Assembly: GCF_000332095.2 (NCBI RefSeq)
Contig: NZ_KI913949.1
Coordinates: 3,284,512 to 3,348,511 of the forward strand
DNA from: Leptolyngbya sp. PCC 6406
GTDB lineage: Bacteria > Cyanobacteriota > Cyanobacteriia > Phormidesmidales > Phormidesmidaceae
DNA length: 64,000 bases
Direction of reading: 5' to 3'
Below the pieces are notes generated by a model. That model was not told the DNA's origin, made no database searches, and worked only from the letters and a program-made list of their open reading frames with translations. How positions within the stretch are numbered: the stretch's first letter is position 1; every line of letters starts with the position of its first letter. Positions 1 through 64,000 of this stretch are shown one piece after another. The position numbers and the translations under genes are program-made.

Positions 1-956
1 ACCTGGCGTTGGCTAATATCAATCCACCCATAGCCGCTGTAGCGGTCTGAGACCACAATGCCGTCATAGGCTGGGCCAATCAGTGCTTGGGCGGCGGCTT
101 GAGACCGGCTCAACAGAATGCTGAACACACTCACCATCGGCGTCACCAGCACCCACAGCCAACCCTGTCGCTGGGCCTGATTCTGGCCATCGCTGTTCCC
201 CTGGCGAAAGCTAGTCTCATCACTGTGAATCACCGCTTCCCCCTGCACGTAGCCTTGCGCCTCAGCTACTGGCTGCCCCAGTGCCGCACTGGCTTCTCGG
301 CGTAGCCGGTTGATGCTGCCGCCAGAAATCTCGATCTCAAACAGCGCTGCTAGACAGGTCTTCACCTGCTGATGGCTTTGGCGATAAGCGCCACTCAGTA
401 AGGCCACTACTGCACTCAACCGCTCACCATAACCGCCTTGATGCACCTCTGCTGGTAATTTGCTACGGGTGGTTTTACCGCAGTGCTCACAATCTAAGGC
501 GTGCAGGCGATGCTCGATGACGATGGGCTCAATTGGCGGTAGTTCGACAATCTGGTGCCGATAGGGCGCTGGGTCGTTTCCTGATAGCGGCTCTCCACAA
601 TGCCCACAGGTCTTGGGGCGATGCTCGAACACCTGTTTGCAGGCTTCTAGGGGATACAGCTTGCGGGAATATCCTTTGTGTCCCGGTTGGCCTCCGCGCT
701 TCCGCTTCCCTTTGCCTTTGCCCTCCGGGTCTGGCTTAGGGGGGCCGAATCCATCCTTTGAAGGCGGCAACGATGAGTTTTGCGAATTCTGGTTGAGTTG
801 CTCTTCGAGGTGGCTCACCCGCTCTTCTAAGCGACTGATGGTCTCAATGAGAGCGCACACCAGAGCTTTTTTTACGCTAGCCGGGGTGGCATCCCAATCT
901 GACACAGAAATGGAGATGCCGCCGATGTCTATGGTGGGCTCGTTGCCTTCACTCAT
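1..956 (-). CDS. IS66-family transposase, 3' part beyond window edge
   Basis: The reading frame is open on the minus strand from ATG at 956 to the window edge with no stop. In order it shows an N-terminal region ending in a short coiled coil (LEERVSHLEEQLNQNSQNSS), a basic Gly/Lys segment with the GGQPGHKG motif, a zinc-binding segment (CGHCGEPL, then CEHCGK) and the start of the DDE catalytic core (SGGSINRLRREA, HSDETSF, VSDRYSGYGW). This order is typical of IS66 transposases with a DUF6444-type N-terminus. The second catalytic Asp lies in VSDRYSGY; the final Glu would lie outside the window. No accessory IS66 orfA/orfB is seen upstream, and the terminal repeat cannot be placed from one end. 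Family assignment is secure; intactness is unknown. Confidence 0.9.
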   Translation of the reverse strand, partial: MSEGNEPTIDIGGISISVSDWDATPASVKKALVCALIETISRLEERVSHLEEQLNQNSQNSSLPPSKDGFGPPKPDPEGKGKGKRKRGGQPGHKGYSRKLYPLEACKQVFEHRPKTCGHCGEPLSGNDPAPYRHQIVELPPIEPIVIEHRLHALDCEHCGKTTRSKLPAEVHQGGYGERLSAVVALLSGAYRQSHQQVKTCLAALFEIEISGGSINRLRREASAALGQPVAEAQGYVQGEAVIHSDETSFRQGNSDGQNQAQRQGWLWVLVTPMVSVFSILLSRSQAAAQALIGPAYDGIVVSDRYSGYGWIDISQRQ

Positions 957-1457
957 GAGCCTACCTTAACCCCTATCGAGACCCTGGAACCCTTAATTCT
1001 TCGTGAACCCCTGAAGGCTTACAGAGTAAGTAGGGCAAACAAATTACGTTTCATAGTAAACCTCGTGAACGCTGTGGATGTGACGGCGTTGTTTTAACCG
1101 CCTTCTATGGTTCTGATAATGAGGTCCAAGGCTGAGAATTCGCTGGTCGGCTCTTGAGATCTCCTTAAGTCTTAAATGAGAACAAGGTGAGTAGCAGTTC
1201 CTTGAAAATGGGGAAAACCCGATACGGTTGGGTTCGGTGGGATAGCCCTCCCTCCAGGTTTGGTTGTCTCGACTGTCCGTTCTAGGCCATTCCCAGCATC
1301 ATAGGAATTGTCAAGCAGTTGAAGTTAGAGCAGTCGCTAGTCACATTAGGGCAAGACTGCAAGCCAAGTTGCTTAGGCACGAAGCGCATCCGAGAGATAC
1401 CCGGTGTCTGAAGCAAATTGGCCATAGCTACACATTATTCTCGAAGGAGAGACAACC
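957..1457. other. intergenic region upstream of small heat-shock gene
   Basis: About 500 bases lie between the IS66 transposase and the small heat-shock gene. No convincing gene is visible; the 65-codon frame at 1264-1461 has no recognisable content. The outer end of the IS66 element should lie here but could not be located. A CTTGAAA (1201-1207) followed by CCCGATA (1218-1224) vaguely resembles a heat-shock sigma promoter, but the spacing is short. No CIRCE element was found. Confidence 0.4.
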
Positions 1458-1898
1458 ATGATTGTTCGCTACTGGCAGCCCTTTCAAGAAGTGGAAACCC
1501 TTCGCCGTCAACTGGATCAAGTTTTTGAAGACATTACAAATGTTGTGGATCCGTCCACGACGACTTGGACCCCAGCCATTCGTCTGGTGGAATCGGGTGA
1601 TACCTACCGGCTGACGGTGCAGTTGGCTGGCGTAAATGCCGATGATCTTGATGTTCAGGTGACTCGGGAATCGGTTCTGCTCTCTGGGAAGCGGCAGGCT
1701 CCAGAAATCGCAGAGCGCGATCGCATTCTCTACGAGAACATCCACTACGGCGCATTCCAGCGGGTAGTCAACTTGCCCAATGCGGTACAGAATGAAGCGG
1801 TGACGGCGGAGTTCAACCAAGGTCTGTTGACTCTCACCCTGCCCAAGGTAGAGGCCGCTCGCAATAAGGTGGTGAAAATCAACCTGAGTTCGACTTAA
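1458..1898 (+). CDS. hspA: small heat-shock protein (Hsp20/alpha-crystallin)
   Basis: 146 residues, the usual length for cyanobacterial HspA. It is an ATP-independent holdase that binds unfolding proteins and protects membranes. A short N-terminal arm (MIVRYWQPFQEVETLRRQLD) precedes an alpha-crystallin domain at about residues 40-140 with the hallmark strands (PAIRLVESGDTYRLTVQLAG, AEFNQGLLTLTLPK, the A-x-x-x-x-G-x-L-T-L-x-L-P-K pattern). The C-terminal VVKINLSST stands where the IXI/V anchor normally lies. The start is supported by GAAGGAG nine bases upstream of the ATG. The gene stands alone between two insertion sequences, so any operator must lie in the 500-base leader. Confidence 0.93.
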   Translation: MIVRYWQPFQEVETLRRQLDQVFEDITNVVDPSTTTWTPAIRLVESGDTYRLTVQLAGVNADDLDVQVTRESVLLSGKRQAPEIAERDRILYENIHYGAFQRVVNLPNAVQNEAVTAEFNQGLLTLTLPKVEAARNKVVKINLSST

Positions 1899-1990
1899 GC
1901 TTCACTGCCCATCCGCCAGGGAATAAACTGCCCTGGCTCATAGCAGAAGTCCATTAAAACGGACTCGCCCCCTATCCCCAGCCCAGCTCC

Positions 1991-2134
1991 TAGTACCGCA
2001 GGGCGTAAATCAGCCCACTATTGTCGCACCAGCCCAACCCTTTCCGATCCCCTCTCCCCGTGGGAGAGGGCTAGGGTGAGGGGCCGAGGTGTGCCACGAT
2101 GAAACAGTCAGAGTATTTCCGCCGCCCAGTACTA
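1991..2134 (+). repeat. MITE-like dispersed repeat, copy 1 of 3
   Basis: About 144 bp beginning TAGTACCGCAGGGCG and ending GCCGCCCAGTACTA, with an imperfect terminal inverted repeat and an internal hairpin (CCCCTCTCC...GGAGAGGG). Related copies lie at 57020-57165 and, inverted, 59810-59952. It has no coding capacity, so it is probably a non-autonomous element moved by a transposase elsewhere. Confidence 0.8.
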
Positions 2135-2142
2135 AACCTTGT

Positions 2143-2195
2143 CCAAGTCCAGAAGTGGAGTTTTCCCGGTGGGAAAACTCCACTTCTGGACTTGG
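2143..2195. repeat. perfect 25-bp stem hairpin
   Basis: Arms 2143-2167 and 2171-2195 are exact reverse complements around a 3-base loop. A second small hairpin (AGTCCAT...ATGGACT, 2199-2217) follows at once, and a similar AGTCCATTAAAACGGACT lies at 1948-1965. It may be a rho-independent-type terminator or the core of a small palindromic element; there is no clear U-tract on either strand. Confidence 0.7.
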
Positions 2196-2321
2196 TATAG
2201 TCCATTTTTAATGGACTTAAGCCCACCTTAAGCCTGTTAGCCGGGAATTTTGAATTCCCGGCGGGGTGACAGCACTAATACCGAATTGACGTTTTTTAGC
2301 CCCCTACTCCTTGTCGAACTC

Positions 2322-3643
2322 CTTAACGGGTGACAAGGGCACTCAACGTCATACGGTACAGGGTTTTGAGATAATGGAGGGGACAAAAAAAAGGGAGCCT
2401 CAGTACAGCTCCCCCAACCAAATATGTTCCCTACATTCTACCAAACTACCCTTCTCACCCATCTCAATGAAAAACAGTACTTGACCTTCCAGTTACTGTT
2501 GTTATTGCTACAAGCGCATCGCCAAGTCAAACTCTCCGTCTTAGCCAGCGTCTTTCCTCAGCCCATTCAGTATCAAAGTCGCAAACGGAACTTACAACGC
2601 TTTTTAGCCTTACCCAAACTCACGCTCAAGGTGCTGTGGTTTCCACTGCTCAAATATTGGATCCGCCAAGTGGAAACGGGACGGGGCTTGAACCGTGACC
2701 AACGCCGTCGTCTGAGAACGCTCAAACACCATAAACACGGCTATTGGATTCTGGCAATGGACCGCACGGAATGGAAAGGGCGAAATATATTCATGGTCAG
2801 CGTGGTGTGGGGGACTCATGCTTTACCCGTCTATTGGGAGCGTTTAGGGCGGGCGGGTACGAGTGACCTGAAAACGCAACGGCGACTGCTGAAAGCGGCC
2901 CTGTCCTTGTTTAAGTCCTACCCGGTTCTACTGCTGGGTGACCGGGAGTTCCATAGCCCTAAACTGGCGGAATGGTTGGATCAGCGCGGGGTGTCCTTTG
3001 CACTCCGACAGAAAAAGGACTTCCATTTCAAGACCGATACCGATACCGACTATCAAGTCCTCAAAAACGTTGGCTTCAAACCGGGCCAGTCTCGATTTTA
3101 TGAGGGAGTTTTGTGCAACAAGGGCGATGGTATGGGCCCGTTTAATTTAGCGGTGTATTGGAAGCGCTCCTATCGCCAGAAGGGGCCGAAGGAGCCGTGG
3201 TATATCCTGACTAATCTGCCCACCTTGAAGCAAGCGTTAGCGGTCTATCGATGTCGCTGGGGCATTGAACAGCTCTTCAAAGACTTTAAGACTGGGGGCT
3301 ATAACTTGGAGGACACCAAGGTCAATGACACCCGATTCTTAGCCTTAGTTTTACTGATCACTCTGGCTTACAGTTTGGCGACTCTCCACGGCCAGTGGAT
3401 GCAGGAGGCCAAGCTAGCTCAGTATGCCGGACGTCTCCAAGAGCACCAAGATAAGGCTCCACGGCACAGTGACTTTAGCTTCAGTCTCTATGGGCAACGA
3501 TGGCTCTATGCCATGGATTTATGGGCCGATTGGGCGCTCAAGCTGGTAGCCCTCAAACCCCATAAACACCGCTATTTTCAGCGAGGTTTTCACGCCCTAT
3601 CCCTTATCCAGCAAGCTCTCTAGGGGGGTTGTCACCCTGTAAG
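2322..3643 (+). mobile_element. IS4-type insertion sequence, apparently complete
   Basis: 1322 bp bounded by imperfect inverted repeats (left CTTAACGGGTGACAAG, right end as complement CTTACAGGGTGACAAC). It is flanked by the 9-bp direct repeat GTCGAACTC at 2313-2321 and 3644-3652, a target duplication of the size expected for IS4 elements. It carries one transposase gene. Just inside the left end, GGGAGC...GCTCCC (about 2393-2413) is a small hairpin that could block read-in transcription. It sits between the heat-shock gene and the 3' end of the injection-system operon and does not interrupt either. Confidence 0.85.
2424..3623 (+). CDS. IS4-family transposase
   Basis: 399 residues, full length for the family. 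The DDE triad can be read: first Asp in AMDRTEWKGR, second in LLLGDREFHSPKL, and the Glu in the YREK-type motif YRCRWGIEQLFKDFK near residues 275-290. The N-terminus is hydrophobic and Leu/Gln-rich. There is no frameshift, and the intact ends with a clean target duplication suggest a recent, possibly still active insertion. The start was placed at the ATG opposite a Pro/Asn-rich leader hairpin; no strong ribosome-binding site is visible. Confidence 0.9.
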   Translation: MFPTFYQTTLLTHLNEKQYLTFQLLLLLLQAHRQVKLSVLASVFPQPIQYQSRKRNLQRFLALPKLTLKVLWFPLLKYWIRQVETGRGLNRDQRRRLRTLKHHKHGYWILAMDRTEWKGRNIFMVSVVWGTHALPVYWERLGRAGTSDLKTQRRLLKAALSLFKSYPVLLLGDREFHSPKLAEWLDQRGVSFALRQKKDFHFKTDTDTDYQVLKNVGFKPGQSRFYEGVLCNKGDGMGPFNLAVYWKRSYRQKGPKEPWYILTNLPTLKQALAVYRCRWGIEQLFKDFKTGGYNLEDTKVNDTRFLALVLLITLAYSLATLHGQWMQEAKLAQYAGRLQEHQDKAPRHSDFSFSLYGQRWLYAMDLWADWALKLVALKPHKHRYFQRGFHALSLIQQAL

Positions 3644-3682
3644 GTCGAACTCAGGTTGGTTTAAGTTCATTCTAAGGCGATA

Positions 3683-5596
3683 TTAATTGATCGTTATGAG
3701 GCCACCCTGGAGCGTCAGTTTGCCAGTCCCTTTGACCGTTGTGGTAGACCCATCGACTACCACCGTCGCCGGAGATTTGATGGTAATTCCACCGGGCTTA
3801 ATTTCCACTGTACTCGGACCAGCGCTTAGGGTAATACCTTGGGGGGCAGAAATCTCGATTGTCGCCCCGGCACTGAGGGTGATTTTATTGCCCGTATCTA
3901 CCATTTCCAGCTTTTGGCCACCGTTCGTTTTCACCAGCAGCTTTTTGTTCTGGTCATCTAGCTTAACCTCATGATTTCCCGCTGTTTTGATATGGACAAA
4001 CTGATCGCTGTCATTAATGTCTAGCTGGTGCCCCTTTTTGGTCAGAACATATACTCCCTGCTTACTGCTACCCTTATCCTCTTCTACAAATTGAAGTTTA
4101 TGGCCTAAGCGAGTTTTGAAGGTTCGCAATCGTACTTTTCCACTCTGAGTACTTTCAGCCGTTTTTTCGGGGGGAGCATCCGTGCCATTCCAAACACCAC
4201 CAATCACATAGGGACGGTGGATGTCTCCCTGTTCAAACCCCACTAGGACTTCATCATTAATTTCCGGCAGACAATCAAATCCCCGATTAGGCCCAGCCCC
4301 TGCCCCAACGACCCGTGCCCAATAGCTGGCATGTTCTTCCGTCAGGGCTGGTAGCTTGACTCGGACTCGCCCCCAATCCTTGGGATCTTTATTGTCAGTA
4401 ACGATTCCCACCATTAAATGGGCCGTTTCTCGCTCTGCTCCTGAAGCCGCCAACAATGTAAATAGATCTCCATTTCTCAATCCCCGGACACTAAATTCAG
4501 TGGTGTAAAGCCCTGCTTGAAAAAGATGACGGGTTTCAGTGACGTAGTATTCACCACTATGGGGACCTAGGTTTTCTAGTTTAACCAGGCGACCAGGGCG
4601 AATCTCAGGATTACCTTCCGCTCGGGCATCGGCTTGGACAAATTCTCCCGACAGTTCATTACAGACGCTCTGGGCAATTTTCCTCGCTTGCGAGGATTCA
4701 GCAAAATGCTGATCAACAATCAGCATTTTGGGATTGGATGGCTTGCCTTTGAAGCTCTGGCTTGTTTTGGAGCCCTTGCCATAGCTATTGGTTGTTAAGA
4801 CTTGACCCGTGGTGATCGTCTCAGAGATTACTCTCTTTTGTTTATAGTCCCAGCCTCGGACCTCAACTTCTTTAACCTGTTCTGCACTGGACACCCTAAC
4901 ACTAAAGCTACTTAAGGTTTCTTTCCACTTGAGTTCCAGGGTCTTTTTCGATGCGGGCCTACGGAAATATAGCTTGTCATCCTGAACAAAGCATTCAAAG
5001 CCATTACGATTAGCCAACATGCGTAGAAAGGCCATATTGGTCTGGTTGTGCTGAAAGGTATAGCCGTTAGCTTCGTTGATGTCACCGTACCCGTAGGGAC
5101 CACCGGTTGAGTCAACGGTATGGGTTGCCACTCCGTCTGCTCCAGCAATTTCTTTGACGATGTCGTCATCCGTCATATTTTGAAAAGAACGGTTGTGACG
5201 ACCTCGATGTAATCGGTGAGAAACGTCATAACCTCGCACTACAATAGTGGCTTGGGAACCTTCATCAAAGTGAGTCTCAGTCCCAGTAATTTCCCCACCG
5301 AAGATTTTTGCGGTTTTAGCATCTTCAAACTCCGTAGAGCCCGTAGTACTACGAGACAGTTCTATTTCAACTCGTTTACCAATTGCTAGTAGATCTGCAT
5401 AGCCGTAGCCACCATACTTGAAAATCTCTTGCCCCTCTCTTCCTGGTTGATCGGGGTTGCTAATCATCAGCGTAAAGACACTCGGCAGGTGCAAGCTCTC
5501 TTCGATAACCAACTGCTGTAGGCTTTCTCGCACTGCTTTGGGTGCGTCTTCTCCATCAATCTTCAGGGTGAAATCAGCGGCATAGGTGATAGGCAT
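3683..5596 (-). CDS. VgrG-like spike protein of a contractile injection system
   Basis: 637 residues. It forms the membrane-puncturing tip hub of phage-tail-like machines (Afp8/Pvc8/VgrG type). The N-terminal half (to about residue 380) has the gp27/gpD-like hub signature, including YTFQHNQTNMAFLRMLANRNGFECF. An OB-fold of the gp5/gpV type starts near residue 390 (VGIVTDNKDPKDWGRVRVKL, with INDEVLVGFEQGDIHRPYVIGGVWNG). From about residue 535 to the end there is a Val/Ile/Gly-rich beta-helix-like spike. No PAAR tip or effector domain is fused at the C-terminus. It is the last gene of the minus-strand operon, 22 bases after the tube protein, and its stop is only about 40 bases from the IS4-type element. 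The gp25-like wedge gene that usually follows is missing. Confidence 0.92.
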   Translation of the reverse strand: MPITYAADFTLKIDGEDAPKAVRESLQQLVIEESLHLPSVFTLMISNPDQPGREGQEIFKYGGYGYADLLAIGKRVEIELSRSTTGSTEFEDAKTAKIFGGEITGTETHFDEGSQATIVVRGYDVSHRLHRGRHNRSFQNMTDDDIVKEIAGADGVATHTVDSTGGPYGYGDINEANGYTFQHNQTNMAFLRMLANRNGFECFVQDDKLYFRRPASKKTLELKWKETLSSFSVRVSSAEQVKEVEVRGWDYKQKRVISETITTGQVLTTNSYGKGSKTSQSFKGKPSNPKMLIVDQHFAESSQARKIAQSVCNELSGEFVQADARAEGNPEIRPGRLVKLENLGPHSGEYYVTETRHLFQAGLYTTEFSVRGLRNGDLFTLLAASGAERETAHLMVGIVTDNKDPKDWGRVRVKLPALTEEHASYWARVVGAGAGPNRGFDCLPEINDEVLVGFEQGDIHRPYVIGGVWNGTDAPPEKTAESTQSGKVRLRTFKTRLGHKLQFVEEDKGSSKQGVYVLTKKGHQLDINDSDQFVHIKTAGNHEVKLDDQNKKLLVKTNGGQKLEMVDTGNKITLSAGATIEISAPQGITLSAGPSTVEIKPGGITIKSPATVVVDGSTTTVKGTGKLTLQGGLITIN

Positions 5597-5618
5597 GGGA
5601 AATATTCTTGGGATTCAG

Positions 5619-6140
5619 TTAGCTTAAAAAGGCTTGACGGCTGCTGGACTGACGACTGCCAGCACTGGGCTGGGGAGTCCCTTGACTGGGCTCGGGAGTC
5701 GGGGCATCTGCCTGTTCTAAGGACAAATCAATGCTGGCACGGACTGGGGTGCCATCGGGCATGAATAGGGTGAGCTTAAAGTTAAGGGTTTTGACAAAGC
5801 AGCGTAGATAATCATTGCTTCCCCAAGTGAAAAGATAAATGGGTGGACGCTTCCCTGCTCCTTCCCCAGAGGAGGCAAATTCAACAGCTTTAGTAAATTT
5901 GCCCAGGGGAATGAGGACGCTGCTGCCGTCTTCGTAGGTGTCTAGAATAATATTGCTAATGCTCAAGCTATAGGGATTGGGATGCTTGAAACTGGTTTTG
6001 TTTTCCCCCGCTTGAGTCTGGGCACCAGGGGCTTGATCAATGGAGACAGAACGATTGAAGGTGAGTTCGGTGGGGTTGAACATGAACTCGATGTTTTCGC
6101 CACCATCGACGGCAATGAGTTTGGCTTTTTCTAGGGGCAC
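5619..6140 (-). CDS. CIS tube protein (Afp7-like, no LysM)
   Basis: 173 residues. The N-terminal fold of the contractile-injection-system tube protein is plain: KAKLIAVDGGENIEFMFNPTELTFNRS, then PLSISNIILDTY-type strands, IYLFTWGSNDYLRCFVKTLNFKLTLFMPDGTPVRASIDLSLEQ. In Afp7/Pvc7 this protein joins the tail tube to the spike hub, and its place directly before the VgrG gene fits. Unlike many relatives it lacks a C-terminal LysM and ends in a short Pro/Ser/Gln-rich tail (about residues 145-173). The start ATG follows a CGGAGGA site. The gene lies 18 bases after the giant repeat protein, so translational coupling is likely. Confidence 0.88.
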   Translation of the reverse strand: MPLEKAKLIAVDGGENIEFMFNPTELTFNRSVSIDQAPGAQTQAGENKTSFKHPNPYSLSISNIILDTYEDGSSVLIPLGKFTKAVEFASSGEGAGKRPPIYLFTWGSNDYLRCFVKTLNFKLTLFMPDGTPVRASIDLSLEQADAPTPEPSQGTPQPSAGSRQSSSRQAFLS

Positions 6141-6158
6141 GACGGCATCCTCCGGAGA

Positions 6159-9100
6159 TTAATATCGAGGGCCAAAACCATGGCGCTCTCGCTCAACAGC
6201 AAGGCGTTGACAGATCAGGTGATAGACCTGCTGTACCAGCTTATCCAGGGTTTCTGGCGATGCGCCACTGGTGGCTTGGTCTTCATTGGAGTTTTCAGGC
6301 TCGATGGTAGATGCTGTGGGTGTGGCTGTGGGTGTGCTCTCAAGTTTCCGTTGTAGGGTGAGGGTATCGCCGGAACTCGCGGTTGATTGGCGCAGGGCTG
6401 CAAGGGGCTGCAAATCGGGATAGGGGTCTGCCGGGGAAACAGAGGGCGGGGGTGAGGGACTTTCTCCAGAATCCCCTGTGCCGCTGATAAGTTCTTCAAT
6501 ACTGCCCCAAACGGTGGGAGGCAGAGTCGTTGTTTTGCGATCGCGAGTGGGAGGTGGGTCAGTTGGCGCTGTCGGATCGCTTTGGGCTTGCAGGAGGGAA
6601 GGGGATTGGGCCACTTTTCCCGCTGCTCCTACCAGACTGGGTACGGGGGGGCTGGGCTGGGTTGATCGCGCTGTAGTTACGGGAGTGTAGGCGGTTTCGG
6701 GGGAGAGTTGCGATGGCCTTTGACCGGCCTCTGGCCATTGCAGATCGCGATCCTCCTCTAGGGTGCGCTGTAAGGAGTTGCCCAGGGTTGGAGACAGGGG
6801 TTGCAGCACAGATAGAGCTTGCAACACCGTGGGCAAGGGGTACGAGGTATCCGCAGCAGTGATAGCCGTATCGGCATTGTCATCCGGACGAGCCCCCTGA
6901 GCAACGGTAGCAGTTCCCTCCGCAGGTTCATTTGACAAAACTGATTCTGAAGGCACCTCTGGGGTAGGAATTGATCCTGACTCTGGTGTCGTTTCCGTCG
7001 GAGCCGCCGGGGCAGAATCCAGGATAGGGGCGGCAAGGGTGTCGGGAATAGGGGCTGGAGCTGGGGATTGCGCCTCTGGAGTTAAACCCGGCACTCCATC
7101 TGGGGCTACTTGGCGAGCCACCGTCTCAGGGCTAGATACCTCAGAAATTTCCGCAATGTCCGCAGGGTAACCAGTGGAACGATTCGACAGGGGAGCAACA
7201 CTATCTCCAATAGCGGCAGATTCCGGGATATTTGACGGGATATCGCTAGGGAGTGGTGGTGGAGGATTGGGGATTGGGGCGCGTGAGGCGGCCCACCGCA
7301 CCTCTGCACTAGGATTGGTGATGTCAAAGGATGGGGAAGAAGTAGGGGACTCCGGGAACGGACTGGAAGTTGTGGCGAGTGAATCCATCCCGATGCTGCT
7401 GGATGGGCTAGCCTCAGGAGCCACCTGACGGTTGAGGATGCCAACATCGCCTTCGGGCGAGATTTGAGGCCGATCGGTAGTCGGGAATGTTTGATCCGTC
7501 GGGGGCAATTGGCCCGAACTGGGAGAAGCTGGCAGGATTTCGGGAGCCCGAGTGCCATCTGGACTCGGTATAGCAGACACGTCAGCTTCCCCTGTAACGG
7601 ACTGCGGAAACGGGCTAGGGGAAACTGCCGGGGACTTGGCGGATGGAGACAACTCTGTTCCGGCAAAATCCAAGTTCGGGGAAGCTTGCAGTAGAGCCCC
7701 CCCTGCGCCGGAGTCTGCTTGCGGGTCAGCAGGCTCTGGAACTGGTATAGCCGCTGGGCTAGAAGGAGATTGCAGAGTAGGCAGTTGTGCCCCTGCATCT
7801 GGAGAAGCTTGCAATGGGGATCCCGGCAATGGGGTGGCTACCGAGTTAGAAGATACTTGCGAACTGGACGACTCCACCACTGGGGCAGGAGCAGCCTGTA
7901 TCAGGGATTCTGGAGCCGACTCCACTGATGGACTAGGAGCAGCCTGTACCAGGGATTCTGGAGATGGAGTCACCTCTGGAACAGGAGCAGCTTGTAGCAA
8001 GGATTCTGGAGCCGATTCCATCGCTGGACTAGGAGCAGCCTGCCCCAGGGATCCAGGGGACGATTCCACCGCTGGACTAGGAGCAGTCTGTCCCATGGAT
8101 CCGGGGGATGATTCCGCTGTTTCGCCAGGAGAAACCTCTGGCAAATTAGGCGGTGCCGCCGCTAGGGTCGCTGCCGAGTCCGAATCAGCTTGCAACTGAG
8201 ATGCCGACCCGAATTCCACAACATCCCCTCCCGTAGGGTGGGCACTGCCCACCACAGAAGCAGCCTGGATCCCAGGAGGGCCAGATTCTTCTGCACCTGT
8301 CCCAGAAGATCCGGATACCGACATCACATCACGCTCCGTAGGGTGGGCACTGCCCACCACAGAAGCAGCCTGGATCCCAGGAGGATCAGATTCTTCTGCA
8401 CCTGTTCCGGAAGAGGGACCGGATTCTGTCATAGAAATGGCAGTAGGGTGGGCACTACCCACCACATCACTTAAAGATGAATCCGTCCCAGTGCTTAATG
8501 GGCTAGCCTCTGGCACTGCCTGACGGTTGAGGCTTTCAGCAGCGCCCTGGGACGAGATCTGAGGACGATCGGCAGTTGGGGATGGTTGATCCGTGGGGGG
8601 CAATTGGGCTGAACTGAGAGAGGCTTCCAGGGGCTCAGGTGGGGATAGTTCAGCATTCTCAGTGACTCCCTGAGGGGACGGACTGGGAGAAACTGGCAAG
8701 GATGGGACTGGCGGGGAAGCCTCTACTCCACCGGACTCCACACTGGACGAGGCTTGTAGCAAAGATTCCGTAGGCACGAAATCTTCTTCGCCAGGGGAAA
8801 CTTGCAACTCAGAAGATGCCGGGGCTGCTTCCGCCGTTGGACTAGGAAAGGCTTGCAATTGGGATTCTGGAGAAGATTGCGTTGCCGAACCAGATGAGAC
8901 AGACGGTTCCGGAGCTGATGCTGACGCTGGACTAGGAGAGGCTTGCAGTTGAGGAACTGATTCCACCGCTGGACTAGGAGAGGCTTGCAAGATAGACGAG
9001 TCTGCCGCCGAGATGGCAGAACCTTGCGGTAAGGATGGAGCGGCGGTGGATTCAGGAGTAGTCTGTGGCAGAGATCCTGAAGATGAAGGTGCTGCTGAGG

Positions 9101-10460
9101 TGGAAGAGTCTTGGGATGCCGACATCACATCACTCTCCGTAGGGTGGGCACTGCCCACCGCAGAAGCAGCCTGGATCCCAGGAGGACCAGATTCTTCTGC
9201 ACCTGTCCCGGAAGAGGGACCAGATTCTGCCATAGAAATGGCAGTAGGGTGGGCACTGCCCACCGCAAAAGATGAATCCTCCCCAGTGCTCAATGGGCTA
9301 GCCTCTGGCACTGCCTGACGGTTGAGGCTTTCAGCAGCACCCTTGGACGAGATCTGAGGACGATCGGCAGTTGGAGATGGTTGATCCGTGGGGGGCAATT
9401 GGGCTGAACTGAGAGAGGCTTGCAGAGGCTCAGGTGGGGATACTTCAGCATTCTCAGAGACTCCCTGAGGGGACGGACTGGGAGAAACTGGCAAGGATGG
9501 GACTGGCGGGGAACCCTCTACTCCACCGGGCTCCACACTGGACGAGGCTTGTAGCAAAGATTCCGTAGGCGCGAAATCTTCTTCACCAGAAGAAACTTGC
9601 AACTCAGAAGATGCCGGGATTGACTCCACCGCTGGGCTAGGAGAGGCTTCCAATTGGGATTCTGGAGAAGATGGCGTTGCCGAACCAGATAAGACAGACG
9701 GTTCCGGAGCTGATGCTGACGCTGGACTAGGAGAGGCTTGCAAGATATGGGCACTGCCCACCCCAGGAGATGCCTGTGAGGCATTTTGCTCACCAGGCAA
9801 CGCAGCGGGCTCCGCTGGAACTGCTTGCAAATCCGGCGGTGAGGGCGCTGGCGGCGGCGGTAGACCAGGGATAGAGGCCAGGGTGCCGGGGTGCTGGCGC
9901 TGAGCGCGGGGGGGCATCTGCCCCGGACGGGCAGGGCTATCCGGGCGACGCAACGGACGAAGGGTGGAAGATTGGAGAGTGGGAGATTGTGGGGGAACTG
10001 GCGAGACCAGGGGCTGACGCTGTAGCGGGGGGGCGGGGGGCGGCGGCGGCGTTTCGGGCAGGAAGGGAGTGATGTCGGTGAGGCTGCCGGGATGATCACG
10101 GCGGCGGCGGGTCGGAACTGTCGGCTCCGGCTGTCTCTGTACCGTTTCTCCGGCGGTATTGGCGGCAATGCTAGCTCCCAAGTCAGAATCGGGCTGATCG
10201 GTGGAGGCGGCTACCCAAGCTTCTGGGCTGATCTCCTCTGTCCCTTCATCCCCGGAATCATTGACCCCATCAGTCCCACTATCAGGCGCAGGCGTACCTA
10301 GGGGCGAGCGCAGATCGGGATCCAACACCCCCAGGAATCGCTCTCCCAATAGGGTTGTCCGCTGTAACCTCAGCCCTAGATTGCTCAGGGGCTGCAAGAC
10401 ACCCAGCGGCTTACTGGGTAGGTTAGAGACATTCTCCGGGGGTGGGGTGGGATCAGCCAT
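6159..10460 (-). CDS. giant Pro/Ser/Ala-rich repeat protein of the injection-system operon
   Basis: 1433 residues, almost entirely low-complexity Pro, Ser, Ala, Glu and Gln; probably disordered. I recognise no catalytic domain and no signal peptide. Recurrent motifs are LQASPSP, LQR/LNRQ, and VGSAHPT. Two blocks of about 210 residues (about 235-443 and 495-710) are near-identical duplicates also visible in DNA (8329-8975 and 9131-9760), and a third, decayed copy of an 80-residue module (PPTDQ...DRPQIS...LNRQ) lies at about 7390-7640. The last 30 residues are different: ordered, charged and helical (LVQQVYHLICQRLAVERERHG), ending in RY, and resemble the end of the 83-residue protein encoded at 11087-11338. 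It sits between tube-family and Afp7-like genes, so a structural, sheath/tube-associated or tail-fibre-like role is plausible; this is inference. Length is likely variable between strains because of the repeats. Confidence 0.8.
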   Translation of the reverse strand: MADPTPPPENVSNLPSKPLGVLQPLSNLGLRLQRTTLLGERFLGVLDPDLRSPLGTPAPDSGTDGVNDSGDEGTEEISPEAWVAASTDQPDSDLGASIAANTAGETVQRQPEPTVPTRRRRDHPGSLTDITPFLPETPPPPPAPPLQRQPLVSPVPPQSPTLQSSTLRPLRRPDSPARPGQMPPRAQRQHPGTLASIPGLPPPPAPSPPDLQAVPAEPAALPGEQNASQASPGVGSAHILQASPSPASASAPEPSVLSGSATPSSPESQLEASPSPAVESIPASSELQVSSGEEDFAPTESLLQASSSVEPGGVEGSPPVPSLPVSPSPSPQGVSENAEVSPPEPLQASLSSAQLPPTDQPSPTADRPQISSKGAAESLNRQAVPEASPLSTGEDSSFAVGSAHPTAISMAESGPSSGTGAEESGPPGIQAASAVGSAHPTESDVMSASQDSSTSAAPSSSGSLPQTTPESTAAPSLPQGSAISAADSSILQASPSPAVESVPQLQASPSPASASAPEPSVSSGSATQSSPESQLQAFPSPTAEAAPASSELQVSPGEEDFVPTESLLQASSSVESGGVEASPPVPSLPVSPSPSPQGVTENAELSPPEPLEASLSSAQLPPTDQPSPTADRPQISSQGAAESLNRQAVPEASPLSTGTDSSLSDVVGSAHPTAISMTESGPSSGTGAEESDPPGIQAASVVGSAHPTERDVMSVSGSSGTGAEESGPPGIQAASVVGSAHPTGGDVVEFGSASQLQADSDSAATLAAAPPNLPEVSPGETAESSPGSMGQTAPSPAVESSPGSLGQAAPSPAMESAPESLLQAAPVPEVTPSPESLVQAAPSPSVESAPESLIQAAPAPVVESSSSQVSSNSVATPLPGSPLQASPDAGAQLPTLQSPSSPAAIPVPEPADPQADSGAGGALLQASPNLDFAGTELSPSAKSPAVSPSPFPQSVTGEADVSAIPSPDGTRAPEILPASPSSGQLPPTDQTFPTTDRPQISPEGDVGILNRQVAPEASPSSSIGMDSLATTSSPFPESPTSSPSFDITNPSAEVRWAASRAPIPNPPPPLPSDIPSNIPESAAIGDSVAPLSNRSTGYPADIAEISEVSSPETVARQVAPDGVPGLTPEAQSPAPAPIPDTLAAPILDSAPAAPTETTPESGSIPTPEVPSESVLSNEPAEGTATVAQGARPDDNADTAITAADTSYPLPTVLQALSVLQPLSPTLGNSLQRTLEEDRDLQWPEAGQRPSQLSPETAYTPVTTARSTQPSPPVPSLVGAAGKVAQSPSLLQAQSDPTAPTDPPPTRDRKTTTLPPTVWGSIEELISGTGDSGESPSPPPSVSPADPYPDLQPLAALRQSTASSGDTLTLQRKLESTPTATPTASTIEPENSNEDQATSGASPETLDKLVQQVYHLICQRLAVERERHGFGPRY
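8233..9263. repeat. palindromic GTAGGGTGGGCACTGCCCACC elements inside a coding region
   Basis: Copies at 8233-8253, 8338-8358, 8443-8463 (one change), 9139-9159 and 9243-9263, plus a decayed one near 9747-9763. Each reads in the minus-strand protein as VGSAHPT. A partial intergenic copy (GTGAGCACTGCCCACC) occurs at about 48112-48127. The element is a near-perfect palindrome around GGGCA-C-TGCCC. The copies are partly explained by the large internal duplication of the gene. Confidence 0.85.
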
Positions 10461-10562
10461 GGGCTGGAAAGCAGGTTAAAGATCTGGGCAATGGCTAGGG
10501 TTCTGTGAATGTTTTTCCCAAAACAGCCTTCATCTATCCATCAATTCAAAGTTGACAGATGC

Positions 10563-11087
10563 CTAGGAAGAAGAGGCAATATATCCCGTCTTATCACGCT
10601 TCTGGTCAGTGGCTGCACCACCCCCACTGGATTCAGTGATGATCTTGAGACCTTCGTAGGCCAACACTAACTCCTCTACCGCAACGCTGTTAGAGTCGGC
10701 CTTGAGGGCGGGGGTTTTCCAGCCGACGGGGATGGCCCCCAAGAGAGACCATGCTTGCATAGTTTCCCCGGCCTGGTTAAAGACCAAAATATTGATATTG
10801 CGTCGCTCTGGCTTACCTTCTTCCAGCGTTTTGTTAATCCAATTCCAGAACGTGAGATCATCGGTAATCCCTCGCTTTAGGGTAATATCCCCAAACTTAG
10901 CCCGCTTGAGAAAAATACGCTGCTGTTCGTTAGCGCCGCCTTCAAAGTAGGTGTCCTTTTCGATCTGCACATCAATACCAGAGCATTCGCTAAAGGATGC
11001 GGCTAAGCTGCTATCCATCTCCACATAGAAGCGGTTGGTGGTGACGTGGTTGACGCCATAGTTTTCACTGTTGCTTTGCTCGGACAT
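10563..11087 (-). CDS. tail tube-family protein (gp19-like), fourth paralogue
   Basis: 174 residues, of the T4 gp19/phage tail tube family. Diagnostic stretches are NRFYVEMDSSLAASFSECSGIDVQIE near the N-terminus, ITLKRGITDDLTFWNWINKTLEEG in the middle, and VAVEELVLAYEGLKI near the C-terminus. A 20-residue Gly/Ser/Lys tail follows. In AFP-type machines a tube-initiator paralogue (Afp5) is encoded upstream of the Afp7 and Afp8 genes; the position here, away from the three tandem tube genes and near the hub genes, suggests that role. Its start codon overlaps the stop of the 83-residue gene by one base (TAATG), so the two are translationally coupled. Confidence 0.9.
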   Translation of the reverse strand: MSEQSNSENYGVNHVTTNRFYVEMDSSLAASFSECSGIDVQIEKDTYFEGGANEQQRIFLKRAKFGDITLKRGITDDLTFWNWINKTLEEGKPERRNINILVFNQAGETMQAWSLLGAIPVGWKTPALKADSNSVAVEELVLAYEGLKIITESSGGGAATDQKRDKTGYIASSS

Positions 11088-11338
11088 TAGAAATACCTCC
11101 GAATCTCGCCACGCCGCGATCGCTGTTGCTGCATATCATGACGCAAGCAGGCATAAACCTGATCGCTAAAGGTTTGCAGGGCGAGGGGATCCGCCAGCAC
11201 CGCCGCCGCTAAATCAGCCATGGCCTCCAAGTCTGGATCACCCTGGCAGGAGGCCGGGGCCGTGTACCCCGCCGGGGCCGCTTGCCGGATTGGAGCCTGG
11301 GCGGCCCGCTGTCTCAATAGGGAGTGAAGGTCTTCCAT
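11087..11338 (-). CDS. small protein with QVY...RRG...RY C-terminal motif
   Basis: 83 residues, unknown family. The N-terminal half is Ala/Pro/Gln-rich (RQRAAQAPIRQAAPAGYTAP); the C-terminal half is predicted helical (DLEAMADLAAAVLADPLALQ) and ends in DQVYACLRHDMQQQRSRRGE followed by IRRYF. That terminal pattern resembles the end of the 1433-residue protein two genes downstream (QQVY...RERHG...RY). It may be the compact version of the same component, or both may carry a shared docking or assembly signal. It is the first gene after a 530-base gap in the operon and is coupled by overlap to the tube-initiator-like gene. Confidence 0.7.
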   Translation of the reverse strand: MEDLHSLLRQRAAQAPIRQAAPAGYTAPASCQGDPDLEAMADLAAAVLADPLALQTFSDQVYACLRHDMQQQRSRRGEIRRYF

Positions 11339-11870
11339 AATAGGTGACAGGTTTTAGGGGACAGGGTGTGGGAAGTTTTGAGTTTTGAGTTTTGAGTTTT
11401 GAATTAAATATCTCGTAGGGGATCTGCGGGTTAATAGTGTACCGAGTGACCAGGTTTTCTCCCAGAGGGAGAAAGCCAGTGTCTCCCTCTGGGAGAAAGC
11501 CCGATCAGCGGGTACGTTGCTTTCCTGCGAGTCCCTAGGGGCGCGGGGCTTCGCGCCTTCCGTATGTTTGTGTACGACAACCCCATCACCCAAGCCCTAT
11601 GCCAAAGGCAGGCTCATCGCCAACGGGCAGGCTCCGCCTTTCTTGAATGCCGTTAAGCTATACACACTCTCTCACCCTCACACTCTCTTACCCTCACACC
11701 CATCTACCCCTTTAGGCTTCAATACCAGCTCCCCTGCCTCAGGGTAAGGAATTTTTTCGGCCTTGAGTAGTCTCTAAAGGTCGAGTCAGGACTGTAAAGG
11801 TTTGTGACCGTAGAGCAATCCAGGAAAAGCTTTCTCAGGATTTTCTCGCCGGGAATTTCCGCTGCTCCCC
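11339..11870. other. 530-base gap within the injection-system operon with heptamer repeats
   Basis: No credible gene. Four tandem copies of AGTTTTG lie at 11374-11401 (the same heptamer recurs at about 26847-26874), and short CTCTC/CACAC-rich tracts at about 11660-11705. There is an inverted motif GTTTTCTCCCAGAGGGAGAAAGCC repeated in part (TCTCCCTCTGGGAGAAAGCC) around 11452-11500. The gap separates the CHASE2 gene from the 83-residue gene and is the best place for a second promoter; I could not identify one with confidence. Confidence 0.6.
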
Positions 11871-13523
11871 TTACTGAATACTCTCCAAACCCTTTTCAGA
11901 AGGAAGGGACGGGGCTGCTTGCTCTAAGGTTGTGCGGACTTGGCGCGATCGCGCTAACAGTGCCTCTACCCGCTGTTGTTGTTGGCGCTGACGGCGATTG
12001 CTGGGAGTCGTGGCCTGGGGTCCCAGGGTTTGTTGCTCACGGGCAAAGTCCGCCACCGCTTGGGCTCTGATATCCGCGAGGATCGCCTGCATTTCTGGAT
12101 CGTTCAAATCCATGGCTTTCTTGCTCCGTGCCTTAGGTGCTTCTCCGCTACGGATGGTCTGTGCCCGTTGCACCAAGGCTCCAAAGTAGTCGTTTTGGCT
12201 TTCTTCTGCCTCCACATCTTCCTGGAGCTGCCCCTTGATCATTTCGTAGAGTGCTTGGGTATAGCCCTGGCGGGTAGCCTGTTTCACGCCCCCCGCCGCC
12301 ACACCACAAAGCACCAGATTCAGGCTCATGGGCACCACAGGCAACCAAGCCCCGGTGAGAAACAGACCGTAGGTGCTGCCCCAGGTGGCTGCCACCGCCA
12401 GCCCCAGTATCAGCCAACACAGACTAGCTCGCCGCAGCCGATAGGCGATCACCCCACCCCCCAGGCCCCAGAGCCAGATCAATAGCCACTCCACGGGGCT
12501 GGGCAGGCTCCACACCAGAGCCCGCCCCTCCAGGGTCGCCGCCAGCAGTTGGCTCACGATCTGGGCATGGACCACAACCCCCGGCATCTCCCGCACATAT
12601 TCCTGGGCTGCAAGGTAAGGGGTGGTGAACAAATCCTTCGCCACCAGGGAAGTGTAGCCGACAAGCACAACGCGATCGCGGATTTTTTCCGGCGGTACCT
12701 GTCCCTCCAGCACCTCCGACAGACCCACCACCTCCACCGCATTTCGGGCTGACCGATAGCGGATCATTGTTTGATAGGGCGGTAACTCCTCGGTGCTGTA
12801 GCCGCCAAAGCCATTAGAGAGAGAGGGAATAACACGATCGCCAAAGGCCAGTTCCATCGCCTCCGTGGCCCCCACCTCAATCCCTTCCCCCTCCAGATAG
12901 GCCACAGCCAGTAGCAAACTAAAGGAGGGCAAGTCAAAATCCAAATTTGCGTCGTTGCACAGGTGCCGACCCACGGGCATCATCGGTGGGGCTTCGGGCA
13001 CCGAAAACAGCAACCCTCGCCGGACAATGCCATTGGGATCAATGGGCAAATCCGCAAATCCCACTTGGGCTTCGCTGACTTCCGGGGGTACAGGCACCCC
13101 CGGAAAATTGGGACTACTCAACAGGCAAACCATGATGATGTTGGGATCACTTTGGATCGCTGCCAGCATCCGCTCCCGCCCCTCCACTGGTCCTTGGGGA
13201 ATATCTCGCCCAATATCAATACCAATGGCACGAGGTTCATGCTCCTGGAGCGCGGCTAGCACATCGGCGATGGTGCCGTCCTGAATCGGGTCTTCCTGGC
13301 GACTCTGGATATCCTTTTCGTTAATGCCCACCACCAGCAGTCGCTCGTCCGGGCCTTCATCGGGCTGCCAGCGCACAAAGCGATCGTAGGCGGTGAGTTC
13401 GTTCTCCTGGAGTACCCCCAAGGCACGCACCGTCAACAGCCCACCGGACACCACCAAACTGGTCAGCAGCACAGAGCTGCTCAAAAAGCGAACAACCGGG
13501 TTGATGAGAAAGCGTTGGAGCAT
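11871..13523 (-). CDS. CHASE2-domain membrane protein
   Basis: 550 residues. An N-terminal membrane segment (about residues 12-34) is followed by a large extracytoplasmic CHASE2 sensor domain (about 40-330; signatures YDRFVRWQPDEGPDERLLVVGI, RAIGIDIGRDIP, GFADLPIDPNGIVRR, VVLVGYTS). Three closely spaced transmembrane helices follow at about 340-420. The C-terminal cytoplasmic part (about 425-550) is charged and carries no kinase, cyclase or GGDEF domain. CHASE2 proteins normally sense unknown small ligands and signal inward. Here the gene lies inside the injection-system operon, 8 bases after the DUF6760-like gene, which suggests a membrane sensor or anchor for the particle. Link to function is inference. 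Confidence 0.85.
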   Translation of the reverse strand: MLQRFLINPVVRFLSSSVLLTSLVVSGGLLTVRALGVLQENELTAYDRFVRWQPDEGPDERLLVVGINEKDIQSRQEDPIQDGTIADVLAALQEHEPRAIGIDIGRDIPQGPVEGRERMLAAIQSDPNIIMVCLLSSPNFPGVPVPPEVSEAQVGFADLPIDPNGIVRRGLLFSVPEAPPMMPVGRHLCNDANLDFDLPSFSLLLAVAYLEGEGIEVGATEAMELAFGDRVIPSLSNGFGGYSTEELPPYQTMIRYRSARNAVEVVGLSEVLEGQVPPEKIRDRVVLVGYTSLVAKDLFTTPYLAAQEYVREMPGVVVHAQIVSQLLAATLEGRALVWSLPSPVEWLLIWLWGLGGGVIAYRLRRASLCWLILGLAVAATWGSTYGLFLTGAWLPVVPMSLNLVLCGVAAGGVKQATRQGYTQALYEMIKGQLQEDVEAEESQNDYFGALVQRAQTIRSGEAPKARSKKAMDLNDPEMQAILADIRAQAVADFAREQQTLGPQATTPSNRRQRQQQQRVEALLARSRQVRTTLEQAAPSLPSEKGLESIQ

Positions 13524-13531
13524 AGGGGATG

Positions 13532-13669
13532 TTATTGAAGGCGGGTGATCTCAGTGACCCAGCGACGGCGATCGCGGTGTTCTAGGTCCAAAATATCCGA
13601 CAGCGGCCAATGAAATGCAAGGGCAATACAGGCTACCTCCTCGTGCAGTTGGGCTGAGGGGTAGCCCAT
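13532..13669 (-). CDS. DUF6760-like small tail-assembly protein
   Basis: 45 residues, found by reading the gap between neighbours. The sequence (GYPSAQLHEEVACIALAFHW, then PLSDILDLEHRDRRRWVTEI) matches what I know of DUF6760, tiny proteins found almost only in phage-tail-like and injection-system loci, with the conserved LHEEV..IA..FHW and L.H..R..W..EI pattern. Its ATG overlaps the stop of the upstream gene (TGATG), so it is translationally coupled. It resembles the small acidic partners of tail-tube assembly chaperones (GpE-like). Function is unproven. Confidence 0.85.
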   Translation of the reverse strand: MGYPSAQLHEEVACIALAFHWPLSDILDLEHRDRRRWVTEITRLQ

Positions 13670-14034
13670 CACTCCCCCGCCAAGGCTAAGTCCACCTCAA
13701 ACTCAGCATCACAGGCAGGGCAGCGGGTAGGGATCTGGGCCGTTCCCCCCTGATTAATGCGGTTGTAAACCTCCCGCAGGTAAGCCAGATCTTGGGTAAA
13801 TAGGTTTTCCAGTAAATCCGGTGTTAGGGCTGTTAACTCCCCCAGACGGGTAATGACACGGGACAAGAGGACTAGGGTGCCATACCCTGGTAATCGCTGC
13901 ACAGTGCGATCGCGCTCCACCGCCAACTCATCTCGGGCCGTGGCCAGCCGCATCGTACCCTGTCGATGGACCCGACCCGATCCATCCACCAGCCCACGGG
14001 GCAAGGTGAAATCAAACTCACTGATTAGTTCCAT
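13669..14034 (-). CDS. phage tail assembly chaperone-like protein with CPAC motif
   Basis: 121 residues. It has the tail-assembly pattern EFDFTLPRGLVDGSGRVHRQGTMRLATARDEL followed by a helical region (YGTLVLLSRVITRLGELTALTPDLLENLFTQDLAYLREVYNRIN). It ends with a single CPAC knuckle (CPACDAEFEVDL), often seen as a half zinc ribbon in related injection-system proteins. It is clearly paralogous to the preceding 109-residue protein, and the two genes overlap by 17 bases in different frames. Likely role: chaperone or length control in tube assembly. Confidence 0.82.
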   Translation of the reverse strand: MELISEFDFTLPRGLVDGSGRVHRQGTMRLATARDELAVERDRTVQRLPGYGTLVLLSRVITRLGELTALTPDLLENLFTQDLAYLREVYNRINQGGTAQIPTRCPACDAEFEVDLALAGE

Positions 14035-14347
14035 GGTGGATAATGTCCCCCGCCTCCGGTTCCTCTAACTCATTGATCTGGCGATAAAACTTTTGCAAAT
14101 AGTCCAGATCCCGAGCAAAGAGTCGCTCTATGACCAAGGGTGTCACCTCCTCCAAAGCGCCTAACTTCGTAATCACCCGCGCCAAAATAATGACCGTGGC
14201 ATAGGCCGGATTCATCTTTACCCGAGGATCCCGCAACGGCACAATCTCATCCATGGCCATAGCAAGGCGCATCACCCCTTTGCGATGGAGATTCCCCTCA
14301 GCATCCACGTATCCCTTCGGTAGCGTAAACTCAAACTCCGTTTGCAT
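14018..14347 (-). CDS. phage tail assembly chaperone-like protein, paralogue without CPAC
   Basis: 109 residues, same family as the following gene: EFEFTLPKGYVDAEGNLHRKGVMRLAMAMDEI, then YATVIILARVITKLGALEEVTPLVIERLFARDLDYLQKFYRQINELEE. The C-terminal CPAC knuckle of the paralogue is replaced by an acidic tail ending HHGTNQ. The 3' end overlaps the next gene by 17 bases. A tandem pair suggests duplication and specialisation, reminiscent of paired tail chaperones in phages, though no slippery frameshift site is evident. Confidence 0.82.
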   Translation of the reverse strand: MQTEFEFTLPKGYVDAEGNLHRKGVMRLAMAMDEIVPLRDPRVKMNPAYATVIILARVITKLGALEEVTPLVIERLFARDLDYLQKFYRQINELEEPEAGDIIHHGTNQ

Positions 14348-14356
14348 GGAATACTC

Positions 14357-14857
14357 TTACTGCTTCGTAACCCGCAGGAACTCATCCACCGCCAACTCCA
14401 TTTCCTCCACTTGAAATTCGGTGCTGCCGGCCTTCAGATCCCCAATCTTGTAGGTCACCGGCCAAGCCCCAAAGAACTGGAAACGAGCAGATTCCTCATC
14501 CGCTTGATCGTAAATCACAATATCCCCATCCCGGCGTTGCTCAGTCCACTTACCCGCTTCCACCGCCGCAAACCATTCCCACAACACCGACGTGACAAAC
14601 ATGCCACGCTTCAGGGTAATGTTATTGCTCTTAGAGTTACCCGGTATTTTGGTCCGCACAACCCGTCCCCGTGAGGCTCCGCTACTGCCCCACTTCTGGG
14701 GCGTTACCTCCACATGCTCAATCACATCTTGACTGCGCTTAAAACCCTGACATTCCATGAAATAGGCATCAATGCGCTCATCGCTGCCATCCAAATGAAT
14801 ACCGATATAAAACCGACAGGCGGTGAGAATTTCGGGAACCTTAGATTTCTCAGCCAT
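14357..14857 (-). CDS. tail tube-family protein (gp19-like), third tandem copy
   Basis: 166 residues. Tube-family signatures: ACRFYIGIHLDGSDERIDAYFMECQGFKRSQ-type N-terminus, NNITLKRGMFVTSVLWEWFAAVEAGKW in the centre, and FQVEEMELAVDEFLRV at the C-terminus. It is the most diverged of the three tandem genes and has a longer first loop. It lies 19 bases after the second tube gene and 9 bases before the chaperone-like pair. Either a minor tube ring or an initiator or terminator subunit. Confidence 0.88.
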   Translation of the reverse strand: MAEKSKVPEILTACRFYIGIHLDGSDERIDAYFMECQGFKRSQDVIEHVEVTPQKWGSSGASRGRVVRTKIPGNSKSNNITLKRGMFVTSVLWEWFAAVEAGKWTEQRRDGDIVIYDQADEESARFQFFGAWPVTYKIGDLKAGSTEFQVEEMELAVDEFLRVTKQ

Positions 14858-14876
14858 GGCGCAAGACCCTCTATCC

Positions 14877-15350
14877 CTATTTCACTCGATGCAGAGACTC
14901 GTAAGCGATTTCCACAGTTTCCGTGGCCAAGTTGGTTGAACCCGCCTCAAACCCAGACATCGCGTAACTGATACACATTGCGCCCGTAACGTCCCACCGG
15001 GCGGCTTCCTCGCCCCCCTGGTTATAGAGCACAACAGACCCCGTCTTCCGTTCGCCCTTATTGGCACTACCGCCACCGGCAATGGGCTCTGAATGACTAT
15101 CGGAATACCACTTGAGCAGCCGATCGTCCCCCACCGTCGCCACGTATTCAATACTCAGCTTACTGTTGCTCACCCCAGTAACGGTAGCCTGAATTTGGCT
15201 TTTCCCGTCTTTCGTTACACCAAAGGGGGTACTATCCCCCGCTGACTCTAAGGTAATCGCAATACCACTCACTTTTTTGACCACCAAATCCTCTAGGCCA
15301 TCGAAGGAGGCATAGAACTTGGAGCAGGGCAAGACTTCACCAGCAGCCAT
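14877..15350 (-). CDS. tail tube-family protein (gp19-like), second tandem copy
   Basis: 157 residues. It begins PCSKFYASFDGLEDLVVKKVSGI and continues with the tube-family pattern (VEYVATVGDDRLLKWYSDSH; GSVVLYNQGGEEAARWDVTGA; ATETVEIAYESLHRVK). It is closely related to the first tandem copy, with the same length and the same C-terminal ATE.FEI/VEI...RVK ending. Together they may alternate or form distinct rings of the inner tube. Part of the sheath-tube operon; 44 bases separate it from the upstream tube gene. Confidence 0.9.
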   Translation of the reverse strand: MAAGEVLPCSKFYASFDGLEDLVVKKVSGIAITLESAGDSTPFGVTKDGKSQIQATVTGVSNSKLSIEYVATVGDDRLLKWYSDSHSEPIAGGGSANKGERKTGSVVLYNQGGEEAARWDVTGAMCISYAMSGFEAGSTNLATETVEIAYESLHRVK

Positions 15351-15394
15351 GGATGATTTCTCCTTTTGCTGAACACGTCATTTTCGTCACGCGA

Positions 15395-15868
15395 TTATTT
15401 CACGCGGTTGATCTGTTCAACCACAATTTCAAAGGTCTCTGTCGCCAGATCCTTACTCTCGGAGGTAAAGTCATTGACCTTGTAGGACTTGACCCAGGCA
15501 TTGATGAAATCCCACCGCAGAACCTCCTTATCTTCGCTATCGTAGGCAGTCAAAGACCCACTTTTGCGATTATCGCCCCATTTGCCATCGCCACCATGGC
15601 TGGGGGGCATAGTAGCCTTCATCCAGTTGTACCAATCCTGGTCCCCTTCACAGAGATAGGTTTCCAAGGTGAGATTAGGGTTTTTCTCAAAGCCAGCGGA
15701 GGTGGTTTGCCACAGGGTTTTGCCATCTTTGCTAGAGGCCAGAGGCTTTTCGTGGCCCGCACTTTGCCCCTCAAACTTAATACCATCCACCTTTTTGACC
15801 ATTTTCTCGGTCAACCCATCGATCTCTAGGTAAAACCGACTTGTGGGAATTGGTTGTAACTGAGCCAT
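15395..15868 (-). CDS. tail tube-family protein (gp19-like), first tandem copy, probably main tube
   Basis: 157 residues. It begins PIPTSRFYLEIDGLTEKMVKKVDGIKFEGQS and has LTLETYLCEGDQDWYNWMKA, SGSLTAYDSEDKEVLRWDFINAW and LATETFEIVVEQINRVK. Being the first tube gene after the sheath, it is the best candidate for the main inner-tube protomer (Afp1/Hcp-like ring). The 260-base sheath-tube spacing, with a hairpin in it, could set different expression levels for sheath and tube. Confidence 0.9.
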   Translation of the reverse strand: MAQLQPIPTSRFYLEIDGLTEKMVKKVDGIKFEGQSAGHEKPLASSKDGKTLWQTTSAGFEKNPNLTLETYLCEGDQDWYNWMKATMPPSHGGDGKWGDNRKSGSLTAYDSEDKEVLRWDFINAWVKSYKVNDFTSESKDLATETFEIVVEQINRVK

Positions 15869-16069
15869 AGAACCCTCTACTTGCAGGTATCCATAAAAGA
15901 TTGAACGGTTGTTGGCAGAGCCCGTCTCCTACTGGAGCATGGCCTTGGATCTCATCAGGGCTACATTCTCTATCTGCCCCTACGCCCTAATGTTTGCCAA
16001 ATATATTGGCCAAAATTGAAGCAATATAGCCTCACCCTTAGGGGATATAGTCCAGAAAAGGGGATTGGC

Positions 16070-16113
16070 GGGGTTGGTTTGATCGGGTTTTCACCTATCG
16101 TCAAATCAACCCC
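16070..16113 (-). terminator. hairpin between sheath and tube genes
   Basis: GGGGTTGGTTTGA (16070-16082) pairs with TCAAATCAACCCC (16101-16113), 12 of 13 positions, around an 18-base loop. It begins 15 bases after the sheath stop on the minus strand. There is no U-tract, so it may be an attenuator or an mRNA-stabilising processing site rather than a full terminator. Confidence 0.55.
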
Positions 16114-16128
16114 CTTTGATCCTGACGT

Positions 16129-17841
16129 TTACTGGTTGGGAGCCCACTGGCTAATGCGGAAGATGACAAATTCCGCCGGACGCACCGGGCAGACGCCAAT
16201 TTCCACATAGAGACGACCCATCATCATGGTGTCGGGAGTGTTCAACTCGCCATCACACTTGACATAGAAGGCTTCGGCGGGGGAAGCCCCAAAGAGAGCG
16301 CCTTCTCGCCATAGCCGTGCCAGGAAGGTGCTGACGGTACGGCTGACCCGAGCCCATAGATCCATATCGTTAGGCTCGAAAACCACCCATTGGGTGCCAA
16401 TTTCGATGGACTTTTCGATGTAGCTGAGCAGACGGCGGACGCTGATGTAGCGCCATTGGATGTTGTCGGGCTCGACCAGGGTGCGGGCTCCCCACACCTT
16501 GTAGCCCCGGTTGTAGTTGGCAAAGTTGCGGATACAGTTGATGCCCAAGGGGTTCAACAGTTCCTGCTCTCGCATATTGGTTTCGTAGGCTAGGCCCAGC
16601 ACGCCCCGAGGCGTTTCGTTGGCGGGAGCCTTAAAGACACCCCGAGATTCGTCGGTGCGGCACCAGATACCCATCATGTGACCGCAGGGGGGCACAAAGA
16701 TGGGGCGACCCCCGTTGCGGGGGTTGGCCACCTTAATCCAGGGGTAATACAGGGCTCCAAACATGGAGCGGCGGTTGAAAGCGGAAAGCCACTCGGCGAC
16801 ATGCTGGGGACGCTGGGTTTCGGGGGCAACGGCGGCATTCTCGTTTTTGCCCACCTTGACCGGCGGGGGATCGAGCACTGCCATGCGGTAGGCGGGGCCA
16901 GGGAAGGAGTTTTCGCACAGACTCACGAGCATTTCCATGACGCCATGGACTTGATCTAGGTCCAGGAGACCCACTTGGTAGGCCCGCATCAGGTCGGGGC
17001 AGGCGATCATGGCAACTTCGTCAATCTCAAAGAGCCCCTGGATACCTTGGCGGTCGTCTCGGACCCCTTGGATATCACGGGTGATGCGCTCGGGGGGAGA
17101 GATATAGGGCGGGGGCGCGACTTCATAAAAGCCGTTGCCGGGACGGCGAGAGAGCGCCTGACCGCTAACGGAAATGTCATTGGCGACGACGTATTCCGAA
17201 GCCTCCAGTACCGCAACGGCATAGTCGGCAACGGCGGTTTCTACCTGGGGATTCATGCTCAGGTGGTCGTAGCGCTCTAGCTCCTCGCCACCGCTCTTGA
17301 CCACCAAGTTGAAGAACTCCCCGGTATCGAGGGGGGGCTCAGCGCCCTCTGGGGCATCCTCTGGGAGGGGTTTGGGGGTGCTTTCTTCGATGGCGATGAT
17401 GATGCGGGCATCTTCACCGGGGGGAAGTAGGGCCTGTTCATCGCCTTCAGGTAACCGGAGATTAACACTGATGGAAGGCTTGCCACCAGCGGTGGGGAGG
17501 CGAGTAGCAACCTCTTCTGGGGGCGGGGGGGGGGAGCCGGGGAGCTTGGTGCCAATGCTGACCACCCAGCAGCGACCGCCGCCGTTGTTAAACCAGCCCT
17601 GAACCGCAAAAGGGAGGTAAGCGTCGAAGTCGGTGAAGCCATCGGAACCCGGTTTGGCAAAAAATTCGACGTATTGGCTCCAGTTGGTGATCATCATGGG
17701 CTTGAAGAGTTCGGCATCACCCCGAACGTCTTCAGTGAAGCCGACAAATCCGGCTACGCTCATGCTGACCCCTTCAATGGGGCGACTGCCTCGGTCTACC
17801 TCTTCGACGTATACCCCAGGCGCAAAGTAGTCCAATGCCAT
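16129..17841 (-). CDS. contractile tail sheath protein
   Basis: 570 residues from the ATG at 17841, which is preceded by an AGAGGAA ribosome-binding site; a frame extension to 17883 is not conserved-looking and was rejected. Sheath N-terminus: YFAPGVYVEEVDRGSRPIEG, then SVAGFVGFTE. Sheath C-terminal domain: LAYETNMREQELLNPLGINC, GYKVWGARTL, WRYISVRRLLSYIEKSIEIG, and the terminal strand VEIGVCPVRPAEFVIFRISQ, which exchanges between subunits. A large variable insertion (about residues 80-260, acidic and Pro-rich) would face the particle surface. Only one sheath gene is present, whereas AFP has three. It opens the operon and is followed by the tube genes. Confidence 0.95.
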   Translation of the reverse strand: MALDYFAPGVYVEEVDRGSRPIEGVSMSVAGFVGFTEDVRGDAELFKPMMITNWSQYVEFFAKPGSDGFTDFDAYLPFAVQGWFNNGGGRCWVVSIGTKLPGSPPPPPEEVATRLPTAGGKPSISVNLRLPEGDEQALLPPGEDARIIIAIEESTPKPLPEDAPEGAEPPLDTGEFFNLVVKSGGEELERYDHLSMNPQVETAVADYAVAVLEASEYVVANDISVSGQALSRRPGNGFYEVAPPPYISPPERITRDIQGVRDDRQGIQGLFEIDEVAMIACPDLMRAYQVGLLDLDQVHGVMEMLVSLCENSFPGPAYRMAVLDPPPVKVGKNENAAVAPETQRPQHVAEWLSAFNRRSMFGALYYPWIKVANPRNGGRPIFVPPCGHMMGIWCRTDESRGVFKAPANETPRGVLGLAYETNMREQELLNPLGINCIRNFANYNRGYKVWGARTLVEPDNIQWRYISVRRLLSYIEKSIEIGTQWVVFEPNDMDLWARVSRTVSTFLARLWREGALFGASPAEAFYVKCDGELNTPDTMMMGRLYVEIGVCPVRPAEFVIFRISQWAPNQ

Positions 17842-17895
17842 GCTTGAGTTCCTCTTCTGTTCACTACAGGCTTGACGCCCCAAGGCTGGATGACG

Positions 17896-17924
17896 GTTGA
17901 GGGGGTCTGCTCCGCCCCCTCAAC
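17896..17924. terminator. 10-bp stem hairpin upstream of the sheath gene
   Basis: GTTGAGGGGG (17896-17905) pairs perfectly with CCCCCTCAAC (17915-17924), loop of 9. It lies about 100 bases after the Uma2 stop and 55 bases before the sheath start on the same strand, so it probably insulates the operon from read-through or forms part of the sheath leader. No U-tract follows. Confidence 0.5.
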
Positions 17925-18022
17925 GGTAAGGGCTGGGTTCTATGGACGTTATTAGACCAAGGTCGGATTCTGTAGCGATCGCGGATATCAGTTGGCCGAC
18001 GACCGGGGCAGACGAGGCCCTG

Positions 18023-18613
18023 TCACGCTTCCTCAGCCGCTAAGATTTGCTCCACCGTAAGGGGCAATTCTGGAAAGGTGGCGGAGGCGATCTCATCATT
18101 GCCTCTGAAGGCTTGGGCTTCGTAGAGATCATCAATGGGTCGCAACAGGGTAATGACGCTTTCTAGGGGGTCAACGATCCAGTATTCAGGGATGTTGAGG
18201 ACGTTGTATTCGACCCGCTTGGCCCGGTAGTCCACTGTAGTGGTGGATGCGCTGACAACCTCAACCACCAGGAAAGGGGGCGGTTCGTTGAGGCGGATGA
18301 TGGCTTCTTGGTCCCGAAGGGCGTGCCACTGAGCCAGGGACAGTACCATCACATCGGGAATACGGGCGGTATCCCAGCGACCCCCACGGGGAGATTGCAG
18401 GGCAATGGCCATTTGCTTGGCGGTCCAGTTGTAACCTAGGCGCTTGATCTCGGCGCGAAAAATATCGTTGAGGTATTCTGCGATCGCACCATGGCGGCCT
18501 TTGGGCTGAGCCATCCTGACTAGGGCTCCATTGACCAATTCGTAGCGGTTATCGGTGCCGTCAGAGTAGCTCAGGTAATCATCCAGAGTGACGGGTTGGA
18601 TGGTGACGGTCAT
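18023..18613 (-). CDS. Uma2-family (DUF820) endonuclease-like protein
   Basis: 196 residues, typical length. These PD-(D/E)XK-fold proteins are numerous in cyanobacteria and mostly of unknown role. Visible signatures: YELVNGALVRMAQPKGRHGAIAEYL at residues 22-46, RIPDVMVLSLAQW (putative catalytic Asp), PPPFLVVEVVSAS (Glu), then YRAKRVEYNVLNIPEYWIVDPLESVI (Lys/Arg and Asp). All expected core residues are present, so the gene looks intact. It lies upstream of the sheath gene in the same direction but is separated from it by about 180 bases with a hairpin, and I do not consider it part of the injection system. Confidence 0.9.
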   Translation of the reverse strand: MTVTIQPVTLDDYLSYSDGTDNRYELVNGALVRMAQPKGRHGAIAEYLNDIFRAEIKRLGYNWTAKQMAIALQSPRGGRWDTARIPDVMVLSLAQWHALRDQEAIIRLNEPPPFLVVEVVSASTTTVDYRAKRVEYNVLNIPEYWIVDPLESVITLLRPIDDLYEAQAFRGNDEIASATFPELPLTVEQILAAEEA

Positions 18614-18724
18614 AGATCAAGGCTCCGATGGGGAAGCGCCAATAGAGCAATGCTACTGTTTGTCAGGAGAGAATCAACTCAGGGATTGCCCCTACGCATG
18701 GAACTTTATTTTTATGCAGATTGC

Positions 18725-20281
18725 TTAGGACTCTGGTTCCGGTTCTGATCGCTCTGGCTTGAGCAGGGGAAAGGCGATCACATCGCGGATGCTAGGGCTG
18801 TCGGTGAGAAGCATGATCAAGCGGTCGATGCCGATGCCCTCGCCACAGGTGGGGGGCATCCCATACTCCAGGGCGGTGAGGAAGTCTTCATCCACCCCCG
18901 TAGCCTCCAGATCCCCCGCCGCCTTGCGAGCTGCCTGGGCCTCAAAGCGATCGCGCTGATCGAGGGGGTCCGTCAACTCCGAGAAGCCGTTGGCGGTCTC
19001 CCGTCCGGCGATGAACAGCTCAAAGCGCTCTACCACACCGGGCTTACTGCGGTGGGGCTTGGAGAGGGGCGAGATCTCGACGGGATGATCCATGAGGAAG
19101 GTGGGCTGGATCAGGGTCGTCTCGATGCGGTGTTCAAACACTTCATTGAGCAACCGCCCGATACTGTCGCACCCGTCTGCTACGGTTATGCCCAGCTCCG
19201 CTACCGCTGCTTTGGCGGCATCCAGGTCCGGGAACTGGGTGAAGTCTAGCCCTGTGTGTTCCTGCACTAGATTGTGCATGGTGACCCGTCGCCAGGGGGG
19301 AGTCAGGTCGATTTCGGTCCCCTGGTAGGTGATGCGAGTGGTGCCCAAAACCGACTGGGTAATGGAGGCGATTAGATCCTCCGTTAGGGCCATGAAGTCG
19401 TGGTAGTCGGCGTAGGCTTGGTAAAATTCAATGCTGGTGAATTCAGGGTTATGGCGGGTAGAGACGCCCTCGTTGCGGAAGATGCGCCCGATTTCAAATA
19501 CCTTCTCAAAGCCGCCCACCAGTAACCGCTTTAGGTGTAGCTCCGTGGCGATGCGGAGGTACAGGGGCATGTCCAGGGTGTTGTGGTAGGTGACGAAGGG
19601 TCGCGCTTCGGCTCCCCCCGCTTCCCCCTGGAGCACCGGAGTCTCAATTTCCAAAAAGCCCCGCTCTTCAAAGTAGCGGCGGATGGCGGAGGTGATCAGT
19701 GCCCGCTTGCGGAAGGTTTCCCGCACTGGGGGGTTCACGATCAGGTCTACGTAGCGCTGGCGGTAGCGCTTGGCTACATCCGTGAGGCCATGCCACTTAT
19801 CTGGCAGGGGCAGCAGCGCCTTGGTGAGAAGGGCGTATTCCTGCACCTTGACGGAGAGTTCTCCTTTGTCGGTGCGTTTCAGGGTGCCCTTGACACCGAT
19901 GATGTCGCCTACGTCGGTGAGTTGCTTCAGATGGGTGAAGGCATCGGGTTGGTCTGACATCCCGGCTTGGATGTCTTTCTTATCCAGATAAAGCTGGATG
20001 GTGCCGGTCTCGTCCTGGAGGTTGAAGAAGGCCAGCTTACCGAAAACCCGGCGGGCGAGGATGCGCCCCGCGATCGCAACTTGTTCCTCCACTTCTTCTC
20101 CAGCGGGCAGGTCGGCATACTTGCTCTGGAGGTCTGCCGCGTGGTGGGTGGTATCCCAACGATAGGCAAAGGGATTGATCCCTGCCGCCTGAAGCTGAGT
20201 CACCTTTTGGAGACGCGCCGACCGGAGTTCATCCAGGGTAGAAGGGCTGGGGGGAGATTGGGGGGACTCGGCTTTAGCCAT
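18725..20281 (-). CDS. lysS: lysyl-tRNA synthetase, class II
   Basis: 518 residues from ATG at 20281; a TTG eight codons further upstream is less likely. It charges tRNA-Lys with lysine using ATP. An N-terminal OB anticodon-binding domain (about 55-170; [23 protein letters not shown]) precedes the class II core: motif 1 [10 protein letters not shown], motif 2 [21 protein letters not shown], motif 3 [15 protein letters not shown]. All three are intact. A short Pro/Ser-rich N-terminal extension and a C-terminal acidic tail are typical of cyanobacterial forms. Monocistronic; the next gene is divergent. Confidence 0.97.
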
Positions 20282-20518
20282 AGGGGGCGGCGTCAGTAAA
20301 GGCAAGTGACCATTATAGGCAGAAATGCCTGTCTCTCTGAGTATGCGGGGTGAGCAGAGTCGTCAGTCTTTCAGACAGGCTACGCCCTAGGGCTAGCCTT
20401 AGCGTAGCCATGCCGGAGGCTATTGCCCCTTGGGCTATAGGCTTGCGTCTGCTGGAGGGAGAAACTCCAACAGGAAGGTCCATGTAATGTGACCCATCTA
20501 TTTGACCCATCTACTTAT

Positions 20519-20581
20519 TACCCTGGTTAGGGTACATCTCACCTTTGCAGCCCCTCACCCTTGTATCTTAAGTACCAGGGT
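20519..20581. promoter_or_regulatory. two palindromes upstream of the HxlR gene, candidate operators
   Basis: TACCCTGGTTAGGGTA (20519-20534) and the 25-base imperfect palindrome from ACCCTTGTA to TACCAGGGT (20557-20581) share the half-site ACCCTGGT/ACCAGGGT. They lie 80-140 bases before the regulator gene in the divergent lysS-hxlR interval. HxlR proteins bind such dyads and often control their own gene; assignment here is inference. Confidence 0.5.
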
Positions 20582-20658
20582 GGGAAAGGGACTTTGAAGT
20601 CGATTCTCCCCCTTCACTGCCCAGGGGATGTCCGTAGTCCGTTCTCACAATTAGCGCC

Positions 20659-21039
20659 ATGACGTCGCCTGATCCTGCCATGCTAGATCGCCACGAATGC
20701 CAAGAAATTCGGTGTCCAATCCAGTTCGTCCTAGAAATTATTGGCAGCAAGTGGGCGATCTTGATTCTGCGGGAGCTGTTCATGGGCCGCCGCCGCACCC
20801 ATGAATTTTTAGAGGCGTTACCGGGCATTAGTACCAAAACTCTAACTGCCCGCCTGCGGGAGATGGAACGCCACGGCATCGTGGAGCGACAGGTATTTCC
20901 TGAAGTGCCGCCTCGGGTGGAATATTCCCTCACGGCTAAGGGGCGCGAGGTCCAGCCCATCCTGGCGGGCCTCAAACATTTGGGGGAGCAGTGGTTACAT
21001 CAAGATGCCTGCCATTGCCCCATGGACCCTAGGCCCTAG
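20659..21039 (+). CDS. HxlR-family winged-helix transcriptional regulator
   Basis: 126 residues, typical. The HxlR pattern is clear: C-P-I-Q-F-V-L-E-I-I-G-S-K-W-A-I-L-I-L-R-E-L (written in the protein as residues 19-40), then RTHEFLEALPGISTKTLTARLREMERHGIVERQVFPEVPPRVEYSLTAKG, the recognition helix and wing. The Cys in the N-terminal CPIQF motif can be redox- or aldehyde-sensitive in relatives. A second Cys pair ends the protein (CHCPMD). An alternative ATG lies seven codons downstream. No obvious target operon is adjacent apart from its own leader. Confidence 0.9.
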   Translation: MTSPDPAMLDRHECQEIRCPIQFVLEIIGSKWAILILRELFMGRRRTHEFLEALPGISTKTLTARLREMERHGIVERQVFPEVPPRVEYSLTAKGREVQPILAGLKHLGEQWLHQDACHCPMDPRP

Positions 21040-21075
21040 GGGCGACTTCCCCATATTTTATTCCTGGGGATAGGC

Positions 21076-22173
21076 TTAGCCTACCGATCCCTGGGGAAGA
21101 GCCTTGAGCAGAGCTTCCCGTTGGGCGCGATCGCGATATTTAGAGGGGTCAAGGGCAATGGCCCGCCGCAGATGTTCTATGGCCCAGTCTTGGCGGTCTA
21201 GGGCGGCATAGCAACAAGCTTGCTGAAAAAAGGCAGCGGCTTGGTCGGGTTCAATGGCGAGGGCCTTATTGAAGGCTGCGATCGCATCTTCATAGCGGGT
21301 GAGCTGCCGTAGGGTGAGTCCTAGCACCAGCCAGCCCCGCACCGAGTAAATTTCTCGCTTTAGAGATTCCGTCAGCGCCTGGTAGGCTTCCTCATAGCGG
21401 GTCAGACGGGCCAACGTTATTCCCTGTTGAAACCAGATGCAGGCATTGTCAGGATCGAGACGCACGGCCTGTTGAATTTGCGAGAGGGCCGCAGTCGCTT
21501 GACCTAGGCGGCGCAGTAGGTAGGCATGGCAACTGTACAGGCGGGCATCAGCCCAACCCTCCCGTAGGGGTTCCTCCAGGTAGGCCAAAGCTTCGCCATA
21601 GCGCCGCAGGCGGGTGAGGGCATAGGCCAGGGCGAGGTGGGCCTCCCGGTGACTGGGGGAAAATTGCAGGGCGGTCTGAAAACATGCGATCGCAGTTTCC
21701 AGTTGATGGAGTCTGTAGGCGCTCAGACCCTTGGCATACCAAATCAAGGGATCCTCTGGTAGCAGGGCCAAGGCTTGGCTGTAGGTCTCTAGAGCCCGGT
21801 CATAGCGCTGGAGCCAATGGAGCAGTTGCCCATAGCGATACAGTAGCCGGGGATGGTTCGGGGCTAGGGTCAGAGCCCGATCGTAGGCATTCATCGCCTC
21901 AGTTTTCCAACCCGCTGCCGCTAGGGCCGTACCATAGTTAGCCCAGACCATGGGGTCATCTGCCACCAAGGCCAGCGTCTTTTGGTAGCTGGCGATCGCC
22001 TCCGGGTAACGTCCCAATCGTCCCAGGAGATAGCTGTGGTAACACCAAGCTAAGGTGTCTGTAGGCTTCGCCTGCACCAGCACCTCACAGCGCCCCAGAG
22101 CCTGGGTCAATTCCGCCGCTGAGGCTCCTGCACTGTCTATGGGGGAAAGGTGATCCTGGGGTGGGTCAACCAT
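21076..22173 (-). CDS. TPR-repeat protein
   Basis: 365 residues made of about nine tandem tetratricopeptide repeats (e.g. AIASYQKTLALVADDPMVWANYGTALAAAG, AMNAYDRALTLAPNHPRLLYRYGQLL, AIAAFNKALAIEPDQAAAFFQQACCYAAL). The usual W/L/G/Y/A/F/A/P positions are kept. It has no signal peptide and no fused catalytic domain. TPR arrays are protein-interaction scaffolds. It is tail to tail with the HxlR gene and some 190 bases after the caspase gene on the same strand; no specific partner can be named. Confidence 0.88.
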   Translation of the reverse strand: MVDPPQDHLSPIDSAGASAAELTQALGRCEVLVQAKPTDTLAWCYHSYLLGRLGRYPEAIASYQKTLALVADDPMVWANYGTALAAAGWKTEAMNAYDRALTLAPNHPRLLYRYGQLLHWLQRYDRALETYSQALALLPEDPLIWYAKGLSAYRLHQLETAIACFQTALQFSPSHREAHLALAYALTRLRRYGEALAYLEEPLREGWADARLYSCHAYLLRRLGQATAALSQIQQAVRLDPDNACIWFQQGITLARLTRYEEAYQALTESLKREIYSVRGWLVLGLTLRQLTRYEDAIAAFNKALAIEPDQAAAFFQQACCYAALDRQDWAIEHLRRAIALDPSKYRDRAQREALLKALPQGSVG

Positions 22174-22363
22174 CTACGCTACCTCTGGGAGTTCCATGCC
22201 AATCGTCCATGCCGTCTTGGCGACACCCCCAAGCCCTAGGGTGCATCCACGCAGCAATTTACTATTGCGGAATTATTTTCAGAGTGACGAATTCTACGGT
22301 GGAGCGCCCTGCAGCAATCTTTCTCATCCGCAGCATACCCAATCTCCGTTGGCAGACCATCAT

Positions 22364-24544
22364 TCAGACCACATCAAAGGTCAGGGACAGGGCAGCAAGC
22401 TGGCTGGCATCCACCGATTGTACCGACCGCGTCGGGGTGCCTCGCGTTGTGGCCACATCTGTCAATAGGTCGCCCACAATCTGGGCCGGGTCATCCATCC
22501 CCACAGGACCAGAGGCCGTGCCGGAGCGGGTAGCCACCTCTCGCAGTGCCCGCAATCCATGGTCAAGGGGCTGACTGCTGGCGATGATCAGGACCTCCGT
22601 TGCCCCCCGAGGTTCCTGGGTCACCAGCCGGAAACTGTCGCGGTTGGGGTCTGGCAGCAGCAGCGTAGCGCCCGCTGCCAGACGGGTCACATCCGCCGAA
22701 GCTGTCCACTGATTGGGAAAAATCACCGTCATTTCTCCCGTGACATCGATCACCAGCACACTGAGATACAGATCCTGAGGCTCGTTGTTTTGAATTTGGA
22801 ACTGGATGGACTGATTTAGGGAAATCTCGGGCACCCCAGGACGGGCTGCCGAGGGGGGCGGCCCACCTCTGCCCCGCACCGTAAAGGCACTGGCCACCAG
22901 GGAACTGCCCCCCTCGGGAATCATGGTGACGCTGAGATTAAGGCGAGAGGAACCGGGGTTAAGGATGAGTTTGACGATGCGGGCGGCAAGGAGCGATCGC
23001 AGTTTGGGTCGCAGGCGATCTACGGCGGCGGTCACGGTTTCTTGGACCAAGCCAAAGGCACCGGGCAATCCCTCTAGCCCCTGAGAAAAGAGTCCCAAGC
23101 TGCCTACAGGAGGAGCTTCGGTGGCGGCACTCCAGTCCTGGCGGCGCTCCACCGTCAAACGTCCGAGAATGTAATGGGCTTCCCCTTGGTGGAGGGGGAC
23201 CGCTTGGATCCGGGGAATGGTTGCGATCGCAGTGACCACCTGGGTCTGCTCCGCCTCAGACAAGGACTCGGTATCCACCCCCACCCGTAAAGTGATATCC
23301 GTCGGCACCCCCCGCACCTGTTCCTGGAGCAAAGCCCCGGCCCCCATAGCCCTATCCAAGAGACGGCCCCGGCCTTGAAGCCCTTGACGGCTAATGATTT
23401 GTAGGAGCCCGCGTGATTGACCCCTTTCATCCACCCCCGCCAAAATGGCATCGGTTTGAAAGGCTTCTAAACTCTGGGGATCAATGCCCCCCAGCCAGAT
23501 TTCCGCCTCATTGCCCTGCACTTTGGTTACCACCGCCTCAGCAGGAGGCGTCACCTTATCAGTGAAGTACAAGGGGCGACCCTCGTAGCTGCTACCCGGT
23601 GCAATCTCAAACTGGGGCTCTTGGTTATTGAAGGAAAGCTGGGTGGTGCTACGGGCCACATTAGCCAGGGTATTGCCCAAAAGTGTGCTGCCGGTTTGCT
23701 GCCAGAGATACTGAGTCATGACATAGGAAAAGGCCCCGGCATAGAAATCTTGGAAGGGGGTGTCAGCGGCATACTGGTCTCGCTTTGCTGACGCGATCGC
23801 AACTCCCCGAGCAATGCCCGCCCGCCGCCGCCGGATAAACTCGCTGGGAGACAGGTTGAGCTGCGACAGCCACCGCTCTTGATAGACCCGCTCAACAGGA
23901 CTCATTTCCAGATTGGTCCCTCCTGGCCGCGCCCGCACCACTAGGTTGCCCCGCGTGCCACCGCCGGAGTGGCAGCTATCCAGCACCAAGGTAACGTTGT
24001 CCGTCTGGAGAGCGGAGCCCAGCAGAAACAGGGTGTGGCCCGTGATATCTTCCACCGGGCCACCCTGCCGGGGAAATCCCTCTGGCAGGCGACTGTCAAT
24101 GGGTACCAGGGTGCTATTGAGGCCATCGGGAAAGTCCTGGTCCGGGTCTACCACACGGGATCCGTGGCCCGAAAAATGGAATACCACCACGTCCCCAGGG
24201 CGGGCCTGGTTAATCAGGTGTTCCTCAAAGGCGGTGAGAATATCCTGGCGGGTGGCCTTAGCGTTGGTGAGCTTGACGATGTCGCTGGGCTGAAAGCCAA
24301 ATCGATGCACCAGTAGGTGATATTGCAGCTCCACATCGTTGAGACACCCCTGGAGTGGGGCAAACAGGCTGTCTCGGGGGTAGGCGTTGATCCCCACTAG
24401 CAATGCCAGCTTACGGTTGGTGGGTTGGGCCAAGACGCGCCCGAAGCGGTCGCCCTGGCGCATCACATCTAGGGATGACCAGCCCAGGGCCGCGAGGGTC
24501 GCCCCAGCCCCCTGCAAGAGATGACGACGAGATAGACGGGCCAT
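22364..24544 (-). CDS. Tat-exported caspase-family protease with DUF4384 domain (metacaspase-like)
   Basis: 726 residues. The N-terminus LSRRHLLQGAGATLAALGW is a twin-arginine export signal. The caspase-like p20 domain spans about residues 40-280: LALLVGINAYPRDSLFAPLQGCLNDVEL, catalytic His in VVVFHFSGHGSR, catalytic Cys in TLVLDSCHSGGGTRGN. Both catalytic residues are present. The C-terminal region (about 560-690) is a DUF4384 domain (QIQNNEPQDLYLSVLVIDVTGEMTVIFPN; LIIASSQPL). Such caspase-DUF4384 proteins are common in filamentous cyanobacteria; Arg/Lys-specific proteolysis is the usual metacaspase activity. Export to the periplasm separates it from a purely cytoplasmic death role. No neighbours indicate substrates. 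Confidence 0.92.
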   Translation of the reverse strand: MARLSRRHLLQGAGATLAALGWSSLDVMRQGDRFGRVLAQPTNRKLALLVGINAYPRDSLFAPLQGCLNDVELQYHLLVHRFGFQPSDIVKLTNAKATRQDILTAFEEHLINQARPGDVVVFHFSGHGSRVVDPDQDFPDGLNSTLVPIDSRLPEGFPRQGGPVEDITGHTLFLLGSALQTDNVTLVLDSCHSGGGTRGNLVVRARPGGTNLEMSPVERVYQERWLSQLNLSPSEFIRRRRAGIARGVAIASAKRDQYAADTPFQDFYAGAFSYVMTQYLWQQTGSTLLGNTLANVARSTTQLSFNNQEPQFEIAPGSSYEGRPLYFTDKVTPPAEAVVTKVQGNEAEIWLGGIDPQSLEAFQTDAILAGVDERGQSRGLLQIISRQGLQGRGRLLDRAMGAGALLQEQVRGVPTDITLRVGVDTESLSEAEQTQVVTAIATIPRIQAVPLHQGEAHYILGRLTVERRQDWSAATEAPPVGSLGLFSQGLEGLPGAFGLVQETVTAAVDRLRPKLRSLLAARIVKLILNPGSSRLNLSVTMIPEGGSSLVASAFTVRGRGGPPPSAARPGVPEISLNQSIQFQIQNNEPQDLYLSVLVIDVTGEMTVIFPNQWTASADVTRLAAGATLLLPDPNRDSFRLVTQEPRGATEVLIIASSQPLDHGLRALREVATRSGTASGPVGMDDPAQIVGDLLTDVATTRGTPTRSVQSVDASQLAALSLTFDVV

Positions 24545-24631
24545 AGGCGTCTCCCAAAAGGACCAGCGCTAATTTTCGTTCCTATCTTGGCATCTCTACC
24601 GTGGGAACAGAAGATATAGCAACATCTCTGC

Positions 24632-24665
24632 GGGGCATTGCTTCGCCAACGCGAAGCAATGCCCC
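24632..24665. repeat. perfect 15-bp stem palindrome (REP-like)
   Basis: GGGGCATTGCTTCGC (24632-24646) and GCGAAGCAATGCCCC (24651-24665) around a CAAC loop. Related half-elements recur at about 26936-26951 (CGCGAAGCAATGCAC) and 55735-55751. It lies upstream of the caspase gene and could act as a terminator for the gene at 24731-25111. Confidence 0.65.
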
Positions 24666-24730
24666 CGACGGAACTGACTCCCTTGGCAAGGGGGGACTAA
24701 GGGGGGTGATGCAGGGTGTAACAAGCTCTA

Positions 24731-25111
24731 TCAAGGGCCGCAGTTGAGAAGTCGCGCGTTGGGGTGGGCAGCTTCTAGTGCAGCTTGGCGATCGGCACTG
24801 GGGCGTCCGTAGGTCGTCAGGGCTTGGAAGGTTTCCGGTGGCGGCGGTGTTTCCAGGATGTCTTCCCCCAGGTCACTGAAAAGAATCACTGCTTGGATCC
24901 TGATCTGCCCCTGGCGGTTCTGTTGATAGAGGGCTTCGTATTCTTGGGCGACGGCTTGCCAATCTCCTGGGGGACAGTAGCTGCGATCTACCAAGAGGGT
25001 GACCTCTGGGGCCGCCAAGACCAAGCGGATGGTTACGGCTGCGATCGCAAAAACCGCCCACCCAACCCCCACTATTCTCAACAGAGCCCGATTCAGGGCA
25101 TTGGGATTCAT
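24731..25111 (-). CDS. hypothetical membrane-anchored protein
   Basis: 126 residues, family not recognised. One N-terminal hydrophobic segment (about residues 12-34, IVGVGWAVFAIAAVTIRLVL) could be a signal anchor with the rest outside. The remainder is a compact soluble segment with two well-spaced cysteines (SYCPPGDWQ and LLNCGP), which could form a disulfide. It lies 9 bases after tpiA on the same strand, so the two are probably co-transcribed, but no shared role is evident. Confidence 0.7.
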   Translation of the reverse strand: MNPNALNRALLRIVGVGWAVFAIAAVTIRLVLAAPEVTLLVDRSYCPPGDWQAVAQEYEALYQQNRQGQIRIQAVILFSDLGEDILETPPPPETFQALTTYGRPSADRQAALEAAHPNARLLNCGP

Positions 25112-25119
25112 GACGCAGG

Positions 25120-25848
25120 CTATACCAGGTAGTTGACAATGCGGCCAAAACTATCGGGCTCTAGACTAGCACCCCCGACCAAAGCCCCGTCAATTTCCGG
25201 CTGGGCCATAATCTCATCAATGTTACCGGGCTTAACTGAGCCTCCGTACTGAATTGAGGCATCTGGGTAGGTCAACTGCTGACGAATCACCCCAATAACC
25301 CGGTTGGCTTCCTCCGAGGCGCAGGTGTCCCCGGTACCAATAGCCCAGATCGGCTCATAGGCCACCACAAGATTGGCCTGATCCACCGCTACCAAGCCCT
25401 TGTCGAGCTGGGCTTTGATCACCGCCTCCGTTTCCCCCGCATCTCGCTGCTGCTTGGTTTCCCCCACACAGAGAATCGGGGTCAAACCGTGGCCTTGGGC
25501 CGCCAACAGGCGTTGGTTCACCGTCGCATCGGTTTCGCCGAAATACTGACGCCGTTCACTGTGACCCACGACCACATAGCGCACGCCTAACTCCGTCAAC
25601 ATGCTGCCGGAAATTTCCCCAGTGTAAGCCCCACTGTCTTCCCAGTGGATATTTTGGGCTCCCAGTTTTACCCGGCCCCCGTGGAGATTTTTAGACAGGG
25701 CGCTGAGATCGGTGAAGGGGACACACAGCACAATCTCCCGATCATCGGGAGTTTCCGAAAGCTGACTTGTAAAGCCCTGCAAAAACTCCAGAGCCTCACT
25801 CTGGGTTTTGTACATTTTCCAGTTGCCAGCGATGACTATCTTACGCAC
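25120..25848 (-). CDS. tpiA: triose-phosphate isomerase
   Basis: 242 residues, standard length. It interconverts dihydroxyacetone phosphate and glyceraldehyde 3-phosphate in glycolysis and the Calvin cycle. Active-site elements are intact: AGNWKMYKT (substrate Lys), [13 protein letters not shown] (catalytic His), [13 protein letters not shown] (catalytic Glu and flexible loop), [10 protein letters not shown] (phosphate site). The start is a GTG; no in-frame ATG lies nearby and the conserved [11 protein letters not shown] begins right after it. Confidence 0.97.
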
Positions 25849-25949
25849 GGGGATCCAGGGACGAATAGAACAAATGCGAGACTTGCATCACCGCATCGTA
25901 CAGGGAAAGCTGACCTGGATCAAACCAGAGGTAAGGCCAGAGATGGGGG

Positions 25950-26708
25950 TCATGATGCCAGCACTTGACGTGCGATCGCTACCAGTTCCTGGGTCAGGGG
26001 ATGTTTGGGATAGCGCAGACAAAACAGCTCTCGGCTACCCAACAGCATCATATCCTCCGACATCGGCAGCACCCCCGCCACAGGGATCGAGTAGGTCTTT
26101 TCCACCAAACTCCGAACATTATCAGTCCCTAGAGCCGACAAAACCTTATTCACGACGAGCATCAGCCGAGGAATGCCGAGCTGCTGAGCAATTTCCACCG
26201 TCACAGCAGTACCCTCAAAGTCTTGGCCATCGGGTCGCAGAATCATCAGCAACATATCCGATAGGGCCATGGCCAGCAGGGTTTCACTGTTGACACCGGG
26301 GTGGGTGTCGATAAAAACGTAGTCCAGGTTCAGGCGGTCTGCAAGGCTGTTCAATCCGTCGCTTAGTTGGGTGATGTCATAGCCTTCACTGACGATGCGG
26401 GTAATCTCTTCGGTCTTGAAGCTGCCGGGGGCAAGGCAGATAGCCCCATGTCGCTGTTTCACGGGCTCAGGGGTGAGATCATAGACGGCCTCTTCAATTA
26501 GGCATTCTCCCCAGAGATAACTGTTCAACGTATGGCCAATGGTGCTCTGGTCCAGGCCAAAGGGAATGTGGATACCGGGGGATTGTAGGTCGGTGTCCAC
26601 AATACCCACCCGCCGCCCAGTCATGGCCACCAGGGTTGCCAAGTTGGCGGTGATGTTGGATTTGCCCGTGCCGCCCCGGAAGGAGTGAACCGCAACCAGT
26701 TTGAACAT
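25950..26708 (-). CDS. MinD/ParA-family P-loop ATPase
   Basis: 252 residues. It has the deviant Walker A motif with the signature lysine (FRGGTGKSNITANLA, residues 9-23), the switch I region VDTDLQSPG, and Walker B YVFIDTHPGVN. Then LMLVVNKV provides the base-recognition motif. Such ATPases position cell-division, chromosome, plasmid or chemoreceptor cargo. No ParB, MinC/MinE or partner gene is adjacent, so cargo is unknown. The C-terminus lacks an obvious MinD amphipathic helix. Start ATG at 26708 is directly followed by the conserved strand. Confidence 0.85.
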   Translation of the reverse strand: MFKLVAVHSFRGGTGKSNITANLATLVAMTGRRVGIVDTDLQSPGIHIPFGLDQSTIGHTLNSYLWGECLIEEAVYDLTPEPVKQRHGAICLAPGSFKTEEITRIVSEGYDITQLSDGLNSLADRLNLDYVFIDTHPGVNSETLLAMALSDMLLMILRPDGQDFEGTAVTVEIAQQLGIPRLMLVVNKVLSALGTDNVRSLVEKTYSIPVAGVLPMSEDMMLLGSRELFCLRYPKHPLTQELVAIARQVLAS

Positions 26709-27033
26709 AGATCCTCACAGAACATGGCTAACCTGGGCAAATTTTAGGTCAGTTTGTCTAGCCTGGACTAGGTGGGGGGGGGTGATGGGGTGATGGGGTG
26801 ATGGGGTGGGGTGGTGATGGGGAGGTGACAGGTGACAGGTGACAGGAATTTTGAGTTTTGAGTTTTGAGTTTTGAATTGAATTTCCCGTAGGGGCATAAC
26901 GCTAAGGCGTGGCTCACCTTTTATGTCGCTTGCGAAACGCGAAGCAATGCACCGCAGAGATGCCGCGCCCAATGCAGGGATGCGCCTTCTGCCTTCTGCC
27001 TTCTGCCTTCTGCCTTCTGCCTTCTGCCCTGCC
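26709..27033. repeat. repeat-rich intergenic region with three kinds of short tandem repeats
   Basis: About 325 bases hold GGGGTGAT-type repeats (about 26776-26820), GGTGACA repeats (about 26825-26845), AGTTTTG heptamers (about 26847-26874) and five to six TTCTGCC/CTTCTGC heptamers (about 26989-27027). Heptameric short tandem repeats of this type are characteristic of cyanobacteria. A REP-like GCGAAGCAATGC half-site is also present. No gene is seen. Confidence 0.8.
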
Positions 27034-27921
27034 TTACTTTTGCGATAAGGGCTCAGGAGTGCCGGAGGGTGGCTCTGGCTGACCGACAACAAGAATGCGA
27101 TCGCAAAAAAACAGTGTCCCCGCCGCCACACAGAGGGGAATTGTCAGCAAGTTCATCAGGGGAATGCTGACCAACCCCAGACACACCAACCCAAAGGCGG
27201 CACTGGCGGGAAAGCTCCGGAAAATGATCCCCAGCTTGTGGCGAAACTGGAGCCGCCGCCGTTCCAGGGGTGCATCCAACATATCCAGACACAGGATTGT
27301 CACCGCCAGGGTAATGCCGCCTACCGTTGCGATCGCAGTGCCCACACCGGGCAGCAGATTCGCCACGAGTAAGGGCACCCCGACACCCACCAGCAACAAC
27401 AGCTTCTTGAGTTCAAACAGAATCGCCCGCCCCACGTCTCGCAGCACCGAGGCCAAGCTAAAGGGTTCCGTAGGGGGTGGTTGCCCCGCCCTCAGAGACT
27501 CTAGCTTTTCCGAAAGCTGACCGTAAAAGGGAGAGCCCAAAATCACGCCAAACTGCAACAGCAGCAGCCCCGTCACCACCAACATCAGCACCACCAGCCC
27601 CCCCTGAATTACCGGGGCTAGGACTTGTAACCCCACATCTAGCCAAGCGGGCTGCGCCCAGGCCCTAAGTCGGGTCATCCAACTCGCAATTAACCGAAGA
27701 CCCAACCCCACGCTGCCCGCGTACAGGGTGATCCCCAGCAATACATTCACCACCACAGGGCCAATCACATAGGGCCGTAGGGAAGGATGGCGCTGCAAGA
27801 TTCTCACAGCCTGAAGGGGATAGGTGAACCCTACGATCAGCCCCGCTAGTCCCCCGCCTCGGGGCTGCAAGGTCTGGGTGACGGTCATCTGCTGCGGGGA
27901 AGGTTTCTCGATTGCCCCCAT
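27034..27921 (-). CDS. EI24-domain membrane protein (CysZ-like)
   Basis: 295 residues. The EI24 family signature is visible: GLIVGFTYPLQAVRILQRHPSLRPYVIGPVVVNVLLG at the N-terminus, then long helices at about 100-125 (VLMLVVTGLLLLQFGVILGSPFYGQLSEKLE), about 170-215 and about 235-275 (FPASAAFGLVCLGLVSIPLMNLL). The FxxGxFYGQLSEKLE stretch is typical. CysZ in enteric bacteria mediates sulfate uptake; cyanobacterial members are uncharacterised and transport is inference. It is divergent from the glycan cluster, sharing a 298-base interval in which I see no specific motif. Confidence 0.85.
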   Translation of the reverse strand: MGAIEKPSPQQMTVTQTLQPRGGGLAGLIVGFTYPLQAVRILQRHPSLRPYVIGPVVVNVLLGITLYAGSVGLGLRLIASWMTRLRAWAQPAWLDVGLQVLAPVIQGGLVVLMLVVTGLLLLQFGVILGSPFYGQLSEKLESLRAGQPPPTEPFSLASVLRDVGRAILFELKKLLLLVGVGVPLLVANLLPGVGTAIATVGGITLAVTILCLDMLDAPLERRRLQFRHKLGIIFRSFPASAAFGLVCLGLVSIPLMNLLTIPLCVAAGTLFFCDRILVVGQPEPPSGTPEPLSQK

Positions 27922-28219
27922 GGTGGGTTCCCTGCTGAATCAAACTGCTCCTCCATCTTGCCCTGTTGAGGAGACTCATGAAACTGGCTCTAGACAATCC
28001 CAGTTGCAACAGGTCGGATTGCGACAGAATATACTTTCCCCAGAGCATTCTTTCAGGAACTTTATCAATTTCCCTGCTGTCACTCCATCAAAGTTTGATG
28101 AGATCGACCGTGGACTCACGGAAATTTGCGTACTTACACTGATTTAGCATCTCTTCCTGTTAAGCCAGACTGCATCGAGACGGAGTCGATATCAGTATTC
28201 GCACGGGAATGCTCCCAGA

Positions 28220-29419
28220 ATGAATCGGAACCCAGACGTAGTACTTTTTATTCGTTGGTTACGCGGTGGTGGAGCCGAGCGCGTCATCGCTAACTTGGCG
28301 AATGGCTTGGCTGAGCGCAACCTCAAAGTTGATTTAGTGTTGATGCAGGCTGAGGGAGAATACCTGGAAACCCTGCACAGCAACGTCCGTGTTGTGAATT
28401 TAGACACCCAATCCGCTTCGGCGGGCAGAGGCTGGAGACCACCCACCAGTTTTCAGTCAACGGGCAGCTTACTCAAGCTGGTGCGCTATCTCAAGCAGTA
28501 TCGTCCCCCGGTCTTGCTCTCAGCCACCCATTACCTAAATGAAATTGCCTTGCTGGCAAAGCAACTCGCACAGGTACCAACGCGGGTCATCGTGACTGAG
28601 CACACCCACCTGTCTCAGGAGTTCCGTCTGACGGAGCAGATCTCGTCCAAGTTGATCCCCTGGACGGTCAGGGCGCTATATCGCTTTGCGGATGAGGTAG
28701 TGGCGGTTTCCCAGGGAGTCGCCGCTGACCTTGATACCTTCAGCCCCCATCGACGTAAGCCAACTCGTGTGGTCTACAACTCGGTGGTGACGCCAGACAT
28801 TTATCGTCTAGCTGAGGCGGAAGTTGCCCATCCTTGGTTTCAGCAGAAGGATCTCCCGATTGTGATTGGGAGTGGGCGCTTTGTGCGACAGAAGGATTTT
28901 CCAACCTTGGTGCGGGCCTTTGCCCACTTGCGGCAAACGATACCGGCCCGCCTGGTTTTACTAGGGGATGGGCGAGATCATGCCGAAATTCTGCGCCTTG
29001 TGGAGGAGTTCGCGATCGCAGATCATGTGTGGATGCCGGGATTTGTCAGCAATCCCTATGCCTACATGAAAAAGGCGGATGTATTTGCCCTGTCCTCTGC
29101 CTGGGAAGGATTACCGACGGTGTTGATCGAGGCAATTGCCCTTGGGGTTCCAGTTGTATCCACCGACTGCCCCAGTGGCCCTGCGGAGATTTTGAAACAA
29201 GGTCGCTATGGCCGCTTGGTGCCTGTCGGAGATGCGGTGACCTTGGGGGATGCGATCGCAAGCACCCTTCAAGAAGATAGCCCCTCCGTACCCCAAGACT
29301 GGATTCGAGAATTCACCCCAGAAGTTGCTATCCGTAAATATATAGATGTTCTAGGACTCAGCCCCGTGATTCCGTCATCCACGGTTCACATGATGGGATC
29401 CTCCATCGCCATTTCCTAG
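28220..29419 (+). CDS. glycosyltransferase family 4
   Basis: 399 residues, GT-B fold. N-terminal acceptor domain: FIRWLRGGGAERVIANLANGLAERN, the Gly-rich loop typical of GT4. C-terminal nucleotide-sugar domain: SGRFVRQKDFPTLVRAFAHL, ARLVLLGDGRD, VWMPGFVSNPYAYMKKADVFALSSAWEGLPTVLIEAIALGVPVVSTDCPSGPAEIL, with the EX7E-type Glu residues. It should transfer a sugar to a growing cell-surface glycan at the cytoplasmic membrane. First gene of the plus-strand glycan cluster; the last residues (after about 375) are variable. Confidence 0.93.
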   Translation: MNRNPDVVLFIRWLRGGGAERVIANLANGLAERNLKVDLVLMQAEGEYLETLHSNVRVVNLDTQSASAGRGWRPPTSFQSTGSLLKLVRYLKQYRPPVLLSATHYLNEIALLAKQLAQVPTRVIVTEHTHLSQEFRLTEQISSKLIPWTVRALYRFADEVVAVSQGVAADLDTFSPHRRKPTRVVYNSVVTPDIYRLAEAEVAHPWFQQKDLPIVIGSGRFVRQKDFPTLVRAFAHLRQTIPARLVLLGDGRDHAEILRLVEEFAIADHVWMPGFVSNPYAYMKKADVFALSSAWEGLPTVLIEAIALGVPVVSTDCPSGPAEILKQGRYGRLVPVGDAVTLGDAIASTLQEDSPSVPQDWIREFTPEVAIRKYIDVLGLSPVIPSSTVHMMGSSIAIS

Positions 29420-29441
29420 CCTTAGCTCCCCTTACTTCTTG

Positions 29442-30371
29442 ATGGCAATGAATCTTCCCCTGGTAAACATCATTATTCCGGCCCATAATGCTGCGGGTCT
29501 GATTAGTGAGGCTCTTCAATCAGTACAGGAGCAGACCTATTCTCACTGGCAGGTGATTGTGGTAGAAGACGGCACCCAGGACAGTACGGAGGCGATTGTG
29601 CAAATCTTTGCGCAGGCCATGGGCGAGGGCAAAGTACGGTATATCCGCCATCCTGAAAATCAAGGAGTCAGTGCGACCCGCAATACAGCTATAGCTGCTG
29701 CGCAGGGCCAATACATTGCCCTTTTAGATCACGACGACACCTGGGAACCGGAACACCTGGAGAAACTGGTAACCCGGTTAGAACAGACCGGGGCAGATTT
29801 TGCCTACGCCCCAGCAGTGTTTTTTGAATATCACACCCATAGGGAGATTGGTATTCATGGTCCACAAGCCTCAGAGTGGACCGAGTTTCCCCATAGCCTG
29901 TTTAACCGCAGCTATATCCCAGTATCTGGGGTAGTAATAAGGCGATCGGCAGCTAATCAAGTCGGCGGTTTTGATCCCAAACTTCAGAAAGCAGAGGACT
30001 TGGACTATTGGTTGCGGTGCGTCGAAGCTGGGCTGCGCTTTGAGTATGTGTCGGAGGTGACCAATGGCTATCGTCAGCGTAACCCTAAGGCCGCGACTGC
30101 TGACAAGAGAGGTATTTTGGAAGGGCACGCCCGCGTCCTCCGGAAGCACCGTAATCTGACGGCGGTTTCTCGATCTGTGCGCGATCTCGTCCTAGCGCGT
30201 TATCACCTAGGCGTGGTTCGCCGCAGTTTCAAGACGGAACCCGCAAAGGCTTGGGAATTTCTCTACTGGTCGATCCGCATCACGCCTCTGGGCTCCTTGG
30301 CGGCGCTGCGATGGTTCTTGCTGGAGACGTTGGGGCGAGAAACTCGATATACCACGAGAGGTGTGGCCTAA
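29442..30371 (+). CDS. glycosyltransferase family 2
   Basis: 309 residues from ATG at 29442 (a second ATG lies two codons on). GT-A fold: VNIIIPAHNAAGLISEALQSV, QVIVVEDGTQDSTEAI, ALLDHDDTWEPEHLEKLV with the DxD-like metal site, and KAEDLDYWLRCVEAGLRF with the ED catalytic motif. The C-terminal 70 residues are basic and helical (RVLRKHRNL...). It lies 22 bases after the GT4 gene in the same direction, so the two are likely co-transcribed. Confidence 0.92.
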   Translation: MAMNLPLVNIIIPAHNAAGLISEALQSVQEQTYSHWQVIVVEDGTQDSTEAIVQIFAQAMGEGKVRYIRHPENQGVSATRNTAIAAAQGQYIALLDHDDTWEPEHLEKLVTRLEQTGADFAYAPAVFFEYHTHREIGIHGPQASEWTEFPHSLFNRSYIPVSGVVIRRSAANQVGGFDPKLQKAEDLDYWLRCVEAGLRFEYVSEVTNGYRQRNPKAATADKRGILEGHARVLRKHRNLTAVSRSVRDLVLARYHLGVVRRSFKTEPAKAWEFLYWSIRITPLGSLAALRWFLLETLGRETRYTTRGVA

Positions 30372-30481
30372 AGAAGGTCGGGGAAAGCCAGTTTGAAAGG
30401 CTCTATTTTTTGAGTTTAGAAGATTCCGACTTGTTGATCGAGCATTGTAATTCCATTTCAAGTTATTTGGAGAAGTTGATT

Positions 30482-31471
30482 ATGTCTCAAGCAAAGGTGA
30501 CTCTAGTAGTGGTTCCTCGGGAACGATTTAGTTATACTGAGCGTTCTCTAGAAAGCATTTATCGCGATACCAGATATCCCTTTGAGCTGATTTATATTGA
30601 CGGCAATTCTCCAGCCCCCGTGCGGGATTATTTGCAGGCGGCTTCTCAGAAATATGGCTTTAAGCTGATTCGAACAGAGCAATATTTGTCTCCCAACCAA
30701 GCACGCAATATAGGTATTCCCCATGTGGAAACGGAATATCTGGTCTTTATTGACAACGATGTTTTGGTAAAATCGGGTTGGCTAGAGGCACTGGTAAACT
30801 GTGGCGATCGTACTGGAGCTGCTGCGATCGCGCCAGTTACTCTAGAAGGAGAAGCTTTTGACACCATTCATCAAGCCGGAGGCGAAATTATCTTCCGCGA
30901 AACTAAGGATGGTCGGCGCTGGATGATCGAACGCCGACCCAACATGCACTTACCTCTCAAAAAGCTCCCTGAACCTTTGACCGCAGGCCCCACCCAGCTC
31001 ACAGAATTTCACTGTGTATTTGCCCGCCGCGATATTTTCGATAAGATTGGCCCTCTAGACGAAAAACTCCTCAGCATGGCAGAAGAAACCGACTTTTGCC
31101 TATCGGTTATGAATGCTGGAGGTACAGTCTATTTGGAGCCCGCTAGTGTGGTCACCTATGTACCCCCTTTCACCCTAGTCTGGTCAGATCTGCCCTATTT
31201 CTTCATGCGCTGGAGCGACGCTTGGTGCGAAACCAGCGTTCAGCAAATGCGAGAAAAATATGATCTCAGCCCAGATTCCCCAGTGCTGAAGCACTACCGT
31301 GTCTTTGTCCATGATCATCGTGCCCTTGCTTTTGGCAGTAATGAGATCTCTTTCAAGCCCCTTCTTCTCTCTAGTAAAATATCTATGCCCGCCAAGGGCA
31401 AATATGCTGTCAAGAAAATCCTGCGGCACTATATGAATAAACAGGCGCATCAATTCCAGTACTCGGCTTAG
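30482..31471 (+). CDS. glycosyltransferase family 2
   Basis: 329 residues from ATG at 30482. The open frame extends upstream into the previous gene but the GT2 fold begins at this ATG (VTLVVVPRERFSYTERSLESI). Other signatures: FELIYIDGNSPAPVRDYL, LVFIDNDVLVKSGWLEAL (DxD-like), TEFHCVFARRDIFDKIGPLDEKLLSMAEETDFCLSVMNAGG. A perfect hairpin follows its stop, marking a transcription boundary before the sulfotransferase gene. Donor and acceptor sugars cannot be inferred. Confidence 0.9.
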   Translation: MSQAKVTLVVVPRERFSYTERSLESIYRDTRYPFELIYIDGNSPAPVRDYLQAASQKYGFKLIRTEQYLSPNQARNIGIPHVETEYLVFIDNDVLVKSGWLEALVNCGDRTGAAAIAPVTLEGEAFDTIHQAGGEIIFRETKDGRRWMIERRPNMHLPLKKLPEPLTAGPTQLTEFHCVFARRDIFDKIGPLDEKLLSMAEETDFCLSVMNAGGTVYLEPASVVTYVPPFTLVWSDLPYFFMRWSDAWCETSVQQMREKYDLSPDSPVLKHYRVFVHDHRALAFGSNEISFKPLLLSSKISMPAKGKYAVKKILRHYMNKQAHQFQYSA

Positions 31472-31483
31472 TTTTTTGGGGGG

Positions 31484-31514
31484 AAGAGCTTGGAAAGGAT
31501 CTTTCCAAGCTCTT
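31484..31514 (+). terminator. 14-bp stem hairpin after GT2 gene
   Basis: AAGAGCTTGGAAAG (31484-31497) and CTTTCCAAGCTCTT (31501-31514) pair perfectly around a GAT loop, just 13 bases after the stop codon. A T-rich stretch follows a few bases on (CTATTTTG). A likely terminator. Confidence 0.75.
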
Positions 31515-31563
31515 GAACTATTTTGGGGCGTTCTGAATCTTTAGGGCATAAAGAATTTAAGTC

Positions 31564-32487
31564 ATGAAAACGATCTATCTACATATCGGAACTCACAAAA
31601 CAGGTACAACAACTATTCAAAAAGTCCTATCAGAAAATCAAGAAATAATACTTGAAAAGGGTTACTACTACTGTCAAAAATGCAGGATTAAATACACGCT
31701 GGGAAATCACCCTCTAGCTTGGTCGATACTGCATGGAGATCAAATGATATATGCGAAGACTGGAGAGACTTTAGATTTCACGACAACATGGAAAGACTTT
31801 CTGAGTTCGATTCCTACCTCTACACATAATATTATTATTAGTTCGGAGTATTTCTCTCTCTTTGACCATGCAAATATTTTGACTCTTAAGGAATATTTAT
31901 CTGGGTTTGTAGTGATGCCAATAATCTATTTAAGAAAACCAGATGATTTTCTTCTCTCACTATATTCAGAAAATATTAAAAGCAATGCCTATTTCAAGTC
32001 TCCAATAAAGTTCTTTGAGGAGCAAAGTGGTAGGGTTGATTACCTCTCAATGTTAGAATCATGGAGCCAAGTTTTCGGTCACAATAGCATAGTGATTGAC
32101 ACTTATAAATCTGATACATCTAACACAACTCTGATTAATGGGTTCTTTAAAAAAATTGGGATGGATATGAGCCACCTTGATTTAAAAATAAGGAACCCTC
32201 GACTCAACGTTAGTCCTCCAATTAAATTTCTTAAGCTTCTCAGATGTCTGAACTGGCTATTTCATGGGAGACTTGGGATATCAGTAGCACAGTGTAGAAA
32301 TCTTTACTTGATTAGACTTCTGAATGCTCGCATGGTCAAGGTTGTATCATTAATTCCTGACTGGGCTCTAAGTGATAAGTGGTTTTCGGAAATAGACAAG
32401 GATCAATTAGCTACTACTTTCAAGGAAATGAATGCCAAAATTGTCGTAGATTATCTTGACAAAGCTGATGCCAAAACCTTCTCGTAA
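31564..32487 (+). CDS. sulfotransferase-like P-loop protein
   Basis: 307 residues. The N-terminus YLHIGTHKTGTTTIQKVL is the PAPS-binding 5'-phosphosulfate loop of sulfotransferases, and the segment MPIIYLRKPDDFLLSLYSE (about residues 117-135) matches the 3'-phosphate loop with its R and S. It would sulfate a glycan or other acceptor. The DNA is clearly AT-rich compared with its neighbours (runs such as ATAATATTATTATTAG), suggesting recent transfer. The C-terminal half is less conserved and might define the acceptor. Confidence 0.82.
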   Translation: MKTIYLHIGTHKTGTTTIQKVLSENQEIILEKGYYYCQKCRIKYTLGNHPLAWSILHGDQMIYAKTGETLDFTTTWKDFLSSIPTSTHNIIISSEYFSLFDHANILTLKEYLSGFVVMPIIYLRKPDDFLLSLYSENIKSNAYFKSPIKFFEEQSGRVDYLSMLESWSQVFGHNSIVIDTYKSDTSNTTLINGFFKKIGMDMSHLDLKIRNPRLNVSPPIKFLKLLRCLNWLFHGRLGISVAQCRNLYLIRLLNARMVKVVSLIPDWALSDKWFSEIDKDQLATTFKEMNAKIVVDYLDKADAKTFS

Positions 32488-32503
32488 GGGAAAAATAAAG
32501 GTC

Positions 32504-33079
32504 ATGTTTTATCAGTTAAAAACAGCCATAAAATCTCTCATTCCATTTCAATATCACTACTATTTTGAAAAGAAACGGCGTACTTCTGCTGGCAGGAAAA
32601 CTCGCAAGGACGTAGTACACTTTGAGGTCGCAGACAACGCCTACTTTGAGGTGTACTGGAAAGTATATGGCTTAGGGCGCGGGCCAGCCTTAGCGCTTTT
32701 TATTGAACATGAACAAGTACTCAAGTTTGATTTCTATGGAAAAGGAAGGGGACATTATCACGTTCAAACGATGATGCCTGCCCCCTGTACACACCATGCC
32801 CTATTTCTGCCAGAAGAAACTGTAGGGGCACAGATTGATCGGGCCTTCTTTGAGCTAGAGAAAAATCTCTACTGGTATTTAGAACGCCATCCCCTGAAAG
32901 CCGTGCGGAACTTTCGCGTAAAAAAGGCTCATCTGCGCCAAATTTTGACCGAACTACGTCCCGTTTTGGTCGAGTATCAAAACCGCGTTCCTCCTGAAAA
33001 CAGTGACTCTGATAGGGATCCGATCCTTGAGGGCGATCGTGAATCTGGTAATAGCGATTCCCTGGCAATGGTCTCTTAG
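32504..33079 (+). CDS. conserved hypothetical protein of the glycan cluster
   Basis: 191 residues from ATG at 32504; an upstream TTG/ATG option would overlap the sulfotransferase gene. Not recognised. Basic N-terminus with aromatic residues (FQYHYYFEKKRR), a core rich in Tyr/Phe and His (AYFEVYWKVYGLGRGPALALFIEHEQVLKFDFYGKGRGHYHV), a helical Arg/Lys/Glu-rich segment (about 120-165) and a disordered acidic tail (SDSDRD...). No membrane segment. Position within the cluster suggests a role in glycan or polymer modification, but no function can be assigned. Confidence 0.7.
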   Translation: MFYQLKTAIKSLIPFQYHYYFEKKRRTSAGRKTRKDVVHFEVADNAYFEVYWKVYGLGRGPALALFIEHEQVLKFDFYGKGRGHYHVQTMMPAPCTHHALFLPEETVGAQIDRAFFELEKNLYWYLERHPLKAVRNFRVKKAHLRQILTELRPVLVEYQNRVPPENSDSDRDPILEGDRESGNSDSLAMVS

Positions 33080-33109
33080 CTTCGCACTCAATTTAGAGGT
33101 CAGTTTTTT

Positions 33110-34162
33110 GTGGTCATTCAAAAAATTCAACGAAATGCAAAATCAGCACTTAAACGGGGTCGCAACCTAGCAGATGACATCGCTTATGCAACCCTGTATC
33201 GTCAACCTCCGATGGTAGACATGCAATACGTGACCCTAGGGCGCACAGGCTTAAAGGTTAGTGTGATGGGGTTGGGGAGCGGAGGATCTAGCCAACTAGG
33301 ATTGAAAAAAGGCCAGAGCGATCGTCATGCCATCCGTCTGATTCACCATGCCCTAGACTGTGGCATTAATCTTCTGGACACCGCTAAAGTTTATGGAACA
33401 GAAGCAATTATTGGCAGAGCTATCAAAGGATATCTCCGAGAAAAAATAATTCTATCAACGAAGTATCCTGTCACAATAAAAGAAGGACTCATGAGTCCCG
33501 AAAAGTTGGCTCATGGCATTGATAAGAGCTTGCACCGCTTAGGGACTGACTATATTGATATCCTTCATTTTCATGGTGTGGAATGCCACCAGTATGACTA
33601 TGTCCTGACTGTATTACTTCCAGTTCTGATATCTGCGCAAGAAGCGGGAAAGATTCGTTTTATTGGCATTACTGAAGCCTTTTCTAAAGACACCCATCAT
33701 CAAATGTTAACTCGCGCTGTTCAAGATGATTGTTGGGACGTAATGATGTTGGGCTTTAACTTCTTAAACCAGTCTGCACGGACACAAGTATTGGTAACGG
33801 CCCAGGAGAAAAACATCGGGGTGTTAGCTATGTTTGCAGTGCGCCGTGCTTTAATCAACTCTGAAAATCTGAAGCGAACCCTGGAGAATTTTTATGGATC
33901 GGAGCAGTGGGATCCGAGTATTCTGCCCAAGGATGTATCTCTAGAGTTCCTCTTTCACGATGGAGGGGCAACCAGTCTTACGGATGCGGCCTACCGCTAT
34001 GTCCGTCACGAGCCCGGTATTCACTCAGTGCTCTTTGGTACAAGTCAATTTTCACATTTAGAAAGTAATATAAAGTCCCTCCTCAAGCCTTCCCTATCTG
34101 CTGAGGATTACGATCGACTGAATGCTATCTTTGGTCGTTGTAAGGGCATCTCCGGCGATTGA
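33110..34162 (+). CDS. aldo/keto reductase
   Basis: 350 residues from GTG at 33110 (TAGAGGT lies ten bases before it); ATG at 33212 is an alternative that would begin directly at the domain. AKR fold: MQYVTLGRTGLKVSVMGLGSGG, catalytic Asp and Tyr in LLDTAKVYGTEAIIGRAIKG, Lys in IILSTKYPV, His in YIDILHFHGVE; NADPH-binding region ...GIHSVLFGTSQFSHLESNI. It reduces carbonyls or oxidises sugars; in a glycan cluster it may act on a nucleotide sugar or inositol-like substrate (inference). It ends four bases into the next frame. Confidence 0.9.
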   Translation: MVIQKIQRNAKSALKRGRNLADDIAYATLYRQPPMVDMQYVTLGRTGLKVSVMGLGSGGSSQLGLKKGQSDRHAIRLIHHALDCGINLLDTAKVYGTEAIIGRAIKGYLREKIILSTKYPVTIKEGLMSPEKLAHGIDKSLHRLGTDYIDILHFHGVECHQYDYVLTVLLPVLISAQEAGKIRFIGITEAFSKDTHHQMLTRAVQDDCWDVMMLGFNFLNQSARTQVLVTAQEKNIGVLAMFAVRRALINSENLKRTLENFYGSEQWDPSILPKDVSLEFLFHDGGATSLTDAAYRYVRHEPGIHSVLFGTSQFSHLESNIKSLLKPSLSAEDYDRLNAIFGRCKGISGD

Positions 34163-34200
34163 AAATTAACCGCTCATTCATCCTATTGAGAAAAATAGCT

Positions 34201-35100
34201 ATGCCTGAAATATCAGTCATTATTCCAACATTTAATGCAGAAAAAACGATCGTAGAAACGGTTCACTCTGTTCTTTCTCAAACGTTTTCGGACTTTGAAA
34301 TTTTAGTCATTAATGATGGCTCGACGGATGGCACCTTAGAAGTGCTCTCCCACATTCAAGATCCCCGGCTAGCAGTGTTCACTTTTCCGAATGGAGGTGT
34401 GGCAGTCAGTAGAAATCGTGGTATTCAAAAATCTAGCGGTAGATTTCTGACTTTTCTGGACTCCGATGATCTGTGGACTCCTGAGAAATTAACAGAGCAA
34501 TGGGCGACCCTGAATAATCATCCAGAGGCGGCGGTTGCCTACAGTTGGAATGACTATATTGATGAAACCGGGAAATTTCTACACCATGGTTGGCACCCCA
34601 ATTTTACAGGGGATGTGTATGAAGCCTTGTTCCAACGCTGTTTTATAGAAAATGGTTCTAATATTATGGTGCGAAGAGATGCGGTAGAGATAGTGGGAGA
34701 ATTTGATCCAACTGTTGTACCTGCCGAAGACTGGGATTTTTATTTGCGTCTAGCAGAAAAATATCCTTTTGTCTGTGTGCCTAAGGTCCATGTGCTGTAT
34801 CGAATGGTGGCAAATTCTCTATCTAATCGTGTGTTGAGAATGGAGCGATCAGGAGTATCAGTGTTGAAAAAAGCATTAAAACAGACACCTGACCGAGTTG
34901 GAGTCCTACGTCAATCTAGTTTTGAGGATTTCTACAGCTATCTATTTTATCGAGCCTTTCAACAAGCTTCAACGCGCCAGCATTGGTTCATCACGCTACA
35001 GGTATTTACACGGGGAGTCTTTCAGAGTCCTCATATGTGGAATCTCGTGGCCAAACGCCGAATCTTGCGTGCGATCAACGGATTAATCTTTGGTGCCTGA
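34201..35100 (+). CDS. glycosyltransferase family 2
   Basis: 299 residues from ATG at 34201; a TTG 42 bases upstream overlaps the reductase stop and was not chosen. GT-A signatures: ISVIIPTFNAEKTIVETVHSV, FEILVINDGSTDGTLEVL, RFLTFLDSDDLWTPEKLTEQW (DxD), NIMVRRDAVEIVGEFDPTVVPAEDWDFYLRLAEKY (ED motif). The nearest relatives I know are capsule and O-antigen enzymes. Last gene of the plus-strand glycan cluster. Confidence 0.92.
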   Translation: MPEISVIIPTFNAEKTIVETVHSVLSQTFSDFEILVINDGSTDGTLEVLSHIQDPRLAVFTFPNGGVAVSRNRGIQKSSGRFLTFLDSDDLWTPEKLTEQWATLNNHPEAAVAYSWNDYIDETGKFLHHGWHPNFTGDVYEALFQRCFIENGSNIMVRRDAVEIVGEFDPTVVPAEDWDFYLRLAEKYPFVCVPKVHVLYRMVANSLSNRVLRMERSGVSVLKKALKQTPDRVGVLRQSSFEDFYSYLFYRAFQQASTRQHWFITLQVFTRGVFQSPHMWNLVAKRRILRAINGLIFGA

Positions 35101-35201
35101 TTCTAACTTGGGTTCAGAGCGGTAACTGGAGCTGATCCAGCAGGTCAATCCGGATAGCCGAATTTTTCCTGGAAGGGTGGAGCAGCAATGGGAAAACCAC
35201 T

Positions 35202-35426
35202 ATGCGCTCACCTTCCAGCTTCAGTTATTTAATCGTGACCGGGATGATCGTCACTGCGATCGGTCTTACCCCTCGCCCTCTGGCCGTCACCAATCCCGTA
35301 TCAGAGTCCCAGATCGATGATCCAACGGAAATCCTGATTAGTCGGGGGAGCTACCGCGATCGCGGTTCTCGGGGCACGGGACGACGGGAAATCATGACCC
35401 ACCGCTCCGTAGCTTTTGTCGCGTAA
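35202..35426 (+). CDS. small exported peptide precursor with RGTGRRE motif, PatX-like candidate
   Basis: 74 residues. The N-terminus has a hydrophobic signal-like segment (SYLIVTGMIVTAIGLTPRPLA, residues 8-28), then a polar linker and the C-terminal sequence YRDRGSRGTGRREIM. This resembles the RGSGRRE region of PatX, a heterocyst-inhibiting peptide precursor, and the RGSGR pentapeptide of PatS/HetN; PatX relatives are known in non-heterocystous cyanobacteria. The exact RGSGR is replaced by RGTGR. The ribosome-binding site is weak; an AGGGTGGAG lies before a different ATG a few bases upstream. It stands alone between the glycan cluster and a terminator. Confidence 0.5.
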   Translation: MRSPSSFSYLIVTGMIVTAIGLTPRPLAVTNPVSESQIDDPTEILISRGSYRDRGSRGTGRREIMTHRSVAFVA

Positions 35427-35435
35427 TCTACCCAG

Positions 35436-35475
35436 GGGGAGTAGAGCCTGATTCAACAGCTAGACTTTACTCCCC
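35436..35475. terminator. bidirectional terminator candidate
   Basis: GGGGAGTAGAG (35436-35446) pairs with CTTTACTCCCC (35465-35475) with one mismatch. It lies between the convergent small peptide gene and the antiporter gene. Confidence 0.6.
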
Positions 35476-35506
35476 GACCATGGCGTTGGCCAAAAAGTCT
35501 ACGCGC

Positions 35507-37630
35507 CTATTCTCCATCGACGCTATCCCCAGGGACAGCGTCGATGGCGGTAGTCGGATGGTCCTGGGTATCCTGTGCGATCGCGCCATTATTGACATTA
35601 TTCCCAGGGTTCTCAGCCCCAGCAGAACTCGTCTCACTGGCGTCGGCAGAATTCCCATCGGCTTCCATAGCAGGCCGCTTCGGTTCCACCACCCGCATCG
35701 GCAAAGGCACCTCCTCCACTGTAGGCAGAGTCTCCACCATCAGTCGAGTAGGCCGACTTCCCCCCGAGAGGCGCTGGAGCAGCTTCGGCTTCGGATCGTG
35801 GAGCAGATAAACCACGCGATCGCCCGACTGCCAATCCTCCTCCACCAGAGCCACCCGGAGTCCCTCCTCCCGCTTGATCACGAGGGGAATGAGTTCGCCG
35901 CTGCGCATCAAAGCACGCAGATGGGCGCGCTGAAGCAGCCCCCCCTTTTCCCGTAATCGGGTTTCCCCCAATCGGACTGCTCCCTCTTTCAGATAAGTAT
36001 TCCAGGTTTTCAGGGGCACTGTAGACACCGGCACCTTCTGACTGGTGACCTTTTGCACCGGAGTAGACTTCTTGGTGTTATTAGATTTAGGTTTTTTATT
36101 ACCCGCAGGCACTTCCTCCACATCTTCCTCAGGAAAGACAGCCACCACGCGAGGGGGTTGAAACTCCTCCTGAGCCTGTTGCGCCATGACTGCATTCACC
36201 TCCCCGTTGTTAGTTATGGCCAGGAACGTCCCCGCTGAAGACAGCCCCGCCTTCTCCAGCACGTCATTATCAAGAGCACTTTCCACCAGCAACGGCAGAT
36301 TTTCTGGCTCCGCCAATCGAGCAGCTTCGGGTTTGGTGTCAATCAACATTACCGACTCCCCTTCCTCGTTAAACATGCGGGCAATCAGCAGACTTAGGGG
36401 ATTGCAGCCCACAATGACGACCCCACTGCTCTCGCGCTGATTGGTCACCTTTAGCAAGTTGGCCACGCCCCCCGCCGTTAATCCCTGAAGCATCACTGTC
36501 ATGATGATGGTCAAAAAAACGAGAGCCTTAATAGCCTCGCCACCGCTAATCCCCCGTTCCGTCAGCAAAATCGCAAAGAGGGAGGCCACGGATGCTGAAA
36601 CAATCCCCCGAGGGGCGATCCAGCTTAGAAAGAGCTTTTGTCGCCAATTGAGATCACTAGCAGCGGTGCAAAGCATGATATTCAGAGGGCGCACCGCCAC
36701 CATCAGTACCAGCACCGTCAGCACCGCCCCTGGCCCCAGGGCAAACACACTGGCAATGGATAGATCCGCCGCCAGTAAGATGAACAGTACCGACACCGCC
36801 AAAATCGTGAGCTGCCCCTTAAACCGCCGCAATAGTCGCTCATCGGGGACGGACAAGGCCCGCACCACCAGCCCTGCAATCACGGTGGTCATCAACCCCG
36901 ACTCACTGCGTACGGTTTGGGCCAGTCCCCACAAGCCCCACAGACCCGCCAAAACGACCAGGTTTCGCAAGTCTTCTGACAGAAAAGGGGTCCGTTTGAG
37001 AAAGATCCCCAGCAGTCCCCCACCGACAACCCCAATCAGGGCTCCGATGCCCAGACGCACCGCTAGTCCGCTGAGAATGTATAGGGGGTCAGTGTCGCCG
37101 CTGAGGGTAATGTCGAGCACGACCACCGCCAGAATGGCCCCCACCGGATCAACTAAGACCCCTTCTCCTTCTAAGATGGTGGCCACCTTGCGATCGACCT
37201 TGACCTGTCGCAGCAGGGGGTTGATAACGGTTGGCCCAGTTACCACCACCAGAGAGGCGTAGAGAAAGGCCAGAGACCAGGGAAATTCCCCTAGCCAGTG
37301 GGCCGCCATGCCGCCCCCCAGTAGGGTGATAAAGACGCCTGTGGTGACCAGGTTGCGAAGGCTATTGGAGACTTGCCCTAGTTCCTTGAGTTCTAGGCTC
37401 AGACCCCCCTCAAATAAAATAATGGCAACGCTGAGGGAGACTAGCACCTCTAGCCCCACGCCTAGGGATTGGGGAGCTAGCCAAGCTAGGCCGTCAGGGC
37501 CGATGGCAATGCCAAACAGCAGCAAAAATATGATGCTGGGCACCTTAAGAAATTCACCGACGACCTGGGCCGTAATGCCTGCCAGAACCGCTAGAACAAT
37601 CTGGAGCGTAATTTCAAGGGGTGCATCCAT
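35507..37630 (-). CDS. Na+/H+ antiporter (CPA1/NhaP type) with TrkA-N domain
   Basis: 707 residues. About 12-13 membrane helices occupy residues 5-395; the core contains VVTGPTVINPLLRQVKVDRKVATILEGEGVLVDPVGAILAVVVLD, with the paired Asp-bearing helix of CPA1 exchangers. A cytoplasmic TrkA-N/RCK-type Rossmann domain follows (about 400-500; GVVIVGCNPLSLLIARMFNEEGESVMLIDTK), giving nucleotide control. The last 200 residues include a Lys/Thr linker, a further regulatory region and an acidic, Ala/Pro tail. It exports Na+ (or K+) in exchange for protons. The coding 3' end contains an inverted repeat (35514-35529 with 35532-35547, one mismatch) that could double as a terminator stem. Confidence 0.9.
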   Translation of the reverse strand: MDAPLEITLQIVLAVLAGITAQVVGEFLKVPSIIFLLLFGIAIGPDGLAWLAPQSLGVGLEVLVSLSVAIILFEGGLSLELKELGQVSNSLRNLVTTGVFITLLGGGMAAHWLGEFPWSLAFLYASLVVVTGPTVINPLLRQVKVDRKVATILEGEGVLVDPVGAILAVVVLDITLSGDTDPLYILSGLAVRLGIGALIGVVGGGLLGIFLKRTPFLSEDLRNLVVLAGLWGLWGLAQTVRSESGLMTTVIAGLVVRALSVPDERLLRRFKGQLTILAVSVLFILLAADLSIASVFALGPGAVLTVLVLMVAVRPLNIMLCTAASDLNWRQKLFLSWIAPRGIVSASVASLFAILLTERGISGGEAIKALVFLTIIMTVMLQGLTAGGVANLLKVTNQRESSGVVIVGCNPLSLLIARMFNEEGESVMLIDTKPEAARLAEPENLPLLVESALDNDVLEKAGLSSAGTFLAITNNGEVNAVMAQQAQEEFQPPRVVAVFPEEDVEEVPAGNKKPKSNNTKKSTPVQKVTSQKVPVSTVPLKTWNTYLKEGAVRLGETRLREKGGLLQRAHLRALMRSGELIPLVIKREEGLRVALVEEDWQSGDRVVYLLHDPKPKLLQRLSGGSRPTRLMVETLPTVEEVPLPMRVVEPKRPAMEADGNSADASETSSAGAENPGNNVNNGAIAQDTQDHPTTAIDAVPGDSVDGE

Positions 37631-37993
37631 AGGCTCTAGGGCAGGTCAATACCCTGAGCCCTGCTAGGGCAATGGCCCAGGGGAAAGGAAGGCATTGACG
37701 ATAGGGAGAATATGGAGGACGGATAGGAACTGGGGCTGAGGCTAAAGGTGCGATAGGCTTTGACCGGTTTCTGGCCATGGTCTTTGACCGGCCTCTGGCC
37801 AACGCAACCCCACTAATATCGAAGATGATCCCATCCACCATAACATCTCGCGTTAGCAGCGCCGCGTGGCCAAGATTGGGGATCTGCGGGTACGGTATTT
37901 GCCTGCGAGTCCCTTGTCGGATTGTGGGTGCAGGGTTGCAGGGTTCTGAGGGGCTCGAAGGGGGCTAAGCTGTGCTACATTAGTGAACGCTTC
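37631..37993. other. intergenic region with repeated CCGGCCTCTGGCC element
   Basis: Between the antiporter and the tRNA gene I see no gene. Two tandem copies of TTTGACCGG(C/T)(C/T)TCTGGCCA lie at about 37758-37776 and 37782-37801. Further copies of this palindromic unit sit inside two coding regions (about 6718-6737 and 58291-58310). Confidence 0.75.
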
Positions 37994-38064
37994 GCGGGTG
38001 TAGTTTAGTGGTAAAACCTTAGCCTTCCAAGCTAATGATGGGGGTTCGATTCCCCCCACCCGCT
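37994..38064 (+). tRNA. trnG: tRNA-Gly (anticodon TCC)
   Basis: 71 bases fold into a full cloverleaf. Acceptor GCGGGTG pairs with CACCCGC; D arm GTTT...AAAC; anticodon arm TTAGC-CTTCCAA-GCTAA with TCC; T arm GGGGG-TTCGATT-CCCCC. Discriminator T and no encoded CCA, as usual in cyanobacteria. It reads GGA/GGG glycine codons. Confidence 0.97.
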
Positions 38065-38085
38065 TATGAATTTACGGTGGGCATG

Positions 38086-38102
38086 CTCAGAGGTTCTCTG
38101 AG
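38086..38102 (+). terminator. short hairpin after tRNA-Gly
   Basis: CTCAGAG (38086-38092) pairs perfectly with CTCTGAG (38096-38102) around GTT, 21 bases after the tRNA. Likely 3' boundary of the tRNA transcript; no U-tract. Confidence 0.5.
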
Positions 38103-38214
38103 TCCTTGGGCTAAGTCCTAGAGTATGATTGGGCCAAGGGCACTAGGTGATGGGGTTCAAGGTATTAGAAGTCAAGCATTTAGATAGCAAGCATCCAAGA
38201 TCGGGATTAGAACC

Positions 38215-41157
38215 ATGTCGGCAAGATCCCTCAAACTTCTAGCTCCTCGAGGTTGGTCGTGGCTGGCAGGAACGGCGGCGGCCTTGGCCTATGGGATGCT
38301 GGCGGCGGATCCAGTCTTTCGCTGGGATGCAGCCTATTTACCCCCAGACTCTGAGGATCGTGCTCTCAGGACGGGAGCCCCCATTATTCCCTACCGAGAG
38401 GCATCCCGGCATCCTCGTGCTGTCTCAGGGTTTCCAGAGACCTCATTTCTGGAGGGTGAATCCAGTCCCGAGTCTGGGATCGAATCTGCTACCGGACCCG
38501 TCCCTGAATCCGATCCTACAGTAGCGGGCTCTGAGGCAGCAGCCCCAGCCCATGATGCCCCAACCCCTTTCTCTGGGGCTGGGGCTAGTCCATCCTTGGG
38601 AACAACGCCGCGCTCTCAACAGCAAGCCCAACCTCTAGCGGCGTCTCCTCTGCCCGATTTACGGACTCTGACTACCCCTCAATCTCCTGCCCAGGGCTAT
38701 TCCCCGCTGCCGGAGGCCGACATTAATGCCTTGACACCGGGAATTGGTGATCGCCTCGCCACCCTGCCTCCCAGCACTTGGTTGCCCGCTGGGCCGCGCT
38801 TCCCCGATGGGGGACTGGCCCAGCCCCCCATCGCATCAGTGCCGGGACCATCGTTGCCAGGAAGTGTAACGGGACCGCTGCCGCCCTTAGCCAGTGGTGC
38901 CCCCGCCCCCCAACCCCGCCAGCCAGCTCGCCCTCAGCCCCCCGCCCCGACTACACCGCCACCTGTCCCAGGTTCCCCGGATGCTCCGGATGGCTCAGTT
39001 CCTCCGGCTTCCCCCGTATCTCCAGGGCCGGCAGTATCTCCCCCTCCGGTGCCGCCTTCGACGGTGCCGCCACCAACCCTACCCCCCAGTTCTCCCCCTC
39101 TTGAGGTTCAACCTGGCCCTCTACCTACTCAGCCCGAGATTCCGGTCCCACCTCCCTCGGTTCCTGAGGAAACGCCTCCGGCTGCTCCGGTGGCGGAGGG
39201 GGTCTTTGTGGAGCAGTTCCAAATCATCGGCAATACGGTGTTTAGTCAGGGGGAACTGGCGACTGCCGCTCTGACTGCTGTGGGTATCGACCCCAGCAGT
39301 ATTGCCCTGGGACCGCCAGGGACGGATGCTGCTAATCCGGACATCCGGGTTCCCGTGGCTCGGACCCTCTCCCTAGCGGAGTTGGTTCAGGCGGGGGATG
39401 CCATCACCCAGCTCTATTTAGATGCGGGTTATATCAGCTCTGGGGCGGTGGTGCTGGAGTCTACGGCTAGGTCAGGCCGTCCGGTGATTCAAATTATTGA
39501 AGGGCGTTTAGAGGACACTACGGTAACGCTGGTGACCCGGACCCCAAGCCTGACGGTGCAGCGGTTACCTGATAGTTTCCGCGCTCCTGAGCCCCTGCCT
39601 TGGCAGCCCATCGGACAGCCGGATTCATCTGCGATCGCAGATGCTAACGCGATCGCAGATACGGACCTAACGGCAGTAGATCTGGATATCTTGGCAGCAG
39701 AAAGTCGGGCAGAACGCCTCGGGAGCCCCCAGGGTCTTACCGTGGGGCTGACCCAGAATGTGAATACGACTCCCTACGCTGCCCTAGCGAACCTAGAAGG
39801 CTCCCCCAGTAATGCCCAATCCATCCCCATTCCTGAGAGAACCCTAGTATCCGGTAGCAGACTAGATCCCCAAACGGAACTGTGGCGCACGTGGCTTGGC
39901 CCCAACATCGGCACCCGCTGGTTAGAGATTACGGGTCTGAATCCCTTAGATCCAGGCTATATCGGTTCAAGACTGGAACTGGCGGGAGGCGTCCCCCTGA
40001 ACTTGAATCAGCTTGTAGAGGGGGTACAGTTGCTCCAGATCAATCCCCTAATTGATCAAATTGCCACGGACATCAGCACTGGCAGTCGCACTGGCACCAG
40101 CCGATTGCAGGTCACAGCCACCCAGGCCGATAGCGACCGATTCCAATTTTCCTATGACAATAGTCGCTCTCTGGCTTCGGGGGAGATCCGTCAGGGGGCA
40201 CAGTTTACCCAGGGTAATCTACTGGGACTGGGCGATCGCCTTCAACTCAACTATGGGCGCACCCAGGGCAGTGAAGACTGGGACATTGCTTACGAAGTGC
40301 CCCTGAGTCCCTACGACACGACCCTCCGGGTCAATGTCGGGCAGACCAGCAATCGCATCATCACTGAAATTTTCTCCCTGTTGGATTTGATTTCGGAATC
40401 CCAATACAGCAACGTGACGTTGCGACAACCCCTCTTTCAAACGCCTGCCGATGAATTTGCCCTGAGTTTGACCCTGTCCCATACCGCAACCCAAAGTACG
40501 TTTCTCGGCGGTATTCCCTTCCCTACATCGGGAGCTGACCTAGAAGGATTTACCCGCATTACCGCCTTTCGCTTTGGCCAAGAGTGGCTCCAACGGGGGG
40601 AAGCCCAGGTAATTGCGCTGCAATCGGAATTTAGCCTGGGGTTAGATGCTCTAGGGGCAACGGTGAATGAGGAGCCCCCCGACAGTCGATTTTGGAAATG
40701 GCAGGGGCGAGCTCAATGGGCCAGGTTGCTGGGGCCAGATTTGTTACTGTTGGTGCGGGGCAATCTGCAATTGGCGGATCGTCCCCTGCCGCCCACAGAA
40801 CGGGTCAGTACAGGGGGCGTGTCTACCGTGCGGGGCTTTCGGCAAAATGCCTTGGTGACGGATAGCGGTTGGTCAGCTTCAGCGGAGTTACAGATTCCGC
40901 TGCTGCGGGTGCCTGAGCTGGAGGGACTGTTTCAGGTGGTGCCCTTTGTAGATGTGGGGGGCGGCTGGCTTTTAGGAGATCAGGATCCCTTGGAAATAGA
41001 CACCCTAGGTAGTGTGGGCTTGGGCTTTATCTGGTCCCAGGGGGATTATCTGCGCGCCCGCCTAGACTGGGGAATGTCCCTCTCTCCGGTAGAGCGGGAT
41101 GGTAATTCTTTGCAGGATTCAGGCATCCATTTTTCCATTATCTTCACGCCCCGTTAG
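38215..41157 (+). CDS. two-partner secretion outer membrane transporter (ShlB/FhaC/TpsB family)
   Basis: 980 residues. A signal-anchor-like N-terminus (about 10-32) is followed by a 300-residue Pro/Ser/Ala-rich linker (about 40-325), unusual in length. Then come a POTRA domain of the ShlB type (about 327-440; VEQFQIIGNTVFSQGELATA...VQAGDAITQLYLDAGYISSGAVV) and a second region before the 16-strand beta-barrel (about 560-980; TRLQVTATQADSDRFQFSYDNSRS, TGGVSTVRGFRQN with the conserved VRGF/Y tetrad, terminal strand GIHFSIIFTPR). It would export a TpsA adhesin or similar substrate across the outer membrane. No TpsA gene is present in the window; DUF928 genes follow. Confidence 0.93.
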   Translation: MSARSLKLLAPRGWSWLAGTAAALAYGMLAADPVFRWDAAYLPPDSEDRALRTGAPIIPYREASRHPRAVSGFPETSFLEGESSPESGIESATGPVPESDPTVAGSEAAAPAHDAPTPFSGAGASPSLGTTPRSQQQAQPLAASPLPDLRTLTTPQSPAQGYSPLPEADINALTPGIGDRLATLPPSTWLPAGPRFPDGGLAQPPIASVPGPSLPGSVTGPLPPLASGAPAPQPRQPARPQPPAPTTPPPVPGSPDAPDGSVPPASPVSPGPAVSPPPVPPSTVPPPTLPPSSPPLEVQPGPLPTQPEIPVPPPSVPEETPPAAPVAEGVFVEQFQIIGNTVFSQGELATAALTAVGIDPSSIALGPPGTDAANPDIRVPVARTLSLAELVQAGDAITQLYLDAGYISSGAVVLESTARSGRPVIQIIEGRLEDTTVTLVTRTPSLTVQRLPDSFRAPEPLPWQPIGQPDSSAIADANAIADTDLTAVDLDILAAESRAERLGSPQGLTVGLTQNVNTTPYAALANLEGSPSNAQSIPIPERTLVSGSRLDPQTELWRTWLGPNIGTRWLEITGLNPLDPGYIGSRLELAGGVPLNLNQLVEGVQLLQINPLIDQIATDISTGSRTGTSRLQVTATQADSDRFQFSYDNSRSLASGEIRQGAQFTQGNLLGLGDRLQLNYGRTQGSEDWDIAYEVPLSPYDTTLRVNVGQTSNRIITEIFSLLDLISESQYSNVTLRQPLFQTPADEFALSLTLSHTATQSTFLGGIPFPTSGADLEGFTRITAFRFGQEWLQRGEAQVIALQSEFSLGLDALGATVNEEPPDSRFWKWQGRAQWARLLGPDLLLLVRGNLQLADRPLPPTERVSTGGVSTVRGFRQNALVTDSGWSASAELQIPLLRVPELEGLFQVVPFVDVGGGWLLGDQDPLEIDTLGSVGLGFIWSQGDYLRARLDWGMSLSPVERDGNSLQDSGIHFSIIFTPR

Positions 41158-41183
41158 CAGTGGCGACAGCAGTCAGGCTTTAT

Positions 41184-41245
41184 CCAATTCCTCACCAGGC
41201 TTTATCCAAAACAGGGGATTTGGATAGGGCCTGGTGAGGAATTGG
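41184..41245. terminator. strong bidirectional terminator
   Basis: CCAATTCCTCACCAGG (41184-41199) and CCTGGTGAGGAATTGG (41230-41245) pair over 16 bases, with a nested TATCCAAA...TTTGGATA stem inside. It separates the convergent tpsB and DUF928 genes. A decayed copy (ACCCTATCCAA...TTGGGATAGGGT) lies at about 42594-42630, part of the segmental duplication. Confidence 0.8.
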
Positions 41246-41280
41246 GAAGATTTCCGGATAGGGGCTATGTCGCGACTTTT

Positions 41281-42159
41281 CTAGGGTGTGGGTTGGGTGA
41301 TCGCAGTGTGGGTTAGGTTAACGCGCTGGGCCAAGGGCTCAGGGGCGATCGCTTCCAATCCCGCCGCCACCATTAGATCTTGCCAGAGACGGGTGAGGTC
41401 GCGATCGCTGGGGTTCTTGTAGCGCTCGGTGGCCAAGAGAGTTAAAGCGTCCTGCCAGAGTCCAGCTTCCACATAGCGAGTCACACGAGTCGTGACTGAA
41501 GCCGTCTCAGAGTTAGACCCCGCCAGGGTGGATTCCACCCGATAGACCCAGCCGCCAGCCACAGGGTTGGGCCCCCCAGGACCCCTATCGCACTCCACCA
41601 TCATCTGCCAGTAGTAGTGGTGGTTCACCTCTAACCCCGCGATCGTCTCCGGCAGGTAAATTCCTACGATCCCGCCTTGATGGGTAATGGGGAAGCGGCC
41701 CCAGACTAGCTCCGCCGCCGCCGACACATCGGAGGGATCGGTTTGGAGGGAGAACTGGGCGGTGGTGGGTGCCGCGAGAGGCGGCACATAGATAAAGAAG
41801 GCAGGATGGCTCTGGGCGGTACTATCCACCCCCGCCAAATAATCCACATCCAAGATCAGCCCAGCCTCCGTCGCCTCATCATCAGTTACCTCTGGGGTCA
41901 CCGGCAGCAACTCCGCCTCTCTCAAACAGGTGCCCCCCACAAGAAACTGGCTCACCCGGTAACGCACAGGCCGTACGCCTACCCGCAGGCGCACCTGAGT
42001 GAGCTGTAGCTTGGCGGGGGCGGTCTCCAGGGCCAGGGTGAGGGTACGGGCGGCCCAGGCTTCAGGGGGGGTGACTAGCCCCAGCCCCAGGACGAGGCTG
42101 CTGGCACCAGCCACCCAGCGTCCAGACGACCAGGAAAAGGAAGGGGATGAGAAAGCCAT
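41281..42159 (-). CDS. DUF928 exported protein, copy A
   Basis: 292 residues from ATG at 42159, preceded by AGAGGAT; a longer frame to 42183 has no such site. Signal peptide about residues 1-40 (GASSLVLGLGLVTPPEAWA). DUF928 core: FLVGGTCLREAELLPVTPEV, PAFFIYVPPLAAPTTAQFSL, GIVGIYLPETIAGLEVNHHYYWQMMVECDRG, then helical C-terminus EAGLWQDALTLLATERYKNPSDRDLTRLWQDLMVAAGLEAIAPEPL. Function unknown; in cyanobacteria the family often accompanies two-partner secretion and CHAT-domain genes. Closest relative is copy B. Confidence 0.9.
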   Translation of the reverse strand: MAFSSPSFSWSSGRWVAGASSLVLGLGLVTPPEAWAARTLTLALETAPAKLQLTQVRLRVGVRPVRYRVSQFLVGGTCLREAELLPVTPEVTDDEATEAGLILDVDYLAGVDSTAQSHPAFFIYVPPLAAPTTAQFSLQTDPSDVSAAAELVWGRFPITHQGGIVGIYLPETIAGLEVNHHYYWQMMVECDRGPGGPNPVAGGWVYRVESTLAGSNSETASVTTRVTRYVEAGLWQDALTLLATERYKNPSDRDLTRLWQDLMVAAGLEAIAPEPLAQRVNLTHTAITQPTP

Positions 42160-42225
42160 AATCGGATCCTCTATGGGTGGCATATCTACAGGCCAGAAAA
42201 AAGGTATGGCCTAAAAGCTGAAACG

Positions 42226-42366
42226 GACAATTGCTAGGGTTGAGACCGCATCCTGCCAAATCTCATTGTCTGCGTAGAAGGCGGCCTGCTGAGAGGGGTT
42301 TCCTGTGGGCGACACTCCAGACAGATCTGCACGGGAAATCCAGTCGCTTACGACGGGATTACCGTC
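42226..42366 (-). pseudogene. remnant of a DUF928 gene
   Basis: About 140 bases match the 3' coding part of copy C (43904-44041): on the plus strand GAGACCGCATCCTGCCAAAT, then TACGACGGGATTACCGTC. No intact frame remains. The homology stops at 42366, exactly where a tpsB-derived segment begins, so this is one side of a recombination junction. Confidence 0.8.
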
Positions 42367-42367
42367 G

Positions 42368-42574
42368 GATGTGGGGGGAGGCTAGCTTTTAGGGGATGCG
42401 GATCCCTTAGAAATAGACACCCTAGGCAGTGTGGGCTTGGGCTTTATCTGGTCCCAGGGAGACTATCTGCGCGCCTGCCTGGATTGGGGAATGTCCCTCT
42501 CTCCGGTGGAGCGGGATGGTAATTCTTTGCAGGATTCAGGCATCCATTTTTCCATTATCTTCACGCCTCGTTAG
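42368..42574 (+). pseudogene. remnant of the 3' end of the TpsB gene
   Basis: About 207 bases repeat the last 69 codons of the TpsB gene at 40951-41157, including the stop, with scattered changes (GATGTGGGGGGAGGCTAGCT versus GATGTGGGGGGCGGCTGGCT). The downstream terminator sequence is also duplicated. With the flanking DUF928 genes it shows that a segment 'tpsB end - terminator - DUF928' was duplicated. Confidence 0.88.
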
Positions 42575-42674
42575 CACTAACGACAGCAGTAAGACCCTAT
42601 CCAAAACAGAAATTGGGATAGGGTCTGGTGAGGAAGTGGAAAGATTTCTAGATAGGGGCTCAGTCGAGACTTTT

Positions 42675-43541
42675 CTAGGGTGTGGATTGGGTGATCGCAG
42701 CGCGGGTTAGGTTGACCCGCTGGGCCAAGGGCTCAGGGGCGATCGCTTCCAAGCCCGCCGCCATCATTAGATCTTGCCAGAGGCGAGTCAGGTCGCGATC
42801 GCTGGGGTTCTCGTAGCGCTCGGTGGCCAAGAGGGTGAGGGCATCGGCCCAGAGACCATTCTCAGCATAGAAGGTGACTCGGGCGGCTATGGATGCAGTA
42901 GCGGTGGGCGTTGCTGTCGGGGCAACGCGATGCACCCAGCCACTCACCACCGGATTTTCCGTCAACTGCTCCGTATTGCATTCCACCATCATTTGCCAGT
43001 AGTAGTGGTGGTCTACCTCTAGTCCGGCAATGGTGTCCGGCAGGTAAATGCCAACGATTCCCCCCTCGTGGGTAATGGGGAAGCGGACGCTGACCAATTC
43101 CTCTACCGCTGACGGATCCAGTGGGTCTGTTTGCAGGGTGAACTGGGCAGTGGTGGGCTCCTCTAGGGGTGGCACGTAGATAAAGAAGGCGGGGTGACTG
43201 CGCGTCGTATCATCCACTGGCAAGCTTGCTTCCAGGGACAGTCCTTCCTCTGCGGCTTCTCCATCGGTCACTGCTGGGGTCAAGGGCAGTAGTTCGGCTC
43301 CCTCTCCCAGGCAAGCAGCTCCTCGGCGAAAGGCTCCCAACCGATAGCGCACAGGTCGTGCCCCAACACGCAGGCGAACCTGGGCTAGTTCAAGGGTAGC
43401 GGGGGTGTTCTCTAGGGCTGGGGTAAAACCATTCGCTGCCCAGACTCCGGTGGGGGAAAGCAAACCCAGACCCAATAGTAGGCTGGCCCCGGTAACCCAT
43501 GGGCCAGAGTTCCAGGGGGAGGTTGGGGATAGTAAAGCCAT
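42675..43541 (-). CDS. DUF928 exported protein, copy B
   Basis: 288 residues. Signal peptide about 1-36 (ASLLLGLGLLSPTGVWA). Same DUF928 architecture as copy A: GAFRRGAACLGEGAELLPLTPAV, PAFFIYVPPLEEPTTAQFTL, GIVGIYLPDTIAGLEVDHHYYWQMMVECN, and the C-terminal YAENGLWADALTLLATERYENPSDRDLTRLWQDLMMAAGLEAIAPEPLAQRVNLT, nearly the same as in copy A. The start ATG is preceded by GAGGAAAAT. Downstream it is bordered by the relic of tpsB. A and B are recent duplicates. Confidence 0.9.
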   Translation of the reverse strand: MALLSPTSPWNSGPWVTGASLLLGLGLLSPTGVWAANGFTPALENTPATLELAQVRLRVGARPVRYRLGAFRRGAACLGEGAELLPLTPAVTDGEAAEEGLSLEASLPVDDTTRSHPAFFIYVPPLEEPTTAQFTLQTDPLDPSAVEELVSVRFPITHEGGIVGIYLPDTIAGLEVDHHYYWQMMVECNTEQLTENPVVSGWVHRVAPTATPTATASIAARVTFYAENGLWADALTLLATERYENPSDRDLTRLWQDLMMAAGLEAIAPEPLAQRVNLTRAAITQSTP

Positions 43542-43790
43542 GATATTTTCCTCTTGGGGGGCGTTTTAGTGGGGGCAATGGGGACGCACTTACTGGAAAT
43601 TCGGACGAATCTGGAGAGATAGACGTTCCAAAATTTTGGGAAAGTGTTAACTATCGTTTCACTGCGATCGCGGCACAATCCGCAGAATTCATCCCGCTTG
43701 AATTTATCCGGTTGAGCTAAAAACGGCACAGGGCTCCCATAGGAGCCCTGGTGGAATTCAGCAATATCCAGCCTAGAGAGCCGCGCCGAG

Positions 43791-44567
43791 CTACTCGACG
43801 ACTTGCACCACGGGGGCTCCCGAAAATTCCACTAATCCAGCAGACTCCATCAGCGATCGCCAATCGGCACTCACCGTCCCATTCGCCGGATCCTGGTAGC
43901 GGGCAGTAGCCAGAGTCGAGACTGCATCCTGCCAGATTCCGTTTTCCGCATAGAAGGTAGCTTGCTGAGAGGGCGTTCCTGTCACAGGCACCCCAGCCAG
44001 AGTGGTACGAGAAATCCAGCCACTTACGACGGGATTACCGTCAGCGGTATTCACATTACACTCCACCGCCATCTGCCAGTAGTAGATCTCCCCGACTTGT
44101 AGCTCTTCACTGCCTAAGCTAGAAGTCTTAATCCCCACAACACCTGACTGTCCCGACAGCTCAAACTCCGCACTCACCAGTTCATGAGTCCCCAATTCGT
44201 CTTGCAGGGTGAATTGGGCGGTCTTCGCACCGTTGAGATCGGGTACGTGAACCCATAGGGTGGGACTGGAGGAAACAGTCAAATCAACGGGGTCAATGTC
44301 ATCCGCCTGCTCCCTGGCCAGGGGAGGCACCAAGGGCACGAGTTCCTGCCCTTCAGCAAGGCAAGACCCGCTACGGCGAAACCCACCAACCCGGTAGCGA
44401 GAGGGTCGTGAACCTAAATTCAGACGCAGAGCCAATTCTAGGGTAGCCCCCGTCCCGCCCAACTGGAACCGAGAGATGCCGGGGGAAAGCGCCGCATCTG
44501 CGCCCCCTGCGGATAGACCGAGGGTAAGGGCGATCGCTAACATCATCGAATTTCGACGCAGATGCAT
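43791..44567 (-). CDS. DUF928 exported protein, copy C (diverged)
   Basis: 258 residues from ATG at 44567, supported by a GGAGG seven bases before it; a longer frame to 44612 is rejected. Signal peptide about 1-28 (MMLAIALTLGLSAGGADA). Core: GGFRRSGSCLAEGQELVPLVPP, PTLWVHVPDLNGAKTAQFTL, GVVGIKTSSLGSEELQVGEIYYWQMAVECN, C-terminus YAENGIWQDAVSTLATARYQDPANGTVSADWRSLMESAGL. It is more distant from A and B, so it is the older copy; the remnant at 42226-42366 derives from a C-like gene. Confidence 0.9.
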   Translation of the reverse strand: MHLRRNSMMLAIALTLGLSAGGADAALSPGISRFQLGGTGATLELALRLNLGSRPSRYRVGGFRRSGSCLAEGQELVPLVPPLAREQADDIDPVDLTVSSSPTLWVHVPDLNGAKTAQFTLQDELGTHELVSAEFELSGQSGVVGIKTSSLGSEELQVGEIYYWQMAVECNVNTADGNPVVSGWISRTTLAGVPVTGTPSQQATFYAENGIWQDAVSTLATARYQDPANGTVSADWRSLMESAGLVEFSGAPVVQVVE

Positions 44568-45082
44568 GGGTTTTCCTCCAAAAGTCAGGGGTTTACAGGT
44601 GAAACAATCCACTCAAGCCAGCTAACGGACTAAATACTCGCTATAGATGCTGATACCTCCGTAATCTCCCGCAGGAGATGAGCTATCACGATACACAGAC
44701 ATAGAGTAAATTTCACAATTTTCGTTTCTATCCTGGCCTATCCATTTTGTAATATCAAGCACTTCTGGCTCTGTTTAACTACGGTTTGACCATTGGGCAA
44801 TGAATACAAGCCTCCGGTACGATATTTCGGGCCAGCTATCGTTACATTCTGTAACCTTGATGCAGCAATCTTGTCGTAACTCCGTAAGAGGATGTTTTGA
44901 AAGTCACATTTGTCATTGAACTTTATACGCCGACCTACTTGGCCGACCTACTTAAGGGTTGTTTTAGGCTGGAATCAGTGCTGCACATTGACATCAAAGA
45001 CAGCAAAATCTGGATTCAGTAACGCCCCTTAGTCTGCTACCCTTGCCAGTCGTGCCCCTAGGTAGATTTGGGAACCTAAGCC
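44568..45082. other. intergenic region, possible small gene
   Basis: About 500 bases with lower GC. It holds GCCGACCTACTT repeated in tandem (about 44929-44955) and short dyads around 44660-44690 (CTCCCGCAGGAGATGAG). Apart from the small frame listed separately, no gene is evident. Confidence 0.5.
44897..45022 (+). CDS. possible 41-residue protein
   Basis: Frame opening at TTG 44897 with AAGAGGA five to six bases before it. The sequence KVTFVIELYTPTYLADLLKG, then CFRLESVLHIDIKDSKIWIQ looks like an ordered alpha-beta unit rather than random translation. No family recognised. The tandem GCCGACCTACTT repeat falls inside the frame. It could equally be a gene fragment. Confidence 0.35.
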   Translation: MKVTFVIELYTPTYLADLLKGCFRLESVLHIDIKDSKIWIQ

Positions 45083-45997
45083 TTGCAGCTCAACCACCAC
45101 GGACGCTACAGCTATTCGGCCATTACCCAGCGGCCCGACTACAGTTGGCCCGAGGGTCAACGGTTAGCCGTCTATATCGCCCTCAATCTGGAACATTTTA
45201 CCTTTGGCTCAGGGCTAGGGGCAGAGCTAGCTCCAGGGGGTCCACCGCCCGATGTGCTCAACTACGCTTGGCGCGACTACGGCAACCGAGTCGGGGTCTG
45301 GCGACTGCTGGAGTTGTTCAACCAGTTAGAGCTGCCGGTGGCGCTGCTGGTGAACTCGACCATTTACGATTACTGCCCGGAGGTAGTGGCGGCTTTTCGC
45401 GATGGTCCTCGACGGGCCTCGGGCCATCGCACCCATGAAATTGTTGCCCATGGCCGCACCAACTCTGAGCGCCAGAGCATACTGACCGAAGCGGAGGAAG
45501 CCGCCCTGATTGCTGAAACCACTCAAATCCTGGCCCACCACGAGGGACAACCGCCCCAGGGCTGGCTTGGCCCCTGGATTGCCCAGAGCACTGTCACCCC
45601 TGACCTGCTACAGGAGGCGGGCTATACCTATCTGCTCGACTGGTGTCACGACGATCAACCCATCTGGTTTAAGACTCGCCAAGGGCGCATTCTCTCGGTG
45701 CCTTACCCCCAAGAGATTAACGACATCCCCGCGATTTTGGCCCGCAAGGCCAGTGCCGCAGAGTTCGCCGAGATGATTGTGGATACCTTCGACGAAATGC
45801 TGGAGCAGTCTCGTCAGCAGCCTCTGGTGTACGGAATTGCACTACACCCTTACATTGTGGGGCAGCCTTTTCGGTTGCGACATCTGAGGCGGGCGCTGAC
45901 GCACATTGCTAGTATTGCGGCAGCACAGCCCGAGCGGGTGTGGTTGACTCAACCCGGTGCGATCGCGGCCCACATCCATAAAATCCACATCCACTAA
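45083..45997 (+). CDS. polysaccharide deacetylase-family protein (allantoinase/PuuE-like)
   Basis: 304 residues. NodB-type barrel: LAVYIALNLEHFTFGSGLGA, the metal site region HRTHEIVAHGRTNSERQS, GWLGPWIAQSTVTPDLLQEAGYTYLLDWCHDDQP, SVPYPQEINDIPAIL, and ALHPYIVGQPFRLRHLRRAL. This subgroup hydrolyses amide or N-acetyl bonds of peptidoglycan-like or purine-derived substrates; the precise substrate cannot be told. No ATG is available: an in-frame stop lies six bases before the TTG used here, so either TTG is the start or a small 5' truncation or frameshift occurred. The truncated epimerase gene follows, possibly an old operon. Confidence 0.82.
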   Translation: MQLNHHGRYSYSAITQRPDYSWPEGQRLAVYIALNLEHFTFGSGLGAELAPGGPPPDVLNYAWRDYGNRVGVWRLLELFNQLELPVALLVNSTIYDYCPEVVAAFRDGPRRASGHRTHEIVAHGRTNSERQSILTEAEEAALIAETTQILAHHEGQPPQGWLGPWIAQSTVTPDLLQEAGYTYLLDWCHDDQPIWFKTRQGRILSVPYPQEINDIPAILARKASAAEFAEMIVDTFDEMLEQSRQQPLVYGIALHPYIVGQPFRLRHLRRALTHIASIAAAQPERVWLTQPGAIAAHIHKIHIH

Positions 45998-46027
45998 TTA
46001 GCCCTTGTCAACTAGCGTTTTGTCTGG

Positions 46028-46402
46028 ATGAGATTGCCCATGGAGGTTACGGTTACCCCAATTACGGTCCATAAGCGCGTGCCCCTAACCATTAGCCGGG
46101 GTACAGCTTCGCAGTCTACAAATCTTTGGGTGCGGATTCGTCAGGATGGCATTGAGGGCTGGGGGGAGGCGACGCCCTTTTCTATTGGCACCCAGACCCA
46201 AACCACTGCCGCGATCGCAGCCGACCTCACCCGCCTCATTCCGCAGTTGGCATCCCTGCATCCCCTCGATCGCCAGCGGCTGGAGCCCCACTTGCGCCCC
46301 CTCAACTCCGCTGCACGGGCGGCGGTGGATGTTGCCCTCCACGACTGGTTGGGTAAACAGGTAGGACTCCCCCTGTGGCAATTGTGGGGGCTAGACTGCG
46401 AT
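46028..46402 (+). pseudogene. N-terminal fragment of an enolase-superfamily (L-Ala-D/L-Glu) epimerase
   Basis: About 125 residues match the N-terminal capping domain of MR/MLE-type dipeptide epimerases: VTPITVHKRVPLTISRGT, GWGEATPFSIGTQTQTTAAIAADL, RAAVDVALHDWLGKQVGLPLWQLWGLD. Homology stops at about 46402, where an IS1-type fragment begins. The entire catalytic barrel with its KxK and metal ligands is missing, so the gene is dead. It stands just after the deacetylase gene, which would fit a peptidoglycan-recycling pair. Confidence 0.85.
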
Positions 46403-46581
46403 AAAAGGGGGGTAGTTCATTTTAGTAAAGGATAAAGAAAAATAAGGCATCGCCGTCATATTCCTAGATTCTCAGGGAGTAGGACACATGAAAATCGAGA
46501 TGACCTGCCCAACATGTGGGTCTCACGACATCTCTAAGAACGGTACTACTAGGCGTGGTAAGCAGAACTACAAGTGCTTGG
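46403..46581 (+). mobile_element. truncated IS1-type element (5' part)
   Basis: After the leader, ATG at 46488 begins MKIEMTCPTCGSHDISKNGT, then TRRGKQNYKCL, the zinc-finger N-terminus of an IS1-family transposase. The match stops at about 46581 in mid-finger. No 3' part or opposite terminal repeat is seen, so this is a relic left by a deletion. Confidence 0.75.
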
Positions 46582-46603
46582 TGGTAACCACAGATAAAGT
46601 ATG

Positions 46604-46776
46604 GGCTAAGGCCGATCTCGGTGTTGAGGTTCAGGTTATTCGATGAGGCGGGGCAGCCTCGCTTGAATGAGGTTTATACCCGCGCCCGATTTGACCTGGT
46701 GATTGATTACCACCAATCTCTCAAAACTCACCTTTTCCCTAACGAAACAGCCTGGGTAGAAAGTATGATTACGTAA
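46604..46776 (+). pseudogene. C-terminal remnant, possibly DUF4058
   Basis: An open frame ending at TAA 46774 gives PRLNEVYTRARFDLVIDYHQ, then AWVESMIT. The pattern Y-x-R-A-R-F-D-L-x-I-D-Y resembles the end of cyanobacterial DUF4058 proteins. There is no start and the upstream part abuts the IS1 fragment. Assignment is tentative. Confidence 0.4.
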
Positions 46777-46792
46777 GGTCGCAACACCTGTT

Positions 46793-46909
46793 TCAAACCG
46801 ACTTCCACTGCCACGCCTGCTCCAGAAACTGGTCTTGCCCCAGATCTGCCAAGGTTTTCGCCTGGGCTTTGATCTGGCCCTCCAAAATTGTCTGCACGGC
46901 AATTTCATT
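46793..46909 (-). pseudogene. valS: internal fragment of valyl-tRNA synthetase
   Basis: On the minus strand 37 residues read IAVQTILEGQIKAQAKTLAD, then LGQDQFLEQAWQWKS before a stop. This matches the segment after the ...GTDHASIAVQ... region of bacterial valyl-tRNA synthetases. Nothing flanking matches, so it is an isolated fragment; the functional gene must be elsewhere. Confidence 0.75.
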
Positions 46910-46962
46910 TTACCCAACCTACATCATTGGCCTATCAGCTAAGAAGCTGATTGAGATACAGA

Positions 46963-48072
46963 ATGCAGGAAATTTACTATCGGGTTAATAGAATAAAATC
47001 AGATAAGTTTGAGTTTGCAGATGAATCTGCATTGGAAGATTTCATCTGGAATAACATTAAAAGACTATTTCGACTTACACCTATTAGAAGACAGCATCAT
47101 GTGAGCGGCAACTATTGTGACATTCTTGCTGTTTCAGAAACGGGTTCGATTGCAATTATAGAGTTAAAAAACTCTGAGGACAGATACGTTGTCCAACAAA
47201 TTACTCGATACTATAACGAATTACTAGTCCAAAAACCCTATAGCGACAAGATTGACTATCAACAGCCGATTGATTTGATTGTCATCTCTCCAAACTTTCA
47301 CAAAGACAATTTCACAGACAAACAATACAGCAAGCTCAACTTAAGTTTTATTGAGTTCAAACTGAGTGGAGAACTAGAGCTTTACTTTGATGCTCAAGAT
47401 GTAGATTCAGGAGTTTCTTGTAGAGCAGAAGTACCTTTTCTCATCTCTCAAGGCAAAGAAAATATTATTGAAGTACCAAGCATACCTCGCTCTTTTAATA
47501 CCGGACTATCTCGTTGCGAATACATTGATTCTTATTTGTTGTTAGCAGCGAGAGAGAAAATCATAAAATTTGATAATAGAATAAAAGAAATTCAATTGTC
47601 TTCTGGAGATTTCTTGTATGGAAAAGGCAAAACAAAACCTTGTGCCCAGATCAGATTCAGAAAGAAAAAGATAGTTGAAACCTCAAGAGACATGCTCGAT
47701 TTCGGATTGTGGCTGCCGATCGCGCTGTATTCATTTGATGTTAGGAGTAGAGTAACCAGAGTAATGCTTCCAGGGATTTGTCTGAATCAGAATTATGATA
47801 ATCATGACTATTTATCGTATCGTTTACATCAACAAGGGGTAGGGAGAACACGCAAAGTCTCAAACTCCTGGAGTGGGCAAGAATATCTTTGGCATTTCCT
47901 AAAAAAGGAGTTGAAAGAAGAAGTTAATTTCAGGAATCTAGAGCCATATATTGATAAGTATTGCAGCCTAAAACAATATTCAAACCCGACAAAAGGCAGG
48001 TTAGAATATATGGAATTCTTCCTGGAAATAGCTCTTGATACATGGAAATATAAGTTGGATTACCCAAAATAA
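46963..48072 (+). CDS. NucS/DUF91-like PD-(D/E)XK nuclease-fold protein
   Basis: 369 residues from ATG at 46963. The nuclease core lies at residues about 20-110: DESALEDFIWNNIKRLF, CDILAVSETGSIAIIELKNSEDRYVVQQITRYYNEL, giving the D...E-x-K active site (Asp of CDIL, Glu-Leu-Lys) and the following Gln motif. The remaining 250 residues are not recognised and may bind DNA or a partner. The gene is AT-rich and Lys/Ile-rich compared with neighbours, lies among gene debris, and was probably acquired horizontally. A defence or DNA-repair role is possible but unproven. Confidence 0.75.
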   Translation: MQEIYYRVNRIKSDKFEFADESALEDFIWNNIKRLFRLTPIRRQHHVSGNYCDILAVSETGSIAIIELKNSEDRYVVQQITRYYNELLVQKPYSDKIDYQQPIDLIVISPNFHKDNFTDKQYSKLNLSFIEFKLSGELELYFDAQDVDSGVSCRAEVPFLISQGKENIIEVPSIPRSFNTGLSRCEYIDSYLLLAAREKIIKFDNRIKEIQLSSGDFLYGKGKTKPCAQIRFRKKKIVETSRDMLDFGLWLPIALYSFDVRSRVTRVMLPGICLNQNYDNHDYLSYRLHQQGVGRTRKVSNSWSGQEYLWHFLKKELKEEVNFRNLEPYIDKYCSLKQYSNPTKGRLEYMEFFLEIALDTWKYKLDYPK

Positions 48073-48570
48073 ATAGTCGATTTTTTTTGGAATGTGTTCA
48101 GCAAGTAGAGTGAGCACTGCCCACCACATCCAACCCCTTCCCTACAAAATCTGCCTCCCTACAGGCCCAATCTTCCCCATACATTCCCGCCCCCACAAAC
48201 CGCCGAAAACTCCCATCCATGAGGGCACCTCACCAACACATACTTCACCGGGTTGTAGCACCCCAAACCCCTGCAAATCTGAGAAGCGCGATGGTCTCTT
48301 GATCATGCGACATAGATAAACTGTGCTGAATTCAAAATATTGCATCGGCGTAGTAGTCCGACAAGCCTAAATTTGTAGTTTAAGTGATGTGATGGTAAAA
48401 CCCAAAAAAGCTTGCTGCTGTTGGGTTTCACTCCGTTTCATCCAACCTACGAGAACCTAAATTTTTAGTCTTGATGCTGTAGGTTGGGTAGAGCGCTAGC
48501 GGAACCCAACATCGCCGATAGTTTACCCACCCACCAACCCATCCTAAGTGCACAAACTCCCCCTCACCCC
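48073..48570. repeat. intergenic region with REP palindromes (left flank of RAYT)
   Basis: Contains GTTGGGTTTCACTCCGTTTC followed by ATCCAACCTACG (about 48419-48450) and GTAGGTTGGGT-AGAGCGCTAGCG-GAACCCAAC (about 48480-48511), both REP-type palindromes built on GTAGGTTGGGT/ACCCAAC. A partial GTGAGCACTGCCCACC element lies at about 48112. No gene is seen. Confidence 0.75.
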
Positions 48571-48745
48571 ATGCACTATCGCCGCGCCAAAACCCCAGGG
48601 GCCACCTACTTTTTCACCGTCGTCACCTACCAGCGGCAACCCCTATTCCAAAACCATGAAACCGTGGCCCTACTTCGCCACGCCTTTCACACCATCAAGA
48701 CAGAATTCCCCTTCACCATTGATGCCATCGTTGTCCTTCCCGATC

Positions 48746-50113
48746 CAACACTTCGGACAGATTTAGGCGGCTATAGCTCCAGCTTAGGCGGCTATAGCCC
48801 CGTAATTTAGGAGGCTCTGGTAGTTGGGGTGGGATTTAATCAAAGTTGGCTCCAGGTCGAACATGGCCGTAAATAGGTCGAGAAGATGTTGATTGAGGGC
48901 TTGCCGTTTGAAAGAGGCCATGGAGAAGCTGACAGGTTCAGCGGATTCAGCTCCCGATTGAGTAGATTGCAGTGCTGCTTTGGCCAAATTGAGGGCCATC
49001 AAGCTGGCATTGACATGGGAGTCGAGCGCCTCGGGAGACCGGGCCTGGCAGTCCGCTAGTCCTGTGAATTGACGGGCATCGCGGAAGATGAATTCAATTT
49101 GAAACCGAGCAGCGTAGCAGCGATAGAGATGGATGGGGTCAATGTCAATGTCGGTGGAGAAGAGGACGACATAACTCTGCCGTCCGTCCTGCTCTTTCAG
49201 CAGATAGGCTAAGCGGATGCGGCGCTTGAGAGAGACCGACCAGACGACAGCCGTGTAGAGAGAGACCCCATTTTCTAGGGTCTCGACGAACGTGAAGCGA
49301 CTGGGGTCGGCCAGATTCACCTTGTCGCCATAGCGACGGCGGTTACCCCGCCGCTTCTGGGGGCCATCATAGAGAAATTTGAGGTTGGCATCGCTGCGTA
49401 GCCGCCCAATGGACTGGAAACCCAACTGCACCACTCCCGTGACCCATTTGTACTTGCTGTAGAAGCCATCCGCTACCACGTAGCGAATCCCCGCTGGAAA
49501 GAAGGCGGTGCAATAGGCCAGATGTCCTAAGTAACAATCAACTCGGCTCTTGGGGGGTGTTGTCTCGTCAGCCGTGGCAGGTTCTTGTGCCCCTAGCCCC
49601 GCTGCGGTTTGTTGCGCCGATAGGGCATAGCCGGTCTTCTGCCCCAGATCAACCACCGCCACCACTGACCATTCCAACCCCCGTTCGGCCCGCTGCGTTT
49701 TGCCGTTGTAGAACCAGTCCAGTCCGTAGGTGTGACGACCACTTTTCTCAGTAAAGGTGCAGTCCACCACTGCAATCTGAGTGCTGGTGTCTGCAATCAC
49801 CTGCTCAATTAAGGCTTGGTTCAAGCTTTCTAGGCCCAGTCCAGCCTCAAAATGTCGCCGGTAGGTTCGTTCACAGCGGTCGCTGTATCGACTCAGGTTG
49901 GTGTAGTTGACTTTGCCACAAACCACAAAAATCGTGGTCATCAGCGTCATCAGAAACTGGCGCTGCGGTTTGCTAAATGGCCTGCTGTCGTCAGCAGACC
50001 GGCTAAGATGCGGTTGAGGCTATCCATCGGTGCACCGTGTTTTTCGTACACCTGCACTCTATGCGGTGGATAGCTTTTCTCCAACCTACCCCGAAAAACT
50101 GTCCGGAGTGTTG
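48746..50113 (-). mobile_element. insertion sequence inside the RAYT gene
   Basis: 1368 bp with inverted repeats CAACACTTCGGACAG (left) and the complement of CTGTCCGGAGTGTTG (right; one mismatch). The target duplication CGATC flanks it (48741-48745 and 50114-50118). It carries a DDE transposase on the minus strand. Near the left end TTAGGCGGCTATAGC is repeated twice. Family is IS4/IS701-like; not assigned more closely. Confidence 0.9.
48784..50027 (-). CDS. DDE transposase with apparent N-terminal frameshift
   Basis: The main frame, 48784-49950, gives 388 residues with DDE features: VVDCTFTEKSGRHTYGLDWF (first Asp), YVVADGFYSKYKW (second Asp) and YRCYAARFQIEFIFRDARQF (Glu in a Y-R-E-K-like motif). 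Upstream, from ATG at 50027, a second frame encodes MDSLNRILAGLLTTAGHLAN, matching the usual N-terminus, but it stops at a TGA that overlaps the ATG of the main frame (TGATG). The intact protein would probably read ...HLAN-(K/R)PQRQFLMTLM. So either a one-base frameshift has damaged the gene or the two parts are coupled or frameshifted in translation. The catalytic part is complete. Confidence 0.8.
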
Positions 50114-50493
50114 CGATCACATCCATAGCATTTGGACGCTGCCTCAAGACGATGCCGATTTCTCGACTCGGTGGCAACGCATCAAAGCCCGATTTAGCCT
50201 GCGGTGCCCCGATATCTACAAACCACAACCATCCAGCTCGCGCTCACGTAAAGGCGAACAAGCCATCTGGCAGCGCCGATTTTGGGAGCACCAAATTCGT
50301 AATGAGGCCGACTTTAGCCAGCATGTGGATTACATTCACTACAATCCGGTGAAGCATGGTCTTGTAGACAAGCCAAGGGATTGGCCTTATTCGAGTTTTC
50401 ACCGCTATGTTGCAGATGGGGCTTATTCGGTAGATTGGGGGGCAACAGAAGCGATCGCGCTGGATGACAAAATTGGTTTTGAGTAGGGGGCTG

Positions 50494-50531
50494 TGGGTGT
50501 TGGGTTCCACTGCGTTCCACCCAACCTACCA
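50494..50531. repeat. REP palindrome (right flank of RAYT)
   Basis: GTTGGGTTCCACTGCGTTCC followed by ACCCAACCTACC, a palindrome with the same arms as those at 48419-48511 and 63513-63590. Immediately follows the RAYT stop. Confidence 0.85.
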
Positions 50532-50781
50532 AACTTCCTGAGAGGCGGAAAGATTCATATTGCCTTCAATGGCACTGTCTCCTAATTGTATCGCCGCACC
50601 CAGCAGGGGCGATCGTCCCCACCCCCCTGCAAAGCTGAGGAATGAGATCGCGCAAAAAGGTTCCCTACTTTCTGTCCCTTCTATTGTCTCAAAGCCCTGA
50701 GCCGTGTGCCTTTGACCTCCCTTGTCACCCCTTAAGGATTTTCCTAGGATGGGGAAAACGACTGGGGCAGGTGACAAGGTG
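50532..50781. other. spacer with solitary IS end
   Basis: CTTGTCACCCCTTAAG at 50721-50736 matches the inverted repeat of the IS4-type element at 2322-3643 at 15 of 16 positions, but no transposase or second end is found here. It is probably the scar of a related insertion, close to the 5' end of the following gene. Confidence 0.55.
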
Positions 50782-52305
50782 ATGGTGGAATCATTTGTGG
50801 GCATCGCCTCGGCGTTGCGATCGCTGTGGGCGCTGTACCTGCTGACCCAGCCCGTCAACTATGGCAGCATCGCCTACGAGTACGAAAAAAATTCCTACCC
50901 CCTGGCCCTGGCGGATGTGTGGGCCGACACCCCCGACGCTGAACAGGCGATCGCCTTTCTCCAGCAGCCCGACCCCGAGGCCACCGACACCCTGGAAATC
51001 GATCTGTATTCCAGCTTTGTCCTCAAGGGGCAAATGCGGAAATATTTTGCCTTTGGGGAGGCGTTGGATCCGGCCTATCGCGATCGCATGTACGCTGCCA
51101 TGGATCTACTCACCCGCACCGATCCCCTAGCGACCGAAGCTGAAGAACCCCGCAAATTCTGGGAAAACTCCCGCGACGACTGCACCACCCGCATCGATTG
51201 TCGCAACACCGACAACCTGCGGGCCATGCGGGAAACCTCCGTCTATCTGATGGCCGAAACAACGGGTAATGAAGCCACCCGTTTAATCTACAAAGCCCAC
51301 CTAGAGCGCTACGTCACCACCCTGCTGGACATCGGCATGGGGGAGTGGGACAGCCCCATCTACCACGGCCACACCACCGCCGCCTACCTCAACCTGTACG
51401 ACTTTGCCCAAGATCCCGAGGTCAAGGCCCTGGCCAACACCGCTCTGGACTGGCTATTTCGCAACGCCGCCCTGAAATATTGGCGCGGCACCTGGACAGG
51501 TCCCAGCAAGCGGGCCGGGGGCGAAGGGGCCGCCGCCTTCTTTTGGCTCTACTTTGGCGACGGTCCTCCCCCTGCCCAGGTAGAAAAAGACTGGATCCAT
51601 GCCCTCACTAGTGACTACCGCCCGCCAGCGGCGATCGTAGCCCTGGCCCAGCGCCGATTTCCCCGCCCCGCCGAAATTCGCCGCACCCATCCCCACTACG
51701 AAAACTGGCTCCCCGACCAGTATGGCCCCGCCTTTTGGGAAACCCTGTACTTCGGCCACACCTTTCAGTTGGGCACCTTAGCACGGGGCACAGGGGGCGA
51801 TTGGGAAGGCTTCCATCTGGCCATGGCCACCGATGCAGGTGTGGCGACGGTGACGGTGACTACCGATGGCCCCCACGCGATCGCACAATTTCGCAACCTT
51901 GTGCTCTGGCAGGGGCAAGCCGCCCCCACCCTAAATCTGCCCCCAGGGGAACGGGTTGAGCGGCAGGGGATCACATTCCTCGCGGTCGGTAACACCTGGC
52001 TGGCAATTCATCCCTTGGCCGATGGGTTTGCCCTGGAGGTGGGGGAACCGCAAAGCCACGGCAGTTTTGCCGCCTTTCAAACCGCCGTGGTAGATCGCGC
52101 CGCCCTCAGCCTGATCGGGACACGGCTCACCTATCGCGACTCCCAGGGCCATGAAATCGCCCTACACCAGCATCTCCAGAACGGCTTGCCCCAGGTGTGG
52201 CGCGACGGTAGCCGCCATGATTGGCACCATCACTGGCAGACCCCGGATTGGTTCGCGATCGCAGGTCTCTCGCCACCCGCCGAAGTACCCAGATTGGCGG
52301 ATTAG
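50782..52305 (+). CDS. hypothetical protein, possible alpha/alpha-toroid enzyme
   Basis: 507 residues from ATG at 50782 (AGGTG nearby); ATG at 50749 and TTG at 50722 are possible longer starts. Not recognised. The N-terminal 300 residues are helical and aromatic-rich (LYLMAETTGNEATRLIYKAHLERYV, WDSPIYHGHTTAAYLNLYDFAQDPEVKALANTALDWLFRNAALKYWRG), a pattern common in alpha/alpha-barrel polysaccharide lyases or glycoside hydrolases. The C-terminal 200 residues look beta-rich (GVATVTVTTDGPHAIAQF, GITFLAVGNTWLAIHPL), as in heparinase-type lyases. No signal peptide is present; a solitary IS end just upstream suggests the 5' end was lost. Function is not assigned. Confidence 0.7.
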   Translation: MVESFVGIASALRSLWALYLLTQPVNYGSIAYEYEKNSYPLALADVWADTPDAEQAIAFLQQPDPEATDTLEIDLYSSFVLKGQMRKYFAFGEALDPAYRDRMYAAMDLLTRTDPLATEAEEPRKFWENSRDDCTTRIDCRNTDNLRAMRETSVYLMAETTGNEATRLIYKAHLERYVTTLLDIGMGEWDSPIYHGHTTAAYLNLYDFAQDPEVKALANTALDWLFRNAALKYWRGTWTGPSKRAGGEGAAAFFWLYFGDGPPPAQVEKDWIHALTSDYRPPAAIVALAQRRFPRPAEIRRTHPHYENWLPDQYGPAFWETLYFGHTFQLGTLARGTGGDWEGFHLAMATDAGVATVTVTTDGPHAIAQFRNLVLWQGQAAPTLNLPPGERVERQGITFLAVGNTWLAIHPLADGFALEVGEPQSHGSFAAFQTAVVDRAALSLIGTRLTYRDSQGHEIALHQHLQNGLPQVWRDGSRHDWHHHWQTPDWFAIAGLSPPAEVPRLAD

Positions 52306-52317
52306 AGGTTGGGCAAC

Positions 52318-52539
52318 GTGCAGTCCATTCGACTGCCTGAGAGCCGAATCGAAGCCAAGCTACTCAAAGAACTGGCCCTTGCCCTCTATGCCCAAGAACG
52401 CCTGTCCTTTGGTCAAGCCCGCGAGTCAACCAATTTGGATCACGGGCAATTCAGTCAGCTTTTAGACGATCGCACCATTCTCCGGCATTACTCCGAAACC
52501 GAACTCACAGAAGACCTCCACTATGCTCGTCGTCAGTAA
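52318..52539 (+). CDS. UPF0175-family protein (antitoxin-like)
   Basis: 73 residues from GTG at 52318, with TAGAGG nine bases before it. MQSIRLPESRIEAKLLKELALALYAQERLSFGQARE carries the UPF0175 helix-turn-helix-like pattern (LY.....S.G.A.E...). These proteins are usually the antitoxin in pairs with a DUF3368 PIN toxin. The 3' end overlaps such a gene by 17 bases, but that gene is truncated. Confidence 0.82.
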   Translation: MQSIRLPESRIEAKLLKELALALYAQERLSFGQARESTNLDHGQFSQLLDDRTILRHYSETELTEDLHYARRQ

Positions 52540-52603
52540 CACCTCACCATTGCTCAACCTAGCGATCATCGACCACCTATTTCTATGGAATATTCTTAGA
52601 TGA
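52523..52603 (+). pseudogene. truncated DUF3368 PIN-domain toxin
   Basis: MLVVSNTSPLLNLAIIDHLF then LWNILR and a stop: the first 20 residues are the canonical start of DUF3368 PIN toxins, including the first catalytic Asp region neighbours (SNTSPL). About 130 residues of the nuclease are missing, so the toxin is inactive while its antitoxin persists. Confidence 0.8.
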
Positions 52604-52631
52604 TAGACAGGTCTATAGACGCTATTTCCCC

Positions 52632-53114
52632 ATGCAACTTCCCTCTGGTCCAGCTCTAATCACCCCCGATCGCATCCCGGTGCTGCTGGCTACCGTTACC
52701 GCTGGGACGCTGCCGCCGGACTATCAGCGGCTGTTGGAAATCTACTGTGTGGTCAAGGCGGGGGGGGTGGCGGTGCAGCGACAGGTGGCCCAGCGTCTAG
52801 AGGAAACAGAGCGGGCCGCGATCGCAGTTGAGATCCAGGCCCTCCGAGCCCAACCGCATCAACCCGATCGTGACAGCCGCATTCGGGCCTTAGAGCAGGA
52901 AATCCTAGAACTCCAGCAATCCATCCGCGATCGCTGTGCCTACCTGGGCACGATTCAGCCCACCGAAGAGGCGGCGGTACGCCAGTGTCTAGCCACCATC
53001 GACAGCCACTTTTTGCTCCGTCACCAGGGTGAGACTGACCCAGGCTCCTTGGGCGTTGTAACGGCGGATCATCCGCTGCCGGAGATGGGGGGTAATCAAC
53101 CATCCCACCTCTAG
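52632..53114 (+). CDS. hypothetical protein with coiled coil
   Basis: 160 residues. N-terminal region ALITPDRIPVLLATVTAGTLPPDYQRLLEIYCVVKAGG, then a charged helical stretch likely to be a coiled coil (residues about 55-100, LEETERAAIAVEIQALRAQP...RIRALEQEILELQQSIRDRC). No family recognised. The last 42 codons overlap the end of the convergent DUF3598 gene, and this tail looks unlike a natural C-terminus, so the original stop may have been lost. Confidence 0.55.
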   Translation: MQLPSGPALITPDRIPVLLATVTAGTLPPDYQRLLEIYCVVKAGGVAVQRQVAQRLEETERAAIAVEIQALRAQPHQPDRDSRIRALEQEILELQQSIRDRCAYLGTIQPTEEAAVRQCLATIDSHFLLRHQGETDPGSLGVVTADHPLPEMGGNQPSHL

Positions 53115-53825
53115 AAATAGGGGCTGGCGCGGCTCGATGGCAATGGGGCAGGTGGCGGAGGCCCCATCGGGGAGGAGTAACACCTGAAGGGTCTGGGGAC
53201 CGCCAGTAAAGACAATGCGATCGCCCTCAATCGTGCCTGTAGAGGTGAAGGGCGGCCCATCCCCAAAGTGCAGGGTTTGATGCAGGTGCTGGCCCTCCTG
53301 CACAAGCGTGAGTTCCGTCGCAGTGCGATCGCAGGGGGAGAGATCGGCATAGAGGGTCACCGCCTCCCCCCGCCAAGTTCCCACCAGTTGCGCCACCGTC
53401 AGGGGTGGGCGTTGAGATGGGTCCGTGCCCTGGCGATGCTCTCGAATCAGGGTGATCTGAAGCTGACGATCCCGATTAAAAAGCTGGACCAACCGCAGGC
53501 GATGGGGCTCGGCAATCAGACCCAGTTCAGCCCCAAATTCCGAAAACGGTCCCCACTGGATCGATCCCTGGGAAAAGGCTCCCCCCTCAAAGAACAGGAT
53601 GCTCCGGTTCAAGGACGCATATTCCAGCACTCGCTCCGTCGGGGGTTGCCCTGGCGGCTGCTTGTGGATCTCCTGCCGCATGGCCTTGCCGTCGTCTTGG
53701 GGAATCAGGGCGACCACGCTGGGGGTATCGGCAATGACCGCCCCCAAAGATGACAGTTGGGTGAAGGAGCCGACCCACGTCCCTGCGTTTTCCAGTAGCC
53801 GGTCCCACTGAGATGTCATAGTCAT
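52989..53825 (-). CDS. DUF3598-family protein
   Basis: 278 residues. Cyanobacterial DUF3598 signatures: WDRLLENAGTWVGSFTQLSSLG near the N-terminus, ILFFEGGAFSQGSIQWGPFSEFGAELGLI, and LVGTWRGEAVTLYADLSPCD opening a second lipocalin-like half. Related to the CpcS/CpcT fold of phycobilin lyases, which suggests binding of a hydrophobic or chromophore-like ligand; the role is unknown. A short MITE-like element lies directly upstream of the start and may carry part of the promoter. Confidence 0.88.
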   Translation of the reverse strand: MTMTSQWDRLLENAGTWVGSFTQLSSLGAVIADTPSVVALIPQDDGKAMRQEIHKQPPGQPPTERVLEYASLNRSILFFEGGAFSQGSIQWGPFSEFGAELGLIAEPHRLRLVQLFNRDRQLQITLIREHRQGTDPSQRPPLTVAQLVGTWRGEAVTLYADLSPCDRTATELTLVQEGQHLHQTLHFGDGPPFTSTGTIEGDRIVFTGGPQTLQVLLLPDGASATCPIAIEPRQPLFLEVGWLITPHLRQRMIRRYNAQGAWVSLTLVTEQKVAVDGG

Positions 53826-53830
53826 GCCTA

Positions 53831-53936
53831 TATAGCGTTTCCCTAATGTATGAGGTACACCTCAACTTAATGACACTCCGGCGAACAAGGGGCTTAAGCC
53901 CCTTGTCTGTACTTAACCCGAGGGAGAAACGCTATA
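53831..53936. repeat. 106-bp MITE-like element
   Basis: Terminal inverted repeats TATAGCGTTTCCCT (53831-53844) and AGGGAGAAACGCTATA (53921-53936), with an internal perfect hairpin AAGGGGCTTAAGCCCCTT (about 53887-53904). It fills the space between two minus-strand genes; its right end forms the last codons of the gene at 53932-54507. Confidence 0.75.
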
Positions 53937-54507
53937 GTTCTACGGGTTGGCCCCGCTCTGTAAAGCGCAGAGTCTCTACTGCTAGGGCCGGGTTGTCCAG
54001 AAGGGTGCGGCGAAGGCTACCAAAGAGGAGCATCTGCTCACAGGAAGAGAGGGAAACCAACTGGCGCTGGGAGTTGGGGGCAACGCGCAGATCGATGGTG
54101 ACGGTGCCGCCTCCCTCCCGCTGGACTCGATACCCCGTTAACTCCAGGGCTACCAGGTCCAGACTGGAATCCCGCAGGATACCCTGGACCACGGATTCCA
54201 ACTGCTGGGGATCTGCGATCGCGGGTTCCGTTTCAAAGCCATCACAGTCAGCATCGGGCAGGTAGCGACTAATAGCCACCAGATTGCCGGGGGGCTGACG
54301 GAGGACGGTAGTCCACAGTTCGTTCACTTGGCCCAGGGCCAGGGTGAGGCGCTCCCCTTGGGAGCGGGGCAGCGTTTCCGCCATAGCAGAGTTGGGGGTG
54401 GGCGGCGGTGATATCGCGCCGATGGTCAATAAACCCAGTCCCAGGACAATAGCCCCAGCAACGGATCGAGGTCCGGGAAAAAAGCGATGTATGCTGACCT
54501 TGGTCAT
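53932..54507 (-). CDS. exported hypothetical protein
   Basis: 191 residues. Signal peptide about residues 1-44 (SVAGAIVLGLGLLTIGAISP...NSAMA-E). The mature part is alpha/beta with two Cys (YLPDADCDGFET, SLSSCEQMLL) that could form a disulfide. Pattern: GERLTLALGQVNELWTTVLRQPPGNLVAISRYLPDADCDGFE, then VALELTGYRVQREGGGTVTIDLRVAPNSQRQLVSLSSCEQ. Not recognised. The stop codon lies in the end of the MITE-like element, so the original C-terminus may differ. Confidence 0.65.
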   Translation of the reverse strand: MTKVSIHRFFPGPRSVAGAIVLGLGLLTIGAISPPPTPNSAMAETLPRSQGERLTLALGQVNELWTTVLRQPPGNLVAISRYLPDADCDGFETEPAIADPQQLESVVQGILRDSSLDLVALELTGYRVQREGGGTVTIDLRVAPNSQRQLVSLSSCEQMLLFGSLRRTLLDNPALAVETLRFTERGQPVEL

Positions 54508-54646
54508 GGCCCTGTATCCTTACTGACTGCAATACTGATTGCGGCTGATGGCACTGTCCCTTCCGGTTTGATAACGGGGTCGTCAACGAAATTGAACAGA
54601 AGTGAGCATCCTTCAGCCCTGACCCCTATGGAACGAGACTGCATCC

Positions 54647-55672
54647 GTGGCTGAGACTTGGCACCATCGTCACATCCTATCCCTGTCGGCCTTCACCCCC
54701 ACCGACTACGACACCGTCATCCGTACTGCCCTGAGTTTTCGGGATGTCCTCTCCCGCCGTACCAAAAAGGTGCCGACACTCCAGGGGCGGGTGGTGACAA
54801 ATCTCTTCTTTGAGCCCTCTACCCGCACCCGCAGCAGTTTTGAATTAGCGGCGAAACGCCTCTCAGCGGATGTGCTCAACTTCGCCCCCGGCTCCTCCTC
54901 CCTCACCAAGGGGGAAACGATTTTAGACACGGCCAAAACCTACCTGGCCATGGGGGCAGACCTGATGGTGGTGCGGCACCAGTCGGCGGGGGTACCCCAT
55001 GCGATCGCGGCAGAATTGGATCGGCTGCAATCAGGCGTGGGAGTGCTAAATGCGGGGGATGGCCCCCATGAACATCCCTCCCAAGCCCTTCTAGATCTGT
55101 TCACCCTTGCCCAAGCCCTGAATCCGGACAATCCCACCGTCACCGCCCTGCGGGGTAAAAAGGTGGCCCTAGTTGGAGATATTCTCCATTCTCGGGTAGC
55201 CCGGTCGAATCTATGGAGTCTCACCGCCTGCGGCGCGGAGGTACACCTAGCTGGCCCCCCGACCCTACTCCCCCCCGGCTTCGGAGCCGCCTTCCAAAGC
55301 TTCCCCCTAGATGCAGCGGGGGTGGAACGGGCGATCGTCCAGCATTCCACCCTAGCCCCTGCCCTGGCCGATGCGGATTTTGTCATGACCCTACGCCTGC
55401 AACGGGAACGCATGGCCCAGCATCTCCTCCCTAGTCTGCGGGAATATCACCAGCAGTTTGGCATTACCCGCGATCGCATTCGCCCCTGCGCCCCTGGGGT
55501 CAAAGTGCTACACCCCGGCCCCACCAATCGTGGTGTGGAACTCAGCTCCGACCTCATGGACGATCCCCAGTACAGCCTGATTGGTCGTCAAGTCACCAAC
55601 GGCATCGCCACCCGCATGGCCCTACTATATCTAATGGGTACCCGCCGCTCCGATGCCCTAGATCTGCTGTGA
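54647..55672 (+). CDS. pyrB: aspartate carbamoyltransferase catalytic subunit
   Basis: 341 residues from GTG at 54647. It condenses carbamoyl phosphate with aspartate in pyrimidine synthesis. Active-site motifs: [19 protein letters not shown] (carbamoyl-phosphate loop), [51 protein letters not shown] and [14 protein letters not shown] (aspartate site). Full length, stand-alone catalytic chain; no pyrI regulatory gene follows. Confidence 0.97.
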
Positions 55673-55850
55673 AATCCGGCTGTAGCGACATTCAGTTGAA
55701 TTGCGCACAGCCGTGAGGGTACTGGATTGAGGTGCATCGCTTCGCGGATGCACCCTACCTCCACTGAGGTAGAAATTACCCTCAGGCCGAGATCGAAACC
55801 ACCCCAATACCCCAATACCCCAACACCCTAATAGAAGAGTCAACCTTACC

Positions 55851-56339
55851 GTGGTGCTGAGTTCATCTGTCCCTCCATCCGCCCCCCCCAGTCCCCCCCA
55901 TCCCCAGGATCACCTAGCCATCACCTTTGCCCCCCTGTCCTTGGCAGCGGTATACAGCCTCGCGGAACAGGGGAGCAATGGCGCGATCGTCGTCATGAGT
56001 GGCATGGTGCGAAACAACACCGAGGGACGAGCCGTAGAATCCTTGGAATATCAAGCCTATGAGCCCATGGCCCTAGTCATTTTTCAGCAGATTGCCGCCG
56101 AGATTCGTCGCACCTGGGCAGATGTGACCACCATCGTCATTCATCACCGCACAGGACGTCTGACGGTGGGGGAAATCAGCGTCCTCATCGCCATCGGCTG
56201 CCCCCACCGCTCCGAAGCCTTCGCCGCATGCCAATACGCCATCGACACCCTCAAGCACAACGCCCCCATCTGGAAAAAGGAACACTGGGATGACGGCTCC
56301 AGCAGTTGGGTCAGCATTGGAGCTTGTGAACAGGAGTAG
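55851..56339 (+). CDS. moaE: molybdopterin synthase catalytic subunit
   Basis: 162 residues from GTG at 55851. It converts precursor Z to molybdopterin with MoaD. Signatures: GAIVVMSGMVRNNTEGRAVESLEYQAYEPMA, IVIHHRTGRLTVGEISVLIAIGCPHRSEAFAACQYAIDTLKHNAPIWKKEHWDDG; the Lys-Lys near the C-terminus is the catalytic pair. The first 25 residues are a Pro/Ser-rich extension. Upstream, about 55800-55830 carries CCCCAATA-type tandem repeats. No other Mo-cofactor genes are nearby. Confidence 0.95.
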   Translation: MVLSSSVPPSAPPSPPHPQDHLAITFAPLSLAAVYSLAEQGSNGAIVVMSGMVRNNTEGRAVESLEYQAYEPMALVIFQQIAAEIRRTWADVTTIVIHHRTGRLTVGEISVLIAIGCPHRSEAFAACQYAIDTLKHNAPIWKKEHWDDGSSSWVSIGACEQE

Positions 56340-56432
56340 GGCAGATTGACCGACAAGACATGGACTCACGGCGGTTAAACCCGCTGCGACACAAACAAAG
56401 TTTGCCTTCCTTCCTTCCTGCTGTCTTTATTA

Positions 56433-57005
56433 GACTTGTTGTGAAATAATGCTCAGTCAAAACCTTCAAGGGCGACTTCCTTCCTCCCTCGGTTAAGCGG
56501 CCATTAGATAAAAGTTCCAGAGTCCTGCCGCTGTGAAGATGGAGCGGTCATCAAAGTTCGCTTTGCGATTGCGATAGACCTGGGCGGCAATCCCATAGCG
56601 TTAACACCATTTTTTCACCCAGGGCTTCCTCCAGCAGTGGTTGGAGGCGATGCATCCAACGATTCGCCTGAGCGCGATCCAGGTCAAACAGGACACCGGC
56701 CAAATCAAAGGTCGGATACACCTTGAAGTAGAACAAGATGAAGAACAGTTTGGTCTCGACCGTTGCTAAATTGGGTTTTCGTCCTGCTCCGGTGGCCCGT
56801 TGACGGGGTAAGGGGCTCCGACGGGGAACCTCTGCATGGGCCAACACCTGAGCGAAGGTGGATTCCAGTTCCTCAAAGGCTTTCCGGTTCAAACCGGTCA
56901 AAGCCCGCAAGAGGCGGTCACTCTTGAGGGCACGTTGGAGGTTCAGCACGGCACAACCAGGTTAACTAGCTCTAGAGGCTATTATCCCCTATTTCACAAC
57001 AGGTC
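56433..57005 (-). mobile_element. internally deleted insertion sequence (IS5-like)
   Basis: 573 bp with inverted ends GACTTGTTGTGAAATA (56433-56448) and the complement of TATTTCACAACAGGTC (56990-57005; one mismatch). It contains only the two ends of a transposase gene. Both ends being intact, it could still be moved in trans, a stage on the way to a MITE. Confidence 0.8.
56497..56949 (-). pseudogene. IS5-like transposase with internal deletion
   Basis: The N-terminal 115 residues are intact (LLRALTGLNRKAFEELESTFAQVL, AGRKPNLATVETKLFFILFYFKVYPTFDLAGVLFDLDRAQANRWMHRLQPLLEEALGEKMVL), a DUF4096/helix-turn-helix type start. In another frame the C-terminal 34 residues remain (AAQVYRNRKANFDDRSIFTA, then AGLWNFYLMAA). 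The catalytic core between them, several hundred bases, is missing. Confidence 0.85.
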
Positions 57006-57019
57006 TAATGCCTCAAGGC

Positions 57020-57165
57020 TAGTACACCTAGGCTGAAATAGGCTTACTATTCTGTCGCACCACCCAAACATTTTCCGGTCCCCTCTCTCCTTGGGAGAGG
57101 GCTAGGGTGAGGGGTCGAGGTGTACCACGATAGAACGGTCAGAGTATTTACCCCGCACAGTACTA
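57020..57165 (+). repeat. MITE-like dispersed repeat, copy 2 of 3
   Basis: Begins TAGTACACCTAGGCTGAAAT and ends CGCACAGTACTA, with internal CCCCTCTCTCCTTGGGAGAG hairpin; aligned over its length with the copies at 1991-2134 and 59810-59952. It abuts the truncated 5' end of a PIN-toxin gene. Confidence 0.85.
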
Positions 57166-57171
57166 GTATCC

Positions 57172-57369
57172 TTGTGCAAAAGTGCTGTCCCCCTTGATGT
57201 ATCAGGGTTACGAGACGCTGACGATAGGATTGTGCTTCAAGCTGCGATCGCGGCTCAAGCTGTGGCCATCATTTCAGGCGATGATGATCTTCTCGTTCTC
57301 AAGAGCGTTGCAGGCATTTCCATCCTCACCGTTGCCGCATTCCTAACTCAGTACTTTCCTAAAACTTGA
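57172..57369 (+). pseudogene. C-terminal fragment of a PIN-domain toxin
   Basis: LRDADDRIVLQAAIAAQAVAIISGDDDLLVLKSVAGISILTVAAFL is the C-terminal half of PIN-family toxins (COG1569 type), with the acidic D-A-D-D and S-G-D-D-D-L-L motifs. The N-terminal half is absent; homology ends at the MITE copy directly upstream, so the element or an associated deletion removed it. The listed TTG/GTG starts inside the fragment are not meaningful. Confidence 0.75.
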
Positions 57370-57381
57370 GCAGTAAGTGCC

Positions 57382-57978
57382 CTAGAGCTTTTCTCCACTG
57401 AGGATGAAAATGGGGTCAATAGCGCGAAAGACCTGCTGACTACCCCGTGTTTCCAGGCGATTAATCGCGGGCTGCACAATTTCCACATTACGCACCTGGA
57501 GAGCGGCAAAAGTCTCCGACAGGGTGTACAGATTTTCCAGTGTTCCCGTCGTCACCACAATGCGGCCCCCAGAGGGCAGATGCTCCCAAGCCACTTGCAG
57601 AATCGGCTTCAGGGGACGGCCCCCCTCGATGATGATGCAGTCCGGGCGGGGCTGGAGCTGGGCGAGACAGTCGGGGGCGACACCTTCAATGACGGTCACA
57701 TTTGCCAGACCAAAGCGATCGCAGTTTTGGCGAATCAGACTGACTACCTCCTCATCCCGCTCCACCGCCACTACCTGCCCCGTCGGGCACAGCAGCGCCG
57801 CCTCCACAGCGACGGATCCTGTCCCCGCACCAATATCCCACAACACCGCCGCCGCCTCTAGGCGCAGTGCCCCCACGATCAGCAACCGCACCTCCCGCTT
57901 GCTGATGGGAATACCGGGCAACTGCTCAAAGAGGGCATCGGGAATGCCGGGGGTGGCATAGGGCCAAAGGGGTGCCAT
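57382..57978 (-). CDS. cbiT: precorrin-6Y methyltransferase/decarboxylase subunit CbiT
   Basis: 198 residues. It methylates C15 and decarboxylates in corrin-ring (cobalamin) synthesis. SAM motif I DIGAGTGSVAVEAALL, VVAVERDEEVVSLIRQNCDRFGLANV, IIIEGGRPLKPIL and GGRIVVTTGTLENLYTL are all present. In many bacteria it is fused to CbiE (CobL); here it is a separate protein. No cobalamin riboswitch was recognised in the 58-base spacer to the next gene, which lies upstream in the same direction. Confidence 0.93.
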   Translation of the reverse strand: MAPLWPYATPGIPDALFEQLPGIPISKREVRLLIVGALRLEAAAVLWDIGAGTGSVAVEAALLCPTGQVVAVERDEEVVSLIRQNCDRFGLANVTVIEGVAPDCLAQLQPRPDCIIIEGGRPLKPILQVAWEHLPSGGRIVVTTGTLENLYTLSETFAALQVRNVEIVQPAINRLETRGSQQVFRAIDPIFILSGEKL

Positions 57979-58036
57979 AAAGCTCCAAAATAGGCGGGTG
58001 AGGCAGAGCTAGCCTAACAGGGCTATGGGGAAGTTT

Positions 58037-59614
58037 CTAGGGCGTGGGGACAATCCGCAACGTCTCCAGAGCATCTCGCAACCCCGTAATCATGCCGCCC
58101 GCCGCCTGGATCGCCTGAAGCTGGGCCAGGGCTTCAGCGGTGATCACCTCCCCCGGCAGCACCAGGGGAATACCGGGGGGGTAGGGGCAGAGACTATCGG
58201 CACTGATCTGGCCCACCGCCTCCGCTACAGGCACCCGTCGCTGGGGGGCAAAGAATGCCTCCCGAGGCGTGAGGGGGGGACAGGTGATGGGCTTTGACCG
58301 GCCTCTGGCCATCGCGGATCTTGACCCAAAGTTTGAGGCAGAGTTTGGGGCAAAACTTGGGGCAGAACTTGAGGCAGAGCTGGGAGAAAAAGACCGCGCT
58401 GGAACGCCCCCCCTTGCCCCCCTCCGCCCCCCAGAGTCCTGCACCAATTGGGCCAAAGCTTGGACCAGGTGATCAATATCCCCAGCCCTGTTGCCAAAGG
58501 TCAGGATAAAGGTGAGTTGTCGGAGGGTCGGTAACTCCGCCGTCACCCCCCGTTGCCCGTGGAGCCATTCATCGGCGGCAAACCCCGTCAGTCCCAAGGC
58601 CGACACATCCACCGTCAGACGGGTCAGGTCCAGTTGAAACGTCTCCTCCGGTAAAGAGGGATGGGGACTGCCCTGATCTGAGCCCCTCGCCGACAGCACC
58701 CGCAGCGATGATATTTCAGCCAGATTGCTCCTGGCTCGCCCCGCCAGATCCAGCGTGTACTGAAGCAACTCTCGGCCCTGATCGGCCATTTGCTGACGGG
58801 CCGCATCCAAGGAAGCCAGCAGCAGGTAATTGGGGCTAGTGGACTGGGTGAGTTGCAGGGCTTGACAGAGCCGATCCCGATCTACCCGCTGCCCCTGGAC
58901 ATGGAGCATCGCTGCCTGGGTCAGGGCCGCCAGCGTTTTATGGGTGGACTGAATCACCACATCCGCCCCTGCTTCCAGGGCCGACTCCGGCAGGTCAGGG
59001 TGAAACCCCAGATGGGCTCCGTGGGCCGCATCCACGATCAGCACCGCCCCATGGTCATGGACGAGGCGGGCGATTGCCCCCAGATTGCTGGCCATGCCCT
59101 GGTAACTGGGGGACACCACCAGCACCACCTGAATGTCAGGCACTTGGGCCAATGCTGCCGCCACCTGGGACGGTGTCAGCCCCCAGGCCAGATCCCAATC
59201 TGGGTCCGTCATCGGCTCCACAAATACGGGAGTTGCCCCCGACAATACCAGGGCTGACAGCACGGACCCATGGACATTTCTCGGCACTAGAATCCGATCC
59301 TCTGGGCCGCAGGTGGTCAGCACCGCTGCTTCGATGCCGCAGGTGGAGCCATTGGCCAAAAAATAGGTCGCTTCCGCCCCAAAGGTTTGGGCCGCGAGAT
59401 CCTGCGCCGCCCGAATCGGTCCCGTCGGGGCGAATAAATTGTCCAGATCCGGCAATTCCGGCAAGTCGGCCCCTAAGGCCACCGATCCCACTAAGGCCCG
59501 CAACGCCGCCGAAGCCCCTTGGCCCCGCTTGTGCCCCGGTGTATGGAAGGCGGTGGTCTGCCGCTGTGCTGCTGCCATTAGGGCGGATAGCAGTGGCGTG
59601 GAATCAGGGTCCAT
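58037..59614 (-). CDS. Orn/Lys/Arg decarboxylase-family PLP enzyme
   Basis: 525 residues. Fold type I: FHTPGHKRGQGASAALR, LANGSTCGIEAAVLTTC, VVSPSYQGMASNLGAIARLVHDHGAVLIVDAAHGAHLGFHPDLP, PLP-binding QSTHKTLAALTQAAMLHVQG. The C-terminal domain ends AGGMITGLRDALETLRIV. It lacks the wing domain of biosynthetic enzymes, as do many cyanobacterial members annotated as lysine/arginine decarboxylase; the substrate is uncertain. A Ser/Ala/Pro/Arg insertion (about residues 395-440) arises from degenerate 12-base repeats (about 58320-58390) and a palindromic repeat, a feature not expected in the family. Confidence 0.9.
   Translation of the reverse strand: MDPDSTPLLSALMAAAQRQTTAFHTPGHKRGQGASAALRALVGSVALGADLPELPDLDNLFAPTGPIRAAQDLAAQTFGAEATYFLANGSTCGIEAAVLTTCGPEDRILVPRNVHGSVLSALVLSGATPVFVEPMTDPDWDLAWGLTPSQVAAALAQVPDIQVVLVVSPSYQGMASNLGAIARLVHDHGAVLIVDAAHGAHLGFHPDLPESALEAGADVVIQSTHKTLAALTQAAMLHVQGQRVDRDRLCQALQLTQSTSPNYLLLASLDAARQQMADQGRELLQYTLDLAGRARSNLAEISSLRVLSARGSDQGSPHPSLPEETFQLDLTRLTVDVSALGLTGFAADEWLHGQRGVTAELPTLRQLTFILTFGNRAGDIDHLVQALAQLVQDSGGRRGARGGVPARSFSPSSASSSAPSFAPNSASNFGSRSAMARGRSKPITCPPLTPREAFFAPQRRVPVAEAVGQISADSLCPYPPGIPLVLPGEVITAEALAQLQAIQAAGGMITGLRDALETLRIVPTP
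58291..58393. repeat. 12-bp degenerate tandem repeats plus palindrome inside a coding region
   Basis: The palindromic unit TTTGACCGGCCTCTGGCCAT lies at about 58291-58311; then TTTGAGGCAGAG, TTTGGGGCAAAA, CTTGGGGCAGAA, CTTGAGGCAGAG and CTGGGAGAAAA follow in tandem (about 58334-58393). In the decarboxylase they encode a Ser/Ala/Pro/Asn insertion. Confidence 0.75.
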
Positions 59615-59809
59615 GTCCCTCCCTCACCCTGGGCTACTGTGTACACACATCTCGGTGCTTACCCCGCAGGGGTTAGTAGGAAGCTGCCTTCTGCCTTTCT
59701 GTCCTAGTGGTCTGTCAATCAATGATTGACGGGTGACCGAAATCCTGGAGTTTGGTTGGGGTTCAATTTTGAGGGTCTTCGATCCGTCAAAATTTTCCTG
59801 ACGGAACAC

Positions 59810-59952
59810 TAATACTCTGCGGCGGAAATACCCTGGCCGTTCTATCGTGGCACACTCGGCCCCTCACCCTAGCCCTCTCCCCTTGGGAGAGGGGACCGGA
59901 AAATGTTGGGCTGACGCGACAATAGTGGACTGATTTACGCCCTGCGGTACTA
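59810..59952 (-). repeat. MITE-like dispersed repeat, copy 3 of 3
   Basis: Inverted relative to copies 1 and 2; its outer ends read TAGTACCGCAGGGCG and, at the other side, CGCAGAGTATTA. It keeps the CCCCTCTCCC...GGGAGAGG hairpin. The TAGTAC end supplies the stop codon (TAG) of the adjacent YbjQ-like gene. Confidence 0.88.
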
Positions 59953-60405
59953 GGGGCGAATTCCGGTGCCATAGGCGATGACCTCCACCGCCACCACACC
60001 TTGGTCTGTCCCCTGGCCCCCCAACTCTGAAGTCTCAAGTCGCACATTGACCACTTCCGTAGCTCCCCATGCGATCGCATCTGCCTTCATCCGCAAAATC
60101 GCCTCCCGTCGTCCCCGTTCTACCAGGGTTTCAAAGCCCCGGATGCGGCCCCCAAAGATATTCACAAACCCCGCCACAACGGTCTTGAAATAGTCCGAAG
60201 AGATAACCACACTGCCCACAAACAGGCGGGCATGGCCCGCCTGGGGCAGGGGTGTTTTAGCGCCAATGTTATTGATGAGAATCTGGCGGGTTTGATATTC
60301 CCGTTGCTTCAGGGACTTGAAATGCTGTCGTTCTGTGGCGCTGCCGACAAAGTAGCCCAGCCCTAACAGAATTGCAAAAATGATCAGCCCAATAAACTCT
60401 CCCAT
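59950..60405 (-). CDS. YbjQ-family (heavy-metal-binding domain) protein with membrane anchor
   Basis: 151 residues. An N-terminal membrane helix (about 5-20, GLIIFAILLGLGYFVG) precedes a YbjQ/DUF74 domain with the pattern VGSVVISSDYFKTVVAGFVNIFGGRIRGFETLVERGRREAILRMKADAIAWGATEVVNVRLETSEL...VVAVEVIAYGTGI. Role unknown; metal binding is predicted for the family, and the pentameric fold can be membrane-linked. It follows a second YbjQ gene by 9 bases, so the two form an operon. The stop codon lies in the end of a MITE-like repeat. Confidence 0.88.
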   Translation of the reverse strand: MGEFIGLIIFAILLGLGYFVGSATERQHFKSLKQREYQTRQILINNIGAKTPLPQAGHARLFVGSVVISSDYFKTVVAGFVNIFGGRIRGFETLVERGRREAILRMKADAIAWGATEVVNVRLETSELGGQGTDQGVVAVEVIAYGTGIRP

Positions 60406-60414
60406 GGGGTTTTA

Positions 60415-60789
60415 TTACTCCACCCGCACTGCCGTGCCGTAGGCAAATAGTTCCGCTGCCCCCTGGGTTAGGGAGGAGGTACCAAAGCGGATATTGACCA
60501 CCGCATTTGCCCCCTTTTGGAGCGCCTCCTGCATCATGCGTTGGGTCGCCTCTTGACGGGCCTCCTGTAAAAGTTCCGTATAGCCCTTGAGTTCGCCCCC
60601 AACTAGGTTCTTGAACCCGGCGGCAATGTCGCGCCCGATATGCTTAGCCCGCACTGTGCTGCCTTGGACCAGCCCGAGGTGCTGCACGATGGTTCTGCCG
60701 GGAACACCCTCTAGGGTAGTCAAAATTAGTGCACCGCCAGCGGCGGGGGATCGTCCGGTCACAGCATACCTCCTAGGGTTGCTTAGCAA
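60415..60789 (-). CDS. YbjQ-family protein, soluble
   Basis: 124 residues. Same domain as its downstream neighbour but without a membrane anchor: LILTTLEGVPGRTIVQHLGLVQGSTVRAKHIGRDIAAGFKNLVGGELKGYTELLQEARQEATQRMMQEALQKGANAVVNIRFGTSSL...LFAYGTAV. All core features of the family are kept. The pair may form mixed oligomers at the membrane (inference). First gene of the two-gene operon. Confidence 0.9.
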   Translation of the reverse strand: MLSNPRRYAVTGRSPAAGGALILTTLEGVPGRTIVQHLGLVQGSTVRAKHIGRDIAAGFKNLVGGELKGYTELLQEARQEATQRMMQEALQKGANAVVNIRFGTSSLTQGAAELFAYGTAVRVE

Positions 60790-60943
60790 GGGAATCTCTG
60801 CATCCTAGACAGCCTAGGGGCAGAGATAGGTTTTTGTAATGTTTTTTACGAATGTAGACTGAATCCCGGCGGATCCCCAGGTTTTTCCACCCTGGTTGCC
60901 GTCACACTGGAGGTAACTGCCATTCATGGAAGGAGGTTCGACT

Positions 60944-61777
60944 ATGGCCATCTCGACAGCTCAGGGCAAGGCGGAGTGGGGCTGGGCGATCGCGACCTTG
61001 GTGGGCATTGGGGCCACCCTGGCGGTGAATACGCTGTCCAATATTTTCCCGCCCGGTGGCAAGGCTGTCGGGGAGATTGCCAACACGACCCTGGCGGGGG
61101 TGCTGATTACGCCAGCGAACTATGCCTTTGCCATTTGGGGGCTGATCTATGGGGGATTGATCGCCTATGGGGTCTATCAATTACGTTGCCAACGTCGTCA
61201 TAGCCGCAGTACTGATCTGAATGGTCACAACTCTGCCCTGGTTCAGGAAAGCCGTATCCTGGGGGCTGTCAGTCGTCTGCTGCTGCTGGCCTGTGGGGCG
61301 CAGATTCTCTGGATTTTTCTCTTCACATTGCAGTTTTTCACCCTGTCGATTGTGGCGATGCTGGGGATTTTGCTGCCGCTGATGGTGGCCTATCTGCGGC
61401 TAGAGATCGGTCAAGTCCCCAGTCGTCGCGCCCGCCGCTGGTTTGTGAACTATCCCTTCAGTGTCTATCTCGCCTGGATCTCGGTGGCGACGGTGATTAA
61501 TGTGGCCTCGGCCCTCTATGCCGCTGGTTGGCAGGGTTGGGGGCTGGGGCCGGAGACCTGGACGGTGATCATGGTGGCGGTGACGGCAGCGATCGCGGCG
61601 GTGGTGGTGTGGCAACGGCGAGATGTGGCCTTTACCCTGGTGTATCTCTGGGCCTATGGTGCGATCGCGGTTCGCCATAGCGATCAGCCCTTGATCTGGG
61701 GCAGTACTGCGATCGCCGCCGCCCTGCTCTTAGCCCTGTTGGGATGGCGCTGCACTGCTAATCCAGCAACCAGGTAA
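60944..61777 (+). CDS. TspO/MBR-like tryptophan-rich sensory protein homologue
   Basis: 277 residues from ATG at 60944, which is preceded by GGAGG; a longer start at 60926 would include that site in the coding region. Seven to eight hydrophobic helices. The region LITPANYAFAIWGLIYGGLIAYGVYQL carries the AFAIWGxIYxGL pattern of the extended TspO-like family found in cyanobacteria, and WTVIMVAVTAAIAAVVVWQRRDVAFTLVYLWAYGAIAV the later helices. Function may involve porphyrin or stress signalling; this is by family analogy only. Its last 20 bases overlap the ancestral end of the convergent Uma2 gene. Confidence 0.82.
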   Translation: MAISTAQGKAEWGWAIATLVGIGATLAVNTLSNIFPPGGKAVGEIANTTLAGVLITPANYAFAIWGLIYGGLIAYGVYQLRCQRRHSRSTDLNGHNSALVQESRILGAVSRLLLLACGAQILWIFLFTLQFFTLSIVAMLGILLPLMVAYLRLEIGQVPSRRARRWFVNYPFSVYLAWISVATVINVASALYAAGWQGWGLGPETWTVIMVAVTAAIAAVVVWQRRDVAFTLVYLWAYGAIAVRHSDQPLIWGSTAIAAALLLALLGWRCTANPATR

Positions 61778-61806
61778 AAATAGTCTCCACCCCTAGCTCG
61801 ATATCC

Positions 61807-62872
61807 GGCACTGTCAGCTTAGGGGGTGAGAGCTAGACTGTAGATGCAGCAAGCCTTAAGCCCAATGCACTGTATTTATTGCCAGAGTGAAGAGGTCGTC
61901 AAGAACGGTAGCAAAACCTTGAAGAGCGATCAAGTCGTGCAACGCTACCTCTGTAAGACGTGTGGCCGTCGCTTCAATGAACGTAGCGGTACCCCGATGG
62001 CCCGCCTACGAACGCCAGCAGCCACGGTAGAGATGGCCCTGAATGCCAGAGGCGAAGGTCTTGGCATCAGAGCCGCCGCTAGGGTCGTGGGGACATCCCC
62101 GAGCAGTATTAGCGCTTGGGAAGAGCGCTTATCATCTCATCTGCCCGCCTGGTCTCCCCCTGCACCTGAGGGCGGAGAAGTCACCATAGAGGGCGATGAA
62201 CTCTATACCCGGGTGGGAGAGAACCTTCCCCCCGAAGCCTCAGAAGGCTGGACGATCAGCTTCATTGAGCGAGAGAGTCGTTACTGGCTAGAAGCCAGTG
62301 CGGGACTCAAGGCGGCTCAGTTGTTTGAGCAGGGGGTGGAGCGGGCCTGGCAGTGGGCTGTGTCCAGTGCTTGGATTCGATGGTTTACCGATGGCGAGCG
62401 GCGCTATGGCAAGGAATTGTGGAAACTGGCCAGCGTCTATCTACCGAGCCACCTGACCTCAGAGGCATATCCCTATCAGAAGGTCTGGCGTGAAGGTTTA
62501 GAAGTGGCCATCAAGATCAAAGGCTCTCAAGGCAAGGCCCGGGTGGAGTGGCTCCAAGTGGAGCATCCCTGGACAGCGATGAGTTCCATAGCAGAGGTTC
62601 ATGCCAATCACCTTGAAGCCTTTAACAGTGCCTTGAGGCGTCGAGCAACGGCCTATCGAAGACGTCAGAACCACTACGCTAAGCAGTTAGAAGGATTGCA
62701 GCGGGCTTTAAATGTACAGCGCCTGATTCACAACTGGGTGCGGCCCCATTGGAGTTTAGGCAAAGCCAGAACACCAGCAATGGCAATGGGATTCATTCAG
62801 CGCCCACTGAAAATCTCTGAGATCCTCTTATCCAGAGGATTTGAATGGATCACCCCTTAACAGGACAGTGCC
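61807..62872 (+). mobile_element. IS1-like insertion sequence, complete
   Basis: 1066 bp bounded by inverted repeats (GGCACTGTCAGCTTAGGGGG left; the right end as complement GGCACTGTCCTGTTAAGGGG). It is flanked by an 8-bp duplication CGATATCC (61799-61806 and 62873-62880), as expected for IS1-family insertion. One intact transposase gene. It has inserted into the 3' end of a Uma2 gene. Confidence 0.92.
61844..62860 (+). CDS. IS1-like transposase (single ORF)
   Basis: 338 residues. An N-terminal zinc finger (CIYCQSEEVVKNGSKTLKSDQVVQRYLCKTCGRRFNER) is followed by a helix-turn-helix (GIRAAARVVGTSPSSISAWEERL) and the DDE region (VTIEGDELYTRVGEN first Asp, WIRWFTDGERRYGKEL second Asp, then HANHLEAFNSALRRRATAYRRRQNHYAK with the Glu). 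ISs of this size encode InsA and InsB domains in one frame. Complete, no frameshift. Confidence 0.88.
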   Translation: MQQALSPMHCIYCQSEEVVKNGSKTLKSDQVVQRYLCKTCGRRFNERSGTPMARLRTPAATVEMALNARGEGLGIRAAARVVGTSPSSISAWEERLSSHLPAWSPPAPEGGEVTIEGDELYTRVGENLPPEASEGWTISFIERESRYWLEASAGLKAAQLFEQGVERAWQWAVSSAWIRWFTDGERRYGKELWKLASVYLPSHLTSEAYPYQKVWREGLEVAIKIKGSQGKARVEWLQVEHPWTAMSSIAEVHANHLEAFNSALRRRATAYRRRQNHYAKQLEGLQRALNVQRLIHNWVRPHWSLGKARTPAMAMGFIQRPLKISEILLSRGFEWITP

Positions 62873-63395
62873 CGATATCCAGAGCAAACGTCGGCACCGG
62901 CAATTGTTGATTGGGTAGATCAAAAACCAACGTCTGTTGACGAGGCTGATAAACAAACACCGTCCTCTCCTCAGGATCAATGAGCCACCCCATCTCAGTG
63001 CCATGATCGAGGCAATGCAAAATATTTTTCGTAACCTTCGTCTGGCTTTGCTCCGGGGATAGAATCTCAATAGTCCAGTCGGGAGGGCGCAGGAACACAT
63101 TCGCGACTTCGCCATTGTCATCCCGAGAGATATGTTCCCAAGTGAATACCGCCACATCAGGAACCGTTGATCTGCCGCCAAAGGTGCAGCGCAACTCTGA
63201 AAATGCTCGGGCCACCCGCTGGGTCTTAAGTCCAGCATTCACCGCCGTAGACAGTTCTGTCTGAATGGAGCTGTGCTTCCCCTGGGGCATCGGCTTCTGA
63301 ATAATTTGTCCCTGAATATATTCACTAGCAGGTCTTGTTTCCGGCAGTTCCAGAAACGCGGCCAAAGTCAGGGGTTTAACCGACGTGCTTACCAT
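62850..63395 (-). CDS. Uma2-family endonuclease-like protein, C-terminus replaced by IS insertion
   Basis: 181 residues. Uma2 signatures: LAAFLELPETRPASEYIQGQIIQKPMPQGKHSSIQTEL, TVPDVAVFTWEHIS (catalytic Asp), PPDWTIEILSPEQSQTKVTKNILHCLDHGTEMGWLIDPEERTVFVY (Glu and Asp). The last residues after LDI (GHCPVKG) come from the IS1-like element. Removing it with one target copy gives LDIELGVETIFTWLLD then a stop at 61758, a canonical Uma2 ending. Since only the final helix is altered, the protein may still be functional. Confidence 0.85.
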   Translation of the reverse strand: MVSTSVKPLTLAAFLELPETRPASEYIQGQIIQKPMPQGKHSSIQTELSTAVNAGLKTQRVARAFSELRCTFGGRSTVPDVAVFTWEHISRDDNGEVANVFLRPPDWTIEILSPEQSQTKVTKNILHCLDHGTEMGWLIDPEERTVFVYQPRQQTLVFDLPNQQLPVPTFALDIGHCPVKG

Positions 63396-63738
63396 CCAAA
63401 TACGCTTCCAGAGTTTTAGATAAGTAGGTAGGTGAAATTAAACTCACACTCGCGTTGGGGTTCGACTCCGCTCACCCCGCATATTCAGGCATTGAGGGCT
63501 AAGCGAAGGACTCGTAGGTTGGGTGAAACGAAGGGTCACCCAACAGCGGTGGGCCATGTTGGGTTCCGCTAGCGCTGCACCCAATCTACAAAATTAGGTT
63601 TGACAGACCCCTAGGGCGTGTGGACAATCCTCGGCGAAACCCTTGCTGGGCAGGTATGAACACGCCCGCTTTATTGAATCGAGCTAGGGGCTGTAGCCCT
63701 CTTGCCATCAGGAGTCCAGCTTTAATTGTCCATCGCCT
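63396..63738. repeat. intergenic region with REP palindromes
   Basis: GTAGGTTGGGTGAAACGAAG and GTCACCCAACAGCG (about 63510-63545) and GTTGGGTTCCGCTAGCGCTG with ACCCAATCTAC (about 63559-63589) are REP-type palindromes of the same family as those around the RAYT gene. No gene is seen; the promoter of the Uma2 gene should lie at about 63400-63450. Confidence 0.75.
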
Positions 63739-64000
63739 CTAGTTGCCGGATGCGATCGCAACGGCCTGACGGGCATTGCTAGTGTCCGGCCCACTGTTCA
63801 TCAGGGAGTGAAAAGGGGAGGATGCTTCTTCTTCCTCCTCTAAAGCCAACCGCTCACAGGGAATGGTGTCAGAGAGAATTGAACTGGCCATCATGCCCGT
63901 GTGAATCTCTAGCTGCGCCTCCTGAAGGGCTTCAAACAGCAGCTTTTGACCAGGAAATACAACCCGCTCGAAATACCAATTGGGAATATTGGTGATGCGA
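63739..64000 (-). CDS. DUF1830 protein, 5' part beyond window edge
   Basis: About 87 C-terminal residues. ITNIPNWYFERVVFPGQKLL, then FEALQEAQLEIHTGMMASSI and LSDTIPCERL match DUF1830, a small cyanobacterial family of unknown function. The acidic run (LEEEEEASS) and the tail to the TAG stop at 63739 are variable. Start lies outside the window. Confidence 0.88.
   Translation of the reverse strand, partial: RITNIPNWYFERVVFPGQKLLFEALQEAQLEIHTGMMASSILSDTIPCERLALEEEEEASSPFHSLMNSGPDTSNARQAVAIASGN

Follow-up and report, generated by a model that had tools for sequence, protein, structure and literature searches.

A GTAG-tagged REP associated with one RAYT clade and read in frame in a giant injection-system gene and other cyanobacterial proteins

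The 21-bp palindrome that recurs within a giant gene of Leptolyngbya sp. PCC 6406 is a GTAG-tagged REP, a known class to which its tag and short stem assign it at class level. The explanation we retain as a whole, with a probability of roughly 0.9, is that of a RAYT-linked GTAG-REP, mostly intergenic, which has been recruited in frame into proteins. This REP has dispersed through cyanobacterial genomes, its copying being most probably the work of a cognate Y1/HuH RAYT belonging to one clade, and most copies have settled between genes. Some have landed in proteins, in tolerant loops or in disordered linkers, where a copy would contribute a short stretch of residues that reads VGxAHPT, VGWALPT or GGQCPPY, depending on its orientation and phase.

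The giant gene lies in a window of 64,000 nucleotides, which is the whole stretch of DNA analysed (Table 1). Its Ser/Pro-rich, low-complexity product has no Pfam match, but the neighbouring genes, which encode the gp19 tube, CIS_tube, a VgrG-like protein (next in the operon) and the sheath, make it part of a contractile injection system. As an earlier note on this DNA had reported, the palindrome is present five times in the gene in one and the same frame, always read as VGSAHPT; four copies are exact and one carries a mismatch, so that they differ at 0-1 of 21 positions. A sixth copy, truncated and reading VGSAHIL, had escaped that count. The spacings between successive copies (105, 105, 696 and 105 nt) are all multiples of three. 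None of 100 dinucleotide shuffles contained the palindrome, for a chance expectation of zero.

Table 1. Features of the window and of one locus elsewhere in the genome (C1, contig coordinates)
Feature	Position	Strand	Remarks
CIS_tube protein (PF19266)	5619..6140	-	syntenic anchor for locating orthologous loci
Giant Ser/Pro-rich low-complexity protein, 1,433 aa	6159..10460	-	host of in-frame REPs; contractile-injection-system operon
Internal empty site	7370..7380	-	from DNA alignment of three ~800-nt repeat copies
REP copy 1	8233..8253	+	exact GTAGGGTGGGCACTGCCCACC; VGSAHPT, aa 737-743, on minus strand
REP copy 2	8338..8358	+	exact GTAGGGTGGGCACTGCCCACC; VGSAHPT, aa 702-708
REP copy 3	8443..8463	+	one silent mismatch to GTAGGGTGGGCACTGCCCACC; VGSAHPT, aa 667-673
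REP copy 4	9139..9159	+	exact GTAGGGTGGGCACTGCCCACC; VGSAHPT, aa 435-441
REP copy 5	9244..9264	+	exact GTAGGGTGGGCACTGCCCACC; VGSAHPT, aa 400-406
Sixth REP copy, truncated	about 9747..9762	+	VGSAHIL, aa 234
gp19 tube gene	10563-11087		giant gene lies between gp19 and CIS_tube genes
Sheath gene	16129-17883		
REP copy, intergenic	48105..48125	+	two mismatches; 32 bp beyond probable RAYT C-terminal remnant
Probable cognate RAYT C-terminus remnant	48158..48257	-	tblastn; aa 136-171, two frame-shifted pieces
RAYT C-terminal remnant, 61 aa (L013)	C1:907416-907592		palindrome within about 10 bp after

The history of these copies can be traced through the coding repeats that carry them. Of the ~800-nt repeat there is a third, diverged copy, which can be aligned to the left and to the right of the REP site but has no REP in between; the net length difference is 18 bp and not 21, so the boundaries of this internal empty site are approximate. 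Between the two ~800-nt repeat copies, the 84-nt spacer that separates REPs has 5 differences in 84 positions; in the third tandem unit it has 26 in 84. This coding spacer of the 105-nt unit was not found elsewhere in the genome, where only the palindrome recurs. Taken together, the empty site, the spacer divergence and the confinement of the spacer to the giant gene indicate that the five copies derive from one or two REP insertions, later multiplied by duplication of the 105-nt and ~800-nt repeats. The copies had been taken as recruitments: an interspersed element is indeed read in frame, but the events are fewer than the copies.

When the giant protein was used as query in relatives, a single weak N-terminal match was obtained, and orthologues were therefore located through the neighbouring CIS_tube gene. 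In 14 relatives (L115-L121, L123-L129) the syntenic genes encode proteins that are likewise long and of low complexity and whose C-terminus is conserved; none contains the palindrome, several of them being incomplete N-terminally. The orthologue of G006 (L125) carries, twice and in frame, stretches of the LPRGEGLGMRAPALMAGTLLTGTSL type.

The element consists of a GTAG tag followed by the stem GGTGGGCA.N.TGCCCACC, hairpin form GTAGGGTGGGCANTGCCCACC, i.e. a stem-loop (7-8 bp stem, minimal loop) with GTAG left unpaired at one of its ends. The class was defined by an unpaired GTAG and a 20-40 bp stem-loop (Di Nocera et al. 2013, PMC3733652), and is linked to RAYT transposases that recognise GTAG (PMC8266576). 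Head-to-head dimers also exist, with eight such pairs in this genome, seven of which belong to one related family of ~172 bp. A literature search for the exact palindrome sequence returned unrelated papers only.

The genome (5.78 Mb) contains 53 well-formed copies; with up to 3 mismatches allowed there are 133 matches (both strands of near-palindromes being counted) versus 0 for the reversed control. Long genes hold ten of the 53. The giant gene accounts for four (its copy with a stem mismatch being left out) and PriA for three; two identical CobN genes have one apiece, and a caspase-type protein has the last. For the remaining 43 there is either no long ORF that spans them or only a likely 5′ extension, gene membership being judged by ORF length, plus homology for the named cases, and with no gene caller. 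This bears out the view of the palindrome as a non-coding type of repeat, as does the partial intergenic copy announced at about 48112, which proved to be the one at 48105. Exact copies are present in 26 of the 59 genomes searched, this one included, with a maximum of 100 in one of them. Among the matches listed in a scan of species genomes, the palindrome occurs in Cyanobacteria, Planctomycetota, delta- and gammaproteobacterial genomes and others, and 112 of 138 such copies are in no long ORF; in further relatives this holds for 86 of 97. Long ORFs spanning the palindrome in planctomycetes were dismissed as spurious, and four ORFs (a TonB receptor, L148, and L017, L019 and L040) were set aside as 5′ extensions, the palindrome being upstream of likelier starts.

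As GTAG-REPs are tied to RAYTs in the literature, RAYT genes were sought near the palindrome. Palindrome-rich relatives possess several Y1_Tnp genes in its vicinity, which together form one clade, and the 59 genomes were searched with a member of this clade (P0006). RAYTs of the P0006 clade have the palindrome at their ends in 8 of 8 loci, some copies being degenerate, and at a near-constant position, ~60 bp upstream and/or 11-28 bp downstream; that of L303 (G004) is bordered on both sides, GTAG outward. Less similar RAYTs have it nearby in 0 of 22 loci, save one poor match 930 bp off (8/8 versus 0/22, Fisher p = 1.7e-7). This co-location points to a P0006-clade RAYT (Y1) as the likely mobiliser of the palindrome. 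Two other Y1_Tnp genes detected with Pfam in the Leptolyngbya genome were rejected for this role, neither having a palindrome nearby and one of them, L044, being flanked by another REP.

In this genome the P0006 clade is represented by remnants, no intact member having been found. One is the C-terminal piece at L013. The other, in the window, rests on two short matches of 19 aa each, with 68% and 63% identity, and the REP copy at 48105 probably adjoins the decayed 3′ end of a RAYT. The seven pairs of the ~172-bp family, with their GTAG ends outward, read in their interior PENVRRLRYAMATIKANMPF, which matches RAYT residues 30-49, and the RAYT-match score of each is above all 300 shuffles. Their right end also resembles the 3′ end of the L303 RAYT (72.7% over 55 bp, E 3.7e-4). 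Since they contain RAYT-derived sequence, these pairs look like internally deleted REPtrons. With its cognate transposase apparently decayed to remnants, the palindrome family has probably stopped moving in this genome.

Recruitment is not restricted to the giant gene. PriA of the same genome includes three units, VGSAHPT, VGGAHPT and VGTAHPT, 45 and 51 nt apart, between SATPSLES and VVDMR, in a loop of 74 residues compared with 12 in E. coli PriA. PriA of G021 has VGWALPT in this loop, which is how the same DNA reads when its orientation and frame are changed. CobN of the Leptolyngbya genome carries VGSAHPT in a linker, and no REP was seen in the CobN linker of the relatives read, which include the same-genus G002 and G003; the absence of VGSAHPT from homologues, as anticipated, thus extends from the 14 syntenic orthologues to CobN. 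As loop lengths of PriA and CobN vary among relatives, exact insertion boundaries are unfixed there. The caspase-type protein, which has a C-terminal sulfatase-modifying-like region (domain names were assigned by eye), reads VGWAPPT in a different frame. In relatives, alignment to solved structures places REP peptides in variable loops of NRPS adenylation domains, namely VGSAHPT in two domains of G024 and GGQCPPY in one domain of G029. In all, we count some seven independent recruitments, which involve four genomes and three frames; VGxAHPT accounts for four of them, and the number is too small for any frame preference to be claimed. A fixed VGSAHPT frame was rejected: the common frame holds for all copies of the giant gene, but other proteins use VGWALPT or GGQCPPY.

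The two CobN loci with an in-frame REP (C1:773535-776552 and C1:780526-783543) lie 7 kb from each other and show 100% identity over 3 kb, reflecting either a recent duplication or an assembly artefact. Other dispersed repeats are also read in frame, such as LSPWERGRGEG in CobN of this genome (L011/L075) and PLPQGEGPGERG in CobN of G014 (L082). Heptanucleotide-type repeats KSKIQNPKSKIQN and PPIHPSTHPPIHP are found in the same loops, in PriA of G009 (L058) and in CobN of G021 and G009 (L083, L096). These loops of PriA and CobN, being shared with other repeats, are general landing sites for repeats.

A unit of 21 bp corresponds to seven codons and has a stop in one of the six frames only, so that a single insertion would usually leave a gene open. 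One could go further and suppose that the family has been shaped for life in genes, its seven-codon length and five open frames being kept for survival in coding sequence. We consider this unlikely; if true, such a gene-adapted REP would constantly supply cyanobacterial enzymes and secretion machines with new linker peptides. Slightly less probable still, in our opinion, is that the element functions as a signal in DNA or RNA (a translation-slowing hairpin, a gyrase or repair site, a recombination hot spot) placed for its nucleic-acid effect. Its hairpin in mRNA is strong (-24.3 kcal/mol, z = -2.6), and the copies of the giant gene and of PriA are surrounded by tandem duplications, yet its position is not conserved in homologues and the occupied sites are variable loops, as expected of tolerated insertions.

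It is more doubtful that VGSAHPT serves the injection-system protein as a functional peptide module, maintained and amplified by selection, its likeness to an intergenic palindrome being secondary. The near-identical giant-gene copies share one frame, which is also that of PriA, CobN and an NRPS. However, the syntenic orthologues of 14 relatives lack the motif, other proteins read other frames of the same DNA, the palindrome itself is conserved at the DNA level, which a peptide does not need, and the same DNA is intergenic across several phyla among the matches listed. The reverse direction, in which coding repeats of the giant gene with its five copies gave rise to the intergenic palindromes, is refuted by the distribution of the palindrome in many cyanobacteria, planctomycetes and proteobacteria (among the matches listed), by its presence at RAYT gene ends, and by the adjoining 84-nt coding spacer, which never leaves the giant gene in this genome.

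A GTAG-REP recruited in frame, the reading we prefer, has counterparts in known systems. With the GTAG-REPs of Di Nocera et al. (PMC3733652), the palindrome shares the tag, a short perfect stem, a tiny loop and a mostly intergenic location, head-to-head pairing with the GTAG ends facing outward, the repeat at the borders of RAYT genes, and copies inside ORFs, several of which are in replication or repair genes, as PriA here. Cyanobacterial GTAG families 12, 15 and 16 were reported there, and we saw no cyanobacterial intragenic case named in the main text. The earlier note drew a parallel with Rickettsia RPEs (PMC10969869), palindromic selfish repeats that lie in frame in many unrelated proteins as well as between genes. 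In-frame insertion into unrelated proteins applies equally here (giant gene, PriA, CobN and caspase-type protein, NRPS in relatives), but RPEs are rickettsial elements of about 100-150 bp (about 150 bp in the cited review), whereas ours is a GTAG-tagged 21-bp REP linked to a RAYT clade in a cyanobacterium, and belongs to the REP class rather than to the RPE family. RPE-4 and RPE-6 have themselves been described as CGTC-tagged repeats (PMC3733652). Like REPINs (PMC3116915), the seven ~172-bp pairs are two inverted REPs dispersed as one unit; unlike them, they hold RAYT-derived sequence, and the intragenic copies are single REPs. REPs inside protein-coding genes of cyanobacteria are also known from tnpAREP genes of subclass 2.4, which is abundant in this phylum (PMC6006769), but there the host is the transposase itself and here unrelated cellular genes. 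Events of this kind, in which a selfish REP is recruited in frame, are thus known; the cases described here are new.

That a selfish repeat creates new protein sequence, as had been proposed, is sustained as far as recurrent in-frame recruitment and the homologues without it are concerned; that the REP peptide is made and tolerated, and useful or neutral, is what we infer from the sequences. What emerges is a clean parallel, in cyanobacteria, to the Rickettsia RPEs: an element, the transposase clade that probably moves it, derivative mini-elements and several target proteins in which it is read in frame. Among these targets, PriA, CobN and NRPS adenylation domains are well studied, and the cost of an added REP peptide can be measured in them. 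VGxAHPT, VGWALPT and GGQCPPY in cyanobacterial proteins may be repeat-derived and not conserved motifs.

Other GTAG repeats accompany other RAYTs. At L044 (C1:4735405-4738773) the Leptolyngbya genome has an intact RAYT flanked by such a repeat, GTAGGGTGCATT...AATGCACC, and RAYTs L281, L288 and L292 of relatives are 76-82% identical to it. The window holds a second RAYT gene of another type (48577-48744 and 50115-50504, plus strand), split by an IS with a DDE transposase (PF13546/PF01609; 48784-49950, minus strand) and bordered by another GTAG repeat, GTAGGTTGGGT...ACCCAAC, at about 48479-48511 and 50500-50530.
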